Source of the DNA: Candidatus Pelagisphaera phototrophica
GTDB lineage: Bacteria; Verrucomicrobiota; Verrucomicrobiia; Opitutales; Opitutaceae
Length of the DNA: 64,000 nucleotides
Assembly (NCBI RefSeq): GCF_014529625.1
Contig: NZ_CP076039.1
Location: forward strand, 3,720,001-3,784,000
Direction of reading: 5' to 3'
The notes below the pieces were generated by a model. That model had not been told where the DNA came from, did not search any database, and saw only the letters and a program-made list of their open reading frames with translations. The position numbers were made by a program, and so were the translations under genes. Numbering within the stretch: the stretch's first letter is position 1; every line of letters starts with the position of its first letter. Positions 1-64,000 of the stretch are shown here, in pieces.

Positions 1-214
1 AATTCATCAGCGTCTTCATTAGCCAAGAGGCGGAAAAAACAAGCACTCCACCAACCGCGAACAGTTTAGGGGCAAATGAGAGCGTTTGCTCTTGTATACT
101 CGTAACCGCTTGAACAAGCGAAACCGTAAGCCCAACCGCAATTGTCGTGAGCAAGATCGGACTCACAAGCGTCAGGGCGTTGTAAATCGCCTGACGAAAT
201 AGTTCTATAGCCAT
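1..214 (-). CDS. fliQ: flagellar export gate protein FliQ (3' end cut by window edge)
   Basis: FliQ is a small two-helix membrane subunit of the flagellar type III export gate, working with FliP and FliR. The reading frame opens with ATG at 214-212 (MAIELFRQAIY) and stays open to base 1, giving 71 of the usual roughly 89 residues. It shows the typical hydrophobic stretch around LVSPILLTTIAVGLTVSL followed by a QAVTSIQEQTL motif, which is characteristic of FliQ. It starts 8 bases after the fliP stop, so it is co-transcribed with fliO and fliP; fliR would be expected beyond the edge. Confidence 0.92.
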   Translation of the reverse strand, partial: MAIELFRQAIYNALTLVSPILLTTIAVGLTVSLVQAVTSIQEQTLSFAPKLFAVGGVLVFSASWLMKTLMN

Positions 215-222
215 TTCCAAAC

Positions 223-984
223 TCATAACTGAAAGCTTTGTACCAAAGATTTAATGACCAGTGTCCATCCATCCACTAAGACGAACAAAAGCAATTTAAA
301 GGGGAGAGAGATCACAATCGGAGGCATCATCATCATACCCATTGCCATGAGCGTGGTACCTACGAGAAAATCGATTAGAATGAATGGCAGAAAGATCAGA
401 AAACCCATCTGAAAGGCGGTTCTAATTTCACTCATAACAAACGCTGGGACTACAACACGCATGGGCAACTCGCTCGTAGCGGTCGGCCCCATTTTCGCCA
501 AGTCTAGGAAGAACTCCACATCGTCTAGCTTTGTCTGCTTTAGCATAAAGTCCCGTAACGGATCTGAACCTTTCTCCAAAGCTTCCGCGGTCGTAATAGT
601 CTTATCGAAGAGCGGTTGTAACGCTGTTGTATTCACTTCCTGAAAAACGGGCTGCATTACAAAAAATGTGATGACGAGCGCTAATCCCACGATCAGCTGA
701 TTGGAAGGGGCCTGGTGCACACCTAGGGCTGTCCGCACAAATCCAAGCACAATAATGATTCGCGTAAAGCTCGTCATCAGTACCACAATAGACGGCCCAA
801 GCGTCAGAAGGGTCATCAGTAACAAGATCTGAATAGCAGCTCCTACATCTTGGCCCCCTTCTTCACTGTCGCCCATATTAATACTCAAATTCAGGCCCTG
901 TGGGCTTGCCGCCTGCCCATAGACAGCGTCAGAGACGCTTAGACAGAAAATTGTAATGAGGAATATGGATACGATTTTCTTCAT
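223..984 (-). CDS. fliP: flagellar export gate protein FliP
   Basis: FliP forms the core of the export-gate channel that passes rod, hook and filament subunits through the inner membrane. The 253-residue product begins with a cleavable signal peptide (KKIVSIFLITIFCLSVSDA), as FliP usually does. Membrane segments follow at about residues 50-75 and 90-115 and in the C-terminal third. The family signatures are clear: a TSFTRIIIVLGFVR block, PAFVMSEIRTAFQMGF, then the Met-rich MGMMMMPP turn and LPFKLLLFVLVDGW. Its start overlaps the fliO stop by 4 bases (ATGA), so the two genes are translationally coupled. Confidence 0.97.
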   Translation of the reverse strand: MKKIVSIFLITIFCLSVSDAVYGQAASPQGLNLSINMGDSEEGGQDVGAAIQILLLMTLLTLGPSIVVLMTSFTRIIIVLGFVRTALGVHQAPSNQLIVGLALVITFFVMQPVFQEVNTTALQPLFDKTITTAEALEKGSDPLRDFMLKQTKLDDVEFFLDLAKMGPTATSELPMRVVVPAFVMSEIRTAFQMGFLIFLPFILIDFLVGTTLMAMGMMMMPPIVISLPFKLLLFVLVDGWTLVIKSLVQSFQL

Positions 985-1655
985 GCGAGTTCTCGCACTG
1001 GTCCGCGCTCCACTTCTGGTTCAATCTTAGGGAAGTCACTCTTGTAGCCATCTAGAGACGTAAGGTAGTCAATTTTGCCGGGTCCCACACCCAAGAGGAT
1101 CTTTTTATCTTCATACTCGACAACCATGATGTACTGCCGATTTCCAAGCATTCTGCTTTCCGCAACCTTTAGCTTACCCTCATTTGAAGAAAATGGCTTT
1201 CGAATGACACCCCGTTTGAAAAGGTACCAAGCCGCTACACACATCCCCCCAATAATGACTAAATATCCAAGTATCGTAACCGCCATTCCGACTCCGGACC
1301 CTTTGTCAGGCATTAAGTCTTCATACAATTCACTCTGACCCTCAGCACCTTCAACATCAGAGGCGGAGCTAGGATAGACCATCTGAGAATCTTCAGACTC
1401 CTCCACCTGACCCATCAAGTCCGTTGCTCCTACAAGCAGGCAGGCTATCACGATCGCGAAGCCAAGTGAGGATTTACAAAGACGATCTGCTATAAGAGAC
1501 GCTATGTACCGAAAACCCAACGCCTCCGGCACACGAGACGCACCGTGATTTACAGTATCGGATGCTCCTTGGATCCTTCCGCTTGAGAAAATCTCACCTT
1601 TTCTCCGAGGAGCTCCATTTTCTTGATCCAGGTAATGTACGAACATGCCGTACAC
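981..1655 (-). CDS. fliO: FliO-like flagellar export assembly protein (start uncertain)
   Basis: FliO helps assemble the FliP ring. The identification rests on position (directly before fliP, 4-base overlap) and architecture: a signal-like hydrophobic segment at about residues 64-80, a linker, one membrane helix (about 125-145, ending AAWYLFKRGV) and a small cytoplasmic beta domain with VAESRMLGNRQYIMVVEYEDK, which fits the FliO family. The first 40-45 residues have no signal-peptide character. A sigma-54-type promoter at 1658-1673 would start transcription near 1647, downstream of the first ATG at 1655. The real start is therefore probably later, perhaps the ATG at 1646 or the GTG/TTG codons at residues 42 and 46. 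Confidence 0.8.
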   Translation of the reverse strand: MYGMFVHYLDQENGAPRRKGEIFSSGRIQGASDTVNHGASRVPEALGFRYIASLIADRLCKSSLGFAIVIACLLVGATDLMGQVEESEDSQMVYPSSASDVEGAEGQSELYEDLMPDKGSGVGMAVTILGYLVIIGGMCVAAWYLFKRGVIRKPFSSNEGKLKVAESRMLGNRQYIMVVEYEDKKILLGVGPGKIDYLTSLDGYKSDFPKIEPEVERGPVRELA

Positions 1656-1657
1656 CT

Positions 1658-1673
1658 AGCAAGGCTTGTGCCT
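1658..1673 (-). promoter_or_regulatory. sigma-54 (RpoN) promoter candidate for fliOPQ
   Basis: On the minus strand the sequence reads AGGCACAAGCCTTGCT. It has GG and GC separated by exactly ten bases and matches the consensus TGGCAC-N5-TTGCW at all but the first base. The predicted start of transcription is about 12 bases past the GC, near 1647. Late and middle flagellar genes in many bacteria depend on RpoN, and the site sits at the only large gap in the flagellar cluster, directly before fliO. Confidence 0.6.
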
Positions 1674-2194
1674 GTTCCAACAAACGGAAACTTAAGTTAT
1701 TGTTATACAATATGATAAAATTAAGAAAAAGATTCTTAGCAATTTCGATTGAGCCTCTGAAAGCACTTATTGCCTACCCTCTAACCCTCTGGAGAACTCC
1801 TGAAACTGGTCGAAAAATGAGTAGTTATGGCATTACAGCCTTAGGTTACATAACGTACACCGCTCCCAAAACTTTAATAAACGAGCCCAGAAATTGACGC
1901 TTACTCGTTAAAACAGGAAACCCGATCGCTTACACCGCCTGGCAATAGCAAGATTTCTTGCCATTTCTACACCCTTTCAGGGCCGCATCGCTCAAATTCA
2001 GCTGTTTTTCGCCGGTAACGAATACACTCAAGTCATTCAACCGCAAAGACCTCAAAATTCTGCGGCTTTCTTGCGACAAAGCAACCCGCATGAAAAGTCG
2101 AGCACGTGCTAGACAATCCAACCATCGCTCCCTCACGCTCACAAGCTCCGAGAAAGGGCCTCTACCAATAAGTAACCAAAAACAACCAACGGAT
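1674..2194. other. non-coding gap between fliN and fliO
   Basis: About 520 bases without a convincing gene. The one long open frame (minus, 1930-2259) overlaps fliN in another frame and has no recognisable content. The gap does hold two perfect palindromes: GCAAGATTTCTTGC at 1948-1961, about 280 bases upstream of the sigma-54 promoter, and AGCACGTGCT at 2101-2110. An upstream activator region for the RpoN promoter would be a reasonable reading, but that is inference. Confidence 0.4.
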
Positions 2195-2452
2195 CTATTT
2201 GCTGGCCATCTCAGTGATCTTAATTCCAAAGTTATCTTCAACGACGACCACTTCGCCATAGGCGACTAATTTGTCGTTGATATAGAGTCCTACAGGGTCT
2301 TTGGCTTCCTGATTTAATTGTATTACTGAACCGGGCACAAGTTCCATGACTTCTCGCATGGGCATGCGACATGAACCCAGCTGAACGGTCATCTTAACCC
2401 GAACATCCATCAGAAGGCCAATGTCCTTCTCTCTTTCTACCATTTCACTCAT
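2195..2452 (-). CDS. fliN: flagellar motor switch protein FliN
   Basis: FliN forms the lower part of the C-ring and takes part in rotation switching and export. The 85-residue product is essentially one SpoA (surface presentation of antigens) domain: an initial LMDVRVKMTVQLG strand, LVPGSVIQLNQ, and YINDKLVAYGEVVVVEDNFGI. It lacks the variable N-terminal region that brings E. coli FliN to about 137 residues, so it is a minimal form. It overlaps the fliM stop by 4 bases (2449-2452), which implies coupled translation. It is the last gene before the gap that precedes fliO. Confidence 0.95.
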   Translation of the reverse strand: MSEMVEREKDIGLLMDVRVKMTVQLGSCRMPMREVMELVPGSVIQLNQEAKDPVGLYINDKLVAYGEVVVVEDNFGIKITEMASK

Positions 2453-3477
2453 TCTTCTTCTTTCTCTTCGAGTTTTTCGCTAATTCTAACTGCGACCTTG
2501 TTTTTATCCAGGCCGATTTCTCCCTTAAATTTCCGGGTGTTAGAGAGTCTGATACGTGTGTCCCCCAATATGGTCTTGGGAAATCGTATCACATCTCCTG
2601 GCCTCAGATGGGCCACTTCCTTCACCGTAAGGCTGTCCGCATCCCATTCCGCTTTTACAGGAATATCCACTTTGTCAAACGACTCCTTCCAGCTCCTTTT
2701 AGATCCAACGATATCAGGATTAATTTCTCTCTCCTTATTTTCGTACATCTTTTTGATTATAGGCTCTAGAGTGTAGTAAGGTATGCCTATTTGTATCGAT
2801 TCGGAACAGTCGCCTACCCCTGCCTCCATCGTCAGTACCAACATACTGGAATCCGCAGGTGCCGTTTCCAAAAATCTGCCATTGCTCTCATGAGCGATAA
2901 TCGAAGCATTCAACTCGCGTTCACTCTTCCATTGGCGACACCACTCATCGAGAATGATTGCGGCTACATCATCCACCAGATTGACTTCTATCTCAGTCAG
3001 GTACCGCTCTCCTTCAACACTTTGACCCTTACCACCCAGCATCCGATCAACCATGGTCAACGCCAGCCTAGGATTGATGTCAATCGCTCCTACACCATGG
3101 AGCTGATCCACCTTGAAAAGTACGACGTGAGCCGGATTGGCGATCGTCTCGGTATACTCGCTATAGGTTAGCGTGGAAAGCCGCGACATTTTCAGCGAGT
3201 ACTCCAACCGGAGAAAAATCGAAAGACGGGCTGCCAAATAGCGTATGAACTCTTCGTGCCTAATGCACACTCGGCGCAGTTCCACTTCCGTCAGAAAAAC
3301 AGGATTCCTAAAGTCGTAAGGCTCTATACGAGTTCCTTTCATCGTACGGACCTTATTGCCATCTGGATCGTAAATTATCTCTTCAGGCTCGTCCGAGGCT
3401 TCTGCGATCAGAGCGTCAATATCTGTCTGATCTAGAAATTCGCCATCATCCGGCATATCTTGTGGTTCCTCAGGCAT
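2449..3477 (-). CDS. fliM: flagellar motor switch protein FliM
   Basis: FliM links the FliG torque ring to FliN and binds phosphorylated CheY at its N terminus. The 342-residue protein begins with an acidic segment containing DGEFLDQTDIDALIAE, the usual CheY-binding-type motif (LSQxEIDALL in model species). It continues with the middle CheC-like domain (VDRMLGGKG at about residue 145) and ends with a SpoA domain (EVAHLRPGDVIRF and onward, about 260-335). It lies 13 bases after fliL in the same operon. The length is normal for the family. Confidence 0.96.
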   Translation of the reverse strand: MPEEPQDMPDDGEFLDQTDIDALIAEASDEPEEIIYDPDGNKVRTMKGTRIEPYDFRNPVFLTEVELRRVCIRHEEFIRYLAARLSIFLRLEYSLKMSRLSTLTYSEYTETIANPAHVVLFKVDQLHGVGAIDINPRLALTMVDRMLGGKGQSVEGERYLTEIEVNLVDDVAAIILDEWCRQWKSERELNASIIAHESNGRFLETAPADSSMLVLTMEAGVGDCSESIQIGIPYYTLEPIIKKMYENKEREINPDIVGSKRSWKESFDKVDIPVKAEWDADSLTVKEVAHLRPGDVIRFPKTILGDTRIRLSNTRKFKGEIGLDKNKVAVRISEKLEEKEEE

Positions 3478-3490
3478 AAGTGAATACCTC

Positions 3491-4009
3491 TTACTGTATT
3501 ACAAATTGCGTAAAATAGATTTCGTCGATCATCGGAGGCTGCAGCACTTGGTCAAACCCTTGTATCAACTGATTACGAACGGTATCCGTGATGTTTGGTC
3601 TTTCCAAATCGGCCATCGTTAAGTGACGCAAAACTGTGGTTGCGAGGTCCTGCATCTTTGCTTTTCGCGCCTCAACTTCGTCTTCAATTTCAGGATTTGC
3701 GCTTTCGAGACTAAATGCGACTCTCAAAAAACGAGCCCCACCCGTTCCATTGATATTAACGATTAAATCTCCAAAGGAAACTAAGTGCTTCTCTCCCGTT
3801 TCCACATGAATTTTATGAGGGTCAATCTCCTCGTAATGACCCTCGCCAGCTACTGGAGCGTGCTTAATAATCTCCGGAAGGAAAAGGAATTTGAACATCG
3901 CGAAAGAAATTACTGGCATCAGGATGACGACCAGTAGGACGGGGAGCATGCTGCCGCCACTTTTCGCTGAATAAGCTTGGGCTTCTTGAACTGCGTTCTC
4001 TTCTGCCAT
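3491..4009 (-). CDS. fliL: flagellar basal-body associated protein FliL
   Basis: FliL is an inner-membrane protein that surrounds the stators and supports motor function. The 172-residue product has a short cytoplasmic tail, one membrane helix at about residues 20-42 (LPVLLVVILMPVISFAMFKF) and a periplasmic domain. That domain carries the family features: a DLIVNINGTGG strand, RFLRVAFSLE, and a C-terminal QVLQPPMIDEIYFTQFVIQ. It lies between flgE and fliM, where FliL is commonly encoded. Confidence 0.93.
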   Translation of the reverse strand: MAEENAVQEAQAYSAKSGGSMLPVLLVVILMPVISFAMFKFLFLPEIIKHAPVAGEGHYEEIDPHKIHVETGEKHLVSFGDLIVNINGTGGARFLRVAFSLESANPEIEDEVEARKAKMQDLATTVLRHLTMADLERPNITDTVRNQLIQGFDQVLQPPMIDEIYFTQFVIQ

Positions 4010-4059
4010 AATATTCTCGGTTACTTTTTGGTTTTTTAACTACCTACGACTGGTAGAAG

Positions 4060-5535
4060 TTATCGTTTCAGATTCACGACCTCCTGTAGTATATCGTCTG
4101 ATACGGTTATGATTCTAGATCCCGCCTGAAAGCCTCTCTGAGTGGTAATCATATTAGCAAATTCTTCCGTCAGATCTACATTCGACAATTCGAGAGCTCC
4201 TTGCTGGATTCTTCCAACTCCTTCCCTACCGGCTTTTTGCAAAGCAGACAGGGCGTCCCCTACTTCAGAATCCATATCTACGCCCTTCAGACCGGCAGCA
4301 CCAAATCCACTATACAGATTTCTTCCTTCACGAATCAATGCTGAGGTGTCGTTAAAGTCGACAAGCATGATCTGCCCCTTGTTGAAAGAGGATCCATCGG
4401 AAAGGAAAAACGTTATCATTCCCTCAGGGTCGATTGAGAAATTTGAGAGATCAGGAGCTTGATCATTTCGAACTTCATTAACGCGTCGCAATGCGGCTAA
4501 CTGGGTATCTGCTGGAGTTCCTTCTGAAGAAATGAGCCCCTGAATCGCAGCAACGTTGTTAGCCTGGGCAGTTGCGTCTCCTAAATGCGTGAGATCGATC
4601 AGTCCCATCAAATCCGTAATGGCCGAACCATCTAAACCGGTGGCCGCCGCATCAGCAGAAAAGACCGCATTAAACATATCCTTAGATACCGCTGCCTTGA
4701 TGTCAGCATCTGAGACCGCATCTGCACCTGTAGAGCTTTGATTTCTCTGGGCGACAATCGCCGCAACCGCCTCCTGAGCAAAGGTATGCCATCCAGGAAC
4801 CTTAGCTATCGTTCCGTCTGGATTGAGGGTCATAGATCCAGCACCGATGTTATGATCGCCATTCCAAACCGGATCGCCAGCAGCGTCTTTTGCGATGAGG
4901 TTGTTCGTATAGTAGACGGAATTACGAGAGACACCATTTACAGTGTAGGGACCTACGACTTCCTCCGCCTGGCTTTTGTCGAAGGCTAGCGAGATATCGC
5001 CTAAAGCGGAAGGTTCGATCGTTCCTGAGACGCCATCATTGTTTTTCCCAAAGTTCCAATTACCATTGGCGTCGATCGCAACATTATATCCAATCGCCCC
5101 GTCATTTGACCCTTGAACTCGGTAACCTTCCGTCGTCACCAGATTTCCAAGACTATCAATACGAAAATCGCCTCCGCGCGTTGCATATTTGGCGTCCTCA
5201 TTTCGAGCGTCACTGACCAAAAAGAATCCATCTCCGGTTACAGCCAGATCCGTTTTCTGGTTGGTACTCGTCAACCCACCTTGATGGAAGAGTCCCTGAA
5301 TCGTATCTACCTGCACACCCAAACCGACTTGAGAAGCCGTAACGTTTGAGCCCTGTCCGTCCTGCGGCGAAGGTGCCGATTGGGTCAATATCTGATTAAA
5401 CGTCTCCGAATATTTGACACGAGATCCTTTAAAGGAAACCGTATTCACGTTCGCAATATTATTGCCAATTACTTCCATTCCTTTCGCAAAACTGCGTAAG
5501 GCGCTGATTCCACTGCTTAATGCTCCAAATGCCAT
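4060..5535 (-). CDS. flgE: flagellar hook protein FlgE
   Basis: FlgE polymerises into the hook, the universal joint of the flagellum. The 491-residue protein has the N-terminal rod/hook signature (SGISALRSFAKGMEVIGNNIANVNTVSFKGSR) and the GDGFFLV and ATRGGDFRIDSLGNLV blocks of FlgE/F/G proteins. It ends with the C-terminal coiled segment (LSNVDLTEEFANMITTQRGFQAGSRIIT). The central 200-400 region is family-variable and Ala/Asp-rich. It follows flgD by 47 bases. No clear Shine-Dalgarno sequence is seen; the leader is A-rich. Confidence 0.97.
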   Translation of the reverse strand: MAFGALSSGISALRSFAKGMEVIGNNIANVNTVSFKGSRVKYSETFNQILTQSAPSPQDGQGSNVTASQVGLGVQVDTIQGLFHQGGLTSTNQKTDLAVTGDGFFLVSDARNEDAKYATRGGDFRIDSLGNLVTTEGYRVQGSNDGAIGYNVAIDANGNWNFGKNNDGVSGTIEPSALGDISLAFDKSQAEEVVGPYTVNGVSRNSVYYTNNLIAKDAAGDPVWNGDHNIGAGSMTLNPDGTIAKVPGWHTFAQEAVAAIVAQRNQSSTGADAVSDADIKAAVSKDMFNAVFSADAAATGLDGSAITDLMGLIDLTHLGDATAQANNVAAIQGLISSEGTPADTQLAALRRVNEVRNDQAPDLSNFSIDPEGMITFFLSDGSSFNKGQIMLVDFNDTSALIREGRNLYSGFGAAGLKGVDMDSEVGDALSALQKAGREGVGRIQQGALELSNVDLTEEFANMITTQRGFQAGSRIITVSDDILQEVVNLKR

Positions 5536-5582
5536 AATTTTTGTTTGTTTAAAATTTTTAGTCTGCTGTTAAGTTTACTACG

Positions 5583-6023
5583 CTACTGAGGCTGCTCTAC
5601 CTTGAACACTGAGTTAATATCGAATTTCTTTCCGTCGACGAATACACTGGTATCACCCTTCACATGTTCAATTCCTTGGGCGATTCCCGACACCTCTTCA
5701 CCATCTACTAACATGGTCACTTTCTTGCCAATGTAACCTTGGGAGGCCTGGAATTGCTGGACGCCTGTAAACTCGCTAAAGTTGTCGTTCAGCTCAGACA
5801 TCATTTCCAACTCGCTGAAGTTGGCCATCTGAGCAATGAACGCCGTATCATCCATAGGCTTGAGCGGGTCCTGGCTCGCCAACTGCGTGGTGAGCAACTT
5901 GAAGAACTCCGCCTGGCCAAGAGTCTTTTGTTGCGTCTCTATTTTTCCAGTCGAATTTGGATCAATCGTAGTAAAATCCTGAGCCTGAGGCCTTTGAATA
6001 AAATCTGTTGCTATATCTGACAT
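5583..6023 (-). CDS. flgD: flagellar hook capping protein FlgD
   Basis: FlgD forms the scaffold cap at the growing hook tip. I place the start at the ATG at 6023-6021, giving 146 residues. A longer frame reaches 6080 but would run into fliK, whose stop is at 6028. The conserved N-terminal block is present: LGQAEFFKLLTTQLASQDPLKPMDD, then FIAQMANFSELEMMSELN. The C-terminal part (YIGKKVTMLVDGEEVSG) is shorter than in enterobacterial FlgD of about 230 residues, so the FlgD Tudor/Ig-like region is reduced. Confidence 0.94.
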   Translation of the reverse strand: MSDIATDFIQRPQAQDFTTIDPNSTGKIETQQKTLGQAEFFKLLTTQLASQDPLKPMDDTAFIAQMANFSELEMMSELNDNFSEFTGVQQFQASQGYIGKKVTMLVDGEEVSGIAQGIEHVKGDTSVFVDGKKFDINSVFKVEQPQ

Positions 6024-6027
6024 AGTA

Positions 6028-7971
6028 TTACGCGTAGGTTTGAAGTTCTTGTTCTGAATCCAGATTATCGCCTGAGACACTCTCAGAACTTTCCGAATTC
6101 ACTCTATCGCTCTGCTGCCGATTAGAATGGTTCGAGCGGCGTCCACCATTGGATTTGGCCTCACTATAATGCCCACCTTTCGCGCTACCACCCTTCTGAT
6201 CGAAATTCATGAATTGCTCATTTTTAGAGCTATCACTTTCAAAATTTGTAAATTGAGGAGGATTAAATTTTACCCCCTTCTGGTTCATCTCACTGGCAAA
6301 CTCCGACCAGCTTGATTTGATAAGACTTTCCAGTCCAAAAAGGTCGGTTTGCATTGCTGAGCTTACATGCCCTGAATCCATGGAAACACGCAAGGCCATG
6401 CTGCCTCCCTGATCAAAATTTATGCGAATCGAAACAGCGTCAATTTTAGTGCTTACCAGCTTATCAACACTCTTACTGAGGGCAGTATAAATTTCCTTGG
6501 TTTCATCCGCCGACTTTGAAGCATAACTCACAGGTTGAGCTTTGGCGGTAAAGGAAGATTTACTCGAAACGGAAACGTCGTTTCCAGCCAACTGTACGCC
6601 CTGCGCACCATCCGCTTTGGATGTCGTTCCCGAAGACTTAGTCGGCGCAGTTCCCTTTAGGGCGGCTTCAACCTCCTGTTTACCAAGTGATCTATCGACT
6701 GGGCTCTTCGGCTGATTGATATCAGAGGTGGTCTGTCCAGAGTTGAATGCCGGGGATAGATTCGGCTTCGTCACATCAGACTGCGCTGAACTGTTCGGCT
6801 GACTTCTCATCTGGGATTGCTTCGTAGCATCCGCCCCTTTTCTCGCCAGGTCAATTACGGCTTCTTTCTCTACGGGAACCTCAGAAGAATGTGCCAACGG
6901 ACCAGACAGATTCGATTGAGTGTGACCACTCGTAACTCCGTGACCAACCTTACTGGAATTCGCAGACTTTGCAGTTTCATGAACGGCGGTAGGGTTTTGC
7001 TTAGCTTTATCAAAATCGATAACAAGCGAATCAACATCCTTAGAACCAACGTTATTTCGTGAGAGAGTGCCAGACACTCCTTTTGGGTCTCCCCCTATAT
7101 CCCTTCCCACTTTCAGGTTACGATCGTTTGGCCCTCTGTACTCTCCAGCTCTCTTGGAGTTTTCCAAACCAGTCTCAATCGGTTTCTCGCCATCGTTGAA
7201 GACTTTCCTAACCGCGACTGCTGAAACTTCTTCAACGTTTTCCAACCGAGACCGCACAATTGATGCTGTCTCTTCAGAGGAATTCGTTGCGAGGTTGGTG
7301 GACATATTCGGATCGGACCTAGCAGAGTTGATGCCAATCGACATTTCAGGTTTCCTTACCTGCTGTCCTTCAACACTTTGCCTGCGTTCTCCCTCATTTT
7401 TTAACGTAAAATTAGCAAGATCCAAGGGGGCCATTTCCAGGGGGGCGGCAGTTTTTGCCGTATGATCTTTCGATTCTGATTCGTCTTCCAACTCATCGAT
7501 ACGCTCACGGTTAGAATCCTCATCTGCTCTAATATCCATTATGCGGCGCTCATACCAATCGTCATCGACCGCAGATCTCTCCAAGCGTTGGTCCATCGAC
7601 CGACCAGCGGGCGCCATAGATGGTAGCTCATTAGAGTTTTCTCTTCGAATTGAAATAGCGATACGGTTTAAACTCCTGTTCCCAAAACCGGGAGTTGAAT
7701 TCAAACCTCTATTTTCAGAACGCCACTCCGTATCGTGCCGTCGCTCTTCTTCCGCCTCTAAGTCTTCACTTTTACTTAGCACGTTTCGTTCTGCTGCATC
7801 TATGCCAAAAAGTTTCTGAGCGCCGACAAACGCCTTATCCCAAAAACTGCTGAATTGCCCATCCTTGTTTCCCGTTTCGCTTCCTTGCGTTTTGCTCCAA
7901 ATATTTCGCTTTGAGCTTATTTCAATATCACGTACCACCGGGTTGGATACGCTTTTCGTTTCTATGGACAT
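6028..7971 (-). CDS. fliK: flagellar hook-length control protein FliK
   Basis: FliK measures hook length and switches export specificity. The identification is from context (between the motE-like gene and flgD) and layout. There is a long, polar, Ser/Lys/Glu-rich region up to about residue 500, then a compact folded region (about 515-590) with AVSIRINFDQGGSMALRVSM, which resembles the Flg_hook C-terminal domain, then a disordered Ser/Asn/Gln tail. At 647 residues it is long but within the range of this length-variable family. Sequence identity in the N-terminal part cannot support the call alone. Confidence 0.8.
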   Translation of the reverse strand: MSIETKSVSNPVVRDIEISSKRNIWSKTQGSETGNKDGQFSSFWDKAFVGAQKLFGIDAAERNVLSKSEDLEAEEERRHDTEWRSENRGLNSTPGFGNRSLNRIAISIRRENSNELPSMAPAGRSMDQRLERSAVDDDWYERRIMDIRADEDSNRERIDELEDESESKDHTAKTAAPLEMAPLDLANFTLKNEGERRQSVEGQQVRKPEMSIGINSARSDPNMSTNLATNSSEETASIVRSRLENVEEVSAVAVRKVFNDGEKPIETGLENSKRAGEYRGPNDRNLKVGRDIGGDPKGVSGTLSRNNVGSKDVDSLVIDFDKAKQNPTAVHETAKSANSSKVGHGVTSGHTQSNLSGPLAHSSEVPVEKEAVIDLARKGADATKQSQMRSQPNSSAQSDVTKPNLSPAFNSGQTTSDINQPKSPVDRSLGKQEVEAALKGTAPTKSSGTTSKADGAQGVQLAGNDVSVSSKSSFTAKAQPVSYASKSADETKEIYTALSKSVDKLVSTKIDAVSIRINFDQGGSMALRVSMDSGHVSSAMQTDLFGLESLIKSSWSEFASEMNQKGVKFNPPQFTNFESDSSKNEQFMNFDQKGGSAKGGHYSEAKSNGGRRSNHSNRQQSDRVNSESSESVSGDNLDSEQELQTYA

Positions 7972-7983
7972 CTATATTGTATA

Positions 7984-8595
7984 TTACTTTTTCGCCTGTA
8001 AATCGTCTCTTGATAATCTGAGTATGTTGGACAATTTCGCAGCCCGCTTTATCATCGCTTCGTTTCCGCCACCCTGTTGAGCCATCTCCTGAAGAATATC
8101 TCCAATTGTCGCCGGCTTCATAAATCTTAATATTTTGGCGACAGTAGCGTCGTCCAGTTCTTTGAAGATACTTACGGTTGCTTCAGGATCCAAATTCCCA
8201 TAGGTATCAGCCAGGGTTTTCAGGTTTTTGCCTTCCCAGGCCTCAACTTCGACGATATCTTTCATTAGCTTATCGCGCATTCGCTCTACTTCCGCCTTGA
8301 TCTCCTCTATCTCAATACGATCAGATTGCAGCCGTGCTTCATAAGTTACGAGGTTCGCCTCCCTTTCGGCAATTTTCGCCACTCTCTTATCGAGCTCCGA
8401 TTTCAATCGCTTGAGGTCATCACTAGAAAAATTCCAGCCAATCGGTGATGGGTCCTCACGTTTTATGACCAGCACATCCTTGTCTGCCGGGAAAATTTTG
8501 TCGCGATAAAGTACGTACGAACCCACTTGAGTCCCAAGCATTATAACGAGAGCCAAAACGGCTAAGAACCACGATTTAGTTAGTAATACACTCAT
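7984..8595 (-). CDS. MotE-like flagellar protein with MgtE-type intracellular domain
   Basis: The 203-residue protein has an N-terminal membrane helix (about 8-28), a long heptad-rich coiled coil (about 60-120), and a C-terminal helical domain with NLDPEATVSIFKELDDATVAKILRFM. That domain resembles the MgtE N-terminal repeat also found in MotE and FliG-like proteins. MotE family members act as periplasmic chaperones or partners for the flagellar motor. The gene sits between fliJ and fliK, the usual place for this family in many cluster types, and its start overlaps the fliJ stop by 4 bases. Confidence 0.75.
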   Translation of the reverse strand: MSVLLTKSWFLAVLALVIMLGTQVGSYVLYRDKIFPADKDVLVIKREDPSPIGWNFSSDDLKRLKSELDKRVAKIAEREANLVTYEARLQSDRIEIEEIKAEVERMRDKLMKDIVEVEAWEGKNLKTLADTYGNLDPEATVSIFKELDDATVAKILRFMKPATIGDILQEMAQQGGGNEAMIKRAAKLSNILRLSRDDLQAKK

Positions 8596-9041
8596 ATACC
8601 TCTCCTTTCGATGCTTCGCGCATTGTAAATATCCTCAATTTCGATAGTCTTCTGCCGCATTGCTTCTGCGTGATACTCCTCCAATCGACATTGCTTTAAA
8701 TTCGCTACAACCTTCTTTTTCCGAGCAGCTTGCTTCATTCTTGAAAGAGCTTCATCTCGTCGTTGCTCCGCTGTCACCAATGCATCCCTAACTTCTTTGG
8801 AAGCCTGACTCGCATCGGCAATCGCTCCATTCAGAGCGAGACGTTCATTTCGAGAAAATGAGTGAGTGTGCGACTTGTCCCAATCCCGGCAAATTGAATC
8901 TTTCTCCTCGTCGACTCGTCTCGTCTTTTCTTCGAGAGTGGAAATCTCCTGAACCGTTTGGCTAAAGGTTTGCCGGGCTAACTGCTCCTCCCATTCCCGC
9001 AGTTTCAACAAGGCCCTTAAATTGAAAGAAAACTTCTTCAT
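8592..9041 (-). CDS. fliJ: flagellar export chaperone-like protein FliJ
   Basis: FliJ is the soluble coiled-coil stalk of the export apparatus; it sits inside the FliI hexamer and contacts FlhA. The 149-residue product is almost wholly helical and charged, opening with FNLRALLKLREWEEQLARQ, a typical FliJ N terminus. It overlaps fliI by 4 bases upstream and the motE-like gene by 4 bases downstream. FliJ sequences diverge strongly, so the call leans on gene order as well as on the fold. Confidence 0.87.
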   Translation of the reverse strand: MKKFSFNLRALLKLREWEEQLARQTFSQTVQEISTLEEKTRRVDEEKDSICRDWDKSHTHSFSRNERLALNGAIADASQASKEVRDALVTAEQRRDEALSRMKQAARKKKVVANLKQCRLEEYHAEAMRQKTIEIEDIYNARSIERRGI

Positions 9042-10360
9042 TTAATCGCCTCCTCCAATAATGAAAAGGAATCAACACTTGGAATATGCTCCGAATGACT
9101 TTGACGCAGCATTTCCATGATACGTCCGTGAGCAGCTATAGCATTATCGATGCGCGCGTTCACACCACTCGTGTAAGCCCCCAAGTTGATAATGTCCTCG
9201 TTTTCCCGGTACAGAGACAGGTAGTCTCTCGCCAATCCAGAGAGCTCGACTTCCTCTTTCGAAGAAATGTCATTAACTAAGCGACTAATACTCTCCAGAA
9301 CATCAATAGCCGGGAAGTGATTCGCCGTCGCTAAACGACGGGATAAAATGATATGGCCATCCAATATTCCGCGCACGGAATCCGAAATCGGTTCGTTGAA
9401 ATCGTCTCCCTCCACAAGTACGGTATAAAAGGCTGTTATGGACCCTTTTTCCGAATTACCCGATCTTTCCAATAGCTTTGGGAGCTTGGAAAAGACCGAA
9501 GGCGTGTAACCTCTACTAGCAGGCGGCTCTCCAATCGCCAGTCCAACTTCCCGCTGGGCCATCGCGTATCGAGTTACGGAATCCATCAGGAAAAGAACTT
9601 TCTTACCAGACTCCCGAAAGTTCTCCGCAATTGAAGTCGCGAGATTTGCTGCCCGTAGCCGCAATGGGGCACTTTGGTCAGAGGTAGCGACTACGACGAC
9701 CGTTTTACGCAAGCCCTCTGGTCCAAGATCCTTTTCAATAAATTCTCTCAGTTCTCGTCCCCGTTCACCCACTAAGGCGATGACGTTTACATCCGCGTCT
9801 GAACTTCGAGCTAACATTCCCATCAAGGTCGATTTACCGACGCCACTTCCCGCAAACACCCCTAATCTCTGCCCTTCTCCAACAGGACTGAAAAGATCTA
9901 TAGCCTTAATGCCTGTCTCGAAGCGCTTTTCGATCCGCCTTCTCAACAAGGGATTGGGAATAGGCCGGGACCGAGACGTTTCTTCTCTGTAATGGATAGG
10001 ACCAAAACTGTCTATGGGCTGCCCAAAGCCATCTAAAACTCTTCCAAGAACCTCTGAACCAACTGGTACACGATTGATGCCTGTACTCAATTTTACATGA
10101 CAACCCGGATGAACCCCTTCCATGTCTTCAAGCGGCATCAAAAGAATACGATGATCCCTAAAGCCTACGACTTCTGAATGAATCACAAGATCAGAGCTAG
10201 GGGAAACGATATCGCAGATATCACCGAGACTGGCTTGTGGACCCTCAGATTCAACAACGAGTCCGGCGACTTGGACAACTTTGCCCAATCGTGTCACGGT
10301 ATCCGCCGTATCCACTCGGACTCCAATATCTTCAGCCCAGTCTGGAAGCAATCGATTCAT
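9038..10360 (-). CDS. fliI: flagellum-specific ATPase FliI
   Basis: FliI is the hexameric ATPase of flagellar export, homologous to the F1 beta subunit. Its 440 residues contain the beta-barrel N domain, the Walker A loop GVFAGSGVGKST at about residue 170, the Walker B strand VLFLMDSVTRYAMAQREV with GLAIGEPPASRGYTPSVF right after it, and the C-terminal helical domain. Length and motifs are typical. The start codon overlaps the fliH stop by one base, so the export trio fliH-fliI-fliJ is tightly coupled. Confidence 0.98.
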   Translation of the reverse strand: MNRLLPDWAEDIGVRVDTADTVTRLGKVVQVAGLVVESEGPQASLGDICDIVSPSSDLVIHSEVVGFRDHRILLMPLEDMEGVHPGCHVKLSTGINRVPVGSEVLGRVLDGFGQPIDSFGPIHYREETSRSRPIPNPLLRRRIEKRFETGIKAIDLFSPVGEGQRLGVFAGSGVGKSTLMGMLARSSDADVNVIALVGERGRELREFIEKDLGPEGLRKTVVVVATSDQSAPLRLRAANLATSIAENFRESGKKVLFLMDSVTRYAMAQREVGLAIGEPPASRGYTPSVFSKLPKLLERSGNSEKGSITAFYTVLVEGDDFNEPISDSVRGILDGHIILSRRLATANHFPAIDVLESISRLVNDISSKEEVELSGLARDYLSLYRENEDIINLGAYTSGVNARIDNAIAAHGRIMEMLRQSHSEHIPSVDSFSLLEEAIK

Positions 10361-10953
10361 CAGCTTGGTCGCAGTCCGTCCTTTAGCCTGTTTAGCTTGG
10401 TTGAAATCAGCCCATCGACTTTGCCAAATCGACTACTCAGCAAACAATCCCCTCTTTGAAGACCTTTGTCCTCAGCAAAATCCAACCGAGGGTGTTTCGA
10501 CCTAATTCCTACTTCAAGATCTTCGAGCAGTGCCAAGTCCAAAGGATTCAGTCGAACCTCCATTTTTTCGTCATCCAAACCAGATTCCTCAATGACGGAA
10601 TTCACGATTGAAAGAATAGTTTCAGAATCAAATTCTACACCGCCAAGAGTCCGGCTCACACAATCATGGGTTAGCGTCATGAGAGCCTCACGAGCTTCTG
10701 CGACGATCTTGCCAAACTTGTTTTCCAGGTCGGAAAATGTCTTTTCCCTCAAGGCATTCACTTCGGATCGAAACCCTAGTATCTGTTGACTATGCTGCTG
10801 ACTCGCCTCGTCATAACCTTTTTGATACGACTTCTCGATCTCCTCTCCGAACACCTTAGCATCCACTCGCGGAGGCCCATCATATGAGACTCGTAAGCTC
10901 ATCATTGGCTCAACAAGATTCAACTCTAATTTAGACTGTCTGGCTACCACCAT
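10360..10953 (-). CDS. fliH: flagellar assembly protein FliH
   Basis: FliH is the peripheral-stalk-like regulator that dimerises and binds FliI. The 197-residue product has a charged N-terminal region, a helical segment (EKSYQKGYDEASQQHSQQILGF) and a C-terminal V-ATPase E-subunit-like domain with VRLNPLDLALLEDL. The sequence is divergent, but its place between fliG and fliI is the standard one. The first start (10953) lies inside fliG by 23 bases; Met17/Met18 is a possible shorter start. Confidence 0.85.
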   Translation of the reverse strand: MVVARQSKLELNLVEPMMSLRVSYDGPPRVDAKVFGEEIEKSYQKGYDEASQQHSQQILGFRSEVNALREKTFSDLENKFGKIVAEAREALMTLTHDCVSRTLGGVEFDSETILSIVNSVIEESGLDDEKMEVRLNPLDLALLEDLEVGIRSKHPRLDFAEDKGLQRGDCLLSSRFGKVDGLISTKLNRLKDGLRPS

Positions 10954-11938
10954 CTAGGCTGATTTCCTCCTGTTCTTCCATTCGACGCACGACTTGGATT
11001 ACGCGTTCCTGAGCTGCCTCTACTTCTGTCAATTTGACAGGTCCCATCATTTCCAACTCTTCCATTAAAGTTTCCGCTGCTCTCTTGGAAACCGCCTGCA
11101 TAATGAAATCGCGGAGCGATTCGGTTGCTGATTTTAGAGATATCGTAAGATCTCCCGAGTCGACTTCGCGCATAATTCTTTGCAAGTCGGGAAGATCGAG
11201 GCGAATGAGATCTTCGAAGCTGAACATCTTCTTTCGAATTTCGGATCCCAGATTAGGATTTCGCTCTTCGACATTCGAAAGAATCTCTTTGCTGTCGTCT
11301 TTTTCTAAAGTATTGAGCAAGTCCGCAACCATCCGAACACCGCCACTCCGGTTCATGGTAACTTTTCCTCCCGTATCCAGATTCTTGCTGAGCGAATTAG
11401 CTACTTTGTTTATGATCTCAAGAGAGGTGGGCTCCAACATTCCTAGACGTTCGAGCACTTCCCCACGCAGTTCCTGATTGAACATGCCTAAAATCGGTCC
11501 CGCCTTGTCATTCTCCAGATAAGAGAGAACAAATGCAATTGTTTGGGACTGCTCCGTCTTGATCAAATTAAAGATCTGACTGGGCTCCATTTGCTCAATT
11601 TCCTTAATAACTTCTGCTGAATTACTAGCAGGAGCAATGCGCTCAAGAATGCTAGAAGCTTTGAAATCCCCTTTTGCTATTTCTAGAGCCTTACGAGTGT
11701 AGAAGGGTCCACCGAGCAACGAGCTGTAGCTTGATAGAATCACACTTGAGAATTCTTCAATTGCTCGCTTTTGATCCACCTCTTCAATTGCGTTGATGGA
11801 GGTCATTTCCTTACAGAGGATCTCTACATCTTCATCTTCAAACTGCTTAAGCAAATGGGCCGCTGTCTCTGGACCAATTACAATAAGAAAGGTCGCCAGT
11901 TTTTGCGTGCGCGTTAATCTGTCGTAAGTTCCAGGCAT
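10931..11938 (-). CDS. fliG: flagellar motor switch protein FliG
   Basis: FliG carries the charged residues on which the stator acts. The 335-residue protein shows all three domains: an N-terminal domain that binds FliF, a middle domain, and a C-terminal torque domain (FSFEDLIRLDLPDLQRIMREVDSGDL). The middle-domain motif usually written EHPQ reads TEQSQTIAFVLSYL, so His and Pro are changed. RSGGVRMVADLLNTLE marks the armadillo linker. It starts 6 bases after fliF and overlaps fliH. Confidence 0.97.
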   Translation of the reverse strand: MPGTYDRLTRTQKLATFLIVIGPETAAHLLKQFEDEDVEILCKEMTSINAIEEVDQKRAIEEFSSVILSSYSSLLGGPFYTRKALEIAKGDFKASSILERIAPASNSAEVIKEIEQMEPSQIFNLIKTEQSQTIAFVLSYLENDKAGPILGMFNQELRGEVLERLGMLEPTSLEIINKVANSLSKNLDTGGKVTMNRSGGVRMVADLLNTLEKDDSKEILSNVEERNPNLGSEIRKKMFSFEDLIRLDLPDLQRIMREVDSGDLTISLKSATESLRDFIMQAVSKRAAETLMEELEMMGPVKLTEVEAAQERVIQVVRRMEEQEEISLDGGSQTV

Positions 11939-11943
11939 ATCGA

Positions 11944-13506
11944 TTATCTGCTTTCCGGTTCAGCTATCCATTCGCGCAAAGAAACGCCAATATTGGCAGG
12001 TTTCTGCCTTATTAACTCATTGAGCATCTCTGGCGTCACCGTTCCATTATCTTCCAACTTCCTGTTTTGGAGGACTTGCTCAGGTTGAAGAACTTCGATT
12101 GAAATCTCCTCGGGCTTGGTCTTCTTAAGCATTTGTATGAAAAATACAATTACTCCTAACCCTAGCACCAACCCAACCAAAATTTTCCCTAATTCAATCC
12201 ACTTGTTTAAGTCGAAACCCTGGTTCATAGATTGCGTTTGGAATGTATTTGGATCGGCAGCAAAAACCATTTCGTTAACCGTTACCAAGTCCTGAGCGAT
12301 TTCCCCTTCTTTCAACTGAATCCCCAAAGCATTGATCACAATCTGACGTAGTTCCTGGATTTCCGCTGGCTCTCGAGGCAAGGCCCCTCCCTCTTCATCC
12401 GTTCGCATGGATACCAATAGGGAAGCTGTTAGACGTTTGATTGATCCGGGACTTTGAACCCTATTGCTAACAACTTCACCAATCTCGTAATTTTCTGTCT
12501 TCTGCTCCGTGGAATCTTCACGATCGGTGAATGATCCTCCTGAACCGTTTCCAGAGCTGGGGATATTGGAAGTGGATCCCGCCACAGCTCCAAGCGAACC
12601 ATCTGATTCCTTCTCAACCGTCTTTTGCTCTTCGACCACCGACGAACGTAGCACCCCTTCTGGATCAAAGCTTTTTTCTGTCGTTTGCACTGAGGATGTA
12701 TCTACATCTACCGCCACTCGCACTTCCGATTGATGCGGCCCCAATACACGATCCAGCATTGACTGCACTTTCGTTGTGAAATATACTTCAAGCCCTTTTC
12801 TATATTTTATGACGTCGTTAGAAAGGCCTCCATTCAGCCCGTCGCTCTTTAAGTCCTCACTTAGTACGACCCCCGCTCTATCAACAACGACCACATCGTC
12901 CGCCCTCAGGGCCTGAATAGAATTTGCTACCAGTTGTCTAATAGAGTTAACGGCCGCTAATGTCATTGTGCCATTTGTATCCACAAAGACAGATGCGCTT
13001 GCTCGATCTCGCCCTTCGCTGGTTACAATAATTCGATTTTCAGGCATCACCACCATCACACGTGCCGAACGTACTCCACTGAATTGAGTGATCGTTCTTT
13101 CTAGTTCGCCCTTAATCGCTCTGAGATAATTGGTTCGCTGAACAAAGTCACTGATCCCGAAACTGCCCTTATCAAATAGCTCAAAGCCCGGCCCCGTACC
13201 GGATGGCACCAGTCCCTCCGACGCAAGCTCCCATCTTAATCGATGCACTTTGCTGGACTCTACGTAGATCGAGTTGCCATTTTTGCCTGTCTCAAACTTT
13301 TCCCCCATCCCTTCAAGCTTGTCTACGATGTCTCCTGCTTCCTCAGCATTCAAATTTCCGTAGAGCAGCTGCATGTTAGGCTGGCCCGCCCAAATCATCA
13401 AGGCGATCATCGCCAATGAGACAAGCCCACCAGCCAATATCAGTGATACTTTCTGGTTTGCTCCGAGCGGATTCCAAAGATCCTTAAATTGATTAACTAT
13501 TCCCAT
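11944..13506 (-). CDS. fliF: flagellar MS-ring protein FliF
   Basis: FliF forms the MS ring in the inner membrane on which the whole flagellum is built. The 520-residue protein has two membrane helices (about 22-42 and 432-453). Between them are ring-building motifs of the YscJ/FliF type (MQLLYGNLNAEEAGDIVDKLE, SVRSARVMVVMPENRI-like block, DRASASVFVDT). The C-terminal cytoplasmic tail ends in a helix around ANIGVSLREWIAEPE, which corresponds to the FliG-binding segment. A GGAG ribosome-binding motif lies about 10 bases before the ATG. Confidence 0.97.
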   Translation of the reverse strand: MGIVNQFKDLWNPLGANQKVSLILAGGLVSLAMIALMIWAGQPNMQLLYGNLNAEEAGDIVDKLEGMGEKFETGKNGNSIYVESSKVHRLRWELASEGLVPSGTGPGFELFDKGSFGISDFVQRTNYLRAIKGELERTITQFSGVRSARVMVVMPENRIIVTSEGRDRASASVFVDTNGTMTLAAVNSIRQLVANSIQALRADDVVVVDRAGVVLSEDLKSDGLNGGLSNDVIKYRKGLEVYFTTKVQSMLDRVLGPHQSEVRVAVDVDTSSVQTTEKSFDPEGVLRSSVVEEQKTVEKESDGSLGAVAGSTSNIPSSGNGSGGSFTDREDSTEQKTENYEIGEVVSNRVQSPGSIKRLTASLLVSMRTDEEGGALPREPAEIQELRQIVINALGIQLKEGEIAQDLVTVNEMVFAADPNTFQTQSMNQGFDLNKWIELGKILVGLVLGLGVIVFFIQMLKKTKPEEISIEVLQPEQVLQNRKLEDNGTVTPEMLNELIRQKPANIGVSLREWIAEPESR

Positions 13507-13528
13507 TTAAATAAGTCTCCAAAAAATT

Positions 13529-13873
13529 TTACACAGGCATCTTCATCAGTTCCTGATAGGACTGCACCAGCTTGTTTCTCACCTCTACTAACATAGTGAA
13601 CGCCACACCTGATTCCTGCATGGCGATCATTGACTGGTGGATATTGTCGGTTTCACCCAAAAGGAGCCGGTTTGTCTCCTCCATCGCTACCTTGCCCTTC
13701 TCGTCAACCTTTTGAACAAGGTCACCGATCATGTTACCAAAAGACTGACTCGAATCGGACTTGGTTATTTCGCCTAACTCTTTAGGCTGAAAGGTCTTAG
13801 TATTCTTTAGAGACTCAACAAGTGGCTGATTGAGAGCCTGTTGGGAACCTATACTTGAATTTAGCTCGATCAT
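13529..13873 (-). CDS. fliE: flagellar hook-basal body complex protein FliE
   Basis: FliE connects the MS ring and export gate to the proximal rod. The 114-residue protein has a disordered N terminus and the conserved C-terminal helices: NRLLLGETDNIHQSMIAMQESGVAFTMLVEVRNKLVQSYQELMKMPV, close to the family pattern of the E. coli protein. It stands between flgC and fliF, as in most bacteria. Confidence 0.95.
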   Translation of the reverse strand: MIELNSSIGSQQALNQPLVESLKNTKTFQPKELGEITKSDSSQSFGNMIGDLVQKVDEKGKVAMEETNRLLLGETDNIHQSMIAMQESGVAFTMLVEVRNKLVQSYQELMKMPV

Positions 13874-13907
13874 CGTTTTTCGCTATTCTGAATAATCAAA
13901 AGAATTT

Positions 13908-14336
13908 CTATCTCCCTATCCTCAACGCATTCTGAGCCATTTGTTTTGCGGTTCTCACCACTTCAAGGTTAGCCTCATAACTCCGCGAAGCAGCAATCAT
14001 ATCAACCATTTCATGGGTAAGGTTCACATTAGGAAGACGCACCATTCCTTTTTCATCGGCATCAGGGTGACCTGGATTGTACACAAGGGGACCTGATCTC
14101 GGATCAGAGGTTATTGACTTCACGCTTACTCCTGTACCCATCTTCTTACTACCATCGGAGTTAGTCCCGATTTCCATAAGCTTCGTTTCAAAGCTTACCA
14201 TCTGCCTCGAATAAGGCTTTCCGTCAGGTCCCTTGGTTGTATGGGCGTTCGCTATATTCTGACCAATTACATCCAGACGCACTTTTTCCGCTGCAAGAGC
14301 AGAGGCAGTACTTTCGAGTCCCGGCATTATATTCAT
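13908..14336 (-). CDS. flgC: flagellar basal-body rod protein FlgC
   Basis: FlgC is a proximal rod subunit. The 142-residue protein has the N-terminal rod signature (LDVIGQNIANAHTTKGPDGKPYSRQ) and the C-terminal motif LPNVNLTHEMVDMIAASRSYEANLEVVRTAKQM, both diagnostic of FlgC. An AGGAGA ribosome-binding site lies 8 to 10 bases before the start. It lies 25 bases after flgB. Confidence 0.97.
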   Translation of the reverse strand: MNIMPGLESTASALAAEKVRLDVIGQNIANAHTTKGPDGKPYSRQMVSFETKLMEIGTNSDGSKKMGTGVSVKSITSDPRSGPLVYNPGHPDADEKGMVRLPNVNLTHEMVDMIAASRSYEANLEVVRTAKQMAQNALRIGR

Positions 14337-14361
14337 GATTAGGTTCTCCTTAAAATTACAA

Positions 14362-14745
14362 TTACTGCACTCGGCCGGTAATCGCGGTCTTTATTCGCTT
14401 CATGGAATTCGCCGTGTATTGAGTCAGGAACTCATACTGCATCGCGTTTTCACTCATTTTCAGCAGCTCTGTATCGAGTTGCACATTGTTTCCGTCTGGT
14501 CTGACATTAGGAGAGTTCAGATCGGTCTCTAGCATGGTTTGAAGCTTCGAAATCGACTCAACATCGTTGCTTTCGGCAAGCTTCTTCAGCTCATCGGGAA
14601 AATTCGCTTTTATGTCCACTCGCTTATATCCCGGAGTCTCTGCATTTGCCAAGTTTCCGGATATCGCTTCATGACGAGCTTGAGAAACGTCCAGCATCTT
14701 TTTCGCTAGGACATAGTTCTCGCGCTCTAAAATTTGATCGATCAT
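14362..14745 (-). CDS. flgB: flagellar basal-body rod protein FlgB
   Basis: FlgB is a proximal rod subunit and here the first gene of the operon. I choose the ATG at 14745 (MIDQILERENYVLAKKML), giving 127 residues. A longer frame to 14790 adds residues that do not fit the family, and an AGGA motif precedes the shorter start. Conserved features are HEAISGNLANAETPGYKRVD near the N terminus and MQYEFLTQYTANSMKRIKTAI at the C terminus, the two helices that pack in the rod. Confidence 0.95.
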   Translation of the reverse strand: MIDQILERENYVLAKKMLDVSQARHEAISGNLANAETPGYKRVDIKANFPDELKKLAESNDVESISKLQTMLETDLNSPNVRPDGNNVQLDTELLKMSENAMQYEFLTQYTANSMKRIKTAITGRVQ

Positions 14746-14821
14746 GTCCTGCACATAGCAAAACGCATGCCTACCAATTTTATAAAACACCTAAGCCATT
14801 GTAGATTAACAGGTTAAAAAT

Positions 14822-14850
14822 ATTAAAAATCTCCTCTCAAAGGAGTTCAA
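14822..14850 (-). promoter_or_regulatory. possible sigma-70-type promoter of the flgB operon
   Basis: On the minus strand TTGAAC and TTTAAT are spaced by 17 bases and lie about 75 bases before the flgB start. The spacer contains a perfect inverted repeat (CTCCT and AGGAG, at 14831-14845, five-base loop), which could be an operator. No RpoN or FliA consensus was found in this upstream region. The match is modest. Confidence 0.35.
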
Positions 14851-14993
14851 TCCGGCCAAGGTATTTATTGCCTAGCCTATACGCTAAAACCAATCTGCAC
14901 CTAACGACGCGGCAATGCTTCACAAGAGCACTCGTGCGATTTTGCTTATAAACGCACGGAAATCGAAAAACTTAACACGCAGTCCCGTAAAAA

Positions 14994-15500
14994 TTAGACT
15001 TCCGATTCTGGTTTCCGCTCCAAAGCGTATCGATCCAATAGCAGCAGGGCATCCGGATTCCCTTGAGCCATCTTCAGTTTGTCAATCATGTCGGAAACGT
15101 TCTTTTCTTCTTCAACCTGCTCATCAACAAACCATTTCAGGAATGAAACAGTCGCAAAATCCGACTCATTCTGGGCGATCTTTTAGAGGTCGTAAATATG
15201 CCGGGTTACCTCCCTCTCCTGATCGAGACTCGCCTCAAAAACCTTAATAACCGAATCAAAATTCCATTCTGGAGCGGGAATGCTGGGAATTCGAGCGACA
15301 CCTCCACGATCGATAAGATACTGGTAGAACTTCATCGCATGCATATGCTCCTCTTCGCTCTGCAGGTGCATCCACTTTAAAAACCCATCAAACGCATTTT
15401 GCTCGAAGTAGGCTGCCATCGAAAGATAAGCGGAAGATGCCGCAAACTCTATTCCGATCTGCTCGTTTATCGCTTTTTCCAGCTCAGTGCTAATGTCCAT
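14994..15500 (-). pseudogene. ferritin gene interrupted by an in-frame stop
   Basis: Ferritin stores iron in a 24-subunit shell. The frame opens at 15500 with 105 ferritin residues, including the diiron ligands Glu18 and the ExxH motif at 51-54 (SEEEHMHAMKFY). A TAA at 15185-15183 follows HIYDL. Translation resumes in the same frame right after the stop with KIAQNESDFATVSFLKWF, VDEQVEEEKNVSDMIDKL and an ordinary ferritin C terminus ending at 14994. With the stop read as one residue the protein would be 168 residues, the normal length. The stop removes the last ferroxidase helix. It may be a true nonsense mutation or a sequencing error. Confidence 0.85.
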
Positions 15501-15524
15501 CGACCAGAAAATAACTTCGACGGT

Positions 15525-16730
15525 TCAATGGTTCAACCTGAAACCTTCTCCCAAGTCATTTATCACTTCGGTCTTCTGAATCGTTCTCTTCGCGGTCCAG
15601 GCATAAGGGCATTGCTCTCTAAAGGGAGGTACGCTCGGCATGGACAATCGTTGATAAGCAGGTCCTTCCGCGAGCATTTTCATCGTGGGAGCAAGATCCG
15701 CACCGGCACCCGTGACTCGCAGCTTCTGCCCCTCTCCCTCAAAACAAAGCCCAAACAATGTTGGGCCTAGGTCGAGCAGCGAGATGAGCAATGGATCACG
15801 ACGGGAATCTGGGAAAAATTTCGGCCAAGAAAACAGTAAAGGAACTCTGACCGACTCCTCGTGGGGCCAGCCTTTTCGGAACTGCCCATGAGAACCATGC
15901 ATGTCCCCATGAGCTGAGGTAAAAACGAACACGGTATTCGGCCAATCCGTATTCTCCTTCAAGAAGGAAACGAGCCTTCCAATGGCTCGATCAGTCGCCT
16001 CGATATGAGCGTAATAGCCCGATAGTTCCTCCCTCGCAATGGAGCGAATTTCGAAACCGTCCGGAACCTCCTCGGGAAGAATCAACGATTCGGGGTCAAT
16101 GGGACTCACTCCTGAAGCAGCCTCTCTGTAGGGGGGATGCGGGGCATCCAGACTCACAAAAGCAAACACGGGTTTATCGCAATTTCGCTCTTCTAAATAA
16201 TTTCTGCAAAGATCCACAACCACATCAGACTGGTAGCCCTCTATTTTCTTTGGAGGTCCAATTTTGGACCCATGATAATACCCGTCATTGAGTAGAAACC
16301 CCGATTCAAACCCTTCCCAATAGGAGAAACCACCTCTCCGGTTCTCAGGGACTTCAACTAGCGCATGTTCAATACCCACTACGGGAGCCTTTCGATCTCT
16401 CTCGAAAAGCTGCCACTTGCCGAAGAACGCAGTGTCATATCCTTTATCCTGATACAAATTCGCCAAGGTCTGGGCATTCTCTGGTAAGGGGTCATAGTAA
16501 CCGGCGATTCCATTGTCAGGACAAGCGATACCAGTCAGAAAGGCAGCCCTTGCAAAAACGCCAAAAGGGTGAGGCGTGACCGCTTGAAAAAAGTCAATCG
16601 ACTCTTCTGCCAATGAGTCGAGAAAGGGAGTACTCGCATTACCGTCCCCACCATACCCTGTAGATTGAGCTCTCCACTGAGTGGTCATAACTACCACTAC
16701 ATTCGGATTCCTGTTCTGAGAGCTCATCAA
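15525..16730 (-). CDS. sulfatase-fold protein lacking catalytic residues
   Basis: The 401-residue protein follows the sulfatase (alkaline phosphatase superfamily) fold from end to end: PNVVVVM at the N terminus, STPFLDSLAEES, RAAFLTG, FFGKWQLFE, PHPPY and FTSAHGDMHGSHG. The key residues are altered. The formylglycine Cys/Ser of the CxPSR motif is Gly57 (GVFAR). The N-terminal metal Asp is Thr17 (MTTQWR). The His of GKWH is Gln107. The metal Asp of TSDHGD is Ala. The frame is otherwise intact. It has no signal peptide and lies divergent from the GNAT gene. It is probably a pseudoenzyme or an early decaying gene; sulfatase activity is not expected. Confidence 0.8.
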   Translation of the reverse strand: MMSSQNRNPNVVVVMTTQWRAQSTGYGGDGNASTPFLDSLAEESIDFFQAVTPHPFGVFARAAFLTGIACPDNGIAGYYDPLPENAQTLANLYQDKGYDTAFFGKWQLFERDRKAPVVGIEHALVEVPENRRGGFSYWEGFESGFLLNDGYYHGSKIGPPKKIEGYQSDVVVDLCRNYLEERNCDKPVFAFVSLDAPHPPYREAASGVSPIDPESLILPEEVPDGFEIRSIAREELSGYYAHIEATDRAIGRLVSFLKENTDWPNTVFVFTSAHGDMHGSHGQFRKGWPHEESVRVPLLFSWPKFFPDSRRDPLLISLLDLGPTLFGLCFEGEGQKLRVTGAGADLAPTMKMLAEGPAYQRLSMPSVPPFREQCPYAWTAKRTIQKTEVINDLGEGFRLNH

Positions 16731-16788
16731 TGGCGAACTTCAGCGTTCGGCTATTGATATCGCAAGAGAAATTGAGCACATTCCTCTC

Positions 16789-17286
16789 ATGCAGCCCACT
16801 ATCCAGAATCCAGTCATTCGTCCCGCAGAGAAAAATGACGTCCCAAGAATTTTCGCGATGATCGGAGCAATCGCGGAATATGAAAAGCTCGCCCATCAAC
16901 TTGAAGTGACTGAGCCTGACCTAGAAGAAAGTCTATTTTCGGACAATCCTGCCGCGCGAGCTTTAGTAGCAACCGTAGACAATCACGCGATAGGCTACGT
17001 GATTTTCTTCTACAATTTTTCTACCTTCATCGGGAAGAAAGGCATTTATCTAGAAGATATTTATGTGGAAAATGAATACAGGGACAAGGGTGTTGGAGAT
17101 AAACTTTTCAGAGAAGTTGCGGGGATCGCTCGAAGCGAAGGCTGTTCTCGCATGGAGTGGGTTGCCCTTGACTGGAACCAATCCGCAATTGATTTCTATA
17201 AATCCCACGGGGCTAGTAAATTGGAGGAATGGAGACTTTTCCGATTCAATCGCTCTGACCTTGAAGCCCTTTCAAACTCCCAATAA
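16789..17286 (+). CDS. GNAT-family N-acetyltransferase
   Basis: The 165-residue product has the GNAT core: an opening VIRPAEKNDVPRIFAMI segment, a central YLEDIYVENEYRDKGVGDKLF block carrying the acetyl-CoA loop (R-D-K-G-V-G), and the C-terminal NQSAIDFYKSHGA motif. The last motif and the overall layout resemble diamine/spermidine N-acetyltransferases, but the substrate cannot be fixed from sequence alone. It is transcribed away from the sulfatase-like gene with a 58-base spacer, and is followed by a UbiA-like remnant on the same strand. Confidence 0.88.
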   Translation: MQPTIQNPVIRPAEKNDVPRIFAMIGAIAEYEKLAHQLEVTEPDLEESLFSDNPAARALVATVDNHAIGYVIFFYNFSTFIGKKGIYLEDIYVENEYRDKGVGDKLFREVAGIARSEGCSRMEWVALDWNQSAIDFYKSHGASKLEEWRLFRFNRSDLEALSNSQ

Positions 17287-17294
17287 CTACTTCG

Positions 17295-17633
17295 ATGAGG
17301 GGTCGGAGTAGCATTACCTGGATTACCAACCTTTCTCTCGATGCTCCCCTAGTCGTCTTTGTTTGGCAACATGCTGTCTCAGTCCACTACTCTGTTACGC
17401 TAAACATGCACCATCGTGTCTTGGTGTTTCTCGCGGTATGGCTTGGATACACGGCCGACCGTTGGTTTGACGCTTCGAGACATAAGGAAAATGTCACTCA
17501 TCGACATGCTTTTCATGCTCTTCGCAGATGGACCCTTCTTTAGCTTTGACTGGTGATTCTAGGGCTATCGATAACCGTTTGTTTCCGACTGGCCACGGAT
17601 ATTGAAACGCATCTCCTTGCTACACTAGTCTAG
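17295..17633 (+). pseudogene. remnant of a UbiA-like membrane protein gene
   Basis: The frame starts 8 bases after the GNAT gene. Its first 82 codons resemble the N terminus of an Opitutae membrane protein related to UbiA prenyltransferases: SLDAPLVVFVWQ, then VLVFLAVWLGYTADRWFDA and RHAFHALRRW. It then meets TAG (17541) and TGA (17547), yet remains hydrophobic and family-like for about 27 more codons (LVILGLSITVCFRLATDIE) before another TAG at 17631. The rest of the expected protein of roughly 250 residues is missing. The family match is from memory and needs a search. Confidence 0.55.
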
Positions 17634-17712
17634 CCCGAGTCACTTAAATTAATCTCCAGAGGGACTCGATTAAAAGGTCTCGTGACCAGTACGATCAGAA
17701 GGAAGTCCCCAA

Positions 17713-19170
17713 CTAACGCAGATCACTGGGCAATGAGTCGTAGCGATTTTTCAGCGACTGAATCGTAGCTTTGAACTGTTCGCTAGAAAACCCAGCTCCC
17801 AAAGAGAGTTTTTCATTCCCCATCAAATTATCGACAAGGAGACAGTACCGACTATCTACCATAATTCCAAGAAGCTCACCCGTTTTGGAAAACACAAGAT
17901 CTCCTTTTGTAGGAGAGAAGTCCCCGAATATACGGCTAAAAATCTTTGATTGCATTCTGACATATCCGGGAGTTCGCGCATCAAGTTTGAATTCGACTTC
18001 ACCGTAGTAACTTCCTTTTTCGTCAATCAAAACGGCTTCGGAAAACTTGAAAGGATCCAGAGCTGTATAAAAAATTTCCCCCCCGAGAACACCCACTTGA
18101 TCATCCGTTAACGGGACACTCGCTATTCGTGGATCCAATGCCAGAAAAGTCAATTGCGAAGGATTGAGCCGGGCTACTCCACGATTCATTTCGATTTCCA
18201 GCTCTCTAAAGCCAAGCGAGCTATTGCTTGCCCCCAATGGTGTGCTGCTAAGGTGGGTCAAAGCGAATACGCTTTTCCCATCCGAAATCAATAGCGTCAT
18301 CGCCAAATTATCATCCTGGATCGATTCTCCTCGGTAAAACCGATTAGACTTAAATATGAGCGCGATTTTGTTCTCGTTAAACCGGGAGAACAGGATGTTC
18401 GCATTAATGGGTTGGCTTGAGCGAAACTCTTCCGTCAAATCCTGCGATCGCTCCGCCAACTGGGTGATACCCTCCGCCATTTGCGTTGTTTGAGCTTGAA
18501 GCTGCAGTCTTTCGGTTCTCTCCGCGACCACTTCGCTTTTCAATGTCTCTACACTTTCTGCCAGCATCTTTTTCTGCTCTTCAGTCACAGATACCTTGAT
18601 ACTCAATTCCTGTACTTTTGCCTCCGCTTCCTTGCGTTCAAGTTCCTCTCTGGCCAAGGCCGCAAGTTTCGCATCAATCTCCCTCTGCTTTTCTTCCAGC
18701 TCCGCTTGGAGCATACGGGCCTGGGCTTCCATTTGCTTCGATTTCAATTCGAGATCTTCGTAACTGTTTTCTAACGTTTCAATGGATTGCTTCGCTTTCA
18801 GCGCCTCCGCTTCGATCGCCATCTTCTCTTGGGCAAGCGTTTCCTCTCGTGTTTGGGCTTCCTGGATGCTGGTTTCCAAATCCATGATGGAAGATTCCTT
18901 TTCCTGCAGCTTTTGATCCCTCAATTCCAGCTCCTTTCGCACCTTGTCCGCTTCCGATTCCAATGTGTTTTGGATCGTCTTTTCTTCTTCCAAAGCCGAC
19001 GCTAGCGTATCCAGGAGGTCTTGCTCCATCATCGCCATCGCTGAAATGCTTTGGTCTGCCGTATCCTCGATGTCAGAGCTGCTACTCTCAGCCTCCTCCT
19101 CCCAGTTTACAAGGGAAAGCAGAGTGAGAAGCAGAAAATCGCAAAGTATCAATAGCAGAGTCTTGTTCAT
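17713..19170 (-). CDS. MotB/TolR-like coiled-coil protein with degenerate protease-like C-terminal domain
   Basis: The 485-residue protein begins with a single membrane helix, MNKTLLLILCDFLLLTLLSLV, with an Asp at residue 11 in the place where MotB, ExbD and TolR carry their ion-binding Asp. A long acidic coiled coil follows (about residues 50-260). A folded C-terminal domain (about 265-480) ends with PTKGDLVFSKTGELLGIMV, which resembles the GDSGGP region of trypsin-like proteases but without the catalytic Ser. The gene starts 13 bases after the TolQ/MotA-like gene. I read the two as one motor-like unit; the function is unknown. Confidence 0.65.
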   Translation of the reverse strand: MNKTLLLILCDFLLLTLLSLVNWEEEAESSSSDIEDTADQSISAMAMMEQDLLDTLASALEEEKTIQNTLESEADKVRKELELRDQKLQEKESSIMDLETSIQEAQTREETLAQEKMAIEAEALKAKQSIETLENSYEDLELKSKQMEAQARMLQAELEEKQREIDAKLAALAREELERKEAEAKVQELSIKVSVTEEQKKMLAESVETLKSEVVAERTERLQLQAQTTQMAEGITQLAERSQDLTEEFRSSQPINANILFSRFNENKIALIFKSNRFYRGESIQDDNLAMTLLISDGKSVFALTHLSSTPLGASNSSLGFRELEIEMNRGVARLNPSQLTFLALDPRIASVPLTDDQVGVLGGEIFYTALDPFKFSEAVLIDEKGSYYGEVEFKLDARTPGYVRMQSKIFSRIFGDFSPTKGDLVFSKTGELLGIMVDSRYCLLVDNLMGNEKLSLGAGFSSEQFKATIQSLKNRYDSLPSDLR

Positions 19171-19183
19171 AGGAACTATCCGT

Positions 19184-20893
19184 CTATGCCTTTAAGCTCA
19201 AAGACGCAATGCGCTCTTGGCTATCCATAATGAGCTTATTTTTATAGGGTCGCACCAATCGTATTTTCACAATGGCTACGCCTAGTATTCCAAAAAGATT
19301 CGACGAGTAAGCCGCGATTAGATTCGCTTCAATCAGCCCCAGCACTTGCAGGACCAAAGATATGCAGGTTCCCGCAATTCCAACGTAAAGACCCGAATCA
19401 AACAGATTCTCCTCGTTCTCCATCAACCTCAGCTTAACGAGCGAGTCGATATCCTCCCTTTCGATCTGCCTCACCTTTAACAAGCAAATAAGGAAAACCA
19501 ATATTTGCAGTATGAAAAAGAAAGACACAGATAGCAGTGTTGTAGGTTCCATGGATGTGGTAGGTTCAGTTTCGATAATTATAGTTTCGCCATTAACTTC
19601 AGCGAGTACCGGTAATACAAATTTAAAGGAGTAGCCTTGAGACGCGTCGCTCCTAGCCAAATGAGGCTCGCTAAGAACCACGAGAATGATAACCGAAACT
19701 AGCGACACAAACAATCTTTGCACAACGCTCAATAGAGGCGGGCTAGATTCCCGATAACTTCGAGTCAAAACGCTCGATCCCCAGAACGCTAACAAGGCCC
19801 CAAAAAAGAACAGAGAATATTTAAGAACTAAGGAGAAACCTGGATTCTGTAGGCTGAATCCAATCAAGTAGGATTTAAAAGAAGAAACCGCGGCTACACT
19901 TTTTGCACGCTCCAGGGGCAGTTTTTCTCGAACCAACATCTGCATAGCTCCCACCCCAAAGGAAACCGCCGATTCAAGTGCTTCAACCCCTTCATCCCCA
20001 TACAACCCCAAATAGTCCATGACCTGTTGGGGCGATTCTGCTACGGTCGAAGACACAAAAATGAGAGGGACCTTGTCGGATCTGCGATGAAAAGCGTACC
20101 TCAGTCGTGATATCGTATTCAAATCTTGAATTTTTTCGAAAAGCGACCTAAACTGACTCCAGTTTAGAGTTCGAGCTAGCGATAATGTATCGAGGAAAAA
20201 GTCTTCCACTGGAGCGACATCCCCTGAAGCCAGAGCCGAAGCTAAGCGACTTCTTAATTCCCGTTTAAGAGAAGGGGTCAATCGGTCTCCCTGAACCAGC
20301 AACCCTATAGATACAAGAGTCGATTCAAGCGGTTTTCCGGAAACGCTCGAAACCGGGAACAGTCGCTTATAAGTACTCAATTCACCTGCATCCAAAAGAG
20401 ATTTGACTGTAGAATCTCGGGAATTCTCGAGCAACCCAACGAGAGACCTACGGCAAGCATTGGACAACCCAACTCCTAGAATTCCAGGCTGAGCCGAGTA
20501 ATCAGACAAGGGTATATCTTTTAGGGCTGCATCCAAGAAAGGATCCCAAACTCCCCAGCGGTACAATACAGGGCTCTCCTCTTTCGCTTGGCTCAGAATC
20601 TCGTCGAGCACCTCCCATTCGGCTGCCAGATTCAATTTCGCCACCTCAAGGTTCATTTCAGCGATTCCGTAATTCTCTTCTTCGATGGCTGTCTGGGCCA
20701 AATCAACAAAGGACTCTGATCGGGCTCCCGCCTCAGACAGTATTGAGCGAGGTATTGACTTGAATCTCGAAGGAATCATCCAGCCCACTCCAATAATCGA
20801 TAGACCCAAGACCAGCAAAACAAGGTGTCCTAAGATCTTCCCGCGATTACTGTAATTTAGGAGCGTCATTAATAATATCGCCAATTCTCCCAT
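19184..20893 (-). CDS. TolQ/MotA-like membrane protein with large extracytoplasmic domain
   Basis: The 569-residue protein has one N-terminal membrane helix (about 22-42) and a helical soluble domain of about 280 residues. The C-terminal part has five hydrophobic segments. The last two (GLYVGIAGTCISLVLQVLGL and LIAAYSSNLFGILGVAIVKI, followed by RPYKNKL) match the paired helices of the TolQ/ExbB/MotA family, where they form the ion channel with the TolR/MotB Asp helix. It is transcribed directly before the MotB-like gene and divergently from def. The soluble domain (about residues 45-330) is not recognised. Confidence 0.65.
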   Translation of the reverse strand: MGELAILLMTLLNYSNRGKILGHLVLLVLGLSIIGVGWMIPSRFKSIPRSILSEAGARSESFVDLAQTAIEEENYGIAEMNLEVAKLNLAAEWEVLDEILSQAKEESPVLYRWGVWDPFLDAALKDIPLSDYSAQPGILGVGLSNACRRSLVGLLENSRDSTVKSLLDAGELSTYKRLFPVSSVSGKPLESTLVSIGLLVQGDRLTPSLKRELRSRLASALASGDVAPVEDFFLDTLSLARTLNWSQFRSLFEKIQDLNTISRLRYAFHRRSDKVPLIFVSSTVAESPQQVMDYLGLYGDEGVEALESAVSFGVGAMQMLVREKLPLERAKSVAAVSSFKSYLIGFSLQNPGFSLVLKYSLFFFGALLAFWGSSVLTRSYRESSPPLLSVVQRLFVSLVSVIILVVLSEPHLARSDASQGYSFKFVLPVLAEVNGETIIIETEPTTSMEPTTLLSVSFFFILQILVFLICLLKVRQIEREDIDSLVKLRLMENEENLFDSGLYVGIAGTCISLVLQVLGLIEANLIAAYSSNLFGILGVAIVKIRLVRPYKNKLIMDSQERIASLSLKA

Positions 20894-20949
20894 CGAAAGA
20901 ATTTGCTCTAACCTTGGTTGGAGTTTTGCCTAGGTCAAATCGAAGACCT

Positions 20950-21522
20950 ATGACCCTGGAAATTGTTCACTACGGAGAAGAGGTTCTCCATCAAAAAGGC
21001 GTGCCCGTTACGCTTTTTGACGAATCTCTAAAAACATTGTTCGACCAAATGGTCGAAACTTGCATTGAAGCTGAAGGTATCGGCCTCGCCGCCCAGCAGA
21101 TCGGCAAAGCCCTCATGTTTTGTGTAGTCGACCTGCGGGGTTTGGAAATCGACTTCGAATACACGCTTGATGGAACCAAACCTCCTCTTGAGCTCTTTAA
21201 TCCGATTGGTCTGTGCAATCCCACAATTAACGTAATCGATTCTTCTAAAACCGTTTACGAGGAAGGATGTCTGTCATTCCCAGATATCCGAGGAGAAGTG
21301 GAAAGACCCGACTGGATCCAGTGCGACTATCAGGATATTCATGGGGGCTCTCACACACTGAGATGCAATGGCCTTCTGGGTCGCTGCATGCAGCACGAAG
21401 TGGATCACCTTAATGGCATCCTTTTTACCGACCGCATGAAGAAAAAAGTGTTTAAGAAGATACAGTCTGCGGTGATCGAAATTCGGGCCCAAACCCTCCA
21501 GAGAAACCGTTCACAAACCTGA
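20950..21522 (+). CDS. def: peptide deformylase
   Basis: This enzyme removes the formyl group from new proteins using a metal ion. All three motifs are present: GIGLAAQQIG (motif 1), EEGCLSFP (motif 2, Cys metal ligand) and QHEVDHLNGILF (motif 3, HExxH-type). I choose the ATG at 20950 (MTLEIVHYGEEVLHQKG), giving 190 residues. A longer frame from a TTG at 20914 adds residues not seen in the family. It is divergent from the TolQ-like gene and convergent with the PhoH gene. Confidence 0.96.
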   Translation: MTLEIVHYGEEVLHQKGVPVTLFDESLKTLFDQMVETCIEAEGIGLAAQQIGKALMFCVVDLRGLEIDFEYTLDGTKPPLELFNPIGLCNPTINVIDSSKTVYEEGCLSFPDIRGEVERPDWIQCDYQDIHGGSHTLRCNGLLGRCMQHEVDHLNGILFTDRMKKKVFKKIQSAVIEIRAQTLQRNRSQT

Positions 21523-21536
21523 TACTAGTTCCGGAG

Positions 21537-23027
21537 CTACAACAGATCCGCCGCTAATTCTGCGAGAGGCGAACGCTCTCCCTTTGTCAACTGGACATGG
21601 GCGAAAATCGCCTGGCCTCTCATTCGATTAGCACAATAAACGAGCCCATTGCTGCGCGAGTCCACGTATGGATTGTCGATTTGGGCCGGATCTCCTATCA
21701 GAACGATTTTCGATCCTTCCGATATGCGAGTGATTACCGTCTTCACCTCATGAGGGGTCAATTGCTGTGCTTCATCGAGAATGAAGAAACGCCTAGCGAT
21801 TGAACGACCCCGGATAAAGCATAGCGCCTCAATTTCCACTAAACCGGTATCGAGAAGTTTCTGGTAGGGCTTTTGGACCGGATCTCGACCACGCGGGGAC
21901 TCCTTGCCATTCTTGCGCTGGCGCTTGTTCTCAAACTGAGGCTCTTTAGGCTGTTTTGAGGGAATCAAAACCTCCAAGGCGTCGTAGTAAGGCTGAAGCC
22001 AAGGATTCATCTTCTCTTCCAAGGATCCTGGCAAAAATCCAATTTCCTTTCCTACTCCAATCACTGGACGAGAAATGGAGAGCCCGTCATATTGGCTATT
22101 TGGGGAGACGATTTGCTGAATTGCGGCGACCGTGGAAAGCAACGTTTTTCCTGTTCCCGCCTTACCGTAACAGGTAATCAGAGAAATCGAGTCGTCCATC
22201 AGCGCGTCTAGAAAAAACTGCTGCTCCAAGTTTCGGGCCCGGATGGGAATCCCTCCTGGAGCTTTCAGCATATTCGGAACTGAAAGCTTTCGGAGGACCT
22301 TTTCACTATACAAGCGGGCTGGCATCGTCTTGCCTTCCTCCGTGAACAACAAAACATACTCATTAAGCACCAATTTTTTCGCGACTTCTTCGGATAGCCC
22401 AAATTCACCCTCGGAAGCAAACCTCTGAAGATCATATTTGGAAACAGGAATGCGGTGATAACTCTGCTCATCGGGTTCCTCCGCAGCTTTATCATTGAGG
22501 TAGTCCTCCGACTCGAGACCCACTGCCCGGGCTTTGAGCTGCATGTTGATGTCCTTTGTCACCAATATGGCTGGAGGAGGAAAATTCTCCTGAACAAAAA
22601 GAGCCGTCGCGATGATCCGGTTATCCTTTTTCTCAAAATTCAGAATAGATCCAAGAGAAGCAATCCTGGCGGGAACTTTTGCGGTGCCTTGTAGGTACTT
22701 GTTGATGACAACAGACAAGGTGCCTCCACTATCCAAAGCAACCCCTTCGAGCATTGCTCTCGAATCAGGAAGCAGTTCCCTCAGCATACGATGAACGCGG
22801 CGAGCATTCCGTCCTCGTTCACTCGATTGCTCCATTTTTATAGCGTCCAACTCCTCCAGAGTTTCAATCGGGATAACTAGGTTGTTGTCATCGAATTTGA
22901 ACAAACAGTGGGGATCGTGAAGCAAAACGTTTGTATCGAGAACATAGGTTTTTGCTTTTTCCCCTTTCTTCAGGCAAGATTCGTGCCTAGTGGCACCGGA
23001 TGACGATTCAAGCATGTAGGTACTCAT
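21537..23027 (-). CDS. PIN-domain PhoH-like ATPase
   Basis: The 496-residue protein fuses an N-terminal PIN nuclease domain (TYVLDTNVLLHDP with the acidic site, about residues 28-170) to a PhoH helicase-like ATPase. Walker A is CYGKAGTGKTLLSTV at about 285, and the Walker B-like motif is FFILDEAQQLTPHEVKTVITR, followed by GDPAQIDNPYVD. PIN-PhoH proteins (PhoH2 type) unwind and cleave RNA and are often linked to toxin-antitoxin-like roles; here no antitoxin gene is adjacent. It converges on def. Confidence 0.92.
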   Translation of the reverse strand: MSTYMLESSSGATRHESCLKKGEKAKTYVLDTNVLLHDPHCLFKFDDNNLVIPIETLEELDAIKMEQSSERGRNARRVHRMLRELLPDSRAMLEGVALDSGGTLSVVINKYLQGTAKVPARIASLGSILNFEKKDNRIIATALFVQENFPPPAILVTKDINMQLKARAVGLESEDYLNDKAAEEPDEQSYHRIPVSKYDLQRFASEGEFGLSEEVAKKLVLNEYVLLFTEEGKTMPARLYSEKVLRKLSVPNMLKAPGGIPIRARNLEQQFFLDALMDDSISLITCYGKAGTGKTLLSTVAAIQQIVSPNSQYDGLSISRPVIGVGKEIGFLPGSLEEKMNPWLQPYYDALEVLIPSKQPKEPQFENKRQRKNGKESPRGRDPVQKPYQKLLDTGLVEIEALCFIRGRSIARRFFILDEAQQLTPHEVKTVITRISEGSKIVLIGDPAQIDNPYVDSRSNGLVYCANRMRGQAIFAHVQLTKGERSPLAELAADLL

Positions 23028-23190
23028 GTACTACATTGTTCTGAAATGTCTACTCGTCTTTTAAACGTTTACGCAAAAAGGAGGCGGACTGCCTACCCCT
23101 AAACAGCCCACCATTGTTTTCTTTGTTCCCCAATATTCCGCTGAACGGAACTTGATATTTACAGAGGTTTACGGATCGGCCCTGGCAAAC

Positions 23191-23301
23191 TCAAGCAAAT
23201 GTTAGATGAAATAATAGCACTGCCCACATAATAAAAGCTCCACTAATGCCAACGATAACGTTCCCAAATCCCAGTATCCAAGTTAAACGGCTATCCCTCA
23301 A
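23191..23301 (-). CDS. candidate small membrane protein overlapping the upstream gene
   Basis: A 36-codon frame starts with TTG at 23301, inside the last codons of the 148-residue gene, and ends at TGA 23193-23191. It encodes one clear hydrophobic helix (WILGFGNVIVGISGAF) followed by IMWAVLLFHLTFA. The composition and the position (stop-start overlap with the previous gene) suggest translational coupling. It could instead be chance hydrophobicity; no homologue is known to me. Confidence 0.35.
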   Translation of the reverse strand: MRDSRLTWILGFGNVIVGISGAFIMWAVLLFHLTFA

Positions 23302-23737
23302 AACCGAACTCTTGCAAAAACGCGTCCACGCCGTCTGCAAGTGTCAAAAGTCCACTAGAAGCGCTTAAATCCACTGCTGCGCAAGACAGATAGCCCAATA
23401 ATAGATCCAAGGTAGAAGAGCGGTTCTGCTTGATTAAAAACTGAAGCGTCCGCTCTAGCCCCATCAGCCACTCATCTGTTGAATAACTCGTTTCTGCGGA
23501 GCATTGCTCGACTCTTTCAACGAAAGAAAGCTGATCCGGGGGGCCAACTTTTCCAGTCGACTCGGTAAGCTTTAGAAGGCTCGAAGCGGCCTCAAAAGAA
23601 TTCAAAATAAACACTACTGAACGTTCGTCCAGACCGGATTCGACCGCTTGTTCTGTGGCATGCATCCAAGCCTGGTGAAGAGAGACGACCTTTCCCGACT
23701 TTTTCTCTACCTCACTTTTTAGTCTCGCTGACAACAC
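23291..23737 (-). CDS. uncharacterised 148-residue protein
   Basis: I do not recognise this protein. It is predicted to be soluble and mostly helical, without signal peptide or membrane segment. Blocks such as LHQAWMHATEQAVESGLDERSVVFILNSF and DEWLMGLERTLQFLIKQ suggest a folded helical bundle. It lies 78 bases after the large acidic membrane protein on the same strand and overlaps a candidate small membrane peptide at its 3' end, so the three may form an operon ahead of the PhoH gene. Confidence 0.6.
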   Translation of the reverse strand: MLSARLKSEVEKKSGKVVSLHQAWMHATEQAVESGLDERSVVFILNSFEAASSLLKLTESTGKVGPPDQLSFVERVEQCSAETSYSTDEWLMGLERTLQFLIKQNRSSTLDLLLGYLSCAAVDLSASSGLLTLADGVDAFLQEFGFEG

Positions 23738-23815
23738 AAGGCTCTAGCGATTAACAGCACTGCACTGGCAGTCAATAAAGGATGCCCACAATCGATGAAA
23801 CTCCTTCCGAGAAAA

Positions 23816-25927
23816 CTAAAGGCTGCGAATTAGCCTTAGCGACAGTTCGTCCGCATCTCCCTCCATTCGGTAACCATCCGTCTCTAGCGTTATCCTCGAT
23901 ACCGTGCCGGGATTGAAGAATGTAGGAACTTCATCCAAAGAAGTCTGCCCCGAAAAAGCGATCGTCGTCAAATCGAGTCTTCCCTGAATTCCTTGTTCGT
24001 TCTCTACAACATCATAAAACCCCGTGAAATGCTTTGTCGAGGACTCTTCCTTTTCAAGTCTCAACACTCCTTTTATCACTTCCCCATCGTTGCGGGTTTC
24101 GGTTATTATCAATGATACCTCGCTCGCATCAGCACCCTCGTCGTCAGCGATAACCATCCCTTTGAAATACGACCCTTGCGACAGTAACATTTTCAGATCC
24201 TGCCTTTCCTCTTTGGCTTGCTCTTCGGCCTCATCCAACATCGCGAGATACTCTTTTTCCGCAATTGTGACCTTGTTCAAAAAATCCAACCCAGTCTTTT
24301 CATAGGCTCTAAATGAGATCACAAATCGATTAGAGCTGATGTCCATTGCTCTCTCTCCAAAAAACGCCTTGGGGCGTCCCCGAGACCAGGCGAAACCATG
24401 CTCGCCCTGTCTCATCCTCATTCCCGAAATATCCCAATTCGAGTCCGTACTGCTCTTAAGCAATCGGTAGGAAACACTGAAGGGAAATAACGCCCCCTTC
24501 GACGCAGAATGCCTATAGAGGCCATTCCATCTTTTTGGCGGAATTGAGATATCATCGCGACCGATCAATTTCATATTCTTCGCAGCTTCGGTTAGCTCAT
24601 CTAAGTCAAACGGGAGTTTTGAATAAAGAACTGCGTCGTCGACAGCTTGGTAAAGATCGACTTTCAGTTGTGCCCCAATTTGAACCTCTACGAGCAACTC
24701 ACGATCCGAAACCCGCTTAATTTCATTCTCCATCCAAGCCATCTCGTAGGGAGAATCCGGACCGAGTTGATCGAAGAGCTCGTTAGTCGCCCTTCCAATG
24801 CTGCGACTTAGGGAACTTCCTTTTGTATCACCGTGTACCGCCCATTCGAAAAACTCGTTCTTGAAGCTAAAAGCGGTCAGGCCAATCCCAAGAACCGCCA
24901 AGGCAGCGGCAAATGGCAGCGATCGAATTACTGTCTTTAGAAAGCCATTTTGGGAGTATGACTGGCACTCACCTGGTTCGTCAGAGGAGATACCTGAGAG
25001 ATTGCCTAAAATTTCATTTTCGGAGTCATCTTGGATCGAAACAAGAAGATCATTATCTTCTTCATCGTCCATGAGGAATGAATCGTCTTCATCCAGTAAA
25101 GAGTCTTCCTCGCCCTTTTCTTCGACTGGATCATCCCGAGCAGGATCAACCGGCTGGACTTTTTCCTCAACTACCGAGGCCGTAATCAGAGCTTCTTCCG
25201 GCGTCTCTTCTTTCTTATTAAGCTCGATTTTTTCCGCTGGGAATTCTTCTGATTCACTTGGATCTTCCTGTTCCTCCTCTTCTTCTATTTCGAGAGCACC
25301 ACCATTCCCCCCTGAAAGCTCCCTCTCAATTTCTTCATCCTCCAGAGCTACGGGAGCCGGAGTTGGAGGAGGCAGGTCTCCCGCACGTTCCCCAATATTG
25401 GCACGTCCTTTTGTTTCGGCCTCATCAACTTTTTCGCTCGCTTCCTGCATCAACGATCGCGGATCTGGCATAGCGAGCAGCTCACAATCATCAGATACGT
25501 CGGTTCGTGGCTTCGATTCCACATCTCCGTCCGGCTCGCTCATCAGTGGTTGAGGATCGGGCTTTGCCATCAGAACGTCTTGGTCCGCGTCAGATTGAGT
25601 CTCCGAATCCAATTCGATCTCAGGCAGTTCCGTATATCCTCCATTCAGGATGCTTCCCGCTTTCATGAGGAGATCATCGGCAGCGGATATCTGCGGTTCC
25701 TCAAAATCGGCATTCTGGTCTTTCCCATCCTTTTCAAGTCCCTTGGCAGGCTCAATTTCCTCTGCGTCAGAATCGTCAATCTCTATAGAGTTCAGCATTT
25801 CATCCACTTCGCATTGAAATGACCCACTACCAACTGCACTGCTTCCAACATCGGAAGCAGCCTCACTTTCGAGATTAGAAGAATTAGATTCCTCCTTCTC
25901 GGGACGTTCGGATTCTGGTGGGACCAT
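23816..25927 (-). CDS. acidic single-pass membrane protein of unknown function
   Basis: The 703-residue protein has a highly acidic, low-complexity N-terminal region of about 330 residues. It includes repeated short motifs (AKPDPQPLMSE and AMPDPRSLMQE) and a Pro/Glu stretch. One membrane helix follows (about 333-353, SLPFAAALAVLGIGLTAFSF), then a C-terminal domain of about 350 residues with WNGLYRHSASKGALFPF and strand-rich segments near the end (FTGFYDVVENEQGIQG). The N terminus is probably cytoplasmic and the C-terminal domain periplasmic. I know no family for it. It is divergent from slyX with a spacer of about 130 bases. Confidence 0.65.
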   Translation of the reverse strand: MVPPESERPEKEESNSSNLESEAASDVGSSAVGSGSFQCEVDEMLNSIEIDDSDAEEIEPAKGLEKDGKDQNADFEEPQISAADDLLMKAGSILNGGYTELPEIELDSETQSDADQDVLMAKPDPQPLMSEPDGDVESKPRTDVSDDCELLAMPDPRSLMQEASEKVDEAETKGRANIGERAGDLPPPTPAPVALEDEEIERELSGGNGGALEIEEEEEQEDPSESEEFPAEKIELNKKEETPEEALITASVVEEKVQPVDPARDDPVEEKGEEDSLLDEDDSFLMDDEEDNDLLVSIQDDSENEILGNLSGISSDEPGECQSYSQNGFLKTVIRSLPFAAALAVLGIGLTAFSFKNEFFEWAVHGDTKGSSLSRSIGRATNELFDQLGPDSPYEMAWMENEIKRVSDRELLVEVQIGAQLKVDLYQAVDDAVLYSKLPFDLDELTEAAKNMKLIGRDDISIPPKRWNGLYRHSASKGALFPFSVSYRLLKSSTDSNWDISGMRMRQGEHGFAWSRGRPKAFFGERAMDISSNRFVISFRAYEKTGLDFLNKVTIAEKEYLAMLDEAEEQAKEERQDLKMLLSQGSYFKGMVIADDEGADASEVSLIITETRNDGEVIKGVLRLEKEESSTKHFTGFYDVVENEQGIQGRLDLTTIAFSGQTSLDEVPTFFNPGTVSRITLETDGYRMEGDADELSLRLIRSL

Positions 25928-26059
25928 ATAAGGTTTTGCTTATACCGCCAATTCGCGATTCAACAGACTTGTCACTTAACCTTATCGGTTCAAGTTGAAG
26001 AGGCCTAAATGCCTCGTAGAGGATTAACTCGGATCAATATGCTTCTAAAACCATTGGAA

Positions 26060-26260
26060 ATGAGCGAATTACCTAAAGAAGAGCTAGAATCAAAAATCGC
26101 CTTTCTGGAAAGGCACATTGAAGAACAGGATCGGGAGATCCTCAATCTAAGGAAAATCTTAGATAAGGTCTTAGAGGATGTCGAAAGTCTGCAAAATTCA
26201 GAACAGCAGACTTCCCAGCAAAACTCGGATCCAGCGACCGAAAGGCCTCCTCACTACTAG
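26060..26260 (+). CDS. slyX: SlyX-family coiled-coil protein
   Basis: SlyX proteins are small coiled-coil proteins of unknown function. The product has the family pattern LESKIAFLERHIEEQDREILNLRKILDKV and ends in PPHY, the characteristic SlyX C terminus. I place the start at 26060 (MSELPKEELE, 66 residues). ATG codons at 26009 and 26039 would add up to 17 residues without family resemblance. It converges with the secreted protein gene, leaving two bases between the stops. Confidence 0.75.
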   Translation: MSELPKEELESKIAFLERHIEEQDREILNLRKILDKVLEDVESLQNSEQQTSQQNSDPATERPPHY

Positions 26261-26262
26261 TT

Positions 26263-27822
26263 TTACTCGGTTTGCAAGTAGAGTTCGATTATCTCGAACC
26301 CACCATCATCAGTGCCCCTACATGACTCGACACTATAAGAACCTGGACCTAAGGAAAGGGAGAGAGCCGAATCCTTACTGTTTTCCGATAACGGAAACGC
26401 TCCCAGTCGGTCCCCCATTACTGAAGACTTTTCAAAGTTTTCAGCAATAGCCCAGTCGTCATTCTTCCATGATTTCAACCCATGCTGATAAACGGAAAGA
26501 TTCGGATTTTCCGTACACTCCGAAACATCGAAATACGCTAAACCGGGCCCCACGCTTCTCACGAGAGCCTGGATAACTCCCTCTCCGGCTAGATCGAACC
26601 CAAAGTGATGATCTAAGTTTTGGGGATCCCTCTGATAGAAAGTGGATCCGTTTACCACAAAGATGTCATTGGAGTGAGCAAAATGTGCCTGAGTTGCGAT
26701 TTCCGCAGAAAGGGAAAAGATGTTTGAGAGATTTGCAAGATAGGTGCCACTAGGGAGCGTAGCATCCAATCTACCTGACAATGAAAGGCTGAACTCGGGC
26801 TCATCTGGGTTTTTGGAGCGTATGAGAGGCAAAGAGGGAAACAACATTCGCCACTCATCGTTCTCATCTAACTGATAGAGCTCGATCGAGATGGAATTCA
26901 AAGTTTCCCAATCGAAAACGCTCCTGATGTCGATCGATAGTTCGGCCAGTATCTCAACCGGCATACTTCCCTCTCCCTCGATTATGAAATGCAATCCGTC
27001 CTGAGGACTTTGAGAAGACTTTACATAGGAGTTCCAAGCCTTACTCAAGTAAATGGAGGACGTATCTAAATCGACTTGATTCTCGTTTGCTACCTCAAGT
27101 AATCCGCCTCGGCGACCATCCGCCAGAACATAGCGTGGCGACAATGAGCTCGTTTGAAATTCGAATCGATCGCCTTTCTGGGAACGAAACGAGAGTAGTC
27201 CCGAGATTTCATCATATTGCAACGTACCTCCCAAAATTGAACCTGAGTGATCTATGAACAAGGCGTAACTTAGGTCGTTATCACCCAAAACCAGATACAG
27301 TTCTCCATCAATTTCACCCTCCAACTTGTAGCGTTCAAGCTGAGCACTCGTTCTAACAAAGGATTCAAAACGCAGATCCGAATCAACAAAACCACTTTCT
27401 AAAATCACATCGGTTCCCTGGGTAAGAGCTCGACCTACTCCCGCAGTTGGCACGAGGAAGTCAGAACCTTTGAATTTAGCGAGACCACCAAAGACAAAGT
27501 CGCCCTCTGAATTCCAATCGACCCGAGAAGAAAAAGCTCCCAACTCTGACTCTTCATCGAAACCAATGAATATTCCACTGTTGGCAGTTTTTAGAAATGC
27601 CCCTTCTACCCGTCCGCTTCGTTCGCCAAAAGACCCCCAATAGGCCTCCACTCTTTCAGATCCAGAAACCGAAAAATCAGGCATCGAGGTACAAAGACAC
27701 ACCAGAGGTACTCGCAGTATCAAATGCGTAAAATTTGGTGCAGACCTTAGAGGATTCATGATTTGTAAAAAAAAGATAAAACATAAAAGCCCCTGCTGGG
27801 CAAGATTATAGTTCTCGCTCAT
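26263..27822 (-). CDS. secreted protein with Verrucomicrobia-type C-terminal repeat module
   Basis: The 519-residue protein has a hydrophobic N-terminal segment (GLLCFIFFLQIM). The C-terminal portion (about residues 400-519) carries a module also seen twice in the protein at 35383-37089: a VRSVGPGL segment, NPNLSVY, NDDW, DSALSLSLGPGSYSVESC and a terminal GFEIIELY. I recall such modules in many secreted Verrucomicrobia proteins. The middle region has weak strand-rich character (LYLVLGDNDLSYALFIDHSG). The function is unknown; a surface or extracellular role is likely. Confidence 0.65.
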   Translation of the reverse strand: MSENYNLAQQGLLCFIFFLQIMNPLRSAPNFTHLILRVPLVCLCTSMPDFSVSGSERVEAYWGSFGERSGRVEGAFLKTANSGIFIGFDEESELGAFSSRVDWNSEGDFVFGGLAKFKGSDFLVPTAGVGRALTQGTDVILESGFVDSDLRFESFVRTSAQLERYKLEGEIDGELYLVLGDNDLSYALFIDHSGSILGGTLQYDEISGLLSFRSQKGDRFEFQTSSLSPRYVLADGRRGGLLEVANENQVDLDTSSIYLSKAWNSYVKSSQSPQDGLHFIIEGEGSMPVEILAELSIDIRSVFDWETLNSISIELYQLDENDEWRMLFPSLPLIRSKNPDEPEFSLSLSGRLDATLPSGTYLANLSNIFSLSAEIATQAHFAHSNDIFVVNGSTFYQRDPQNLDHHFGFDLAGEGVIQALVRSVGPGLAYFDVSECTENPNLSVYQHGLKSWKNDDWAIAENFEKSSVMGDRLGAFPLSENSKDSALSLSLGPGSYSVESCRGTDDGGFEIIELYLQTE

Positions 27823-28095
27823 TTTCGATTTCCTTTATTTGAGAATCCAAAAAGATCTGAACCTTCCTCAAATTCGTAAAAAAGCCGAATTCCAGCTAAA
27901 CCCAGTATTAACCTATCGCTATCTAAAAGCCTTCGTATCTCAATGCTCACGGGGTCCGCACTTTCACACGAAAGTACGATCTCTCCAAATGAATCTAACT
28001 AGGCACTTGCAGAAAAAACCGTTTCAAACGACTGAAATATACTCAGAAGATCGCGAATCCAATTTTTTGAAACGTCGACTTTTCGCTCTCAAATC

Positions 28096-29922
28096 ATGTT
28101 TCTCAAGTCACTCATCCGAAAGTTGTTTTCAACGAATGACGCATCGCCAGTCCTAAACGGCAGTTCGCTTTCGACGGATTCTGATTGTAGCGATGAAGAC
28201 CACAAAGCTGCGAAGCCGTCCGCCTTTAGAGACTATCCTGCTTTTTGCACTAAGATGGAGCCTCTGGTTGAGGAATATCACCGTAACTTCAATATTAGAC
28301 TCCCTCAGATACCCTTTACTCCTCTCATCTCCGTCATACTTCCCGTGTACAACCCAGAAATTCAATGGCTCCGAGCCGCCATTGAGTCTGTCAAGAACCA
28401 GCTTTATTCGAATTGGGAACTATGCATTGCCGACGACGCTTCAACAAATGCAGGGGTTAAGCTCCTGTTAGAACAGTACCAACAAGATAATCCGAATGTC
28501 AGGGTCGTCTTCCGCAGTGAAAACGGCCATATTAGCCACGCTTCCAATTCAGCATTGGAAATTGCATCCGGTGAATACATCGCGCTACTGGACCACGATG
28601 ATGAAATTCCTCCGCATGCACTCGCGCGTGTCGTAGACTGCCTAAACGAGAAACCCGATGCAGCCCTGATCTACACTGACGAAGACAAGATCGATGAAAA
28701 TGGAGTCAGGACCCAGCCTCACTTTAAGTCCGACTGGAATCCTGATTTGCTCCTTGGTCAAAACTTCATCAGTCACCTCGGCGTATATCGCCTTTCCCAA
28801 GTCAGAAAGGTCGGTGGGTTTCGAGCAGGTTTTGAAGGAGCCCAAGACTGGGACTTGGCCTTAAGAATATCCGAAACAATAGAACCAGAACAGATTGAGC
28901 ACATTCCAGAGGTATTGTACCATTGGAGATCGGTTTCAGGATCTACAGCTAGAGACATCGATGAAAAGTCGTATGCTCACAATGCAGCGAAAAAAGCGAT
29001 TGAAGACCATTTCAAGAGAAACGATATCACAGCTACACTCGAACCTGTCGATCGCTACTATTGGCGACCGTGCTATAAACATACGAGCCCAACGGTGGCC
29101 ATTGTCATTCCTACGCGAGATCGAGTCGAACTCTTGCAGGAATGCATTGAAAATATACTTACAAAAACCAATTACCGGAACTATCAAATAGTAGTCGCAG
29201 ACAATGACTCTGTCGAAGAAGCGACCCACAACTATTTCGATACGCTAGAATCGTCTGGAACTGAAGTTCTCAAAGTTCCCGGTAAATTCAACTATTCGCG
29301 TATTAACAACGTCGCAATCCATTCTAGATACGAGGATGTCATCTGCCTCCTAAACAATGATACAAATGTCATCAATCCAGAATGGCTTGAGGAGTTAGTT
29401 ATGCAGGCTGTCCGCACCGAGATTGGACCAGTCGGTGCAAAATTGCTGTATCCCCACGAGCACGTTCAACACGCAGGCATCGTACTTGGTGTAGGAGGGG
29501 TCGGTAGCGAAGCGTTCAAATTCATCCACAAAACCGATGACGGTTACATCCACCGCGCCTTTCTAATTGGAAACTATAGTGCTGTTACAGGAGCCTGTAT
29601 GGCATTTCGTAAATCTGTTTGGGAAGATGTAGGAGGATTCAACGAGGATGATACTCCTAATGCCTACAGCGACGTCGATTTCTGCATTAGGTGCGGGGTA
29701 AGTGGATACCGCTCCTTATTCACACCGTATTCACTTCTATACCATAATGAGTCGGCATCACGAGGACCAGACGATTCCGGAGAGTTTGAGAAAGCGACCA
29801 AGTATATGTACCTTCGGTGGGGCGATAAAATCAAGCGAGACCCCTTCTACAATTCAAACCTAACATTGGACCGAGAGGACTTTACATTTGCCCAGGGGCC
29901 TCGAGATTATTCGACCCGATGA
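28096..29922 (+). CDS. tandem-domain GT2 glycosyltransferase
   Basis: The 608-residue protein contains two family 2 (GT-A) glycosyltransferase domains. The first (about 75-310) has PLISVILPVYNPEIQWL, ADDASTN and the metal-binding TDEDKID motif. The second (about 330-590) has PTVAIVIPTRDRVELLQ, LNNDTNVI and the GACMAFRKSVWEDVGGFNE acceptor motif. Such double GT2 enzymes build rhamnan- or O-antigen-type polymers on cytoplasmic sugar-nucleotide donors. Its stop overlaps the next glycosyltransferase start by 4 bases. Confidence 0.9.
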   Translation: MFLKSLIRKLFSTNDASPVLNGSSLSTDSDCSDEDHKAAKPSAFRDYPAFCTKMEPLVEEYHRNFNIRLPQIPFTPLISVILPVYNPEIQWLRAAIESVKNQLYSNWELCIADDASTNAGVKLLLEQYQQDNPNVRVVFRSENGHISHASNSALEIASGEYIALLDHDDEIPPHALARVVDCLNEKPDAALIYTDEDKIDENGVRTQPHFKSDWNPDLLLGQNFISHLGVYRLSQVRKVGGFRAGFEGAQDWDLALRISETIEPEQIEHIPEVLYHWRSVSGSTARDIDEKSYAHNAAKKAIEDHFKRNDITATLEPVDRYYWRPCYKHTSPTVAIVIPTRDRVELLQECIENILTKTNYRNYQIVVADNDSVEEATHNYFDTLESSGTEVLKVPGKFNYSRINNVAIHSRYEDVICLLNNDTNVINPEWLEELVMQAVRTEIGPVGAKLLYPHEHVQHAGIVLGVGGVGSEAFKFIHKTDDGYIHRAFLIGNYSAVTGACMAFRKSVWEDVGGFNEDDTPNAYSDVDFCIRCGVSGYRSLFTPYSLLYHNESASRGPDDSGEFEKATKYMYLRWGDKIKRDPFYNSNLTLDREDFTFAQGPRDYSTR

Positions 29923-32507
29923 TGGTTTCATTCATCATTCCCGTTTTCAACCAAATAGAACTAACGCTTCAATGCATTAGTTCCCTTCAGGAAACGGTAA
30001 CAAAAATTGACTACGAAATCGTCATTGTAGACGATTGCAGTAACGACGAAACCGCTACCCAACTACGTACACTGAAGAGCGATAGCATTCATGTTTTTCG
30101 AAACAACGAAAATCTTGGATACGCAAAGTCCAACAATATAGGTGCACGAAATGCAAAGGGAAACTATCTCTTCCTTCTCAACAATGATTTGGTCTTTTCC
30201 AGCAAATGGATAGAACCCATGCTTTCGGGGCTTCGCAAAAGAAAAGTCGGAATCGTCGGGAATGTTCAGTTAGACGCCACGATTGGAGAGATCGACCATT
30301 CTGGATTTCTTTTCGACGGGAAAGGCACTCTCCGGCACAAAAAAACCCCAAACCTCAAAGGCAGCTTTACGGAGTTCCTCGCAGTGACCGGAGCTTGCTT
30401 AGCAATTCGAAAAGATCTGTATCACAAACTAGAAGGGCTCGATGAGCGATACGAGAACGGTTGTGAGGATATCGACCTATGTTTTAAAGCTAAGGAGATC
30501 GGTCTAAAAACCATCGTCGCGAACGAAAGTACGATTAATCACTACGTCAGTTCAACCCGCGGTACAAATAACTTGCACAATGAGAGCAACATGCGCCTTT
30601 TTCAAATAAAATGGCGTTCTCAAATATCTACTACAATGTCCAGCGCGTGGCCCGCAGCCTATTTGCAGGGTATCATCGATGGGAGCGAATCTGTCTCTTT
30701 GGAAAAAGTCTGGGAAGCGGTATCTCATTTTTTTCTAAACAAGAAGCTACCACCTAGTGGTAAACTAATCGTAGAAGCAAAGCTCAAACGAAACGAGAGG
30801 CATTGGATGTCTATTCTAGATAATAAGACGGACGAAATGATCAAAGAAAGCTACCATATCGATCAAGGTAAATGGATAGGAACTCAATTTTCATATTCCG
30901 GATTTGAAACAAATCTAGACCGAGAAAAAGGGAATTGGATTAAAGAGGACGCCAAACTAAAGCTAGGGGCAGGATTTTTTCTTTCTAGCATCCAAATTAT
31001 TGGTACAATTCGGCTACCAAGCAACAATAAAGAGACGCACGGAAAACTCGGCCTTCGGATAACGACCAACTTTGCCGAATCAAAAGATTTCTTTCCATTA
31101 GAATCCGGTCAATTTTCGGTCAACATAGAGGATGTCCCCGCCCTACCTGAAAGCAATTCTCAAATTGATATCACACTCTTAGGAGTATCGAAATCCAACG
31201 CCTATGCCTATCTTGGCAGAAAACTGAAGAACTGGTTTTTGATCCCAAAGGCATTGCGACACTATTGGGGACGATTTCGAGCCCAAAAACTCAATCAAAG
31301 ACTCTTGATCAAGAATGTGCTGATCAATCATGAGATGCTTCTGGACTTTGATTCTCAGTCGGGTTCTCCCGCAAATTTTGATTTTCTCCGGCGAGCGTCA
31401 AACATCGGAATTAACTTAATCGGATGGTTTGACGCTGAATTGGGTATTGGGGAATCCGCCAGGCTCGCTACCAAAGCCATGGATACAACGTCGATTGGCA
31501 CCGCTTTAGTTCCTCTTAAAGTCAATTGCCTAGCCAGTAGAGAAGACCACTCCCTTAGCAGCCGTTTAGTCGAACATAATCCCTATCCTATCAATGTATT
31601 CCACATCGACGCCCCACAAAGCGCTGACATTGACCACCATCATGGTGAAAATTTTCGAAAAGGAAAACGCAATATCGCATACTGGGCCTGGGAGCTACCT
31701 GATTTTCCTGATAGTTGGATGAAATATTTCAAATACTACGATGAAATTTGGACCCCTTCGAATTTCGTCCGAGACTCAGTAACGATAAAATCGCCTATAC
31801 CGGTTCTCACCATGCCCCATTGCATAGACTTCGAGACTCCTCAAAAGCCAGACCGAGAGAAATTTTCCCTTCCGTCCGACAAATACCTATTTCTTTTCGC
31901 CTATGATCTGAATAGCTATCAGCCTAGAAAAAACCCGAAGGCTACTATTAGAGCATTCCAAAAGGCGTTTGCTGGTAAAGAGGGACAGGATGTCGGTCTG
32001 GTCATCAAGACACATTCAATCGAGGGGAACAAGGAGGCTTATAAGGAACTCCAATCCCATCTGAAAGGAATCGAAAATGTATACCTCATAGACAGGAGGC
32101 TCTCCCGAGAGGATATCTATAATCTAATGTATTCAGTGGATGCCTACGTATCCCTGCACAGGGCGGAAGGGTTTGGACTTACTGTGGCCGAATCCATGTA
32201 TTTGGGAAAACCTGTTATATCAACTAATTGGTCCGCCACAACTGAGTTTCTGAACCAATCCAATGGCTGTCCGGTGGACTTCAATCTTGTAGAATTAGAG
32301 AAAAACTTCGGTCCCTACACCCAAGGACAGATCTGGGCGGATCCTAGCTCTGAACACGCAGCTGAATTGATGAGGAAACTGTTTGAGGACCGCAAGTTCG
32401 CAAAAGACCTTGGCGAAAAAGCGGCTATCACCATAAGAAATCAATTCTCGCCCAAAATCATCGGGAAAATTTACGAGAAACGTCTCAAATCATTTGCACT
32501 TTGGTAG
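29919..32507 (+). CDS. GT2-GT4 fusion glycosyltransferase
   Basis: The 862-residue protein starts with a GT2 domain (about 1-235: VSFIIPVFNQIELTLQC, VDDCSNDET, LNNDLVF, TGACLAIRKDLY). A middle region of about 250 residues with no clear match follows. The C-terminal half (about 490-860) is a GT4/GT-B glycosyltransferase: GWFDAELGIGESARL, YDEIWTPSNFVRDS and the donor-site motif HRAEGFGLTVAESMYLGKPVI. The two catalytic halves likely add consecutive sugars to the same surface glycan. It starts 4 bases inside the previous gene. Confidence 0.88.
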   Translation: MMVSFIIPVFNQIELTLQCISSLQETVTKIDYEIVIVDDCSNDETATQLRTLKSDSIHVFRNNENLGYAKSNNIGARNAKGNYLFLLNNDLVFSSKWIEPMLSGLRKRKVGIVGNVQLDATIGEIDHSGFLFDGKGTLRHKKTPNLKGSFTEFLAVTGACLAIRKDLYHKLEGLDERYENGCEDIDLCFKAKEIGLKTIVANESTINHYVSSTRGTNNLHNESNMRLFQIKWRSQISTTMSSAWPAAYLQGIIDGSESVSLEKVWEAVSHFFLNKKLPPSGKLIVEAKLKRNERHWMSILDNKTDEMIKESYHIDQGKWIGTQFSYSGFETNLDREKGNWIKEDAKLKLGAGFFLSSIQIIGTIRLPSNNKETHGKLGLRITTNFAESKDFFPLESGQFSVNIEDVPALPESNSQIDITLLGVSKSNAYAYLGRKLKNWFLIPKALRHYWGRFRAQKLNQRLLIKNVLINHEMLLDFDSQSGSPANFDFLRRASNIGINLIGWFDAELGIGESARLATKAMDTTSIGTALVPLKVNCLASREDHSLSSRLVEHNPYPINVFHIDAPQSADIDHHHGENFRKGKRNIAYWAWELPDFPDSWMKYFKYYDEIWTPSNFVRDSVTIKSPIPVLTMPHCIDFETPQKPDREKFSLPSDKYLFLFAYDLNSYQPRKNPKATIRAFQKAFAGKEGQDVGLVIKTHSIEGNKEAYKELQSHLKGIENVYLIDRRLSREDIYNLMYSVDAYVSLHRAEGFGLTVAESMYLGKPVISTNWSATTEFLNQSNGCPVDFNLVELEKNFGPYTQGQIWADPSSEHAAELMRKLFEDRKFAKDLGEKAAITIRNQFSPKIIGKIYEKRLKSFALW

Positions 32508-32552
32508 ATGTAAATCAACGAGTACAAAGAATAGACATCCTCAATAATATAA

Positions 32553-33656
32553 ATGAGTGAAAAGGTACTAATAACCGGTGGGTGCGGATTCGTAGGATCC
32601 CATCTGGCGGACGAATATTTGAAACAAGGCTACCAGGTACGGATTTTGGACAATCTAGATCCAATAGTACATGGGCACATCAAAGCGCCCCCTTCCTACG
32701 TAAACAAAGAGGCTGAGTTTGTTTACGGGGACATAAGGGATACGAACTTACTATCAAAGTGCCTTGAAAAAATTTCTGTAGTATCGCATCAAGCGGCAGC
32801 CGTCAGTGTGATGCAGTCGATGTGGAACCCAACCAAGTATGCAGAAGTAAATACCTTGGGAACAGCCAAACTACTCGAATTACTCGTCGACCGAAACCGT
32901 TATCCTATAAAAAAATTGATCATACCCTCTTCCATGTCTATCTATGGTGAGGGGTTATACAAACAAAACGATAACGAAGTATTCCCTAACCTTCGAGAAA
33001 GAGAGCAACTAGAGCGTGGGACTTGGGAATTAGAATGGGACAAAAAACCTTGTTCCCATGTACCGACCCATGAAGACAAACCTCTTCGTCCAACATCAAT
33101 CTACGCTATTACAAAACGTGATCAGGAAGAAATGGCGATCTCGATAGGCAGGGAATATAGCATTCCTGTTGTCGCTCTTCGCTATTTCAATATTTACGGG
33201 AGACGCCAATCCCTTTCAAATCCGTATACGGGTGTCGCCGCGATATTCAGCAGTCGAATCCTCAATGGTAATGCACCGGTTGTATTTGAGGACGGGGCAC
33301 AACTGCGAGATTTCGTACACATAAGCGACATCGTTCGAGCAAACCTGCTCGCAACTCAGAAAGACGCAGGCGACTACCAGGTTTTCAATATCGGTTCGGG
33401 TCAGCCGATATCCATTTTGGAGGTCGCGAACAAAGTAATAGATTCATTCGAAAAAGATTTCTCAGCAAAAGTAACAGGAACCGCACGACCGGGAGACATA
33501 CGGCATTGCTATGCCGATATATCAAGGGCGAGAGAGATCCTAGGCTATACTCCGAATGCGAATTTTGATTCTTCAATCCAAGAACTTATCGAGTGGGTAA
33601 AGACCCAATCAGCCCCAGATAATTTTGAAACCGCTTACAAGCAATTCGGAATATAA
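32553..33656 (+). CDS. NAD-dependent nucleotide-sugar epimerase/dehydratase
   Basis: A 367-residue extended SDR enzyme. The Rossmann motif TGGCGFVGSH is at residues 8-17, and the catalytic segment has SSMSIYGEG and Tyr-Lys in SIYAITKRDQ. RYFNIYGRRQSLSNPYTGVAAIF and FVHISDIV are typical of nucleotide-sugar 4-epimerases and of the dTDP-rhamnose 4-epimerase-like group. It lies 45 bases after the GT2-GT4 gene and probably supplies its sugar donor. The exact substrate is not determined. Confidence 0.85.
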   Translation: MSEKVLITGGCGFVGSHLADEYLKQGYQVRILDNLDPIVHGHIKAPPSYVNKEAEFVYGDIRDTNLLSKCLEKISVVSHQAAAVSVMQSMWNPTKYAEVNTLGTAKLLELLVDRNRYPIKKLIIPSSMSIYGEGLYKQNDNEVFPNLREREQLERGTWELEWDKKPCSHVPTHEDKPLRPTSIYAITKRDQEEMAISIGREYSIPVVALRYFNIYGRRQSLSNPYTGVAAIFSSRILNGNAPVVFEDGAQLRDFVHISDIVRANLLATQKDAGDYQVFNIGSGQPISILEVANKVIDSFEKDFSAKVTGTARPGDIRHCYADISRAREILGYTPNANFDSSIQELIEWVKTQSAPDNFETAYKQFGI

Positions 33657-33686
33657 CCCTGGGCCAAGAAGACAATTTTAGCAGAG

Positions 33687-34451
33687 CTAGGAGTGGACAA
33701 ATAATGTGGCTCCAACCTTCCGTATCGCTTGTGTCCCACAAACATCTATTAGGTCGGCAATGTATTTCCAGTCCCCCTCATAGGTATTGTCATTCCAACC
33801 AGCCTTGAGAGCCGTTTCACTCCGCGCCATCACACATCCGCAATCGATAAAGGAATACTCAAGTCGAGTTTCTAAGTTTCTCCAGCTATAGTAATCGTGA
33901 ATCATGTCACAATAGACTGCATGGGTGTCATCATCAAAATGCTCTAGCATTTTCTCAATATAACCAGGGACATGATAGTTATCCGAATTCGTAACCACTA
34001 AAAAGTCCCCAATCCCCCTTTCCCGAATTTCCTCAAACGCTATCTGCCTTGGGGTATGACCCCAATCATTTGCCCTTTCTGCTGTTTCAATAAAACTTAT
34101 CCGGTCGTCTCTAGCAATTATCGCCTTTGCTATTTCGTCTAGATCATCCGCAGGGCCATCGTGAACGAACAGCAGTTCCCAGTTTTTATAGGTTTGCTCT
34201 ATAAGCGACAACGCTAAGAGCGGGAAGGATTTATATATCGGAGAAATGAATACAATTTTAAAATCTCCATTCCTAATACTATCCTTGTACACAGGAGCAG
34301 GAATTAAATCGCGGGTTCGCCTTAGGATCTCCCAATGCCTTAGCTTATTTCTAAGTTCAATAATCGGGCTATGGTCTCTGAGCCAAGGCGGCAGGCTGCT
34401 CAGTAGTCTATAAGCCAACTCCGTTAACAGTCTCATCTCAAATAAACGCAA
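33687..34451 (-). CDS. GT2-type glycosyltransferase
   Basis: The 254-residue protein has an N-terminal basic segment (LLSSLPPWLRDHSP) and then a GT2 core: FKIVFISPIYKSFPLLALSLIEQTYKNWELLFVHDG, VVTNSDNYHVPGYIEKM (the DxD-like site is SDN) and the late strand GCVMARSETALKAGW. An alternative start is Met6. It faces the preceding epimerase gene and lies near the polyprenyl-type GT2 on the same strand. The acceptor is unknown. Confidence 0.78.
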   Translation of the reverse strand: MRLFEMRLLTELAYRLLSSLPPWLRDHSPIIELRNKLRHWEILRRTRDLIPAPVYKDSIRNGDFKIVFISPIYKSFPLLALSLIEQTYKNWELLFVHDGPADDLDEIAKAIIARDDRISFIETAERANDWGHTPRQIAFEEIRERGIGDFLVVTNSDNYHVPGYIEKMLEHFDDDTHAVYCDMIHDYYSWRNLETRLEYSFIDCGCVMARSETALKAGWNDNTYEGDWKYIADLIDVCGTQAIRKVGATLFVHS

Positions 34452-34503
34452 TTCACGATCAACTCCATAATAACCTCAATGGAGGTTCCAGATATGCTTA
34501 ATC

Positions 34504-35196
34504 CTAGCAACTCTTAAATCCGTATTTAATTATAATATACAAAGCTCTGACACCGTCTTTAGGACGAATTTTCTTTCCCTCGTTAAAATTTCGTTGCTTG
34601 TAGGAGATCGGCACATCCACGATGGTTAGATTCGCCATGGCCGCCTTTGCTGTCAGTTCTGGCTCTATTCCAAATTGGTTTTCCTCGAATTCAACCGATT
34701 TCAGAAATTCGCTCGGAAAAAGCTTTAGGCAGGTTTCCATATCTGTAATTCGGTATCCGGTAAAAAAATTCGATACAAGCGTCAGAAATCCGTTCACCAT
34801 TCGGTGCCAAAATGGACTCACTTCAGACAGACCTCTGCCTAAAAATCTAGATCCATAAGCCGCATCCGCACCCGACTTTCTTAAACTGTCGATTAGTGCG
34901 CTGTACTCATTGGGGCTGTACTCCAAATCGGCATCTTGAAATATGATATGAGACCCTTTCGCCATTTGAACACCCGTTTTCAAGGCCGCTCCTTTTCCCA
35001 TATTTACTAAATGGTGAACGACTATATCAACTTCCGTACCTAGTGGTCCCTTGAGCAAGTCGGCCGTGCCATCGGTTGATGCGTCGTCTACTACAATGAT
35101 TTGCAAATCCGGAACACCACAATCCCTAACCGCGCCAATCAACGACGACAATGTATCCACTTCATTAAAGGCGGGAACGATTACGGATAGTTTCAT
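34504..35196 (-). CDS. DPM1-like polyprenyl-phosphate glycosyltransferase
   Basis: The 230-residue protein shows the GT2 pattern of dolichol-phosphate mannosyltransferase relatives: LSVIVPAFNEVDTLSSLI, VVDDASTDGT, NMGKGAALKTGVQMAKGS, QDADLEYSPNEY and YGSRFLGRG. It lacks C-terminal membrane segments, so it is the short soluble form. These enzymes transfer a sugar from a nucleotide donor to a lipid phosphate, feeding surface glycan or protein glycosylation. It ends 52 bases before the other minus-strand GT2. Confidence 0.87.
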   Translation of the reverse strand: MKLSVIVPAFNEVDTLSSLIGAVRDCGVPDLQIIVVDDASTDGTADLLKGPLGTEVDIVVHHLVNMGKGAALKTGVQMAKGSHIIFQDADLEYSPNEYSALIDSLRKSGADAAYGSRFLGRGLSEVSPFWHRMVNGFLTLVSNFFTGYRITDMETCLKLFPSEFLKSVEFEENQFGIEPELTAKAAMANLTIVDVPISYKQRNFNEGKKIRPKDGVRALYIIIKYGFKSC

Positions 35197-35316
35197 TCAT
35201 AAGACATCTTCAAAATTGCCTGAATAAGATGAACTCTTTTCCTCAAACCGGCAGAAATTAACATATAATTGATCCGATTGCAGCGAACTTCAGATCGGTT
35301 AAGCTCGAATATCTCT

Positions 35317-35356
35317 AAAAAATAAACCCTGTTCGTCTCAGAGGCAAACCGGGTTT
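35317..35356 (-). terminator. rho-independent terminator after the secreted-protein pair
   Basis: On the minus strand an 11-pair stem with one G/A mismatch (AAACCC pairing with GGGTTT, then GTTTG with CGAAC) closes a short loop. It is followed by ATTTTTT, the U-tract. It lies about 27 bases past the stop at 35383 and should end the transcript from 38159. Confidence 0.75.
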
Positions 35357-35382
35357 CGAAACTCGCTTAGATGAGGAGGTGT

Positions 35383-37089
35383 TCAGTCCGCGAGGAAGAC
35401 TTCGACTAGCCCAATCCCAGTGCCATCACTGACACCCGACATTACGAAACTGTATAAACCGGGTACCGCATCGATCAAAATTATCGAGTCTTTAGAACCG
35501 GAATCTAGCACCGCTGCTCCAACTTGTCCGGATGTAGCGATTATCTCATCGACCTTGGTAGCATCATCTTCCCAGTTGTCATTCGTCGCGACTTCAATTT
35601 GGGGAAAGCCAGGTTGAGTAAAATCAGTACGGAATAACGTTATCGTCGGATCCTCAACCGTTCCGGTTAAACCAGCAATCGACGGTCCCAAACCTCTCAA
35701 TAATAGCTTGGAATCAACCTGGCCATCAACAATAAACCCAGCAATCAACACTTCGTCGCCTGTACCCACAAATCCACGAGTAGCCACATTGACGAGTCGA
35801 TTTTGTGCATCATTGGGAGCGACTCCATTACGCGACGTTCCAGTGGCATCGAAAACTTCCACGAGGCCTACGCCATCAGCATTACCACTGTCGTTGACGA
35901 TAGCGGTGAACAGCTGCGTGCCTTCTGGCGAAAACGCTAAAGCAGCGTCCTTCGATGCTTGGTCCGTAAAATTGGTAGCGAAAGATCTCCCAACGAAATC
36001 ATTGATTTCCGTAAGTTGCGTGTTTCCCCAATCGTCGTTCTCCACATCGGGAGCAGTTGCACCAAAGGGAAACAGGGCAATTGTCGGATCCAGGGCGAAA
36101 TTGGTAATGCCCACGTTCGCAAGCTCCGGACCTTTCGCCGTTGCTAAGATATCGATCGGACCAGTCCCCTTAATCACAAATCCTAGGATCAGCGCCTCAG
36201 CCCCACTTTTTAGGACTCCACGGGTGGCGATGTTGGCGAGGCTTGATTGTAGCGATTGTATCGAAGCTTCAGAGCTCGCAACGGAATCAAAGCCGTTGAT
36301 GGCCACCAATCGATATTCATAATCCTTCCCTCGACCTACTGTAGGGTCGTCGAAACTTGTTTCTCCTGCTTCCACAGTACCTAATACTGTCCAGTCTGAG
36401 CCGCCAGCCTGCTTTCTTTCAATTCGATAAGCTCCTCCTGGGACACTAGCTCCCTCCCATTCGAAGGCGATTGTACCGGGATTGTCCTCGTTGGTTGCGA
36501 CTGTTGCTGGAGCAGTCGGAGGTCCCGCTGATTCGCCGACTCCAAGTCCTGCAGCCGCTAACAACGCAGGAACGTCGCTGCTTTCGACAAGCGGATTATC
36601 GCCTTCGGTGAAAAACTTTAGACTGTGCAAGAGTGTCCCATCTTCTGGAAGTTCCCAGACGTCGCCCCCTCCCCTTACGGAAGTGTTCCGGTAAAATCCG
36701 TAAGCCTCGCCTGCGGCCGGAGACTGGTTACTCACCGCTAGATTTGGAAACCAAAGGATCGCGAGATCGTCACCCAATGCCCAAGTTTCGTCATAAGCAA
36801 CTTTGCCCGAGGAAACAATATACTCGCCCTGGGTCGAGGCCTCCGCGCTCAAGTCCCATGCTGCGACGATCGAATCGTCTCCCGCACCGGTGATTGAGCC
36901 TTCTGTCGGAAGTGAGAAGGAACCATCGGCACCACTAGAAATTAGGTAGAGCATCCCTTTATCCACCAGTGCGATACCGTTCTCGTCCTGTAAACTACCC
37001 ACATCTACTGTGAAGAAGACTGAACCCCATGCTTTGGCTACGAGGATCGATGTCAAAGCCCCTGTTGTGATTAACTTTTTTGTTCTCAT
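35383..37089 (-). CDS. secreted protein with fibronectin-III-like domain and two repeat modules
   Basis: The product is 568 residues if the ATG at 37089 (MRTKKLITTGALTSILVAKAWG, a signal peptide) is used. This start overlaps the upstream stop in an ATGA arrangement, which favours it over the ATG at 37104. A fibronectin-III-like segment (about 195-280, RIERKQAGGSDWTVLGTV) follows an N-terminal domain. Two tandem modules of about 135 residues come next, beginning LANIATRGVLKSGAEALILGF and LVNVATRGFVGTGDEVLIAGF, each ending in GxGLVEVF. Surface or extracellular location is likely; the function is unknown. Confidence 0.75.
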   Translation of the reverse strand: MRTKKLITTGALTSILVAKAWGSVFFTVDVGSLQDENGIALVDKGMLYLISSGADGSFSLPTEGSITGAGDDSIVAAWDLSAEASTQGEYIVSSGKVAYDETWALGDDLAILWFPNLAVSNQSPAAGEAYGFYRNTSVRGGGDVWELPEDGTLLHSLKFFTEGDNPLVESSDVPALLAAAGLGVGESAGPPTAPATVATNEDNPGTIAFEWEGASVPGGAYRIERKQAGGSDWTVLGTVEAGETSFDDPTVGRGKDYEYRLVAINGFDSVASSEASIQSLQSSLANIATRGVLKSGAEALILGFVIKGTGPIDILATAKGPELANVGITNFALDPTIALFPFGATAPDVENDDWGNTQLTEINDFVGRSFATNFTDQASKDAALAFSPEGTQLFTAIVNDSGNADGVGLVEVFDATGTSRNGVAPNDAQNRLVNVATRGFVGTGDEVLIAGFIVDGQVDSKLLLRGLGPSIAGLTGTVEDPTITLFRTDFTQPGFPQIEVATNDNWEDDATKVDEIIATSGQVGAAVLDSGSKDSIILIDAVPGLYSFVMSGVSDGTGIGLVEVFLAD

Positions 37090-38159
37090 TGTGGCAGCCC
37101 CCATTCATTTACCCAGTTGGAATCTTCAGGATTAGAGCCCACTTGGATCTTTTGCACTGCAAGACCCATCCCGGGTTGAATTAAATCGCCTCCCTTGTCT
37201 GCGCTAGCGCCAGCACTTTCTTCACGCCAGGCTCCGTTATAGTAGTAATACGTCCCAACGGGTTTTTTGTTCTTACCGGCTTCTGTCAGGGAGTATACCA
37301 GCAACTTATCGCTCGGGTTATCTGGATCCGTCGTTTCTTCAAAAACTCCTCCCCCTGCTAGTCCTAATTCGTCTAGACTGATAGCTAGCGGCCGGTTGAG
37401 ACCGACAAAGTTATTTAGTGAATACTGGTCAGATTCACTTAACGGAATCGCAATGGGAGCGTCAACTACTTCACCAAAGAAAAGAGCATTCTTCACTACC
37501 GTACCATTGTTTCGTATTACGAGCGCTCGTCCATGGTACAGGACTGAATTATCAGCTACCGCGTTGATGCCTGCCCCAACTTGGCGCCAGGCTCCACCCG
37601 AAAAGTAGAAAATGCCCTCAGGAATCATGTTTCCAGCGGACGAGGTCGCTTGCGGGACAATTACCTCGATTTTTCTTAATCCAGGTTCATCGTCATCCTC
37701 ATTCGCTACCCCTAGCGGAAATGCCGATCCTAGGGTCCAGTGCGGATAAACGGCGATTTGATCTCCGTTTGCGAGTCCGGTCGCATCGCCACCGTCAAAC
37801 GTGAGTTGAGATCCGGTGTTGGACGAGATGTCAATGTGAACCCCCTGTTGAGTGCCTGACTCAATCACAAGGTAATGGGTTGGCATTCCGGACTGGGCAT
37901 CAAACGCCCCACTTGTCAACGAGTCGGCAGAAACATTCACAACCAGACTCCCAGCCCCTGAGGCTGAATCGAGAACGCCTCGAAACTCGGCTGACTGCTT
38001 GAACGGAAATGAGACAATAACATCACTTTCCGCCGGCAAATTGATAGAGATGGCTCCCACAATCTGCGAATAAACCTCCTGAGCTTTGACGACTGTTCCT
38101 GCAGCAGCAACGGAGGCAACAAACGCTAAAAACTTTTTCCCCTTGCAAATGTAATTCAT
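37086..38159 (-). CDS. TIGR02597-type secreted protein
   Basis: I choose the ATG at 38159 (MNYICKGKKFLAFVASVAAAG), a signal peptide, giving 357 residues; a longer frame to 38222 adds a non-signal leader. The blocks AESDVIVSFPFKQSAEFRGVLDSA and GDQIAVYPHWTLGSAFPLG match the Verrucomicrobia-associated family TIGR02597 as I remember it; its function is undescribed. It is coupled to the next secreted protein gene by a 4-base ATGA overlap, so the two are probably made and perhaps act together. Confidence 0.75.
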   Translation of the reverse strand: MNYICKGKKFLAFVASVAAAGTVVKAQEVYSQIVGAISINLPAESDVIVSFPFKQSAEFRGVLDSASGAGSLVVNVSADSLTSGAFDAQSGMPTHYLVIESGTQQGVHIDISSNTGSQLTFDGGDATGLANGDQIAVYPHWTLGSAFPLGVANEDDDEPGLRKIEVIVPQATSSAGNMIPEGIFYFSGGAWRQVGAGINAVADNSVLYHGRALVIRNNGTVVKNALFFGEVVDAPIAIPLSESDQYSLNNFVGLNRPLAISLDELGLAGGGVFEETTDPDNPSDKLLVYSLTEAGKNKKPVGTYYYYNGAWREESAGASADKGGDLIQPGMGLAVQKIQVGSNPEDSNWVNEWGLPQ

Positions 38160-38370
38160 GGATAATTTCAGTAAATCGAGATTCGTGATTAAATCATGTT
38201 TAATACGGTTTAAACAAGCCATTGGTTTTGTTTTTTCCTATCTGAGCAAAAAACCAACAAATCTACCAATAATCAAAACCCAAAGAGGGAACCAAGCTAT
38301 TTAGACTAGTACATCCCACTACCCCAACCTCTTCGGATCTAAGAGTTGATCGGACGGTGCGCAAAAACTT

Positions 38371-41300
38371 CTAGCGCCCGCAACACTGCTTATACTTTTT
38401 ACCACTTCCGCACGGACAGGGCTCGTTTCTACCGACTTTAGGCACTGCCCTTTTCACCGCTACTTTGGGTAGAGAAATTTCCTTCTGACCCCTCGATTGA
38501 CCTACTGGGCCAGATAGATCTACGTCACCTGGCCCCCGTGCCACTGCCTGGCGAGCCAGCATGGTCTTGACGTTTTCAATTGCGACTAGATTGGTCGCAG
38601 TCCGGAAAAGTTTCGAACAGAGCTGGGTTCGGATCATTCCGATCAACTCCTCGAAATAGCTGTAGGCTTCATTCTTGTATTCACTCAGCGGATCCTTTTG
38701 TCCATAACTCCTGAGTGAAACACTCCTTCGAAGCTCTTCCATTTCGGTGAGATGCTCCTGCCAGCGCCCATCTATCGAGTTCAGCAGTATAAAACGCTCA
38801 AGGTGCAGAAGAGCCGCCTCATTTTCCGCTGTCTTTTTGAGGCGATAAGCCTCCTTGACTTTACTCATCACCACATCGATAGCGGATTCCGAGTTCACTC
38901 CAAAGAGATCCTCATCTCGCAAGCCAATCGGGAAATGCGAATTCGCCCAGGTCACAAAGCCGCTCAAGTCGCCGTCCACTCCGTTCGGCTCCGTCTCCAC
39001 CCGCTCAGCTAGCTCTTCTTCAACCAATTCAAAAATAGTATTACTGGGAGACTCACCTCGCAGGGCCTCGTTGCGAATCCCGTAAATAATTTCGCGCTGC
39101 TTATTTAATACATCATCATACTGAAGAAGTCGCTTACGAATCGAGTAGTTCTGCTGCTCGACTTTTTTCTGGGCGGTCTCAATAGAGCGATTCAAGAGAG
39201 AATGCTCCAGAGGGTCACCCTCTTCCATCGAATTTTGCAGAATTTTGGCCATGGGACCTGAATTCGCAAAAAGGCGCATTAAATCATCCTCCAAAGAAAT
39301 AAAGAACTTCGACCGCCCTGGGTCGCCCTGACGGGAACAGCGGCCCCTAAGCTGACGATCAATACGTCGGGACTCGTGCCGCTCCGTCCCGACCACCAGA
39401 AGGCCACCGAGATCCTTGACGCCCTCACCCAACTTGATATCGGTTCCTCGACCCGCCATGTTGGTGGCGATTGTGACAGCCCCCTTAATCCCCGCACGGG
39501 CAACGATTTCTGCTTCCTGCTGATGGTATTTCGCATTGAGAACATTGTGAGGGATGTTCCGCCTCCTCAACATCCGCCCTAATAATTCCGAAGCTTCAAC
39601 CGATACCGTCCCAACAAGGACGGGCTGCCCTTTCTTATAGGCTAACTCGATATCGTTTATCGCCGCATTGTACTTTTCACGACGCGACTTGAAAATCACA
39701 TCGTTATCGTCAATCCGGATACAGGGCTCGTTTGTGGGAATGATCGCGACATTCAATGAATAGATGTCATGAAACTCAGTCGCCTCCGTTTCCGCTGTAC
39801 CCGTCATTCCTGCGAGTTTGTCATACAATCGGAAGTAATTCTGAACTGTTATAGTGGCATAGGTTCGCGACTCTCTCTCTATCGTCACGTTTTCCTTGGC
39901 TTCAACCGCCTGATGCAGTCCATCGCCCCAACGCCGGCCAGGCATAATACGTCCCGTATTCTCATCCACGATCACTACCTTCCCGTCTTGCACTACGTAC
40001 TCGACGTCTTTCTCGTAGAGCGAATACGCTCTCAGCAACTGGCTGATCGCGTGTATATCTTCTCCAACTACTTCTAGTTTTTCCTGCTCAGATAGTTTGA
40101 CGGCGTCTTTTTCTTCCGTCGACAGAGATAAGTCTTTATCGAGTTCGCTGAATCGAGTCGCGAGGTCCGGCAACATGAATGCGTCGGGATCATCTGGCCG
40201 TAGCTCCTTCCTACCATTTTCAGTCAGATCAGCTTGCCTCTGCTTTTCATCAATCACATAGAAAAGTTTTTCTTTGAGGTTGTACATGCGATCCTTGTTC
40301 AGGTCTCCATGCATTTCCGTATCAAACTTGTCGAACTCACGGCGATACTCCCCATTCTCCATGAGTCTCAAGAATGTCTTATTCTTAGGTGTTCCTAGCT
40401 TCACCAACAAAAGATCTGCGAAAGGGTCGGCCGCTTCCGGTTGAGGCAAGAGAGGCTCTCCATTCGCTCCAAGAGCCTTATTTTCTTTGGCAATCCGGGC
40501 CGACTCTTCCTGGAAAGCCTGAGCCTCCTTGGCCACCGTTTCTTCGTCTTTGTCGAGCTCAATTTTCGCCGCGGTTGCAAGTTTGTTACACAATGCAACT
40601 TGTTTGGTTACCAATCGATGGATACCGGCCTTCATTTTGGTGTAAGGCTGCTCACGTTGAATAGGGGCCGGGCCAGAAATAATGAGCGGGGTTCTCGCCT
40701 CATCGATTAAAATGGAGTCAACTTCATCGATGATCACAAAAAAGTGATCGCGCTGAACCTGCTCCTCTTTGCTGTGTGACATCCCATTGTCCCTAAGGTA
40801 GTCAAACCCGAATTCCGATGCAGTGCCGTAGGTAATGTCACAACCATACATCTCACGCTTTTGGTCAGGAGGCATTTGGTTCTTAATACAGCCAATCGTG
40901 AGTCCTAAGTACTTCAGCAAGTGCCCCATCCATTCGGAATCCCGCTGTGCGAGGTACTCGTTAACGGTGACCAATTGTACATTTCTAGATGACAAGGCAT
41001 TCAGGTAGAGAGGAAGGGTCGACACTAGTGTCTTCCCCTCACCGGTAGCCATTTCTGCGATACGCCCTTGGTGAAGGGCCATTCCTCCAATTAGCTGTAC
41101 ATCGTAGTGCACCATCTCCCAAGGGATTTCCTGCCCCATCACAAGACTTTTTGATCCAACCAGTCTTCGGGCCGCATTTTTGACCGTGGCAAACGCCTCA
41201 GGTATAAGGTCTTCTAGTGTTTCACCATTCTTGAAACGTTCACGAAACTTTTCCGTGTGCCCTTTTAATTCTTCTTCACTGAGAGATTGATAGCTCAGCT

Positions 41301-41394
41301 CTAGTTCATTGATTTTCTCAACAAATGGCTGGCAAGACTTGAGCCACTTTACGTTGGAGCGGCCGGCGAATTTTTTAAAAATTGATGATAACAT
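38371..41394 (-). CDS. secA: preprotein translocase ATPase SecA
   Basis: SecA drives proteins through SecYEG. The 1007-residue protein has the Walker A segment [14 protein letters not shown], the DEAD-type [18 protein letters not shown], the helicase-C motifs [10 protein letters not shown] and [13 protein letters not shown], and the [14 protein letters not shown] signature. It ends in a SEC-C zinc motif ([13 protein letters not shown]). Compared with E. coli SecA (901 residues) there is extra sequence of about 130-150 residues between residues about 230 and 400, rich in Lys/Glu ([13 protein letters not shown] and onward). No clear Shine-Dalgarno site precedes the ATG. Confidence 0.97.
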
Positions 41395-41538
41395 TATGGC
41401 TCGTTAAAATAAGACCCTGTCGGGTAGCGGATAGAAGACCAGCTTGCAATGAAAAGGTTCTTATTTCTGTCAGCCGGTTTAAATGCCAAAATTCTGAGAA
41501 CTTGGCTTCGTCCACTAGCCATCTGGCTACGGCATGGG

Positions 41539-42348
41539 CTAGAGATTTCGGTTTTCAAACGCTAGCCAAACCGCTGGGCCATGAATATGGTCCGACTCAT
41601 GTTTATCACCTAACCACTCAAATCCGAAGTGGTCAAAAGCCCTTAGCATCTCCTCTTTCTCCATCCAATTGCAAGATTCGCTGCCTCCTCCGCAAAATCC
41701 TTTCCAGTCCAACGCTTCGCCGTAACCGTAGGCATGCAGCCGGTGATCAAACCCCATGTGGCTCGCAACCCAGCTCCCTGAGAACTTGCTTCGCAATACT
41801 TCGTTTCCTCCAATCAGCTCGGCGTCATAATAGTGGGTCCATACGAACAACGATCTTACTTTTTTCGACAAGAGCTCAATGAGTTCAACTGGATTCTTCA
41901 TATGGTAGAGGACACCACAGGCAATTCCCACATCAAAACGTTCTTCCTGCTCTTGCAGGTAGCCCACGAAGTTCCCCAACTTAAATCGGGCCCTCTTCAG
42001 ATCAAGCAGCTCCTTCACCACCAGACATCGAAGGAAGGCTTCTGAGTTCGCTTCTACTCCTAAAATCGAGTGGGCTCCGGCCTTTTCAAGCATGGCAGTG
42101 TGACAAGCTTCCAGCGGGCCAAGTTCGAGGACGGATTTGTCGCGAAAGCCACCAAGAATAGAGGAAGCCCAGTAAATACGGCCATCATCATGAAGCTTTC
42201 CGATTCCTTTTGAATCAACGCCCAGTTTTTCAGGCATAATTGAAAACCACTGGCCCTCAAACAATTGAATCAGATTTTGGTTGGAGGGTGCTTGCTCGAA
42301 AAAATTTTCTTTGTTCATCTCATCAAGTGCATTTGCGCCCCTATTCAC
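41539..42348 (-). CDS. class I SAM-dependent methyltransferase
   Basis: The 269-residue protein has the methyltransferase fold: the SVLELGPLEACHTAMLEKAGA motif I with a Gly in the expected place, ILGVEANSEAF (motif II acidic end), and FDVGIACGVLYHMKNPVELI (motif IV with the post-motif His). The closest look is to small-molecule or glycan-modifying methyltransferases. It starts 22 bases after the UXS gene on the same strand, which suggests a role in surface glycan or nucleotide-sugar modification. Confidence 0.78.
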   Translation of the reverse strand: MNRGANALDEMNKENFFEQAPSNQNLIQLFEGQWFSIMPEKLGVDSKGIGKLHDDGRIYWASSILGGFRDKSVLELGPLEACHTAMLEKAGAHSILGVEANSEAFLRCLVVKELLDLKRARFKLGNFVGYLQEQEERFDVGIACGVLYHMKNPVELIELLSKKVRSLFVWTHYYDAELIGGNEVLRSKFSGSWVASHMGFDHRLHAYGYGEALDWKGFCGGGSESCNWMEKEEMLRAFDHFGFEWLGDKHESDHIHGPAVWLAFENRNL

Positions 42349-42370
42349 GAAAGCAGACCAAAAATCTCAT

Positions 42371-43303
42371 CTAGCTATCCAAATAAGACCTAAAATAGTC
42401 GATCGTTTCTACCAAACCCTCATCTAGGGAAACTCTGGGCTCCCATCCTAACTCCGTCCTGGCGAGTTCGATATCTGGCTGGCGCTGTTTCGGGTCATCC
42501 TCAGGCAACGCTTCATACACGATTCTGGACTGAGTCCCCGTCAGATGGATCACTTTTTCAGCGAGTTCAAGCATCGTGAATTCACCCGGGTTCCCAATGT
42601 TTACAGGTCCTTCCAGTTTGTCCTGCTCCATTAAACGGACGAAACCGTCGATCAAATCACTGTAGTAGCAGAACGAACGGGTCTGGGAACCGTCGCCGAA
42701 GATCGTGATGTCTTCGCCCCTGAGGGCCTGTACTATAAAATTTGAAACCACTCGACCATCTTGCGGCGACATTCGCGGCCCGTAAGTATTGAAGATGCGT
42801 ACGATGCGAATATCGACCCCGTTTTGCCGGTGATAGTCGAAAAATAGAGTTTCCGCACAACGTTTGCCCTCGTCATAGCACGACCGAATTCCAATCGGAT
42901 TAACGCTCCCCCAATACGATTCCGGCTGTGGATGAACCTCTGGATCACCATATACCTCAGAAGTGGACGCCTGGAACACGCGGGCGTTTACTCGCTTCGC
43001 CAAGCCAAGGCAATTAATTGCTCCCATCACTGAAGTTTTAATCGTCTTGATCGCATTATACTGGTAATGCACGGGAGACGCCGGACAGGCCAAATTGTAG
43101 ATCTGATCCACCTCTAGTTTAAAGGGATCTATCACGTCGTGCCGCAAAAATTCAAAGTTCGGATTCTGTACCAGGTGCGCGATATTCCTCTTCGAGCCCG
43201 TAAAGAGGTTGTCCATGCAAATGATCTCGTTCCCATCCTCAAGCAGTCGATCCGCTAAATGACTGCCAAGAAAACCTGCCCCGCCTGTAATTAGAATTCT
43301 CAT
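42371..43303 (-). CDS. UDP-glucuronate decarboxylase (UDP-xylose synthase)
   Basis: UXS converts UDP-glucuronate to UDP-xylose. The ATG at 43303 gives 310 residues starting [20 protein letters not shown]; a frame to 43324 adds seven non-conserved residues. Diagnostic features are [50 protein letters not shown], the catalytic SCYDEGKR (YxxxK) and [10 protein letters not shown]. This closely matches bacterial and plant UXS. It supplies a sugar donor for the nearby glycosyltransferases. Confidence 0.92.
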
Positions 43304-43399
43304 TAGACGTTTACTTTCGACCACCAGTATGGAATTCCAAGAGCAATGATGTCAACCGGCCGTTAAATGGAAAGTCTACCGGAATGGGAGACCAGTGAT

Positions 43400-44542
43400 C
43401 TAGTTCTCAGATCGGTCCCCGGATTCGTATTTCTCAATCCACTCGCGACTCCATGACGAAAAATCGCCGCTCTCAATGTGATCTCTGGCCTGCTTGATTA
43501 AATCTAGATAGAAATACAGGTTGTGAATTGTCAGCAAGGTACAACTCAGAATCTCTTTGGCAACCGTCAGGTGCCGGAGGTAAGCACGGCTAAAGTTTGC
43601 GCAAGCGTAATTGTCCATACCTTCAACCAATGGCGATGGATCTTTCGCAAATTTTGCATTCCGGATGTTTTTCATTCCGAAAGGTGTGAAAAACGCCCCG
43701 TTTCTGGCAACACGAGAAGGCAGCACGCAATCAAACATGTCCACTCCAAGCCCAATCATCTTCAGCATCTGAGGAGGAGTCCCTAGACCCATCGTATAGC
43801 GAGGCTTTTCTGGCGGTAGAAACGGTATAGTCACTCCCACTTGATGGAGCATCTCAGGCTCCGGCTCTCCAACGCTGACCCCTCCAATGGCATAGCCCGA
43901 AAACTCTAGAGCAGAGAGTTCTTCTGCAGACTGACGCCTCAAATCCTCAAAGGTGGAACCTTGAGCAATCGCAAACACGTGGCGTCCTGAGTCGAGAAAA
44001 CCTATATCATCTGCAACTTCACGACATTTTCGAGCCCATCGAGTTGTACGCTCAACCGCTTTCACACAATCTTGCTTCTCGCAGGGAAAAGGCGGACATT
44101 CATCGATCACCATAGCGATGTCAGACCCGAGATTCGCTTGAATGGACATTACCTCCTGCGGTCCTAGAAAAACTTTCGATCCATCTAAATGGGACTGAAA
44201 CGCAATTCCCTCTTCGCTGATTTTGCTCAACTTTGCCAAGCTAAACGCTTGAAACCCTCCACTGTCAGTCAGTATTGGCCCATTCCATCCCATAAACGAG
44301 TGGAGCCCACCGAAGTCTCGAACCAAATCCGAACCAGGCCGCAAGTTTAGATGGTAGGTGTTACCTAGAATGATCTGAGCGTCGATCTCATGTAACTGTT
44401 TAGGCGTCAGACCTTTAACGGTACCCTGCGTTCCGACCGGCATGAAGATCGGGGTTTCGATATTTCCGTGTAATGTTTGCAGTCTTCCTCTACGGGCGGA
44501 TGAATGTGCATCAGTGGCGATTAGCTGAAAGTGATCTGTCAT
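43400..44542 (-). CDS. tgt: queuine tRNA-ribosyltransferase with reduced zinc site
   Basis: TGT exchanges guanine 34 for a queuine precursor in certain tRNAs. The start at 44542 gives 380 residues (MTDHFQLIATDAHSSARRG); the frame extends to 44641 but the leader is not family-like. Motifs are HGNIETPIFMPVGTQGTVKG, TDSGGFQAFSLAKL, the catalytic Asp in DMFDCVLPSRVARNGAFFT, and HNLYFYL. The usual zinc motif CxCxxC reads MDNYAC, leaving only the last Cys and the later His of the four ligands. Confidence 0.95.
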   Translation of the reverse strand: MTDHFQLIATDAHSSARRGRLQTLHGNIETPIFMPVGTQGTVKGLTPKQLHEIDAQIILGNTYHLNLRPGSDLVRDFGGLHSFMGWNGPILTDSGGFQAFSLAKLSKISEEGIAFQSHLDGSKVFLGPQEVMSIQANLGSDIAMVIDECPPFPCEKQDCVKAVERTTRWARKCREVADDIGFLDSGRHVFAIAQGSTFEDLRRQSAEELSALEFSGYAIGGVSVGEPEPEMLHQVGVTIPFLPPEKPRYTMGLGTPPQMLKMIGLGVDMFDCVLPSRVARNGAFFTPFGMKNIRNAKFAKDPSPLVEGMDNYACANFSRAYLRHLTVAKEILSCTLLTIHNLYFYLDLIKQARDHIESGDFSSWSREWIEKYESGDRSEN

Positions 44543-44708
44543 TAGAATTTGTTCGACCGCTAAGAGGGAGAACTTCCAGCCCGCTTTCAACACTTCCTTA
44601 CTCAAATTCAATGAGACCAAACAAACGCGATAAAGTACCATGGCTCATCCGCCAGAATCCCGTCCTTGACCCCGAAAGATCACCCCTATTTAAACACGCC
44701 CACGGATA

Positions 44709-45272
44709 ATGCTACTGGTCATCGACAACTACGACTCTTTCACGTACAATCTTGTCCAGTATTTTGGGGCTCTGGGGATCGAGCAACGGGTGTTTCGCAA
44801 CGACAAGATTTCAGTTGAGGAAGCCTTGGCTTTACGACCTTCACAGGTACTTATTTCTCCTGGTCCCTGTACTCCAAATGAAGCTGGCAACAGTATTTCT
44901 ATAATAGAAGCATTTGCCGACAAAGTACCCATTCTAGGGGTCTGTTTGGGTCATCAGTCGATCGGACAGTACTTCGGTGGCAACATAGTCCGGGCAGATC
45001 GGCTGATGCATGGAAAAACCTCCGTCGTTAAGCATAACGGAAAAGGGATCTTCGCAGGAATCCCCAATGAGATTAGAATCGCTCGATACCATTCCTTGAT
45101 CATAGAACGGGAAGCCTTTCCGGATATTCTCCAAATCGTAGCCGAAACGGATGAAGGCGAGATTATGGCCTGCCACCATCGTGAGCGGCCCATTTGGGGC
45201 CTTCAATTCCACCCAGAATCAATCGCGACGCAAAACGGGATGGATATTTTGAAAAATTTCATCAACCTTTAA
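44709..45272 (+). CDS. anthranilate/aminodeoxychorismate synthase glutamine amidotransferase
   Basis: The 187-residue class I glutamine amidotransferase has the N-terminal [14 protein letters not shown], the oxyanion strand [11 protein letters not shown], the nucleophile Cys in [11 protein letters not shown], and the His-Glu end of the triad in [11 protein letters not shown]. These are shared by TrpG and PabA, which supply ammonia for tryptophan or folate synthesis. No trpE/pabB neighbour is present, so the choice between the two is open. It is followed 7 bases later by nrdR. Confidence 0.93.
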
Positions 45273-45278
45273 TTTACT

Positions 45279-45740
45279 ATGAGATGCCCAAAGTGCGCAT
45301 CGACGCTCGACAAAGTTGTCGATTCCCGGATCAGCAAGGATGGGGCAACCATTCGACGACGACGTGAATGCATGGAATGTGGACACCGGTATTCTACGAT
45401 CGAAGAAATTCTTCGCGAGAATCTGTACGTGTTCAAGCGAGATGGAAGACGTGAGGGATTCGACAAGATAAAGATAGTTAATAGCTTAAGGAGAGCTTGC
45501 CAGAAGCGCCCTGTTGACGCCGAACAGATCAATATTCTCGTCGAAGATATGATCGACGAGCTCGAAAACGAGTTTGGGATGGAAATTCCTTCCACTGCGA
45601 TTGGAGAAAAAGTGCTATTGAATCTCAAGAATATTGACCCGATCGCTTACGTCCGATTCGCAAGTGTGTATAAAGACTTTCGCAATCTGGAAGAGTTCTT
45701 GGACGAGATTGGATCTCTGTCGAAACAACCCATTCTATGA
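45279..45740 (+). CDS. nrdR: ribonucleotide reductase transcriptional repressor NrdR
   Basis: NrdR binds boxes upstream of ribonucleotide reductase genes and responds to ATP/dATP. The 153-residue protein has the zinc ribbon (CPKC near residue 3, CMECGHRYST at about 31) and the ATP-cone domain (NLYVFKRDGRREGFDKIKIVNSLRRAC). Its length matches the family norm of about 150. It overlaps the next gene by 4 bases. Confidence 0.97.
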   Translation: MRCPKCASTLDKVVDSRISKDGATIRRRRECMECGHRYSTIEEILRENLYVFKRDGRREGFDKIKIVNSLRRACQKRPVDAEQINILVEDMIDELENEFGMEIPSTAIGEKVLLNLKNIDPIAYVRFASVYKDFRNLEEFLDEIGSLSKQPIL

Positions 45741-46213
45741 GCCGTACAAAACCAGAAGATCTTTCGAAATTGCAGGTAGTCTGTTCTCTTTTTTCAAAGA
45801 CCGTCGGTAATGACCTCTTTTTCGCCCAACAGATAAAAGAGTCCATCGAGGCGTCGCTTTCTGAAGAGGAGTCCTCGCTTTTTCAGCCGTTCATTTTTCG
45901 CGCAAAGGAATTGGTTTCGAAATTGGAAAGCAATCCGGCTGAAACGGGGATAGAATTGGTAGAAGCTGATTCCGAGCAAGCACCCTTTTCCATGCTCGAC
46001 CTACGCGTGAATCTTCTTGATGCCCTCAAACAGATCTGTCGGTTCGATAAAGGTGTAGTGGTACTCACTGGGCTGAAGGAAGCCATTTGCCCAAGAGGAA
46101 GACGCTGGTCCAAAACGAGAAAGATAGAGTATGAGGAAGCGATCTGCTACGCACGGGCATTTTGCCAGAAGCGCTCTCGTGCTTCGTCTAAACTGTCGCT
46201 AGTGATTTTATAG
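45737..46213 (+). CDS. uncharacterised 158-residue protein downstream of nrdR
   Basis: I do not recognise this protein. It appears soluble and helical at the N terminus (LQVVCSLFSKTVGNDLFFAQQIKES) with a C-terminal basic part (RWSKTRKIEYEEAICYARAFCQKR). It overlaps nrdR by 4 bases, so translation is coupled. No signal peptide or membrane helix is seen. Confidence 0.65.
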   Translation: MSRTKPEDLSKLQVVCSLFSKTVGNDLFFAQQIKESIEASLSEEESSLFQPFIFRAKELVSKLESNPAETGIELVEADSEQAPFSMLDLRVNLLDALKQICRFDKGVVVLTGLKEAICPRGRRWSKTRKIEYEEAICYARAFCQKRSRASSKLSLVIL

Positions 46214-46259
46214 TTCCTTACGAGATTCGCGGAAAAACCAATTCTAGCCAAAATTGACC

Positions 46260-46607
46260 ATGTCCACTGAAAGAACCTTGTTTCAAAAAATCTCTGATCG
46301 AGAAATTCCTGGCAACTTCGAATACGAAGACGACCTCTGCTTCGCTATTCGTGATATCGATCCCCAAGCGCCAACACATGTGCTTGTAATACCCAAGGTC
46401 CCGATAAAACGAATCGGCAAAGCGAAGCTAGGCGATCAATCTCTCTTGGGACACTTGCTTCTAACTGCCAGCAAAGTCGCCGACAAGCTCGAACTTGAAG
46501 CAGGCTACAGAATTGTGATCAACAATGGTCCACATGGGGGAGAAGCCGTTCCTCATCTCCACGTTCATCTATTGGGAGGTCGCCAGATGGCCTGGCCTCC
46601 AGGCTGA
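46260..46607 (+). CDS. HIT-family nucleotide-binding protein (Hint-like)
   Basis: The 115-residue protein (start at the ATG 46260; a TTG two codons upstream is also in frame) has the HIT fold: YEDDLCFAIRDIDPQAPTHVLVIPK and the active-site triad HLHVHLLGGRQM. This is a typical bacterial HINT hydrolase of adenosine phosphoramidates. It converges with dprA. Confidence 0.95.
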   Translation: MSTERTLFQKISDREIPGNFEYEDDLCFAIRDIDPQAPTHVLVIPKVPIKRIGKAKLGDQSLLGHLLLTASKVADKLELEAGYRIVINNGPHGGEAVPHLHVHLLGGRQMAWPPG

Positions 46608-46623
46608 CCATAGGTAAATTATT

Positions 46624-47745
46624 CTAGCTATATCTGGATACAGCTTCATAGGACCCATCAAGGCGTTTGGCCACATATCCCTTCAGTTCCAACATCATTA
46701 GCGTCGAAGCAATATCTGCGGTAGCAATCTGGAGCTGCTTCGCTATCCGATCAGCATCAAGAGCCTCCCCACCCTCAAATAGCTTTATCAGCTTAAGCTC
46801 AACTTCATCAAGCTCCTCAACGTCGCAGTCCCGTTCTCCAGAGTACGCGATATTCAGATAGGGGAGCGTCGTTTCGTATTCAAGTTCCGTCAGCAGATCG
46901 TCAACGCTCGACAGGAGAAGCGCTCCATCGCGAATCAACCGATTGCAACCTCGGCTCGTCTTCTGGTCAATTCTACCCGGAACCGCACAGACGAGTCTCC
47001 CCTGCTCGCCTGCGAACCGTGCAGTTATCAACGATCCTCCAGTTTCATCAGACTCAACAACAATCACCGCTTGTGACATGCCACTGACGAGCCGGTTACG
47101 CATCGGAAAGGTCTGTTTATCCGCCCGGCGGCCCAATGGAAATTCTGAAACGACTGCGCCAATCTCCCCAATCTTCCGGTACAAACCGATGTTTTCAGGT
47201 GGATACACGATATCAATACCGCAACCCATGACCGCTACGGTCATTCCTCCCTCTGCGTCCAATGCCCCCTGATGAGCGTAGGTATCAATTCCACGAGCCA
47301 TTCCACTAGTCACACAGATACCTCTACCAGAAAGCTCGCGTCCGAATTCTCGAGCGACGCCTTGACCATAGAGCGTTGTTCGCCTGCTGCCGACTATGGC
47401 TACACTTGGTCTGGAAAACCTATAGTCTCCCAGCACGTAGAGACCTATAGGCGGATCGTGTATCTCTTTTAGTATTCCGGGGTACCGATCACTCTCTCGG
47501 TCCACAAACCTCACCCCCAGTTTAGCTGCTCGCTCCTTTTCTCGGGATAGATCGAAATTCGATTGCCAACTTACAATAGCGTCCACTCCCCTTTGAGTAA
47601 GTCCTCTCACTTCAGACAACTCCGCTCTGTCTGCGTGCAGCACCCTGACGGGGTCACCGCCAAAACGCTCCAACATTTGGTTCAGCGATATCGGTCCGAT
47701 TCCTTGAAGACCGTTTAATACCCAATAAGCATCGTTATTCGTCAA
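46624..47745 (-). CDS. dprA: DNA-processing protein DprA
   Basis: DprA loads RecA on incoming single-stranded DNA during transformation. I place the start at a TTG (47745) that overlaps the end of the nnr gene and follows a GGAAGAGAGG stretch; the open frame to 47811 includes no plausible family sequence. Motifs are VGSRRTTLYGQGVAREFG, VTSGMARGIDTYAHQGAL and GGSLITARFAGEQGR. A C-terminal winged-helix domain (about 310-373) is present. Confidence 0.93.
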   Translation of the reverse strand: MTNNDAYWVLNGLQGIGPISLNQMLERFGGDPVRVLHADRAELSEVRGLTQRGVDAIVSWQSNFDLSREKERAAKLGVRFVDRESDRYPGILKEIHDPPIGLYVLGDYRFSRPSVAIVGSRRTTLYGQGVAREFGRELSGRGICVTSGMARGIDTYAHQGALDAEGGMTVAVMGCGIDIVYPPENIGLYRKIGEIGAVVSEFPLGRRADKQTFPMRNRLVSGMSQAVIVVESDETGGSLITARFAGEQGRLVCAVPGRIDQKTSRGCNRLIRDGALLLSSVDDLLTELEYETTLPYLNIAYSGERDCDVEELDEVELKLIKLFEGGEALDADRIAKQLQIATADIASTLMMLELKGYVAKRLDGSYEAVSRYS

Positions 47746-49333
47746 TCCTCTCTTCCTCCACACACAAGGCTTCACCCAAATACTCCAGCATATCTGTCGT
47801 CCGAACGGCAACCTGACCTTTTCGACTTGCCAACAAATCAGCTGCCTTTCCGTGCCAGTAAACCGCTCTGCAAGCAGCGCTCAACGCATTCTGTGGAGAC
47901 TGAGCTAAAATACCGGCAGCGAGGCCAGCCAGCAGATCTCCACTCCCCCCTCTCGCAAGGACAGAATTTCCAGTTGTATTCAAATACAGGCGCTCGCCGT
48001 CGCCAATTCGAGTCATGGCTCCCTTAAGGGCGACAATTACAGAATGCTCTTGTGCAAACTCCTGCAGCTTGCTGTTCACATCGGAAATATTTCCTTCCAA
48101 ACCAAGGATTCGTTTAAACTCTCCCAAATGGGGAGTAACGATACAAACACCCTGGACCCAGTATAAGACCCTTCGCTGTAGGGCATCCGCATCGATAACA
48201 ATGGATCCGGTCCATCGTTTAAGTAGTTCGCCAAGCAGGTTGACTGTCTCTGGATCATTCCCCATTCCGGGACCCACTAGGATTGCGCTGGCGTTTGACT
48301 GAATTGTCCTGATATAACCGAGCCCTTTGGAGGAAAGTCCACCAGATGGGGATTCTGGCCAAGACACCCACATTGCCTCTGGAACCAATGGAGCCAACCC
48401 GGGAACAATACCCGCCGGTGCACAAACAGTAACCAGACCCACTCCACTAAGCAATGCTGTTCGAATGCTCATAAGAAGCGCTCCCGGCATTTCTCTCGAT
48501 CCAGCTAGGATAAAGAGATGACCGTAGAATCGTTTATCGACATGAACTGGACGCCGTCTTCGCATCAGATTCAGAGTAGAGTCATTCAATACCCGATTTT
48601 TTGACTCTATCGGGTCGTTGAAAAGACCTATATCCAAATATCGTATACTACCAATCGAACCGCCTTTCCCTCCTTTCAGCAAAGGGCTCTTCAGAATACC
48701 CGTCGCAAAGGTAACGTCTGCCTTAAAACAAAGGTCATCTGCTTCATCACCCAACCCGCTAGGAAGATCGACCGCGACCCTGAGTCGAATATCCTTAAGC
48801 TTGTTTGCAAATTCGATTACTTTTCGAGTAGGGCCTTTCGTCGGCGGACGAAACTGCATGCCAATGAGTCCATCGAGACATATATCAAACGGCTCGCCGG
48901 CCTGCCACTTTTCGATTTCGCTATGCCAATCGCTGCTTACGTCATCATCACTTTCAAAAATCGCCAATCGGTCTTCTGGAAAACGATTCTTCAATTGCTC
49001 TAAAGAGCGGGCCGTATTTGGTTTCAGGGTACTCTCTGGACATGCTAAGAGAAGCGTCACTATCCCCACCGATCCAGCTCTGGCCATTTCATCAATCCCC
49101 AAGAGAGCGTCTCCTCCATTATGGCCTTTGCCAATCAGACCAAGAACGGACAGTGATTTCTTACTGTATCGAGTAAAACCATACTCTGTCAGAATCCCTT
49201 GGCCCAGTTTACGGCCTACTTCAGCCATTGCATCCCAAATCTTCTCGTCTGAATCCAAGATGGAGTTCTCATATTCCCCCGCTTCTTTGCAGCTAAGGAC
49301 CGGGTCCGAATTTTCGAAATATTCTGCCCTCAT
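47735..49333 (-). CDS. nnr: bifunctional NAD(P)H-hydrate epimerase/dehydratase
   Basis: This enzyme repairs hydrated NAD(P)H. The 532-residue protein joins an N-terminal YjeF epimerase domain (GLIGKGHNGGDALLGIDEMA, DGLIGMQFRPP) to a C-terminal dehydratase/ribokinase-like domain (HLFILAGSREMPGALLMSI, VGPGMGNDPET, ARGGSGDLLAGLAAGIL). It overlaps the dprA start downstream. Downstream neighbour dprA is a common partner of nnr in bacteria. Confidence 0.95.
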   Translation of the reverse strand: MRAEYFENSDPVLSCKEAGEYENSILDSDEKIWDAMAEVGRKLGQGILTEYGFTRYSKKSLSVLGLIGKGHNGGDALLGIDEMARAGSVGIVTLLLACPESTLKPNTARSLEQLKNRFPEDRLAIFESDDDVSSDWHSEIEKWQAGEPFDICLDGLIGMQFRPPTKGPTRKVIEFANKLKDIRLRVAVDLPSGLGDEADDLCFKADVTFATGILKSPLLKGGKGGSIGSIRYLDIGLFNDPIESKNRVLNDSTLNLMRRRRPVHVDKRFYGHLFILAGSREMPGALLMSIRTALLSGVGLVTVCAPAGIVPGLAPLVPEAMWVSWPESPSGGLSSKGLGYIRTIQSNASAILVGPGMGNDPETVNLLGELLKRWTGSIVIDADALQRRVLYWVQGVCIVTPHLGEFKRILGLEGNISDVNSKLQEFAQEHSVIVALKGAMTRIGDGERLYLNTTGNSVLARGGSGDLLAGLAAGILAQSPQNALSAACRAVYWHGKAADLLASRKGQVAVRTTDMLEYLGEALCVEEERIDE

Positions 49334-49366
49334 TTTCCTACCATTCTCCCTTACGAATCTCCCTAT

Positions 49367-49780
49367 CTACCCTATCAGTCCGGCTATCGCGATTGCCGTT
49401 TTTTCGGTATGAGTGAGGCTGATGGATATCCGAGTTCCACCCATTGAGAGCATAAAACGTCGCGCTTTTTCATCCAGTTCAATCTCAGGCTGTCTTCTTT
49501 CACCCATCGCGACTCCGATAGACTTCCAATCGAAATATTCACCAATTCCAGTCGTGAATGCCTTCGAAACCGCTTCTTTCGCCGCAAATCTAGCCGCCAG
49601 ATGTTGGTCTGGGTACTTCATTTTCATACAATAATCCAATTCCGTTGGTATGTAGACTCTTTGCAAGAACCGGTCACCTTGGCGTTTTCGCATGCCTTTG
49701 ATTCGCTCTACATCGACAATATCGACACCAAGGCCCAGAAGCGGGCCGGCAGGAGGCAACCGGAAATCAAGAGTCATCAA
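49367..49780 (-). CDS. acpS: holo-[acyl-carrier-protein] synthase
   Basis: AcpS transfers phosphopantetheine to acyl carrier protein. The 137-residue product has the GLGVDIVDVERIKGMRKRQG segment with the Asp ligand and the FAAKEAVSKAFTTGIG motif, both diagnostic. It ends ISISLTHTEKTAIAIA, also conserved. It lies between pdxJ and nnr, an arrangement found in many bacteria. Confidence 0.96.
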   Translation of the reverse strand: MMTLDFRLPPAGPLLGLGVDIVDVERIKGMRKRQGDRFLQRVYIPTELDYCMKMKYPDQHLAARFAAKEAVSKAFTTGIGEYFDWKSIGVAMGERRQPEIELDEKARRFMLSMGGTRISISLTHTEKTAIAIAGLIG

Positions 49781-49798
49781 TGAAATTTCACTAAAACC

Positions 49799-50554
49799 CT
49801 AGCCATTAATCAAGGATTTCATCTCTCGGACGGCATCAGAAATTCCGCAAAACAGTGCCCGACTAACTATGCTGTGACCGATGTTTAACTCATGGAGGTT
49901 GGGAATCGTCCTAACCTCCTTGATATTGTTGTAATTAATTCCATGCCCCGCATTCACCGTTAGCTTCAAATCAAGCCCTTGCTTGGCTCCAACGAGTAGT
50001 CGATCGAATTCATCGGCCCTGTTATCGAGATAGTAAGCATTCGCATACGCCCCTGTGTGCAACTCGATATGTGAAGCCCCCGAATCCGCGGACGCAGCGA
50101 TCTGATCCGAATCAGGGTCGATAAACAGACTCGTTACTATGCCGGCAGAGGCTGCGGTGCTTACAATTGCCTTCACTCTTTCAAAATTACCCGCCACATC
50201 CAAGCCCCCCTCGGTGGTCACTTCTTCACGGCTTTCAGGAACAACACAGATCGAGTCGGGGCGGACTTCCAAGGCGAAAGCCATCATCTCGTCTGTCGCC
50301 GCCATCTCCATATTTAGGCGAGTCGAAATCACTTCGCGGATCTTGAGAACATCACTCCGTTGAACGTGACGCCCATCTTCTCTCGGATGCACAGTAATCC
50401 CATCGGCTCCCGCCTTTTCTGAGAACAGAGCGATCTCAATTAGGTCCGGTTCGACAATGGGGCCAAATTCCTGTCCCAGACCCCGATAGCGGGCTTCGCG
50501 AACCGTAGCAGCATGATCGATATTGACGCCTAGAAGAATGTTTGCGTTAGACAT
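49799..50554 (-). CDS. pdxJ: pyridoxine 5'-phosphate synthase
   Basis: PdxJ condenses 3-amino-2-oxopropyl phosphate with deoxyxylulose 5-phosphate. The start at 50554 (MSNANILLGVNIDHAATVREAR) gives 251 residues; an upstream frame to 50623 is not family-like. Motifs include LGVNIDHAATVREARYRG, GADGITVHPREDGRH, and VNAGHGINYNN. It precedes acpS, as is common. Confidence 0.97.
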   Translation of the reverse strand: MSNANILLGVNIDHAATVREARYRGLGQEFGPIVEPDLIEIALFSEKAGADGITVHPREDGRHVQRSDVLKIREVISTRLNMEMAATDEMMAFALEVRPDSICVVPESREEVTTEGGLDVAGNFERVKAIVSTAASAGIVTSLFIDPDSDQIAASADSGASHIELHTGAYANAYYLDNRADEFDRLLVGAKQGLDLKLTVNAGHGINYNNIKEVRTIPNLHELNIGHSIVSRALFCGISDAVREMKSLING

Positions 50555-50638
50555 GGTGTTCAATTGGCTAAGGATTCCACCTAGATCCTTCAGAAGGCTG
50601 AAAGCAGGGACGATAGAAGACAACTAAAGAAAAAATTA

Positions 50639-51367
50639 ATGACACCAACTAACGCCAAACGAGAAAACCTGCTTCTCAACATCATTTTCAATATTGTTGC
50701 ACCGAGTGTGACATTCTCGAAATTGGATGACCTATTGAAAAAGGTCGGGCTAGAGGGCATATTGAGTCCGACCCAAATTCTAGTAATCGCCGTTTCAATG
50801 CCTCTGGCGTATGGAATCTACGACTACATCGTTAGAAGAAATGTCAATCTATTCTCAGTTCTCGGATTCGCAAACGTAGGACTCACAGGACTCATCGGAG
50901 TCCTTGCTCTTGATGGCCTTTGGGTCGCGGTAAAAGAAGCCAGTCTCCCAGCGATCTTTGGAATACTGGTTCTCGCAAGCGCGAAAACCGAAAAACCTCT
51001 CATTAGAACCATCTTCTACAATCCTGATGTGATCGACGTCGATAAGATCGACGAGATTGTAACCGAACGAAATGAGGAGTCTGCTTTTGAGAAGCTATTC
51101 TCTCTTGCTACCCTCCTCTTTATCGTTTCCTCAGTTTTTAGCGTGGTTATGAACTTCGTACTCGCCCGCATTTTAGTAACGAGTTCAGGAGGCACGGAGC
51201 TCTTTAACGAACAAATGGGCCGCATGACCTGGATTTCCTACATCGTTATAGTGATTCCAGGAATGGCGATTTCCATCGTCGCCATGTGGAAACTCTACGC
51301 CGGGATTATGAAGCTGACCGGGTTGAAGTTCGAGGAACTGATGCATCCTCATCATTCAAAAAAGTAG
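50639..51367 (+). CDS. multi-pass membrane protein (VC0807-like)
   Basis: The 242-residue protein has about five hydrophobic segments (around residues 45-60, 70-90, 100-115, 160-185 and 205-230). Blocks GYANVGLTG-type (FANVGLTGLIGVL) and VIPGMAISIVAMWKLYAG suggest the VC0807-like family of integral membrane proteins of unknown function. The family call is from memory. It is divergent from pdxJ and converges with the metallophosphoesterase remnant. Confidence 0.5.
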   Translation: MTPTNAKRENLLLNIIFNIVAPSVTFSKLDDLLKKVGLEGILSPTQILVIAVSMPLAYGIYDYIVRRNVNLFSVLGFANVGLTGLIGVLALDGLWVAVKEASLPAIFGILVLASAKTEKPLIRTIFYNPDVIDVDKIDEIVTERNEESAFEKLFSLATLLFIVSSVFSVVMNFVLARILVTSSGGTELFNEQMGRMTWISYIVIVIPGMAISIVAMWKLYAGIMKLTGLKFEELMHPHHSKK

Positions 51368-51391
51368 GCCCGATTCTGAAGTTTCAAATCG

Positions 51392-52382
51392 CTATCTGCG
51401 ATTCGCTTCTACGATCAACTGGCTTATTCGGAAAACCTGTGCTGATTCAGGTTCCACTTCGACTCTAACCCCATGCATATTTGAAGCTCCATAGACTTCT
51501 AAACGGGTTAGGTTTTCGATACTGTCGCGAGCCGTACCTTCGAGCATAAGTGGCTTGTCTACACGGAAATAGTGTGAGTCTCCATGGGAAGCCAAAACAG
51601 GCTTGCTGAACGCGATCGTTAACTCGCGCAGTTGCTCAAGAAATCGGGCAAAGCCTAGATTCCACTCCCTTCCCAATTCTCCAAAAGGGTTTCCATGGAT
51701 AAATATCGCCAAGCCTGGGGCATCCAAATTCCGAGCTTTCTCAAATGCATTTTCCAGCCATGCTTCATTTGCTTTATCACGAGCAACGAACTCTTCTACG
51801 GCTCCAGGAACATCAGGCTGGTTGTTATTATGGCCACCAAAGATATGGAGGGTCGCAAACACAACCCCATCTCGAATCCACATTCTATTTTCAGGATAAT
51901 CTCTCAAATTCGTATCGGTAGATTGTATACTTATTTCAATAGGCGTTCCGCCTCCCAATGACCTGCTCGACCCGAAAAACCGATCCCGAATGACCGATAA
52001 TCTCTCAAGCGGATCCATCGATCCCGCGGCTTTTCGGTGACAATCTGTCCATTCATTGTCTCCCGGGGTATAAACCAACGGATGATCAAATTTCGAGAAA
52101 CTGTCCCAAGTGCGCTGCACTGTTTCATTCGAAAAAGGAGAACCTCCCGACTTTGTGTCCCCCACGTGAGCCGTAAACGCAGGTTTTTCCCGATTGACCG
52201 CTTCCGATTACATTGTCAAAGCGTTCGTAGTCCTCGGGCAGGGAGTAGGGCATGTCCCCCAACACGCAAAAGTGAAATGATCTCTCAAATTCGGGGTTTT
52301 TCGGTCCAGTGCAATTGACGCCACATACCAGGCAGAGGACAGTGAATGCGATAGAGAAAAGCTTAACCCCAAAAGACCATTC
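51392..52382 (-). pseudogene. metallophosphoesterase gene with a frameshift
   Basis: Two frames together encode one metallophosphoesterase. The 5' part (open from 52382) reads a signal-like segment (VKLFSIAFTVLCLVCGVNC) and then FCVLGDMPYSLPEDYERFDNVI. At 52204-52205 the frame must shift by one base (an extra G in the minus-strand ATCGGAAGC) to continue VNREKPAFTAHVGDTKSGG, PGDNEWTDCH, FIHGNPFGE and SHGDSHYFRVDKP to the stop at 51392. The 5' part also has no ATG/GTG/TTG start at the usual place (GTT is found). The frame from GTG at 52165 could still make a truncated product. It lies downstream of gltA. Confidence 0.75.
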
Positions 52383-52442
52383 TCAATAAGCTCAGTTAGC
52401 AAGCTTTGAGCGACTCGATTCGACCCAACGGTATTCGAAATC

Positions 52443-53741
52443 CTATCCTCTATCTTCCATCGCCACGTAGTCACGCAACGCAGGTCCCTGATAAATTTGT
52501 CGAGGGCGATTGATTTTCATTTTCGGGTTCATTGCGATTTCTCGCCAATTCGCCACCCAGCCTGGCATACGGCCGATGGCAAACATCACCGTGAACATAT
52601 CCGATGGAATACCCAAAGCCCGCAAAACAATACCACTGTAAAAGTCCACATTCGGATACAGATTGCGGGAAATGAAATAATCGTCAGCCAAAGCGGCCTG
52701 CTCCAAATGACGTGCAATATCTAAACAAGGATCATCAATTCCCAGCTTGTTCAAGAGCTCCTCACAGGCTTTGCCGATAATCTTTGCTCGTGGATCGAAG
52801 TTCTTGTAAACACGGTGCCCAAAGCCCATCAACCGCTTTCCACTCTTACCACTCTTTGCCTCTTCGATAAATTTCGAACCGTCATCTCCCGTAGCTCGAA
52901 TCTCTTCTAGCATCTTAATCACTGCCATGTTCGCTCCACCGTGGGCCGGTCCCCAAAGCGCTCCGCACCCCGCAGCAACAGAGGCAAATAAATTAGCTCC
53001 GCCCGAGGCCACCATGCGTACCGTTGAGGTGCTGCAATTCTGCTCATGGTCTGCATGGAGCAGCAGCATGAGATCAAGTGCCCGACTCACCTCGGGAATT
53101 GCTTTATACGGCCTTCCTTCTTCGGAAAACATTAGGTGCAAGAAATTGTCCCCAAACGAAAGCGAGGGATCAGGCTGGTTTCCCTCAAGTCCTTTAGTCA
53201 CACGGTACCCAAGAGCAGCCGCTGTCGCCGTTTGGGCGATCGCTGCAGCTGCCGCCTCGTCGAAATGCTCAAGATCCACGGCTCGGTCGTTGGTAGCCAT
53301 GCTCGCATTGTAGCAGCTCATAGCTCCTAGCATCGATCCCAACATCCCCATTGGCGGGGCATCGCGAGGAAAGCCTTTCAATGCGTCGCACATCATTGGC
53401 GATACAGCAGCTCCCTTTCGAACTCTAGTTGTAAACTGATCCAGCTCGAATTGAGTCGGCAAATCTCCGTACAGGAGCATATATGAGGACTCTAGGAAGC
53501 TCGACTTGTCAGCAAGTTGTTCGATGGGGATACCACGATAGCGAAGAATTCCTACTTCTCCATCGATGTAGGTGATTTCGCTCTGGCAAGATCCCGTATT
53601 TCCATAGCCCTCGTCGTAGGAAATGTAGCCAGTCGCTGAACGAAGCGTCCGAAAATCAACTGCCTTTTCATTCTCAACACCTTTGATGGTTGGGAAAACG
53701 TATTCTTTGTCGTCCAATGTTAGGACTGCCGGTTTGCTCAT
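52443..53741 (-). CDS. gltA: citrate synthase (type II)
   Basis: Citrate synthase starts the TCA cycle. The 432-residue protein has the N-terminal [41 protein letters not shown] (active-site His), [17 protein letters not shown] and the C-terminal Asp-containing [15 protein letters not shown], with the Arg in GWVANWREI. Length and motifs match hexameric type II enzymes. A GAGAT motif precedes the ATG. Confidence 0.98.
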
Positions 53742-53863
53742 GAGATCTCGCGCTTGTAAGTTACTAAAAATGTAGAGTAATCGAATAAAAGGATGGGTAA
53801 GACTAATTTCCTTGGTAGCCTGATGTAAAGCATGACACGCCTGGAAGTTAACTATTACCGATC

Positions 53864-54508
53864 TTAAGAGGCAAAGGAGTCGTCCTGATTACAAATCGAG
53901 GCGAAATTGGAGTATATCTGGAGCCCTTTTGCCTGACTCTTCTCTGGGTGAAACTGGCAGGCTAAAGTATTCGCGCGGGCGATCGAGCTCGTAAAAACGC
54001 CGTCGTAATCCGTGGTCGTTAGTACCAGTTCAGAATCCTCTGGTACTGCGTAATAGCTATGCACAAAGTAAAAGCGGTCCTTCTCGCTGTCTAAACTCTT
54101 CCAGAAGGGAGAGTCATTTTGCTCGAGCTTGGCAGTATTCCAACCCATATGGGGAATCTTGAACCCAGGCTGTGAAACAAAACGGACGACCTTTCCTGGA
54201 AATATTCCCAGCCCTTTCACATGCCGCTCTTCTGACACATCAAACAACGCTTGCAGCCCCAGACATACTCCCATGAAGGGCCGATCTTCCTGTATCCATC
54301 CCGCAATGAAATCGTCAAAATTCGATGCTCGCAACCCGTCGACGCAATCTTCGAGGGCCCCCACTCCAGGAAGCACCAATCCTTCGACATCGGTAACTTC
54401 GGAAGGCTTAGTGACGATCTTCGGAGAGGCCCCCACCTTTAGAAGGGCATTCTCCACACTCCTCAGGTTCCCCATTCCATAATTGATAATTGCGATTCTG
54501 GCACTCAT
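53864..54508 (-). CDS. hisH: imidazole glycerol phosphate synthase subunit HisH
   Basis: HisH is the glutaminase that feeds ammonia to HisF in histidine biosynthesis. The 214-residue protein has [18 protein letters not shown], the nucleophile Cys in [13 protein letters not shown], and the His-Glu pair in [11 protein letters not shown]. It follows hisB by 66 bases on the same strand; hisA and hisF are not in the window. Confidence 0.97.
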
Positions 54509-54574
54509 TCTATCAAGAAGTCAGGATCCATACGCCACTGAGAAACCTTTAGTCAACAGTCAGCTTAGCCCTAC

Positions 54575-55171
54575 TCAAAGCATTCCTTTGGTAGACGGAA
54601 GAAGTCCTTCGAGACGACTGTCGATTGAACTAGCCATATCGACTGCCCTCGCCATGCATTTGAAGATACACTCCGCTATGTGATGCGGCTCTTCTCCATA
54701 CTCGAGTTTAATATGCAGATTCGCTCCCAATGTATTTGAAAAAGCCCGACAAAACTCCTTTACGAGAACAATATTAAAGTCCCTCACATAGGATGTTGGA
54801 GCAACCACTTGATAATCAAGAAAGGGACGATTGCCGAGATCGATCGCCACTCTTCCTAAGCACTCATCCATTGGAAGAATAAAGAAACCATAGCGATGCA
54901 TGCCTTTTTTGTCTCCAACCGCGTTCTTAAAAAGCTGCCCCAGCACGATTCCAACGTCTTCAACCGTGTGGTGATAGTCTACTTTTACATCTCCTTTCGC
55001 GACAACTTCTAGATCGAATAACCCATGAGCTGCAAACAATGTCAGCATATGGTCGAAGAAGGGCACTCCTGTATCGATCTCAGCCTTACCGGTACCATCA
55101 ATATTGAGAGATGCCTTTATCTGTGTCTCATTGGTTTCGCGTTCCAGCGATGCTATTCGTTCTTCAGCCAT
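54575..55171 (-). CDS. hisB: imidazoleglycerol-phosphate dehydratase
   Basis: This enzyme dehydrates imidazole glycerol phosphate in histidine synthesis. The 198-residue protein is the monofunctional form, with [31 protein letters not shown] and [16 protein letters not shown], the metal-binding His/Glu motifs. Its start lies inside the end of hisC (19-base overlap), so expression is coupled. Confidence 0.98.
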
Positions 55172-56250
55172 TGTTCTATCGTTTCGCTTAATTTGAGCAT
55201 TTGACCCTCTTCTCCAATACTGATTCTTAAAAAACTGGCAGTCAAGGCGTGTCCAGGGAAATACCGAACCAATATTTTCTCGGATTTCAAGAACTCGAGC
55301 AAGTTTAGAGCAACCGACGGCCCTTTTTCTCCCTCTCCATTGACCGGTTCGGTAAACAGCATATTCGCCTCAGATTCATAGGTAAACCATCCGAGCGAAT
55401 TGAGTTCGTCAAAATAATAGTCCCGCGTGCGAGCCACTTTCCCCACAATCGCCTTCATGTAGCTCTGATCCTGAATCGCCGCTAATGCCCCGGCTTGTGA
55501 CAATTGATTAACATTGTAGCTATCTCGCACGCGGTCCAAAGCCTCGATAATCTCCGCACTCGCCAGTGCGTAGCCCACCCTTAAGCCCGCCAAAGCATAC
55601 GATTTGGAAAGCGTTCTGGTGATCACCAGATTCGAGAATGCTTCGACTAATTCGACTGCATTTTCCTTAGCAAAGTCGGCATATGCCTCGTCCACCACGA
55701 CGATGCCTCTGAATCTCTCTAGCAGTTTTCTGATCGACTCATTTGAGAAACCTACTCCAGTGGGGGCATTGGGCGACGTGAAAAAAAGTATTCCAGCGTC
55801 GCACCCTAAAAGCTCTAACAATGGCAGGTCCATATCACGACCAAACGGGATTTCGATAGTACTTGAATTTTGAATCCCGCAAAGAACGGGATACAGTGAG
55901 TAGCTGGGGAAGGTATAACCTACCTTTCTCTCGATCGTCGAAAAAGCGCGTGTCAGCAAATTCAACAAATCGTCCGAGCCATTTCCAACGATCACATTGC
56001 AGGCATCCAAACCATGCAGATTCGCTATTTCTGAACGCAGCTCCGAGCTTCGGGGATCTGGATAGAGACGTAGCGAATCCCCTAAAGCGTCCCGAATCGC
56101 CGCTTCAACGCTTGGGCTCGGCGGATAGGGGTTTTCGTTCGTGTTTATCTTAACCCAGCCATCCTCTTTTGGTTGAAAGCCCGGCGTGTAGGCATGCAAT
56201 TTCTTTATGTGGGGCAGCACATACTCTGAAACTAGAATTTGATCACTCAT
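55153..56250 (-). CDS. hisC: histidinol-phosphate aminotransferase
   Basis: HisC is a PLP-dependent class I/II aminotransferase. The 365-residue protein has [26 protein letters not shown] and the PLP-Lys segment [20 protein letters not shown]. It overlaps hisD by 4 bases upstream and hisB by 19 downstream in the his operon. Length and motifs are typical. Confidence 0.96.
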
Positions 56251-57539
56251 CGCTTCTCCAATCTAATCGAAACGGAGCGGCCATGCCCATCCAGACCCTC
56301 CATTTTAGCAAAAGCCTCTGCTGCTGGAGCCGCCTTTTTCAGGGCGCTTTCGGTGTATCGAATTAAACTGGAACGCCGGAAAAAGTCGATTACCTGCAAG
56401 CCACTGGAATACTTTCCCGATCTTCCCGTGGGCAACTCGTGGCTTGGACCCGCGACAAAATCTCCAAGGGCGGTCGCCGACCAGCCGCCTTGCATGATGG
56501 CTCCCGCCGTTTTTATTGCTTTAGTAAGATAGACAAACTTATCGGACTGGACCTCTAGCTCCATATGCTCGGGTGCCACAAAGTTTGCGACCTCCGCTGC
56601 TTCTTCGTACGTATCTACGACCACCGATAAGAACCCTTCCCTCAACACCGTTCGAATGAGCTTAGCACGGGTAAGTTCCTTTATCTGTATTTTTATTTCA
56701 GCCCGAATTCGCGTAGCTACCTCTTTCGAGAGGCTTACTAGAAAAATCTTTTCCCTGCCCGAACCATGCTCTGCTTGGGCAAGCAAATCGGCTGCCACAA
56801 ATCGAGGGTTGGCAGAATCGTCCGCGATTACCAGCACTTCGCTCGGACCTGGAAGCAGATCAACGCCGATGGTCCCAAAAACCTGACGTTTGGCCTCAAC
56901 GGTAAAGGCATTTCCTGGTCCGAACACTTTGGATACCGACTGGATCGTTTCCGTCCCATAGGCCATCGTTCCTATCGCAGGCACTCCTCCAATCCGATAG
57001 GCTTCCTTGATACCGCAAAGCTTTAAAGAGGCGAGTACGGCTGGATTGACCGATCCATCTTTTCCACAGGGCGTAAAAGCTACCACTTCCGGTACCTTAG
57101 CCAATTTCGCTAGAGCTCCGGTCATGATCGCGGTAGATGCTAGATCCGTAGGAATGTAGAGCCCTACACGATCCAATGGATAAAATCGCTCCCCTATCGT
57201 GGCCCCATGTTTGTTCTTAGCAGTCCAAGATTGGGGGAGTGCATGGCGGTGAAAATCTGATACGGAAGCGATCGACTCTTTGATCGCTTTGAGCTTCCAT
57301 TTCTCCAATTTTCTGCCGGAACCTATCAGCTCTGATTCGGAGATTCGGAATTGGGAAGGCTTCAAACGGAGCCCGTCAATCCGCCGCATCGTAGCCGCAA
57401 TTCCTTTGTCGCCCTTGCCCCAGATGTCCGCGAGGATCTTGGAGACAGTATCGACTATACACTGCGGGACTACTGCGGTCTCGCAGAACGTTGCCAACCT
57501 CTGCTGAAAGCCGCTTGAGCGATATGCCAAATCTGCCAT
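56247..57539 (-). CDS. hisD: histidinol dehydrogenase
   Basis: HisD oxidises histidinol to histidine in two NAD-dependent steps. The 430-residue protein has LDRVGLYIPTDLASTAIMTG, GPGNAFTVEAKRQVFG, DLLPGPSEVLVIADDSANP, LAQAEHGSGREKIF and HMELEVQSDK, covering the zinc and catalytic His residues. It is the first his gene in this run, starting 4 bases into hisC. Confidence 0.98.
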   Translation of the reverse strand: MADLAYRSSGFQQRLATFCETAVVPQCIVDTVSKILADIWGKGDKGIAATMRRIDGLRLKPSQFRISESELIGSGRKLEKWKLKAIKESIASVSDFHRHALPQSWTAKNKHGATIGERFYPLDRVGLYIPTDLASTAIMTGALAKLAKVPEVVAFTPCGKDGSVNPAVLASLKLCGIKEAYRIGGVPAIGTMAYGTETIQSVSKVFGPGNAFTVEAKRQVFGTIGVDLLPGPSEVLVIADDSANPRFVAADLLAQAEHGSGREKIFLVSLSKEVATRIRAEIKIQIKELTRAKLIRTVLREGFLSVVVDTYEEAAEVANFVAPEHMELEVQSDKFVYLTKAIKTAGAIMQGGWSATALGDFVAGPSHELPTGRSGKYSSGLQVIDFFRRSSLIRYTESALKKAAPAAEAFAKMEGLDGHGRSVSIRLEKR

Positions 57540-57602
57540 GACGCCACTAATGGAAGAGCCTCACGTGCTTGGCAAAGATAAATGTAATTTTAGAGTCTCA
57601 AT

Positions 57603-57639
57603 CCCTAAAGGAATCTCCAAGCACGAATGATTCCTAGGG
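57603..57639. repeat. inverted repeat upstream of hisD
   Basis: CCCTAAAGGAATC (57603-57615) pairs with GATTCCTAGGG (57629-57639), with a two-base bulge and a 13-base loop. It overlaps the stop of the LolA-like gene and lies about 65 bases before the hisD start. No U-tract follows, so it is not a standard terminator. It may act in the hisD leader or stabilise the upstream transcript. Confidence 0.4.
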
Positions 57640-58380
57640 AAGAGGCATTATGAAATCCGATTCAGGCAGATTCTTGTTTATCTCCACTGACGTGTAGGCA
57701 AATTCCATCGTCTGGCTTCCAATGGCAGTTGAGAACGTGCTCACCATCTTCTTGGGAAAGCGAATTCCTTCTACCACTATTTCACCTTCTTCGAAGTACT
57801 CCACACCTTTACTATCGAGGGTTCTACGAACTTGCCCAGTTTCCGCGTCGATATAGCGCTGGAAGGCGATTCCGTCTCCATGATGATAAGTCAAAACGAT
57901 ACATTCATGGCCTTTGACCATCTCCTTGCCTTCGTAGATGATTTCTCCATTACGGACGTTCGGCTTCTTGAAAAAGCCAAAAGCCTCCCGAACGCTAGCC
58001 TGCATGATGAGAATTCGGATCGGGTCAAATATCTCCATGCTCAGAGGGACTGAATCAATAACTCTTTCGAAAGTGGTCCAGCCTTCTGAGTTGTTTAAAA
58101 CCGATATCTCTTTCCTGTCTCCGATCACCGCGACCATACGCTGCTTCATGGGTTTCTGGTACACCATCTCTATCGTACCCAAATCCCCCGAGCTATAGAG
58201 CAGAGAACCTTTGTAATGAATACTGGTAATCGAGTCCAACTGGTTGCGGTCACCTAAGTAAGACCGTGCCAATTCGATCGTTTCCTCGATGATCTCCTCA
58301 TCGGAGTCAGCTCCGAGTGCGATTAAGCTTAGCAGGATAGAAGCCGCGAGAACGGCTGGGGTTAATCGTTTAGTTTTCAT
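57634..58380 (-). CDS. exported LolA-like outer membrane lipoprotein-sorting protein
   Basis: The 248-residue protein has a signal peptide (LTPAVLAASILLSLIALGADS). Its strand pattern is like the LolA/LolB lipoprotein-sorting fold: SITSIHYKGSLLYSSGD, EMVYQKPMKQRMV, ECIVLTYHHGDGIAFQRYIDAETGQVRR and IRFPKKMV. Proteins of this group in other bacteria are annotated as outer-membrane lipoprotein-sorting proteins, but their role is not well defined. It lies 94 bases before hisD and 30 bases after guaA. Confidence 0.7.
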   Translation of the reverse strand: MKTKRLTPAVLAASILLSLIALGADSDEEIIEETIELARSYLGDRNQLDSITSIHYKGSLLYSSGDLGTIEMVYQKPMKQRMVAVIGDRKEISVLNNSEGWTTFERVIDSVPLSMEIFDPIRILIMQASVREAFGFFKKPNVRNGEIIYEGKEMVKGHECIVLTYHHGDGIAFQRYIDAETGQVRRTLDSKGVEYFEEGEIVVEGIRFPKKMVSTFSTAIGSQTMEFAYTSVEINKNLPESDFIMPLP

Positions 58381-58410
58381 AGTGATATTGTAAGAATCTC
58401 AAACTGACGC

Positions 58411-59952
58411 CTATTCCCATTCGATTGTTCCAGGAGGTTTGGAACTTATGTCGTAAACTACGCGATTCACGCCAGAAACTTCGTTAATAATTCGGTTAGA
58501 CACCCGCTGAAGCACTTCGTAAGGCACCCTCACCCAATCGGCAGTCATCGCGTCTTTGCTCTCAACCACTCTCACCGCAATCACATTTTCATAGGTGCGC
58601 TCATCCCCCATCACACCCACGGTGCGAACAGGCAGGAATACACAGAAAGACTGCCACACTTTATAATAGAGATTCGACCCCATCATCTCTTCGTGCAGTA
58701 TCGCGTCCGCTTTCCGTAGAACGTCAAGCTTACGCCTGGTTATGCTACCCAACACTCGAACCCCCAGTCCGGGACCCGGGAACGGTTGGCGCCAAACGAC
58801 CTCTTTCGGCAATCCCAACTCAGCTCCTAAAGCGCGAACCTCGTCTTTGAACAACTGGCGCAAGGGCTCGAGAAGTTCAAATTTCATATTTTTAGGCAAG
58901 CCGCCAACATTGTGGTGGCTCTTTATTGTGGCAGCCGGATTGCCATCTATCGACACGCTTTCGATAACATCTGGGTAGAGTGTACCTTGAGCAAGGAATC
59001 GGGATTCTCCGATCCTCTTCAGCGAATCTTGGAAAACTTCAACGAACGTATTTCCAATTATCTTTCGTTTTCTTTCCGGATCGGACACACCCTTTAGCCG
59101 TTTTAGGAATTTGCTTCCAGCCCTCGCAACCCGGACATCCATGTTAAAGTGGCGCTTATAGAGATCCACTACCAGTTCGCGCTCATTAAGGCGAAGTAAC
59201 CCGTTGTCGACAAACACACACGTCAACTGCCTACCGACGGCTTTGTGTATTAGGGCAGCGGCTACAGATGAATCAACCCCGCCGCTCAATCCCAACAAGA
59301 CGCGGTCGTTGCCAACTTTTTCCCGAATGTTAGCGATGGATTCTTCGGCAAGAGAGGCCATCGACCAATCCGCTCGGCAGCCGCAAATCTTTCTCAGGAA
59401 GTTTTCCAGGATATTCAGTCCTCCTTCCGTATGGTGAACTTCTGGGTGAAATTGAATACCGTAAAACCTGCGTTTTTCATCAACGATCCCGGCAAATCCT
59501 GAATTCTCAGTAGACGCAACGGCCCGGAATCCTTTTGGCAGCTTCCCTAAGCGATCCCCATGAGAGTTCCAGACGCGCAAGACGCTTGGCAATCCTCGGA
59601 AAAGGCTTCCCTTTGTTTTGATTTTCAATTCCCCATGTCCGTACTCGCGAGCATGGCTCTTTTCGACTTTTCCGCCGAGCATGTGTGCCAAGAGCTGTAC
59701 CCCATAGCATATTCCAAGAACGGGAACCCCTAGTTCAAAAACCTTCTTGTCAGGCCGAGGAGATCCTTTGGACAACACGCTTTCCGGTCCTCCCGAGAGA
59801 ATAATCCCTACAACATTGTCTTTCTTTAGCTGTTTAGCCGATGCCTTGTAGTGATAAATCTTGGAGTAAACGGAACATTCACGTATGCGGCGAGCTATCA
59901 CCTGAGTGTATTGGGATCCAAAATCGAGAACCGCTATGGTTTGATGCTTCAT
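58411..59952 (-). CDS. guaA: GMP synthase (glutamine-hydrolysing)
   Basis: GuaA converts XMP to GMP. The start at 59952 ([25 protein letters not shown]) gives 513 residues; a frame to 60000 adds non-conserved sequence. The amidotransferase half has [15 protein letters not shown] and [12 protein letters not shown]. The synthase half has the PP-loop [18 protein letters not shown] and ends [11 protein letters not shown]. No Shine-Dalgarno motif is apparent. Confidence 0.97.
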
Positions 59953-60353
59953 ATAGAAAGACGGAGATTTAACCACTTGATCGCCAGCAGTGTCACTCAC
60001 TTTTAAAGGGAATTCACTAAACGTATGGTTTGACCTCGTTGCTCAAGAAAAACCCAGACTCCGCCAGATTATCCAGAATTCGCATTCTTCGGACCAGAGG
60101 ATCGATGTCGTAGAAATTGCAAGAACCAAGACCGGTCGCCTAATAAGGCCCTATTTTATAATCCGTGAATTCTAAAAAGAGCAGACAACCTACTGGTCCG
60201 AGTCATCTTTCTGCACCACCCCTTATCCCCTCGGCCGGGCTATAACCGCACCTCTGCCTTTAGACGATTGAACGTAAGATAGAATTACCCACAACGCGGG
60301 ATTCGATCCCTGCCAAGCTTTCGAATTCAAGGAGGGTTTACGCCGATTGAAGG
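59953..60353. other. gap between the zinc-ribbon gene and guaA
   Basis: About 400 bases with no convincing gene. On the minus strand a short open frame between stops (60017 to about 60133) encodes DIDPLVRRMRILDNLAESGFF with protein-like character but no good start, so it may be a gene remnant. A perfect short palindrome (GGGAT-TCG-ATCCC) lies at 60299-60311. Otherwise nothing is seen; the guaA promoter should be in here. Confidence 0.4.
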
Positions 60354-60587
60354 TTAGAACGATAGTTCGTAATTATTGTACTCGCATTCCGGACATGGTT
60401 CCCCAAAGGAAACTTCACCTTTTCTCACGGAGTACAGATTCCCACATCTAACACAGTGGAAGACCTTTCGTCGGCGGTTCGCCTCAAAACTACTTTTGTC
60501 TCTCCTATCGTAGAAAAACCAGAGAAGAGATAATCCAACCAAAGCCGATCCGGTATAGATTATCAAAAAGTAGGTGAACGCTTGCAT
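60354..60587 (-). CDS. small membrane protein with zinc ribbon
   Basis: I place the start at 60587 (MQAFTYFLIIYTGSALVGLSL), giving 77 residues. The longer open frame runs into rplQ in another frame. One membrane helix (about 5-25) is followed by FFYDRRDKSSFEANRRRKVFHCVRC and a four-Cys zinc ribbon (CVRCGNLY and CPEC). I recall similar Opitutae proteins, sometimes named HypA-like on the strength of the ribbon alone; the function is unknown. A terminator separates it from rplQ. Confidence 0.72.
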   Translation of the reverse strand: MQAFTYFLIIYTGSALVGLSLLWFFYDRRDKSSFEANRRRKVFHCVRCGNLYSVRKGEVSFGEPCPECEYNNYELSF

Positions 60588-60596
60588 GGCAACTTC

Positions 60597-60631
60597 AAAT
60601 AAAAAATGCGTCCTCAAGTCGAAGAACGCAT
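60597..60631 (-). terminator. rho-independent terminator of the alpha operon
   Basis: On the minus strand a 10-pair stem (ATGCGTTCTT with GAGGACGCAT) closes a six-base loop and runs into TTTTTTATTT. It lies about 30 bases past the rplQ stop and just before the small zinc-ribbon gene, which therefore needs read-through or its own promoter. Confidence 0.82.
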
Positions 60632-60660
60632 CATAAACTAAAGTGATTGAAGAGAAGGCG

Positions 60661-61290
60661 TCAGCCCTTTTTCTCTTCCTCCCCTTCCTCTGCTGCTTCG
60701 ACATCCTCCGAGGCATCTGCCTTGGCCTCTTCCTCCACTTCAACGGTGACTTCAGCAGCCAGCACTTCTTCCGCAACTACAGATTCCTCTTCCGCTACCG
60801 GATCTTCTTCGGTAGCAACGTCAGTCTCTTCTGCAACCGCCGCCTCTTCAGCAACTGAAGTTTCCTCGACTGCAGCTTTCGCCCTTTTCTTCGCTTTTGA
60901 CTTTGGCTTGGTCTTTTTCCCATAGCCTTCGTCGTCCGCATCGATCAGTTCGATTAGAGCCATCTCTGCCGCGTCTCCACGGCGCGTACCTAACTTGTAG
61001 ATACGGGTGTACCCACCGTTTCGGTCACGGAATTGCTCGACTTTCTCTTCAAAAAGCTCGTGCACCGCACCAGTGTCGCGAACCCGCGCAATAGCTAAAC
61101 GTCGATTGTGAAGGCTTCCTTTCTTCGCAAGCGTAATCACTTTTTCCACGAAGGGGCGGAGCGCCTTCGCTTTCTTTAGAGTCGTCTTTATCTTCCCATG
61201 GTTGATGAGAGCAGTTGAAAGATTAGCGAGAAGAGCTTCACGATGCTCTTTCTTGACGCCTAGTTGATTGCTATGCTTGCGGTGACGCAT
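60661..61290 (-). CDS. rplQ: ribosomal protein L17 with acidic C-terminal extension
   Basis: L17 is a large-subunit protein near the exit tunnel. Residues 1-120 are standard (MRHRKHSNQLGVKKEHREALL, LITHGKI-type LINHGKIKTT, RIYKLGTRRGDAAEMALIEL). After a Lys-rich link (KKTKPKSKAKKRAKA) comes an Ala/Glu/Val-rich acidic tail of about 70 residues (EETSVAEEAAVAEETDVA and onward), taking the total to 209 against a usual 120-130. An AAGGA motif is near the start. It is the last gene of the operon. Confidence 0.97.
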   Translation of the reverse strand: MRHRKHSNQLGVKKEHREALLANLSTALINHGKIKTTLKKAKALRPFVEKVITLAKKGSLHNRRLAIARVRDTGAVHELFEEKVEQFRDRNGGYTRIYKLGTRRGDAAEMALIELIDADDEGYGKKTKPKSKAKKRAKAAVEETSVAEEAAVAEETDVATEEDPVAEEESVVAEEVLAAEVTVEVEEEAKADASEDVEAAEEGEEEKKG

Positions 61291-61328
61291 GGCCTAAATA
61301 ATTTTCCTTAAGTTGTATCCCTTTTCGA

Positions 61329-62330
61329 CTATAGTTCCTTCTTCATATCAAGAAGGCGCTCGTCGAATTTCATGCCTAGAGAAAGGCCGAGAGATTCTAG
61401 TTTATCTTTAATTTCGTTTAGAGATTTCTTTCCGAAGTTACGGTACTTGAGCATTTCCTGCTCACTCTTCATGGCAAGCTCGCCTACCGTTGTAATGTTC
61501 GCGTTGTTCAAGCAATTCGCGGCACGAACCGAAAGCTCGATCTCATTGACGCTCATGTTGAGGAGCTTACGGAGCTTGTTCTGCTCTTCGCTTACTTCTG
61601 CTCCCTCGTCTTCGAATTCGTAATTCTCGTCGGACACATTGTCGAATACATCGAGGTGATGTTTGAGGATGGCTCCTGACTGCTTGAGCGCGTCATCTGG
61701 AGTCATTCGTCCATCTGTCCAAATTTCTAAGATCAACTTGTCGTAGTCCGTGATCTGTCCCACACGAGTCGCTTCAACCGAGTACTTCACGAGACTAACG
61801 GGGCTGTACAACGTATCAATTGGAATTACGCCAATTGGCTGTTCCTCGTTCTTGTTGTCTTCCCCTGGGCAATAACCACGTCCTACTCCGATTTCAAGCT
61901 CAGCAGTGAATTGCATTTCGCGATCCAAGGTGCAAATGGCTTGGTCGGGATTTACTACCTCTACATTATGGTCAGCTTGAATATCAGCAGCGGTAATTTG
62001 GCCTGAGCGGTTGACGTTGATTATCAACTTCGCTCCTTCCCGATTATGGCAGATAAGCAAGATCCGCTTAAGATTCAAAACGATGTCGGTTACGTCTTCG
62101 ACGATTCCATCAACGCTCTGAAATTCGTGGCTAACGCCATCGATCTTAATAGATGTTATGCCCGCTCCTTCTATAGAGCTTAGCAATACACGCCTCAAGG
62201 AATTACCAATGGTATGCCCATATCCAGCCTCGAAAGGCTCGGCAATAAACTTGGCATATGTAGTCGAGGAACCTTCCTCCACTTTTACGAGACGATTAGG
62301 GAGTTCGAACTTTCCGATACGTTTTGGCAT
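61329..62330 (-). CDS. rpoA: RNA polymerase alpha subunit
   Basis: The alpha subunit nucleates RNA polymerase assembly and contacts UP elements and activators. The 333-residue protein has the N-terminal domain (FEAGYGHTIGNSLRRVLLSS, GVSHEFQSVDGIVEDVTDI) and a C-terminal domain (about 250-325, SVRAANCLNNANITTVGELAMKSEQEMLKYRNFGKKSLNEIK). Both are intact. No Shine-Dalgarno motif is visible upstream. Confidence 0.98.
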   Translation of the reverse strand: MPKRIGKFELPNRLVKVEEGSSTTYAKFIAEPFEAGYGHTIGNSLRRVLLSSIEGAGITSIKIDGVSHEFQSVDGIVEDVTDIVLNLKRILLICHNREGAKLIINVNRSGQITAADIQADHNVEVVNPDQAICTLDREMQFTAELEIGVGRGYCPGEDNKNEEQPIGVIPIDTLYSPVSLVKYSVEATRVGQITDYDKLILEIWTDGRMTPDDALKQSGAILKHHLDVFDNVSDENYEFEDEGAEVSEEQNKLRKLLNMSVNEIELSVRAANCLNNANITTVGELAMKSEQEMLKYRNFGKKSLNEIKDKLESLGLSLGMKFDERLLDMKKEL

Positions 62331-62392
62331 TTCGCGGTATGGTCTGAGTACGGCTGAGCAGGATTAGTGAGAAACTGGTACTTAAAAAGTGA

Positions 62393-63004
62393 TTAGAAGC
62401 GGCTGTAGAATTCTACAATGAGCTGTTCATTGATGGCTGGTTCCATTTCTTCGCGAGCTGGAAGGCGGCTTACTACACCCCGAAATGCCTCGTCGTTGCG
62501 AGTCATCCAGTCCGGCACATTACGAAGACGAGTCGCTTCCAAATTACGAGTCGCCAACTGACGGGAAGATGTTCCGTTACGAACCTCGATCTCATCTCCT
62601 GGCTTCACTTGAAAGCTTGGAATATCTACTTTTTGCCCGTTAACACGAATGTGACCGTGGTTTACGAACTGTCGGGCTGCTTGGCGAGATTTCGTGTAGC
62701 CGAGCAGGTAAACCACGCTGTCTAGACGCGTTTCCAAAAGTTGAAGAAAGATAGTGCCCGTTACGCCCCGTTGTCCTTTTGCACGATCGAATGTGCGGCG
62801 GAACTGCTTCTCCATCAGGCCATACATGAAACGCAGCTTTTGCTTTTCACTTAAACCGATCGAGTACTCAGATTGCTTGCGACGCAGGCGAGGACCGTGT
62901 TGCCCTGGCGGATACGCACGCTTCTCCAATGATTTGTGGTTGCCGAAAATTGGCTGACCAAAACGTCTGCTGATTTTAACTGTTGGACCGGTGTAGCGAG
63001 CCAT
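62393..63004 (-). CDS. rpsD: ribosomal protein S4
   Basis: S4 starts assembly of the 30S body and represses the alpha operon in model bacteria. The start at 63004 (MARYTGPTVKISRRFGQPIFG) gives 203 residues; a longer frame to 63082 overlaps the gap and is not S4-like. It is the zinc-free type, lacking the N-terminal Cys cluster. The S4 RNA-binding domain is clear (ETRLDSVVYLLGYTKSRQAARQFVNHGHIRVNG). Confidence 0.98.
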   Translation of the reverse strand: MARYTGPTVKISRRFGQPIFGNHKSLEKRAYPPGQHGPRLRRKQSEYSIGLSEKQKLRFMYGLMEKQFRRTFDRAKGQRGVTGTIFLQLLETRLDSVVYLLGYTKSRQAARQFVNHGHIRVNGQKVDIPSFQVKPGDEIEVRNGTSSRQLATRNLEATRLRNVPDWMTRNDEAFRGVVSRLPAREEMEPAINEQLIVEFYSRF

Positions 63005-63051
63005 GGATCTTGTATATAAAGTTAGTAAATTAAAATTCGCCGATTTGGCTA

Positions 63052-63660
63052 CTAGACACGTCGGCGCTTTGGCGGCCGGCACCCATTATGAGGAATTGGA
63101 GTGGTATCTACGATAGAAGCGATTTCAAGGCCGAGTGATTGGAAGGCTCGAATCGCAGAATCGCGACCCATTCCCGGACCTTTGACGTGAATGATCACTT
63201 CCTTCAGACCGTGGGACATTGCTGCTTTCGCCGCGTTTTGCGTAACGACCTGAGCCGCGTAAGCGGTAGACTTGCGGGATCCTCGAAAATTCATCTTACC
63301 CGCACTCGCCCATGAAATCGTGTTACCTTTGGTATCTGTAATCGTAACGATGGTATTATTGAACGTAGCACTCACTTTGGCAATGCCAGTAGTAACGTTC
63401 TTGCTACCCTTGGCCTTGCGAATTTTGAGCTCTCCAATTTCTTCCTTGAGCAGATCCTGCGCAGTTGGCTGCTTTTTCACGCCACCTGGAGCAAGCTCCT
63501 CCTCCTTGGGAGCCACTTCGCCTTCCTCAGGCACTTCCGCAGTCTCTTTGGGGGTTTCCTTTTTAGAGGCTGGTGCCGCGTTTTCCTCCACGGGCACTTC
63601 CGCTTCCGGAGCCTTCGCTACCTTCTTTTCCTCTTCGGGTTGAGCTTCTTCTTCAGCCAT
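63052..63660 (-). CDS. rpsK: ribosomal protein S11 with acidic N-terminal extension
   Basis: S11 forms part of the 30S platform. The C-terminal 120 residues are standard ([57 protein letters not shown], ending CRPPKRRRV). The first 75-80 residues are a Glu/Lys/Ala/Pro-rich acidic extension that normal S11 (about 129 residues) lacks. A GTG within it could serve as an internal start, but the open frame and biased composition argue that the extension is translated. Confidence 0.96.
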
Positions 63661-63679
63661 TTTAATTCGTTTTCAAAAA

Positions 63680-64000
63680 TTATTTGCGGAGACCACCAAC
63701 ACTGGCTGTCTTACCTTTGCGTGTACGAGCATTTGTCTTGGTGCGTTGCCCTCTTACTGGAAGACCCCTACGGTGGCGGAGGCCACGATAGCAATTGATC
63801 GCCTGAAGGCGTTTCATATTGGCCGCATGATCGCGACGTAGATCGCCCTCTACTAGGTAGCTGAGCTCGCTGATCTTCGACATTATGACGTTGATCTGCT
63901 CTTCATCCAAATCCTTGGCCCGCATGTCGGGATCAAGACCTGTTTGCTCTAAAATGATATCAGCACGCTTAGGCCCGATTCCATAGATGTAACGGAGCGA
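63680..64000 (-). CDS. rpsM: ribosomal protein S13 (5' end beyond window)
   Basis: S13 lies at the head of the 30S subunit and contacts the P-site tRNA. The frame is open from base 64000 ([23 protein letters not shown]) to the stop at 63680. It covers 106 residues with the helix-two-turn-helix motif, and ends [25 protein letters not shown]. Only the first dozen residues are missing. It leads the run rpsM-rpsK-rpsD-rpoA-rplQ. Confidence 0.97.

Follow-up and report, generated by a model that had tools for sequence, protein, structure and literature searches.

The window, a stretch of 64,000 nucleotides from Candidatus Pelagisphaera phototrophica, contains a gene whose predicted product resembles a sulfatase but lacks residues that are essential for sulfatase catalysis. 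The initial annotation proposed either a pseudoenzyme or a gene in the first stage of decay, and the question raised by the locus is which of the two readings holds. The gene is located as follows:

15525 to 16730, minus strand: pseudosulfatase gene, 401 codons including the TTG, with a possible ATG start at 16727

Reading of the DNA indicated that the frame is uninterrupted through all 401 codons. As the TTG of codon 1 is followed by an ATG at codon 2, the true start may be the ATG at 16727, which would give a protein of 400 amino acids. A promoter scan found no sigma-70-like site between 15000 and 17000, a result that carries little information.

The window protein scored 144 bits against the Pfam Sulfatase model (PF00884), for which the cut-off is 25, and AlphaFold2 prediction on 55 aligned members gave a mean pLDDT of 91.5 and a pTM of 0.93. 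The solved structures that matched best were sulfatases: Foldseek returned 6j66, a chondroitin sulfate 4-O-endosulfatase (E 8.6e-30), and VIA-align returned 2qzu, YidJ of Bacteroides fragilis (Z 43.6, rmsd 2.8, 393 aligned), with 6j66 at a Z of 42.1. The likeness to these S1 sulfatases extends over the whole fold and includes the GKW, PH, HGD, and K motifs, the Arg of CxPxR, and the basic sulfate cage, but the window protein is shorter, lacks the formylglycine Cys/Ser and both acidic metal ligands, and has no export leader. With regard to export, strand 1 of the predicted protein starts at residue 10, which leaves no room for an N-terminal leader; this judgement applies to the window protein alone, and the starts of other members are uncertain. 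We conclude that the protein has the fold of the sulfatase/alkaline phosphatase superfamily and that the scaffold is intact over 401 residues, as had been claimed.

A scan of genome contigs found 195 relatives, of which the best 80 loci were kept. Loci L001 to L054 are 40 to 96% identical to the window protein, have Gly at the Cys position, and have no Asp at positions 17 and 273 where these are covered (L002 is truncated and does not cover position 17); their titles are Opitutales, Opitutaceae, Opitutia, Pelagicoccus, Puniceicoccaceae, or Verrucomicrobia. Loci L055 to L080 are 34 to 40% identical to the window protein, and the normal Asp/Cys/Asp combination is found in 26 of 26. With L063 left out because it groups elsewhere in the tree, the latter loci make up an active-type sister subfamily of the PLCCPxRG type, which has the same motif set, occurs in several phyla (L064 and L069 are titled Opitutaceae), and keeps Asp/Cys/Asp in 25 of 25. 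Thus, the situation in which close homologues are normal and this copy alone is degraded was not encountered, and the replacements of the Cys and Asp residues, being common to the relatives, are no accident of a single copy.

Residues were counted in two sets. The first, A1, comprises the window protein and L001 to L054 (55 rows) and was taken down the match list at a clear E-value gap after the residues had been seen; the second comprises 68 rows, window included, grouped by Gly at position 57. As that grouping makes a count of 68 of 68 Gly circular, conservation of Gly57 is given as 55 of 55 in A1 and by a tree split obtained without column 57, and counts at the other positions of the 68-row set are independent of the grouping criterion. 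Fragments or broken frames (L126, L127, L139, L140, and L142) and L158, a duplicate of L112, were left out of the larger set, and since L064 and L138 are identical and some loci may share one genome, the 68 rows are not 68 independent genomes. The positions of the old active site are as follows:

16680 to 16682, minus strand: Thr17 codon (ACT), replaces the first metal Asp; Thr in 65 and Ser in 2 of 67 covered rows, Asp in 25/25 of the sister
16569 to 16571, minus strand: His54 codon, clade specific, three residues before the lost nucleophile; 67/68 rows, 0/25 in the sister
16560 to 16562, minus strand: Gly57 codon (GGC), replaces the formylglycine Cys/Ser; Gly in 55/55 rows of A1, Cys in 25/25 of the sister
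16548 to 16550, minus strand: Arg61 codon, retained Arg of CxPxR; 68/68
16416 to 16418, minus strand: Lys105 codon (GKW), retained; 68/68
16410 to 16412, minus strand: Gln107 codon (CAG), replaces the GKWH His, a lineage variant only; His 48, Gln 17, and Gly 3 of 68
16137 to 16139, minus strand: His198 codon (PHPPY), retained; 68/68
15912 to 15914, minus strand: Ala273 codon (GCT), replaces the metal Asp of SDHGD; Val in 55 and Ala in 13 of 68, Asp in 25/25 of the sister
15909 to 15911, minus strand: His274 codon, retained metal-ligand position; 68/68
15873 to 15875, minus strand: Lys286 codon (FRKGWP), retained; 68/68

The residue calls of the initial annotation, T17, G57, Q107, and A273, were all borne out by the DNA, but two of the conclusions drawn from them needed narrowing. 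Gln107 is present in the window but is not a family-wide loss, as His is the commonest residue at that position, and the statement that the metal residues are missing holds for two of the four metal-ligand positions, 17 and 273, whereas at the other two, Q18 and H274, the protein matches the active sister group. Throughout the group, the position of the formylglycine Cys/Ser is occupied by Gly, and no Asp is found at 17 in the 67 covered rows or at 273 in the 68 rows. The basic sulfate-binding residues (Arg, Lys, His, and Lys) are all present as R61, K105, H198, and K286, and these four together with H274 are invariant in the 68 Gly57 rows; from sulfatase structures, we take the five to be sulfate-cage or metal-site residues. 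Further clade-specific positions are W288, P199, and Q167, each conserved in 68 of 68, and 16 further distinct genomes, some of which may repeat genomes already counted, have T17, G57, and V273 with the same basic residues. The Cys, Arg, and metal positions of the window protein agree with those in the SulfAtlas survey, in which Asp13 and Asp317 of Pseudomonas aeruginosa AtsA are acidic metal ligands conserved at 96% and 99%, respectively (PMC5066984). As a control within the host, Asp/Cys/Asp was kept in all 36 distinct sulfatase-fold paralogues compared, a sample that leans toward canonical sulfatases because it was picked as best matches (30 to PF00884 and 9 to the window protein after itself, with 3 repeats).

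In a tree of 101 rows, made by a quick method with seven active-site columns removed, one branch separates the 68 Gly57 rows from the 33 Cys rows (SH-aLRT 100), and its length is 1.08 changes per column. The tree supports a single loss of the catalytic residues, which would have happened in an old ancestor of the group. Pairwise dN/dS ratios by NG86 and YN00 ranged from 0.07 to 0.28. The ratios were 0.17 (NG86) and 0.26 (YN00) for the window and L001, 0.22 and 0.26 for the window and L002, 0.19 and 0.28 for L001 and L002, and 0.10 for L008 and L009; those for the window and L003 (0.083) and for L004 and L006 (0.07) are rough because dS was saturated (above 2) in pairs with L003 and in the latter pair. 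Nine pairs were tried in all, and NG86 gave no dS for the window with L004 or with L006. The check that had been proposed for the locus, namely, that the substitutions be conserved (G57 in 55/55, T65/S2 at 17, and V55/A13 at 273) and the gene be under purifying selection, therefore came out in favor of a maintained protein.

Essential catalytic residues are lost from a fold that is kept, according to the alignments, the AlphaFold2 model, and the structure matches, and the loss is common to different species in a gene under purifying selection. We conclude, with a probability of about 0.93, that the gene encodes a maintained, family-wide pseudoenzyme, that is, a non-sulfatase of the S1 (formylglycine) sulfatase fold, the inactivity of which is predicted from its residues. 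Of the two readings left side by side by the initial annotation, the pseudoenzyme is thus favored by the shared substitutions, the apparent single old origin, and purifying selection, and early decay is not.

The profile of the group matched 227 of the 250 sampled genomes of the host's GTDB family at E<=1e-90; among the good genomes the count was 161 of 165, all 49 genera were represented, and the gene was nearly always present as a single copy. Some strong matches, with E below 1e-141, were assigned to the pseudo type on score alone, active-type proteins having reached at most 321 bits. Inspection of weak or missing cases in 20 genomes corrected the count to about 162 of the 165 good family genomes. 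In G340, the match was an active-type paralogue and no pseudo-type copy was present, while in G330 the pseudo type was present just above the E threshold; G434 held only a pseudo-type fragment, and no pseudo-type copy was found in G329 or G351 at E<=1e-40. Most split matches in the inspected genomes were continuous frames with an inserted stretch, but the frame is broken in the assemblies of G306 and G353. Given the genomes with no copy, a fragment, or a broken frame, the gene is not strictly indispensable. Separately, the family genome G295, which has 7% contamination, has two deep-branching copies, L125 and L143, both with the pseudo residues.

Outside the family, the same threshold of E<=1e-90 left no match to the group profile among 238 genomes of the order. 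The DNA pattern of the changed Asp, S[V/A]HGDMHG, was matched exactly and thus gives lower bounds: it occurs in 214 of the 250 genomes of the family (152 of the 165 good ones) and, across the phylum, in 36 of 387, every one of them a family member. By contrast, the active-type sister, which forms a sister branch in the tree, is patchy: its own profile found it in 4 of 250 family genomes, against 227 for the pseudo profile, and did not find it in the host at E<=1e-150. The near-universal retention of the pseudosulfatase suggests a core function.

Presence of the gene is not tied to the number of sulfatases. The host genome (G000, one 4.09-Mb contig) has at least 151 PF00884 matches, a count for which 150 of 238 candidates were scored. 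The analysis also covered six family genomes that have few sulfatase candidates (G066, G207, G272, G080, G181, and G358), in which the pseudosulfatase itself scored 102 to 123 bits. In two of them, G207 (97% complete) and G066 (100%), it was the only PF00884 match and its pseudo residues were confirmed; the other four genomes had 2, 3, 6, and 6 matches. No match to the family of the formylglycine-generating enzyme (FGE) was found in G207 or G272, and G066 had two FGE-family matches despite having no other PF00884 match. In the host genome, there were four FGE-family matches, one with internal stops.

The role that we consider most likely is that of a sensor or regulator in which the retained Arg/Lys/His cage binds an anionic ligand, a proposal for which and against which we judge the odds to be even. 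With the nucleophile and both acidic metal ligands replaced throughout the group and the basic sulfate cage unchanged, the pocket would no longer bind Ca2+ and could not form a sulfo-enzyme ester. The protein would stay in the cytosol, where the uncompensated cage may hold, but not hydrolyze, either a free sulfate or phosphate ion or a metabolite that bears one of these groups. A protein partner might then read out occupancy of the pocket, and the pseudosulfatase would in this way sense or regulate some part of core physiology that is separate from the degradation of sulfated glycans.

Alternatively, the pocket could have no ligand, and the protein could be a pure structural scaffold or protein-interaction module in which conservation reflects the fold. 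Sites conserved at 97% or more are concentrated around the old active site: they make up 36 of 60 positions in motif windows chosen by the analyst and 44 of 262 outside these windows (odds ratio, 7.4). The active sister leans the same way, though less strongly (27 of 60 inside and 43 of 262 outside; odds ratio, 4.2), so that part of the pocket conservation may be fold constraint. Loss of the catalytic residues also fits a scaffold, but invariance of R61, K105, H198, H274, and K286 does not, as the acidic residues that balanced them are gone, and we regard this alternative as unlikely. The same conservation of the motif windows could instead indicate a re-tooled enzyme with a new chemistry that requires neither formylglycine nor calcium, perhaps by way of Thr17, the new His54, and the retained His, Lys, and Arg residues, or with another metal coordinated by His54, His274, and His278. 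The clade-specific positions His54 (67/68), Thr17 (65/67), W288, P199, and Q167 fit a new chemistry, but the nucleophile has no substitute, its position being Gly in all of A1, and the two acidic metal ligands have given way to Thr or Ser and to Val or Ala; we consider a re-tooled enzyme about as improbable as the scaffold.

A role beside active sulfatases, as a noncatalytic prozyme, chaperone, or competitor in the degradation of sulfated polysaccharides, would be permitted by the fold similarity, which could allow heterodimers, and by the abundance of PF00884 matches in the host. Such a role is highly doubtful, as the window protein has no export leader and the pseudosulfatase stands as the sole sulfatase-family match in two near-complete genomes of the six sulfatase-poor ones, one of them (G207) without an FGE match. 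The latter observation, together with family-wide retention and the low dN/dS, also argues against decay in this lineage by missense changes that have not yet been joined by a frame lesion. Replacement of the catalytic residues in the window copy and the broken copies in G306 and G353 are what decay might leave, but the same replacements are found across the group, the tree is consistent with their having arisen once, long ago, dN/dS is well below 1, and the gene is kept in almost every good family genome. As the close homologues carry the same substitutions, we consider the decay reading refuted and its probability negligible. Finally, a broader proposal is that the gene product is a core, family-defining protein in which the active site was rebuilt once into a new functional site, either as an anion sensor central to physiology or as a new metal-free or His-metal enzyme, and that it is kept even in genomes for which no other sulfatase and, in one case, no FGE was detected. 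That proposal is speculative, and we think it more probable that it is wrong than right.

The use of a member of this superfamily in regulation has a precedent in YejM/PbgA/LapC, an enterobacterial regulator with an alkaline-phosphatase-superfamily domain, and pseudoenzymes are known in many enzyme classes. YejM/PbgA/LapC differs, however, in being membrane anchored, and the window protein fails its NCBIfam model, NF038282 (21.9 bits; cut-off, 825). Among sulfatases, the SulfAtlas survey reports nine sequences from Lentisphaerae and Planctomycetes that are perhaps inactive, as Ile or Leu stands in for a positively charged residue of the signature (PMC5066984). Those sequences appear to have lost the Arg position, whereas the window protein keeps the Arg and lost the Cys and both Asp residues, and, unlike that set as described there, the pseudosulfatase is a gene kept across a bacterial family. 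Searches of the open-licence literature, not all of which were on the exact question, found no paper on a clade-wide bacterial pseudosulfatase. As the PF00884 scores are far above the cut-off in the window and in the other genomes scored, automatic annotation likely counts the gene as a sulfatase, even in genomes where the search turned up no further sulfatase, and such miscounting would distort tallies of sulfated-polysaccharide degraders in this group. Moreover, the clear pattern of a lost nucleophile and lost acidic residues beside an invariant basic cage makes binding testable in a simple way.

The neighborhood of the gene in the window consists, in order, of two uncharacterized genes, a GNAT acetyltransferase gene on the other strand, the pseudosulfatase gene, a ferritin gene, and flagellar genes. 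The GNAT acetyltransferase and ferritin genes were assigned by Pfam; the flagellar genes are presumably flgB, flgC, fliE, and fliF, and a gene further upstream is one we take to encode peptide deformylase. A similar order was found in related marine genomes, with an flgB-like cluster in 11 loci, and in 17 loci the downstream side has a hybrid histidine kinase gene (Pfam) on the opposite strand. The neighbors of interest are:

15183 to 15500, minus strand: ferritin-like gene, in-frame stop after 105 codons, with ferritin-like sequence beyond the stop
17713 to 19170, minus strand: gene for a 485-amino-acid protein, no Pfam match; short N-terminal hydrophobic stretch with an invariant Asp11, a coiled coil, and a conserved C-terminal part
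19184 to 20893, minus strand: gene for a 569-amino-acid probable membrane protein, no Pfam match; in 142 of 273 genomes of the order

Among the 36 loci, window included, for which 4.5 kb or more of upstream sequence was available, 21 had the upstream pair; in 7 loci, the nearer gene was on the same strand and within 200 bases. Profile searches of the pair against the PDB returned nothing beyond coiled-coil and weak matches. The pair was considered as an obligate partner and rejected, as the 569-amino-acid gene gave no match at E<=1e-20 in 6 of the 35 family genomes carrying the pseudosulfatase but did match in 113 of the 238 genomes of the order that lack the pseudosulfatase. In G240, a genome of the same genus, the 569-amino-acid gene occurs only in pieces with stops. 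A conserved gene for a probable membrane protein with no Pfam match (L024:5036-5917 and relatives) lies upstream in 13 of 55 loci and is often beside a methyltransferase gene. The stop in the ferritin-like gene may be either a true lesion or an assembly error; ferritin copies are 168 to 170 amino acids long in L002, L003, L004, L005, L008, L010, and L054 and 113 amino acids long in L009.
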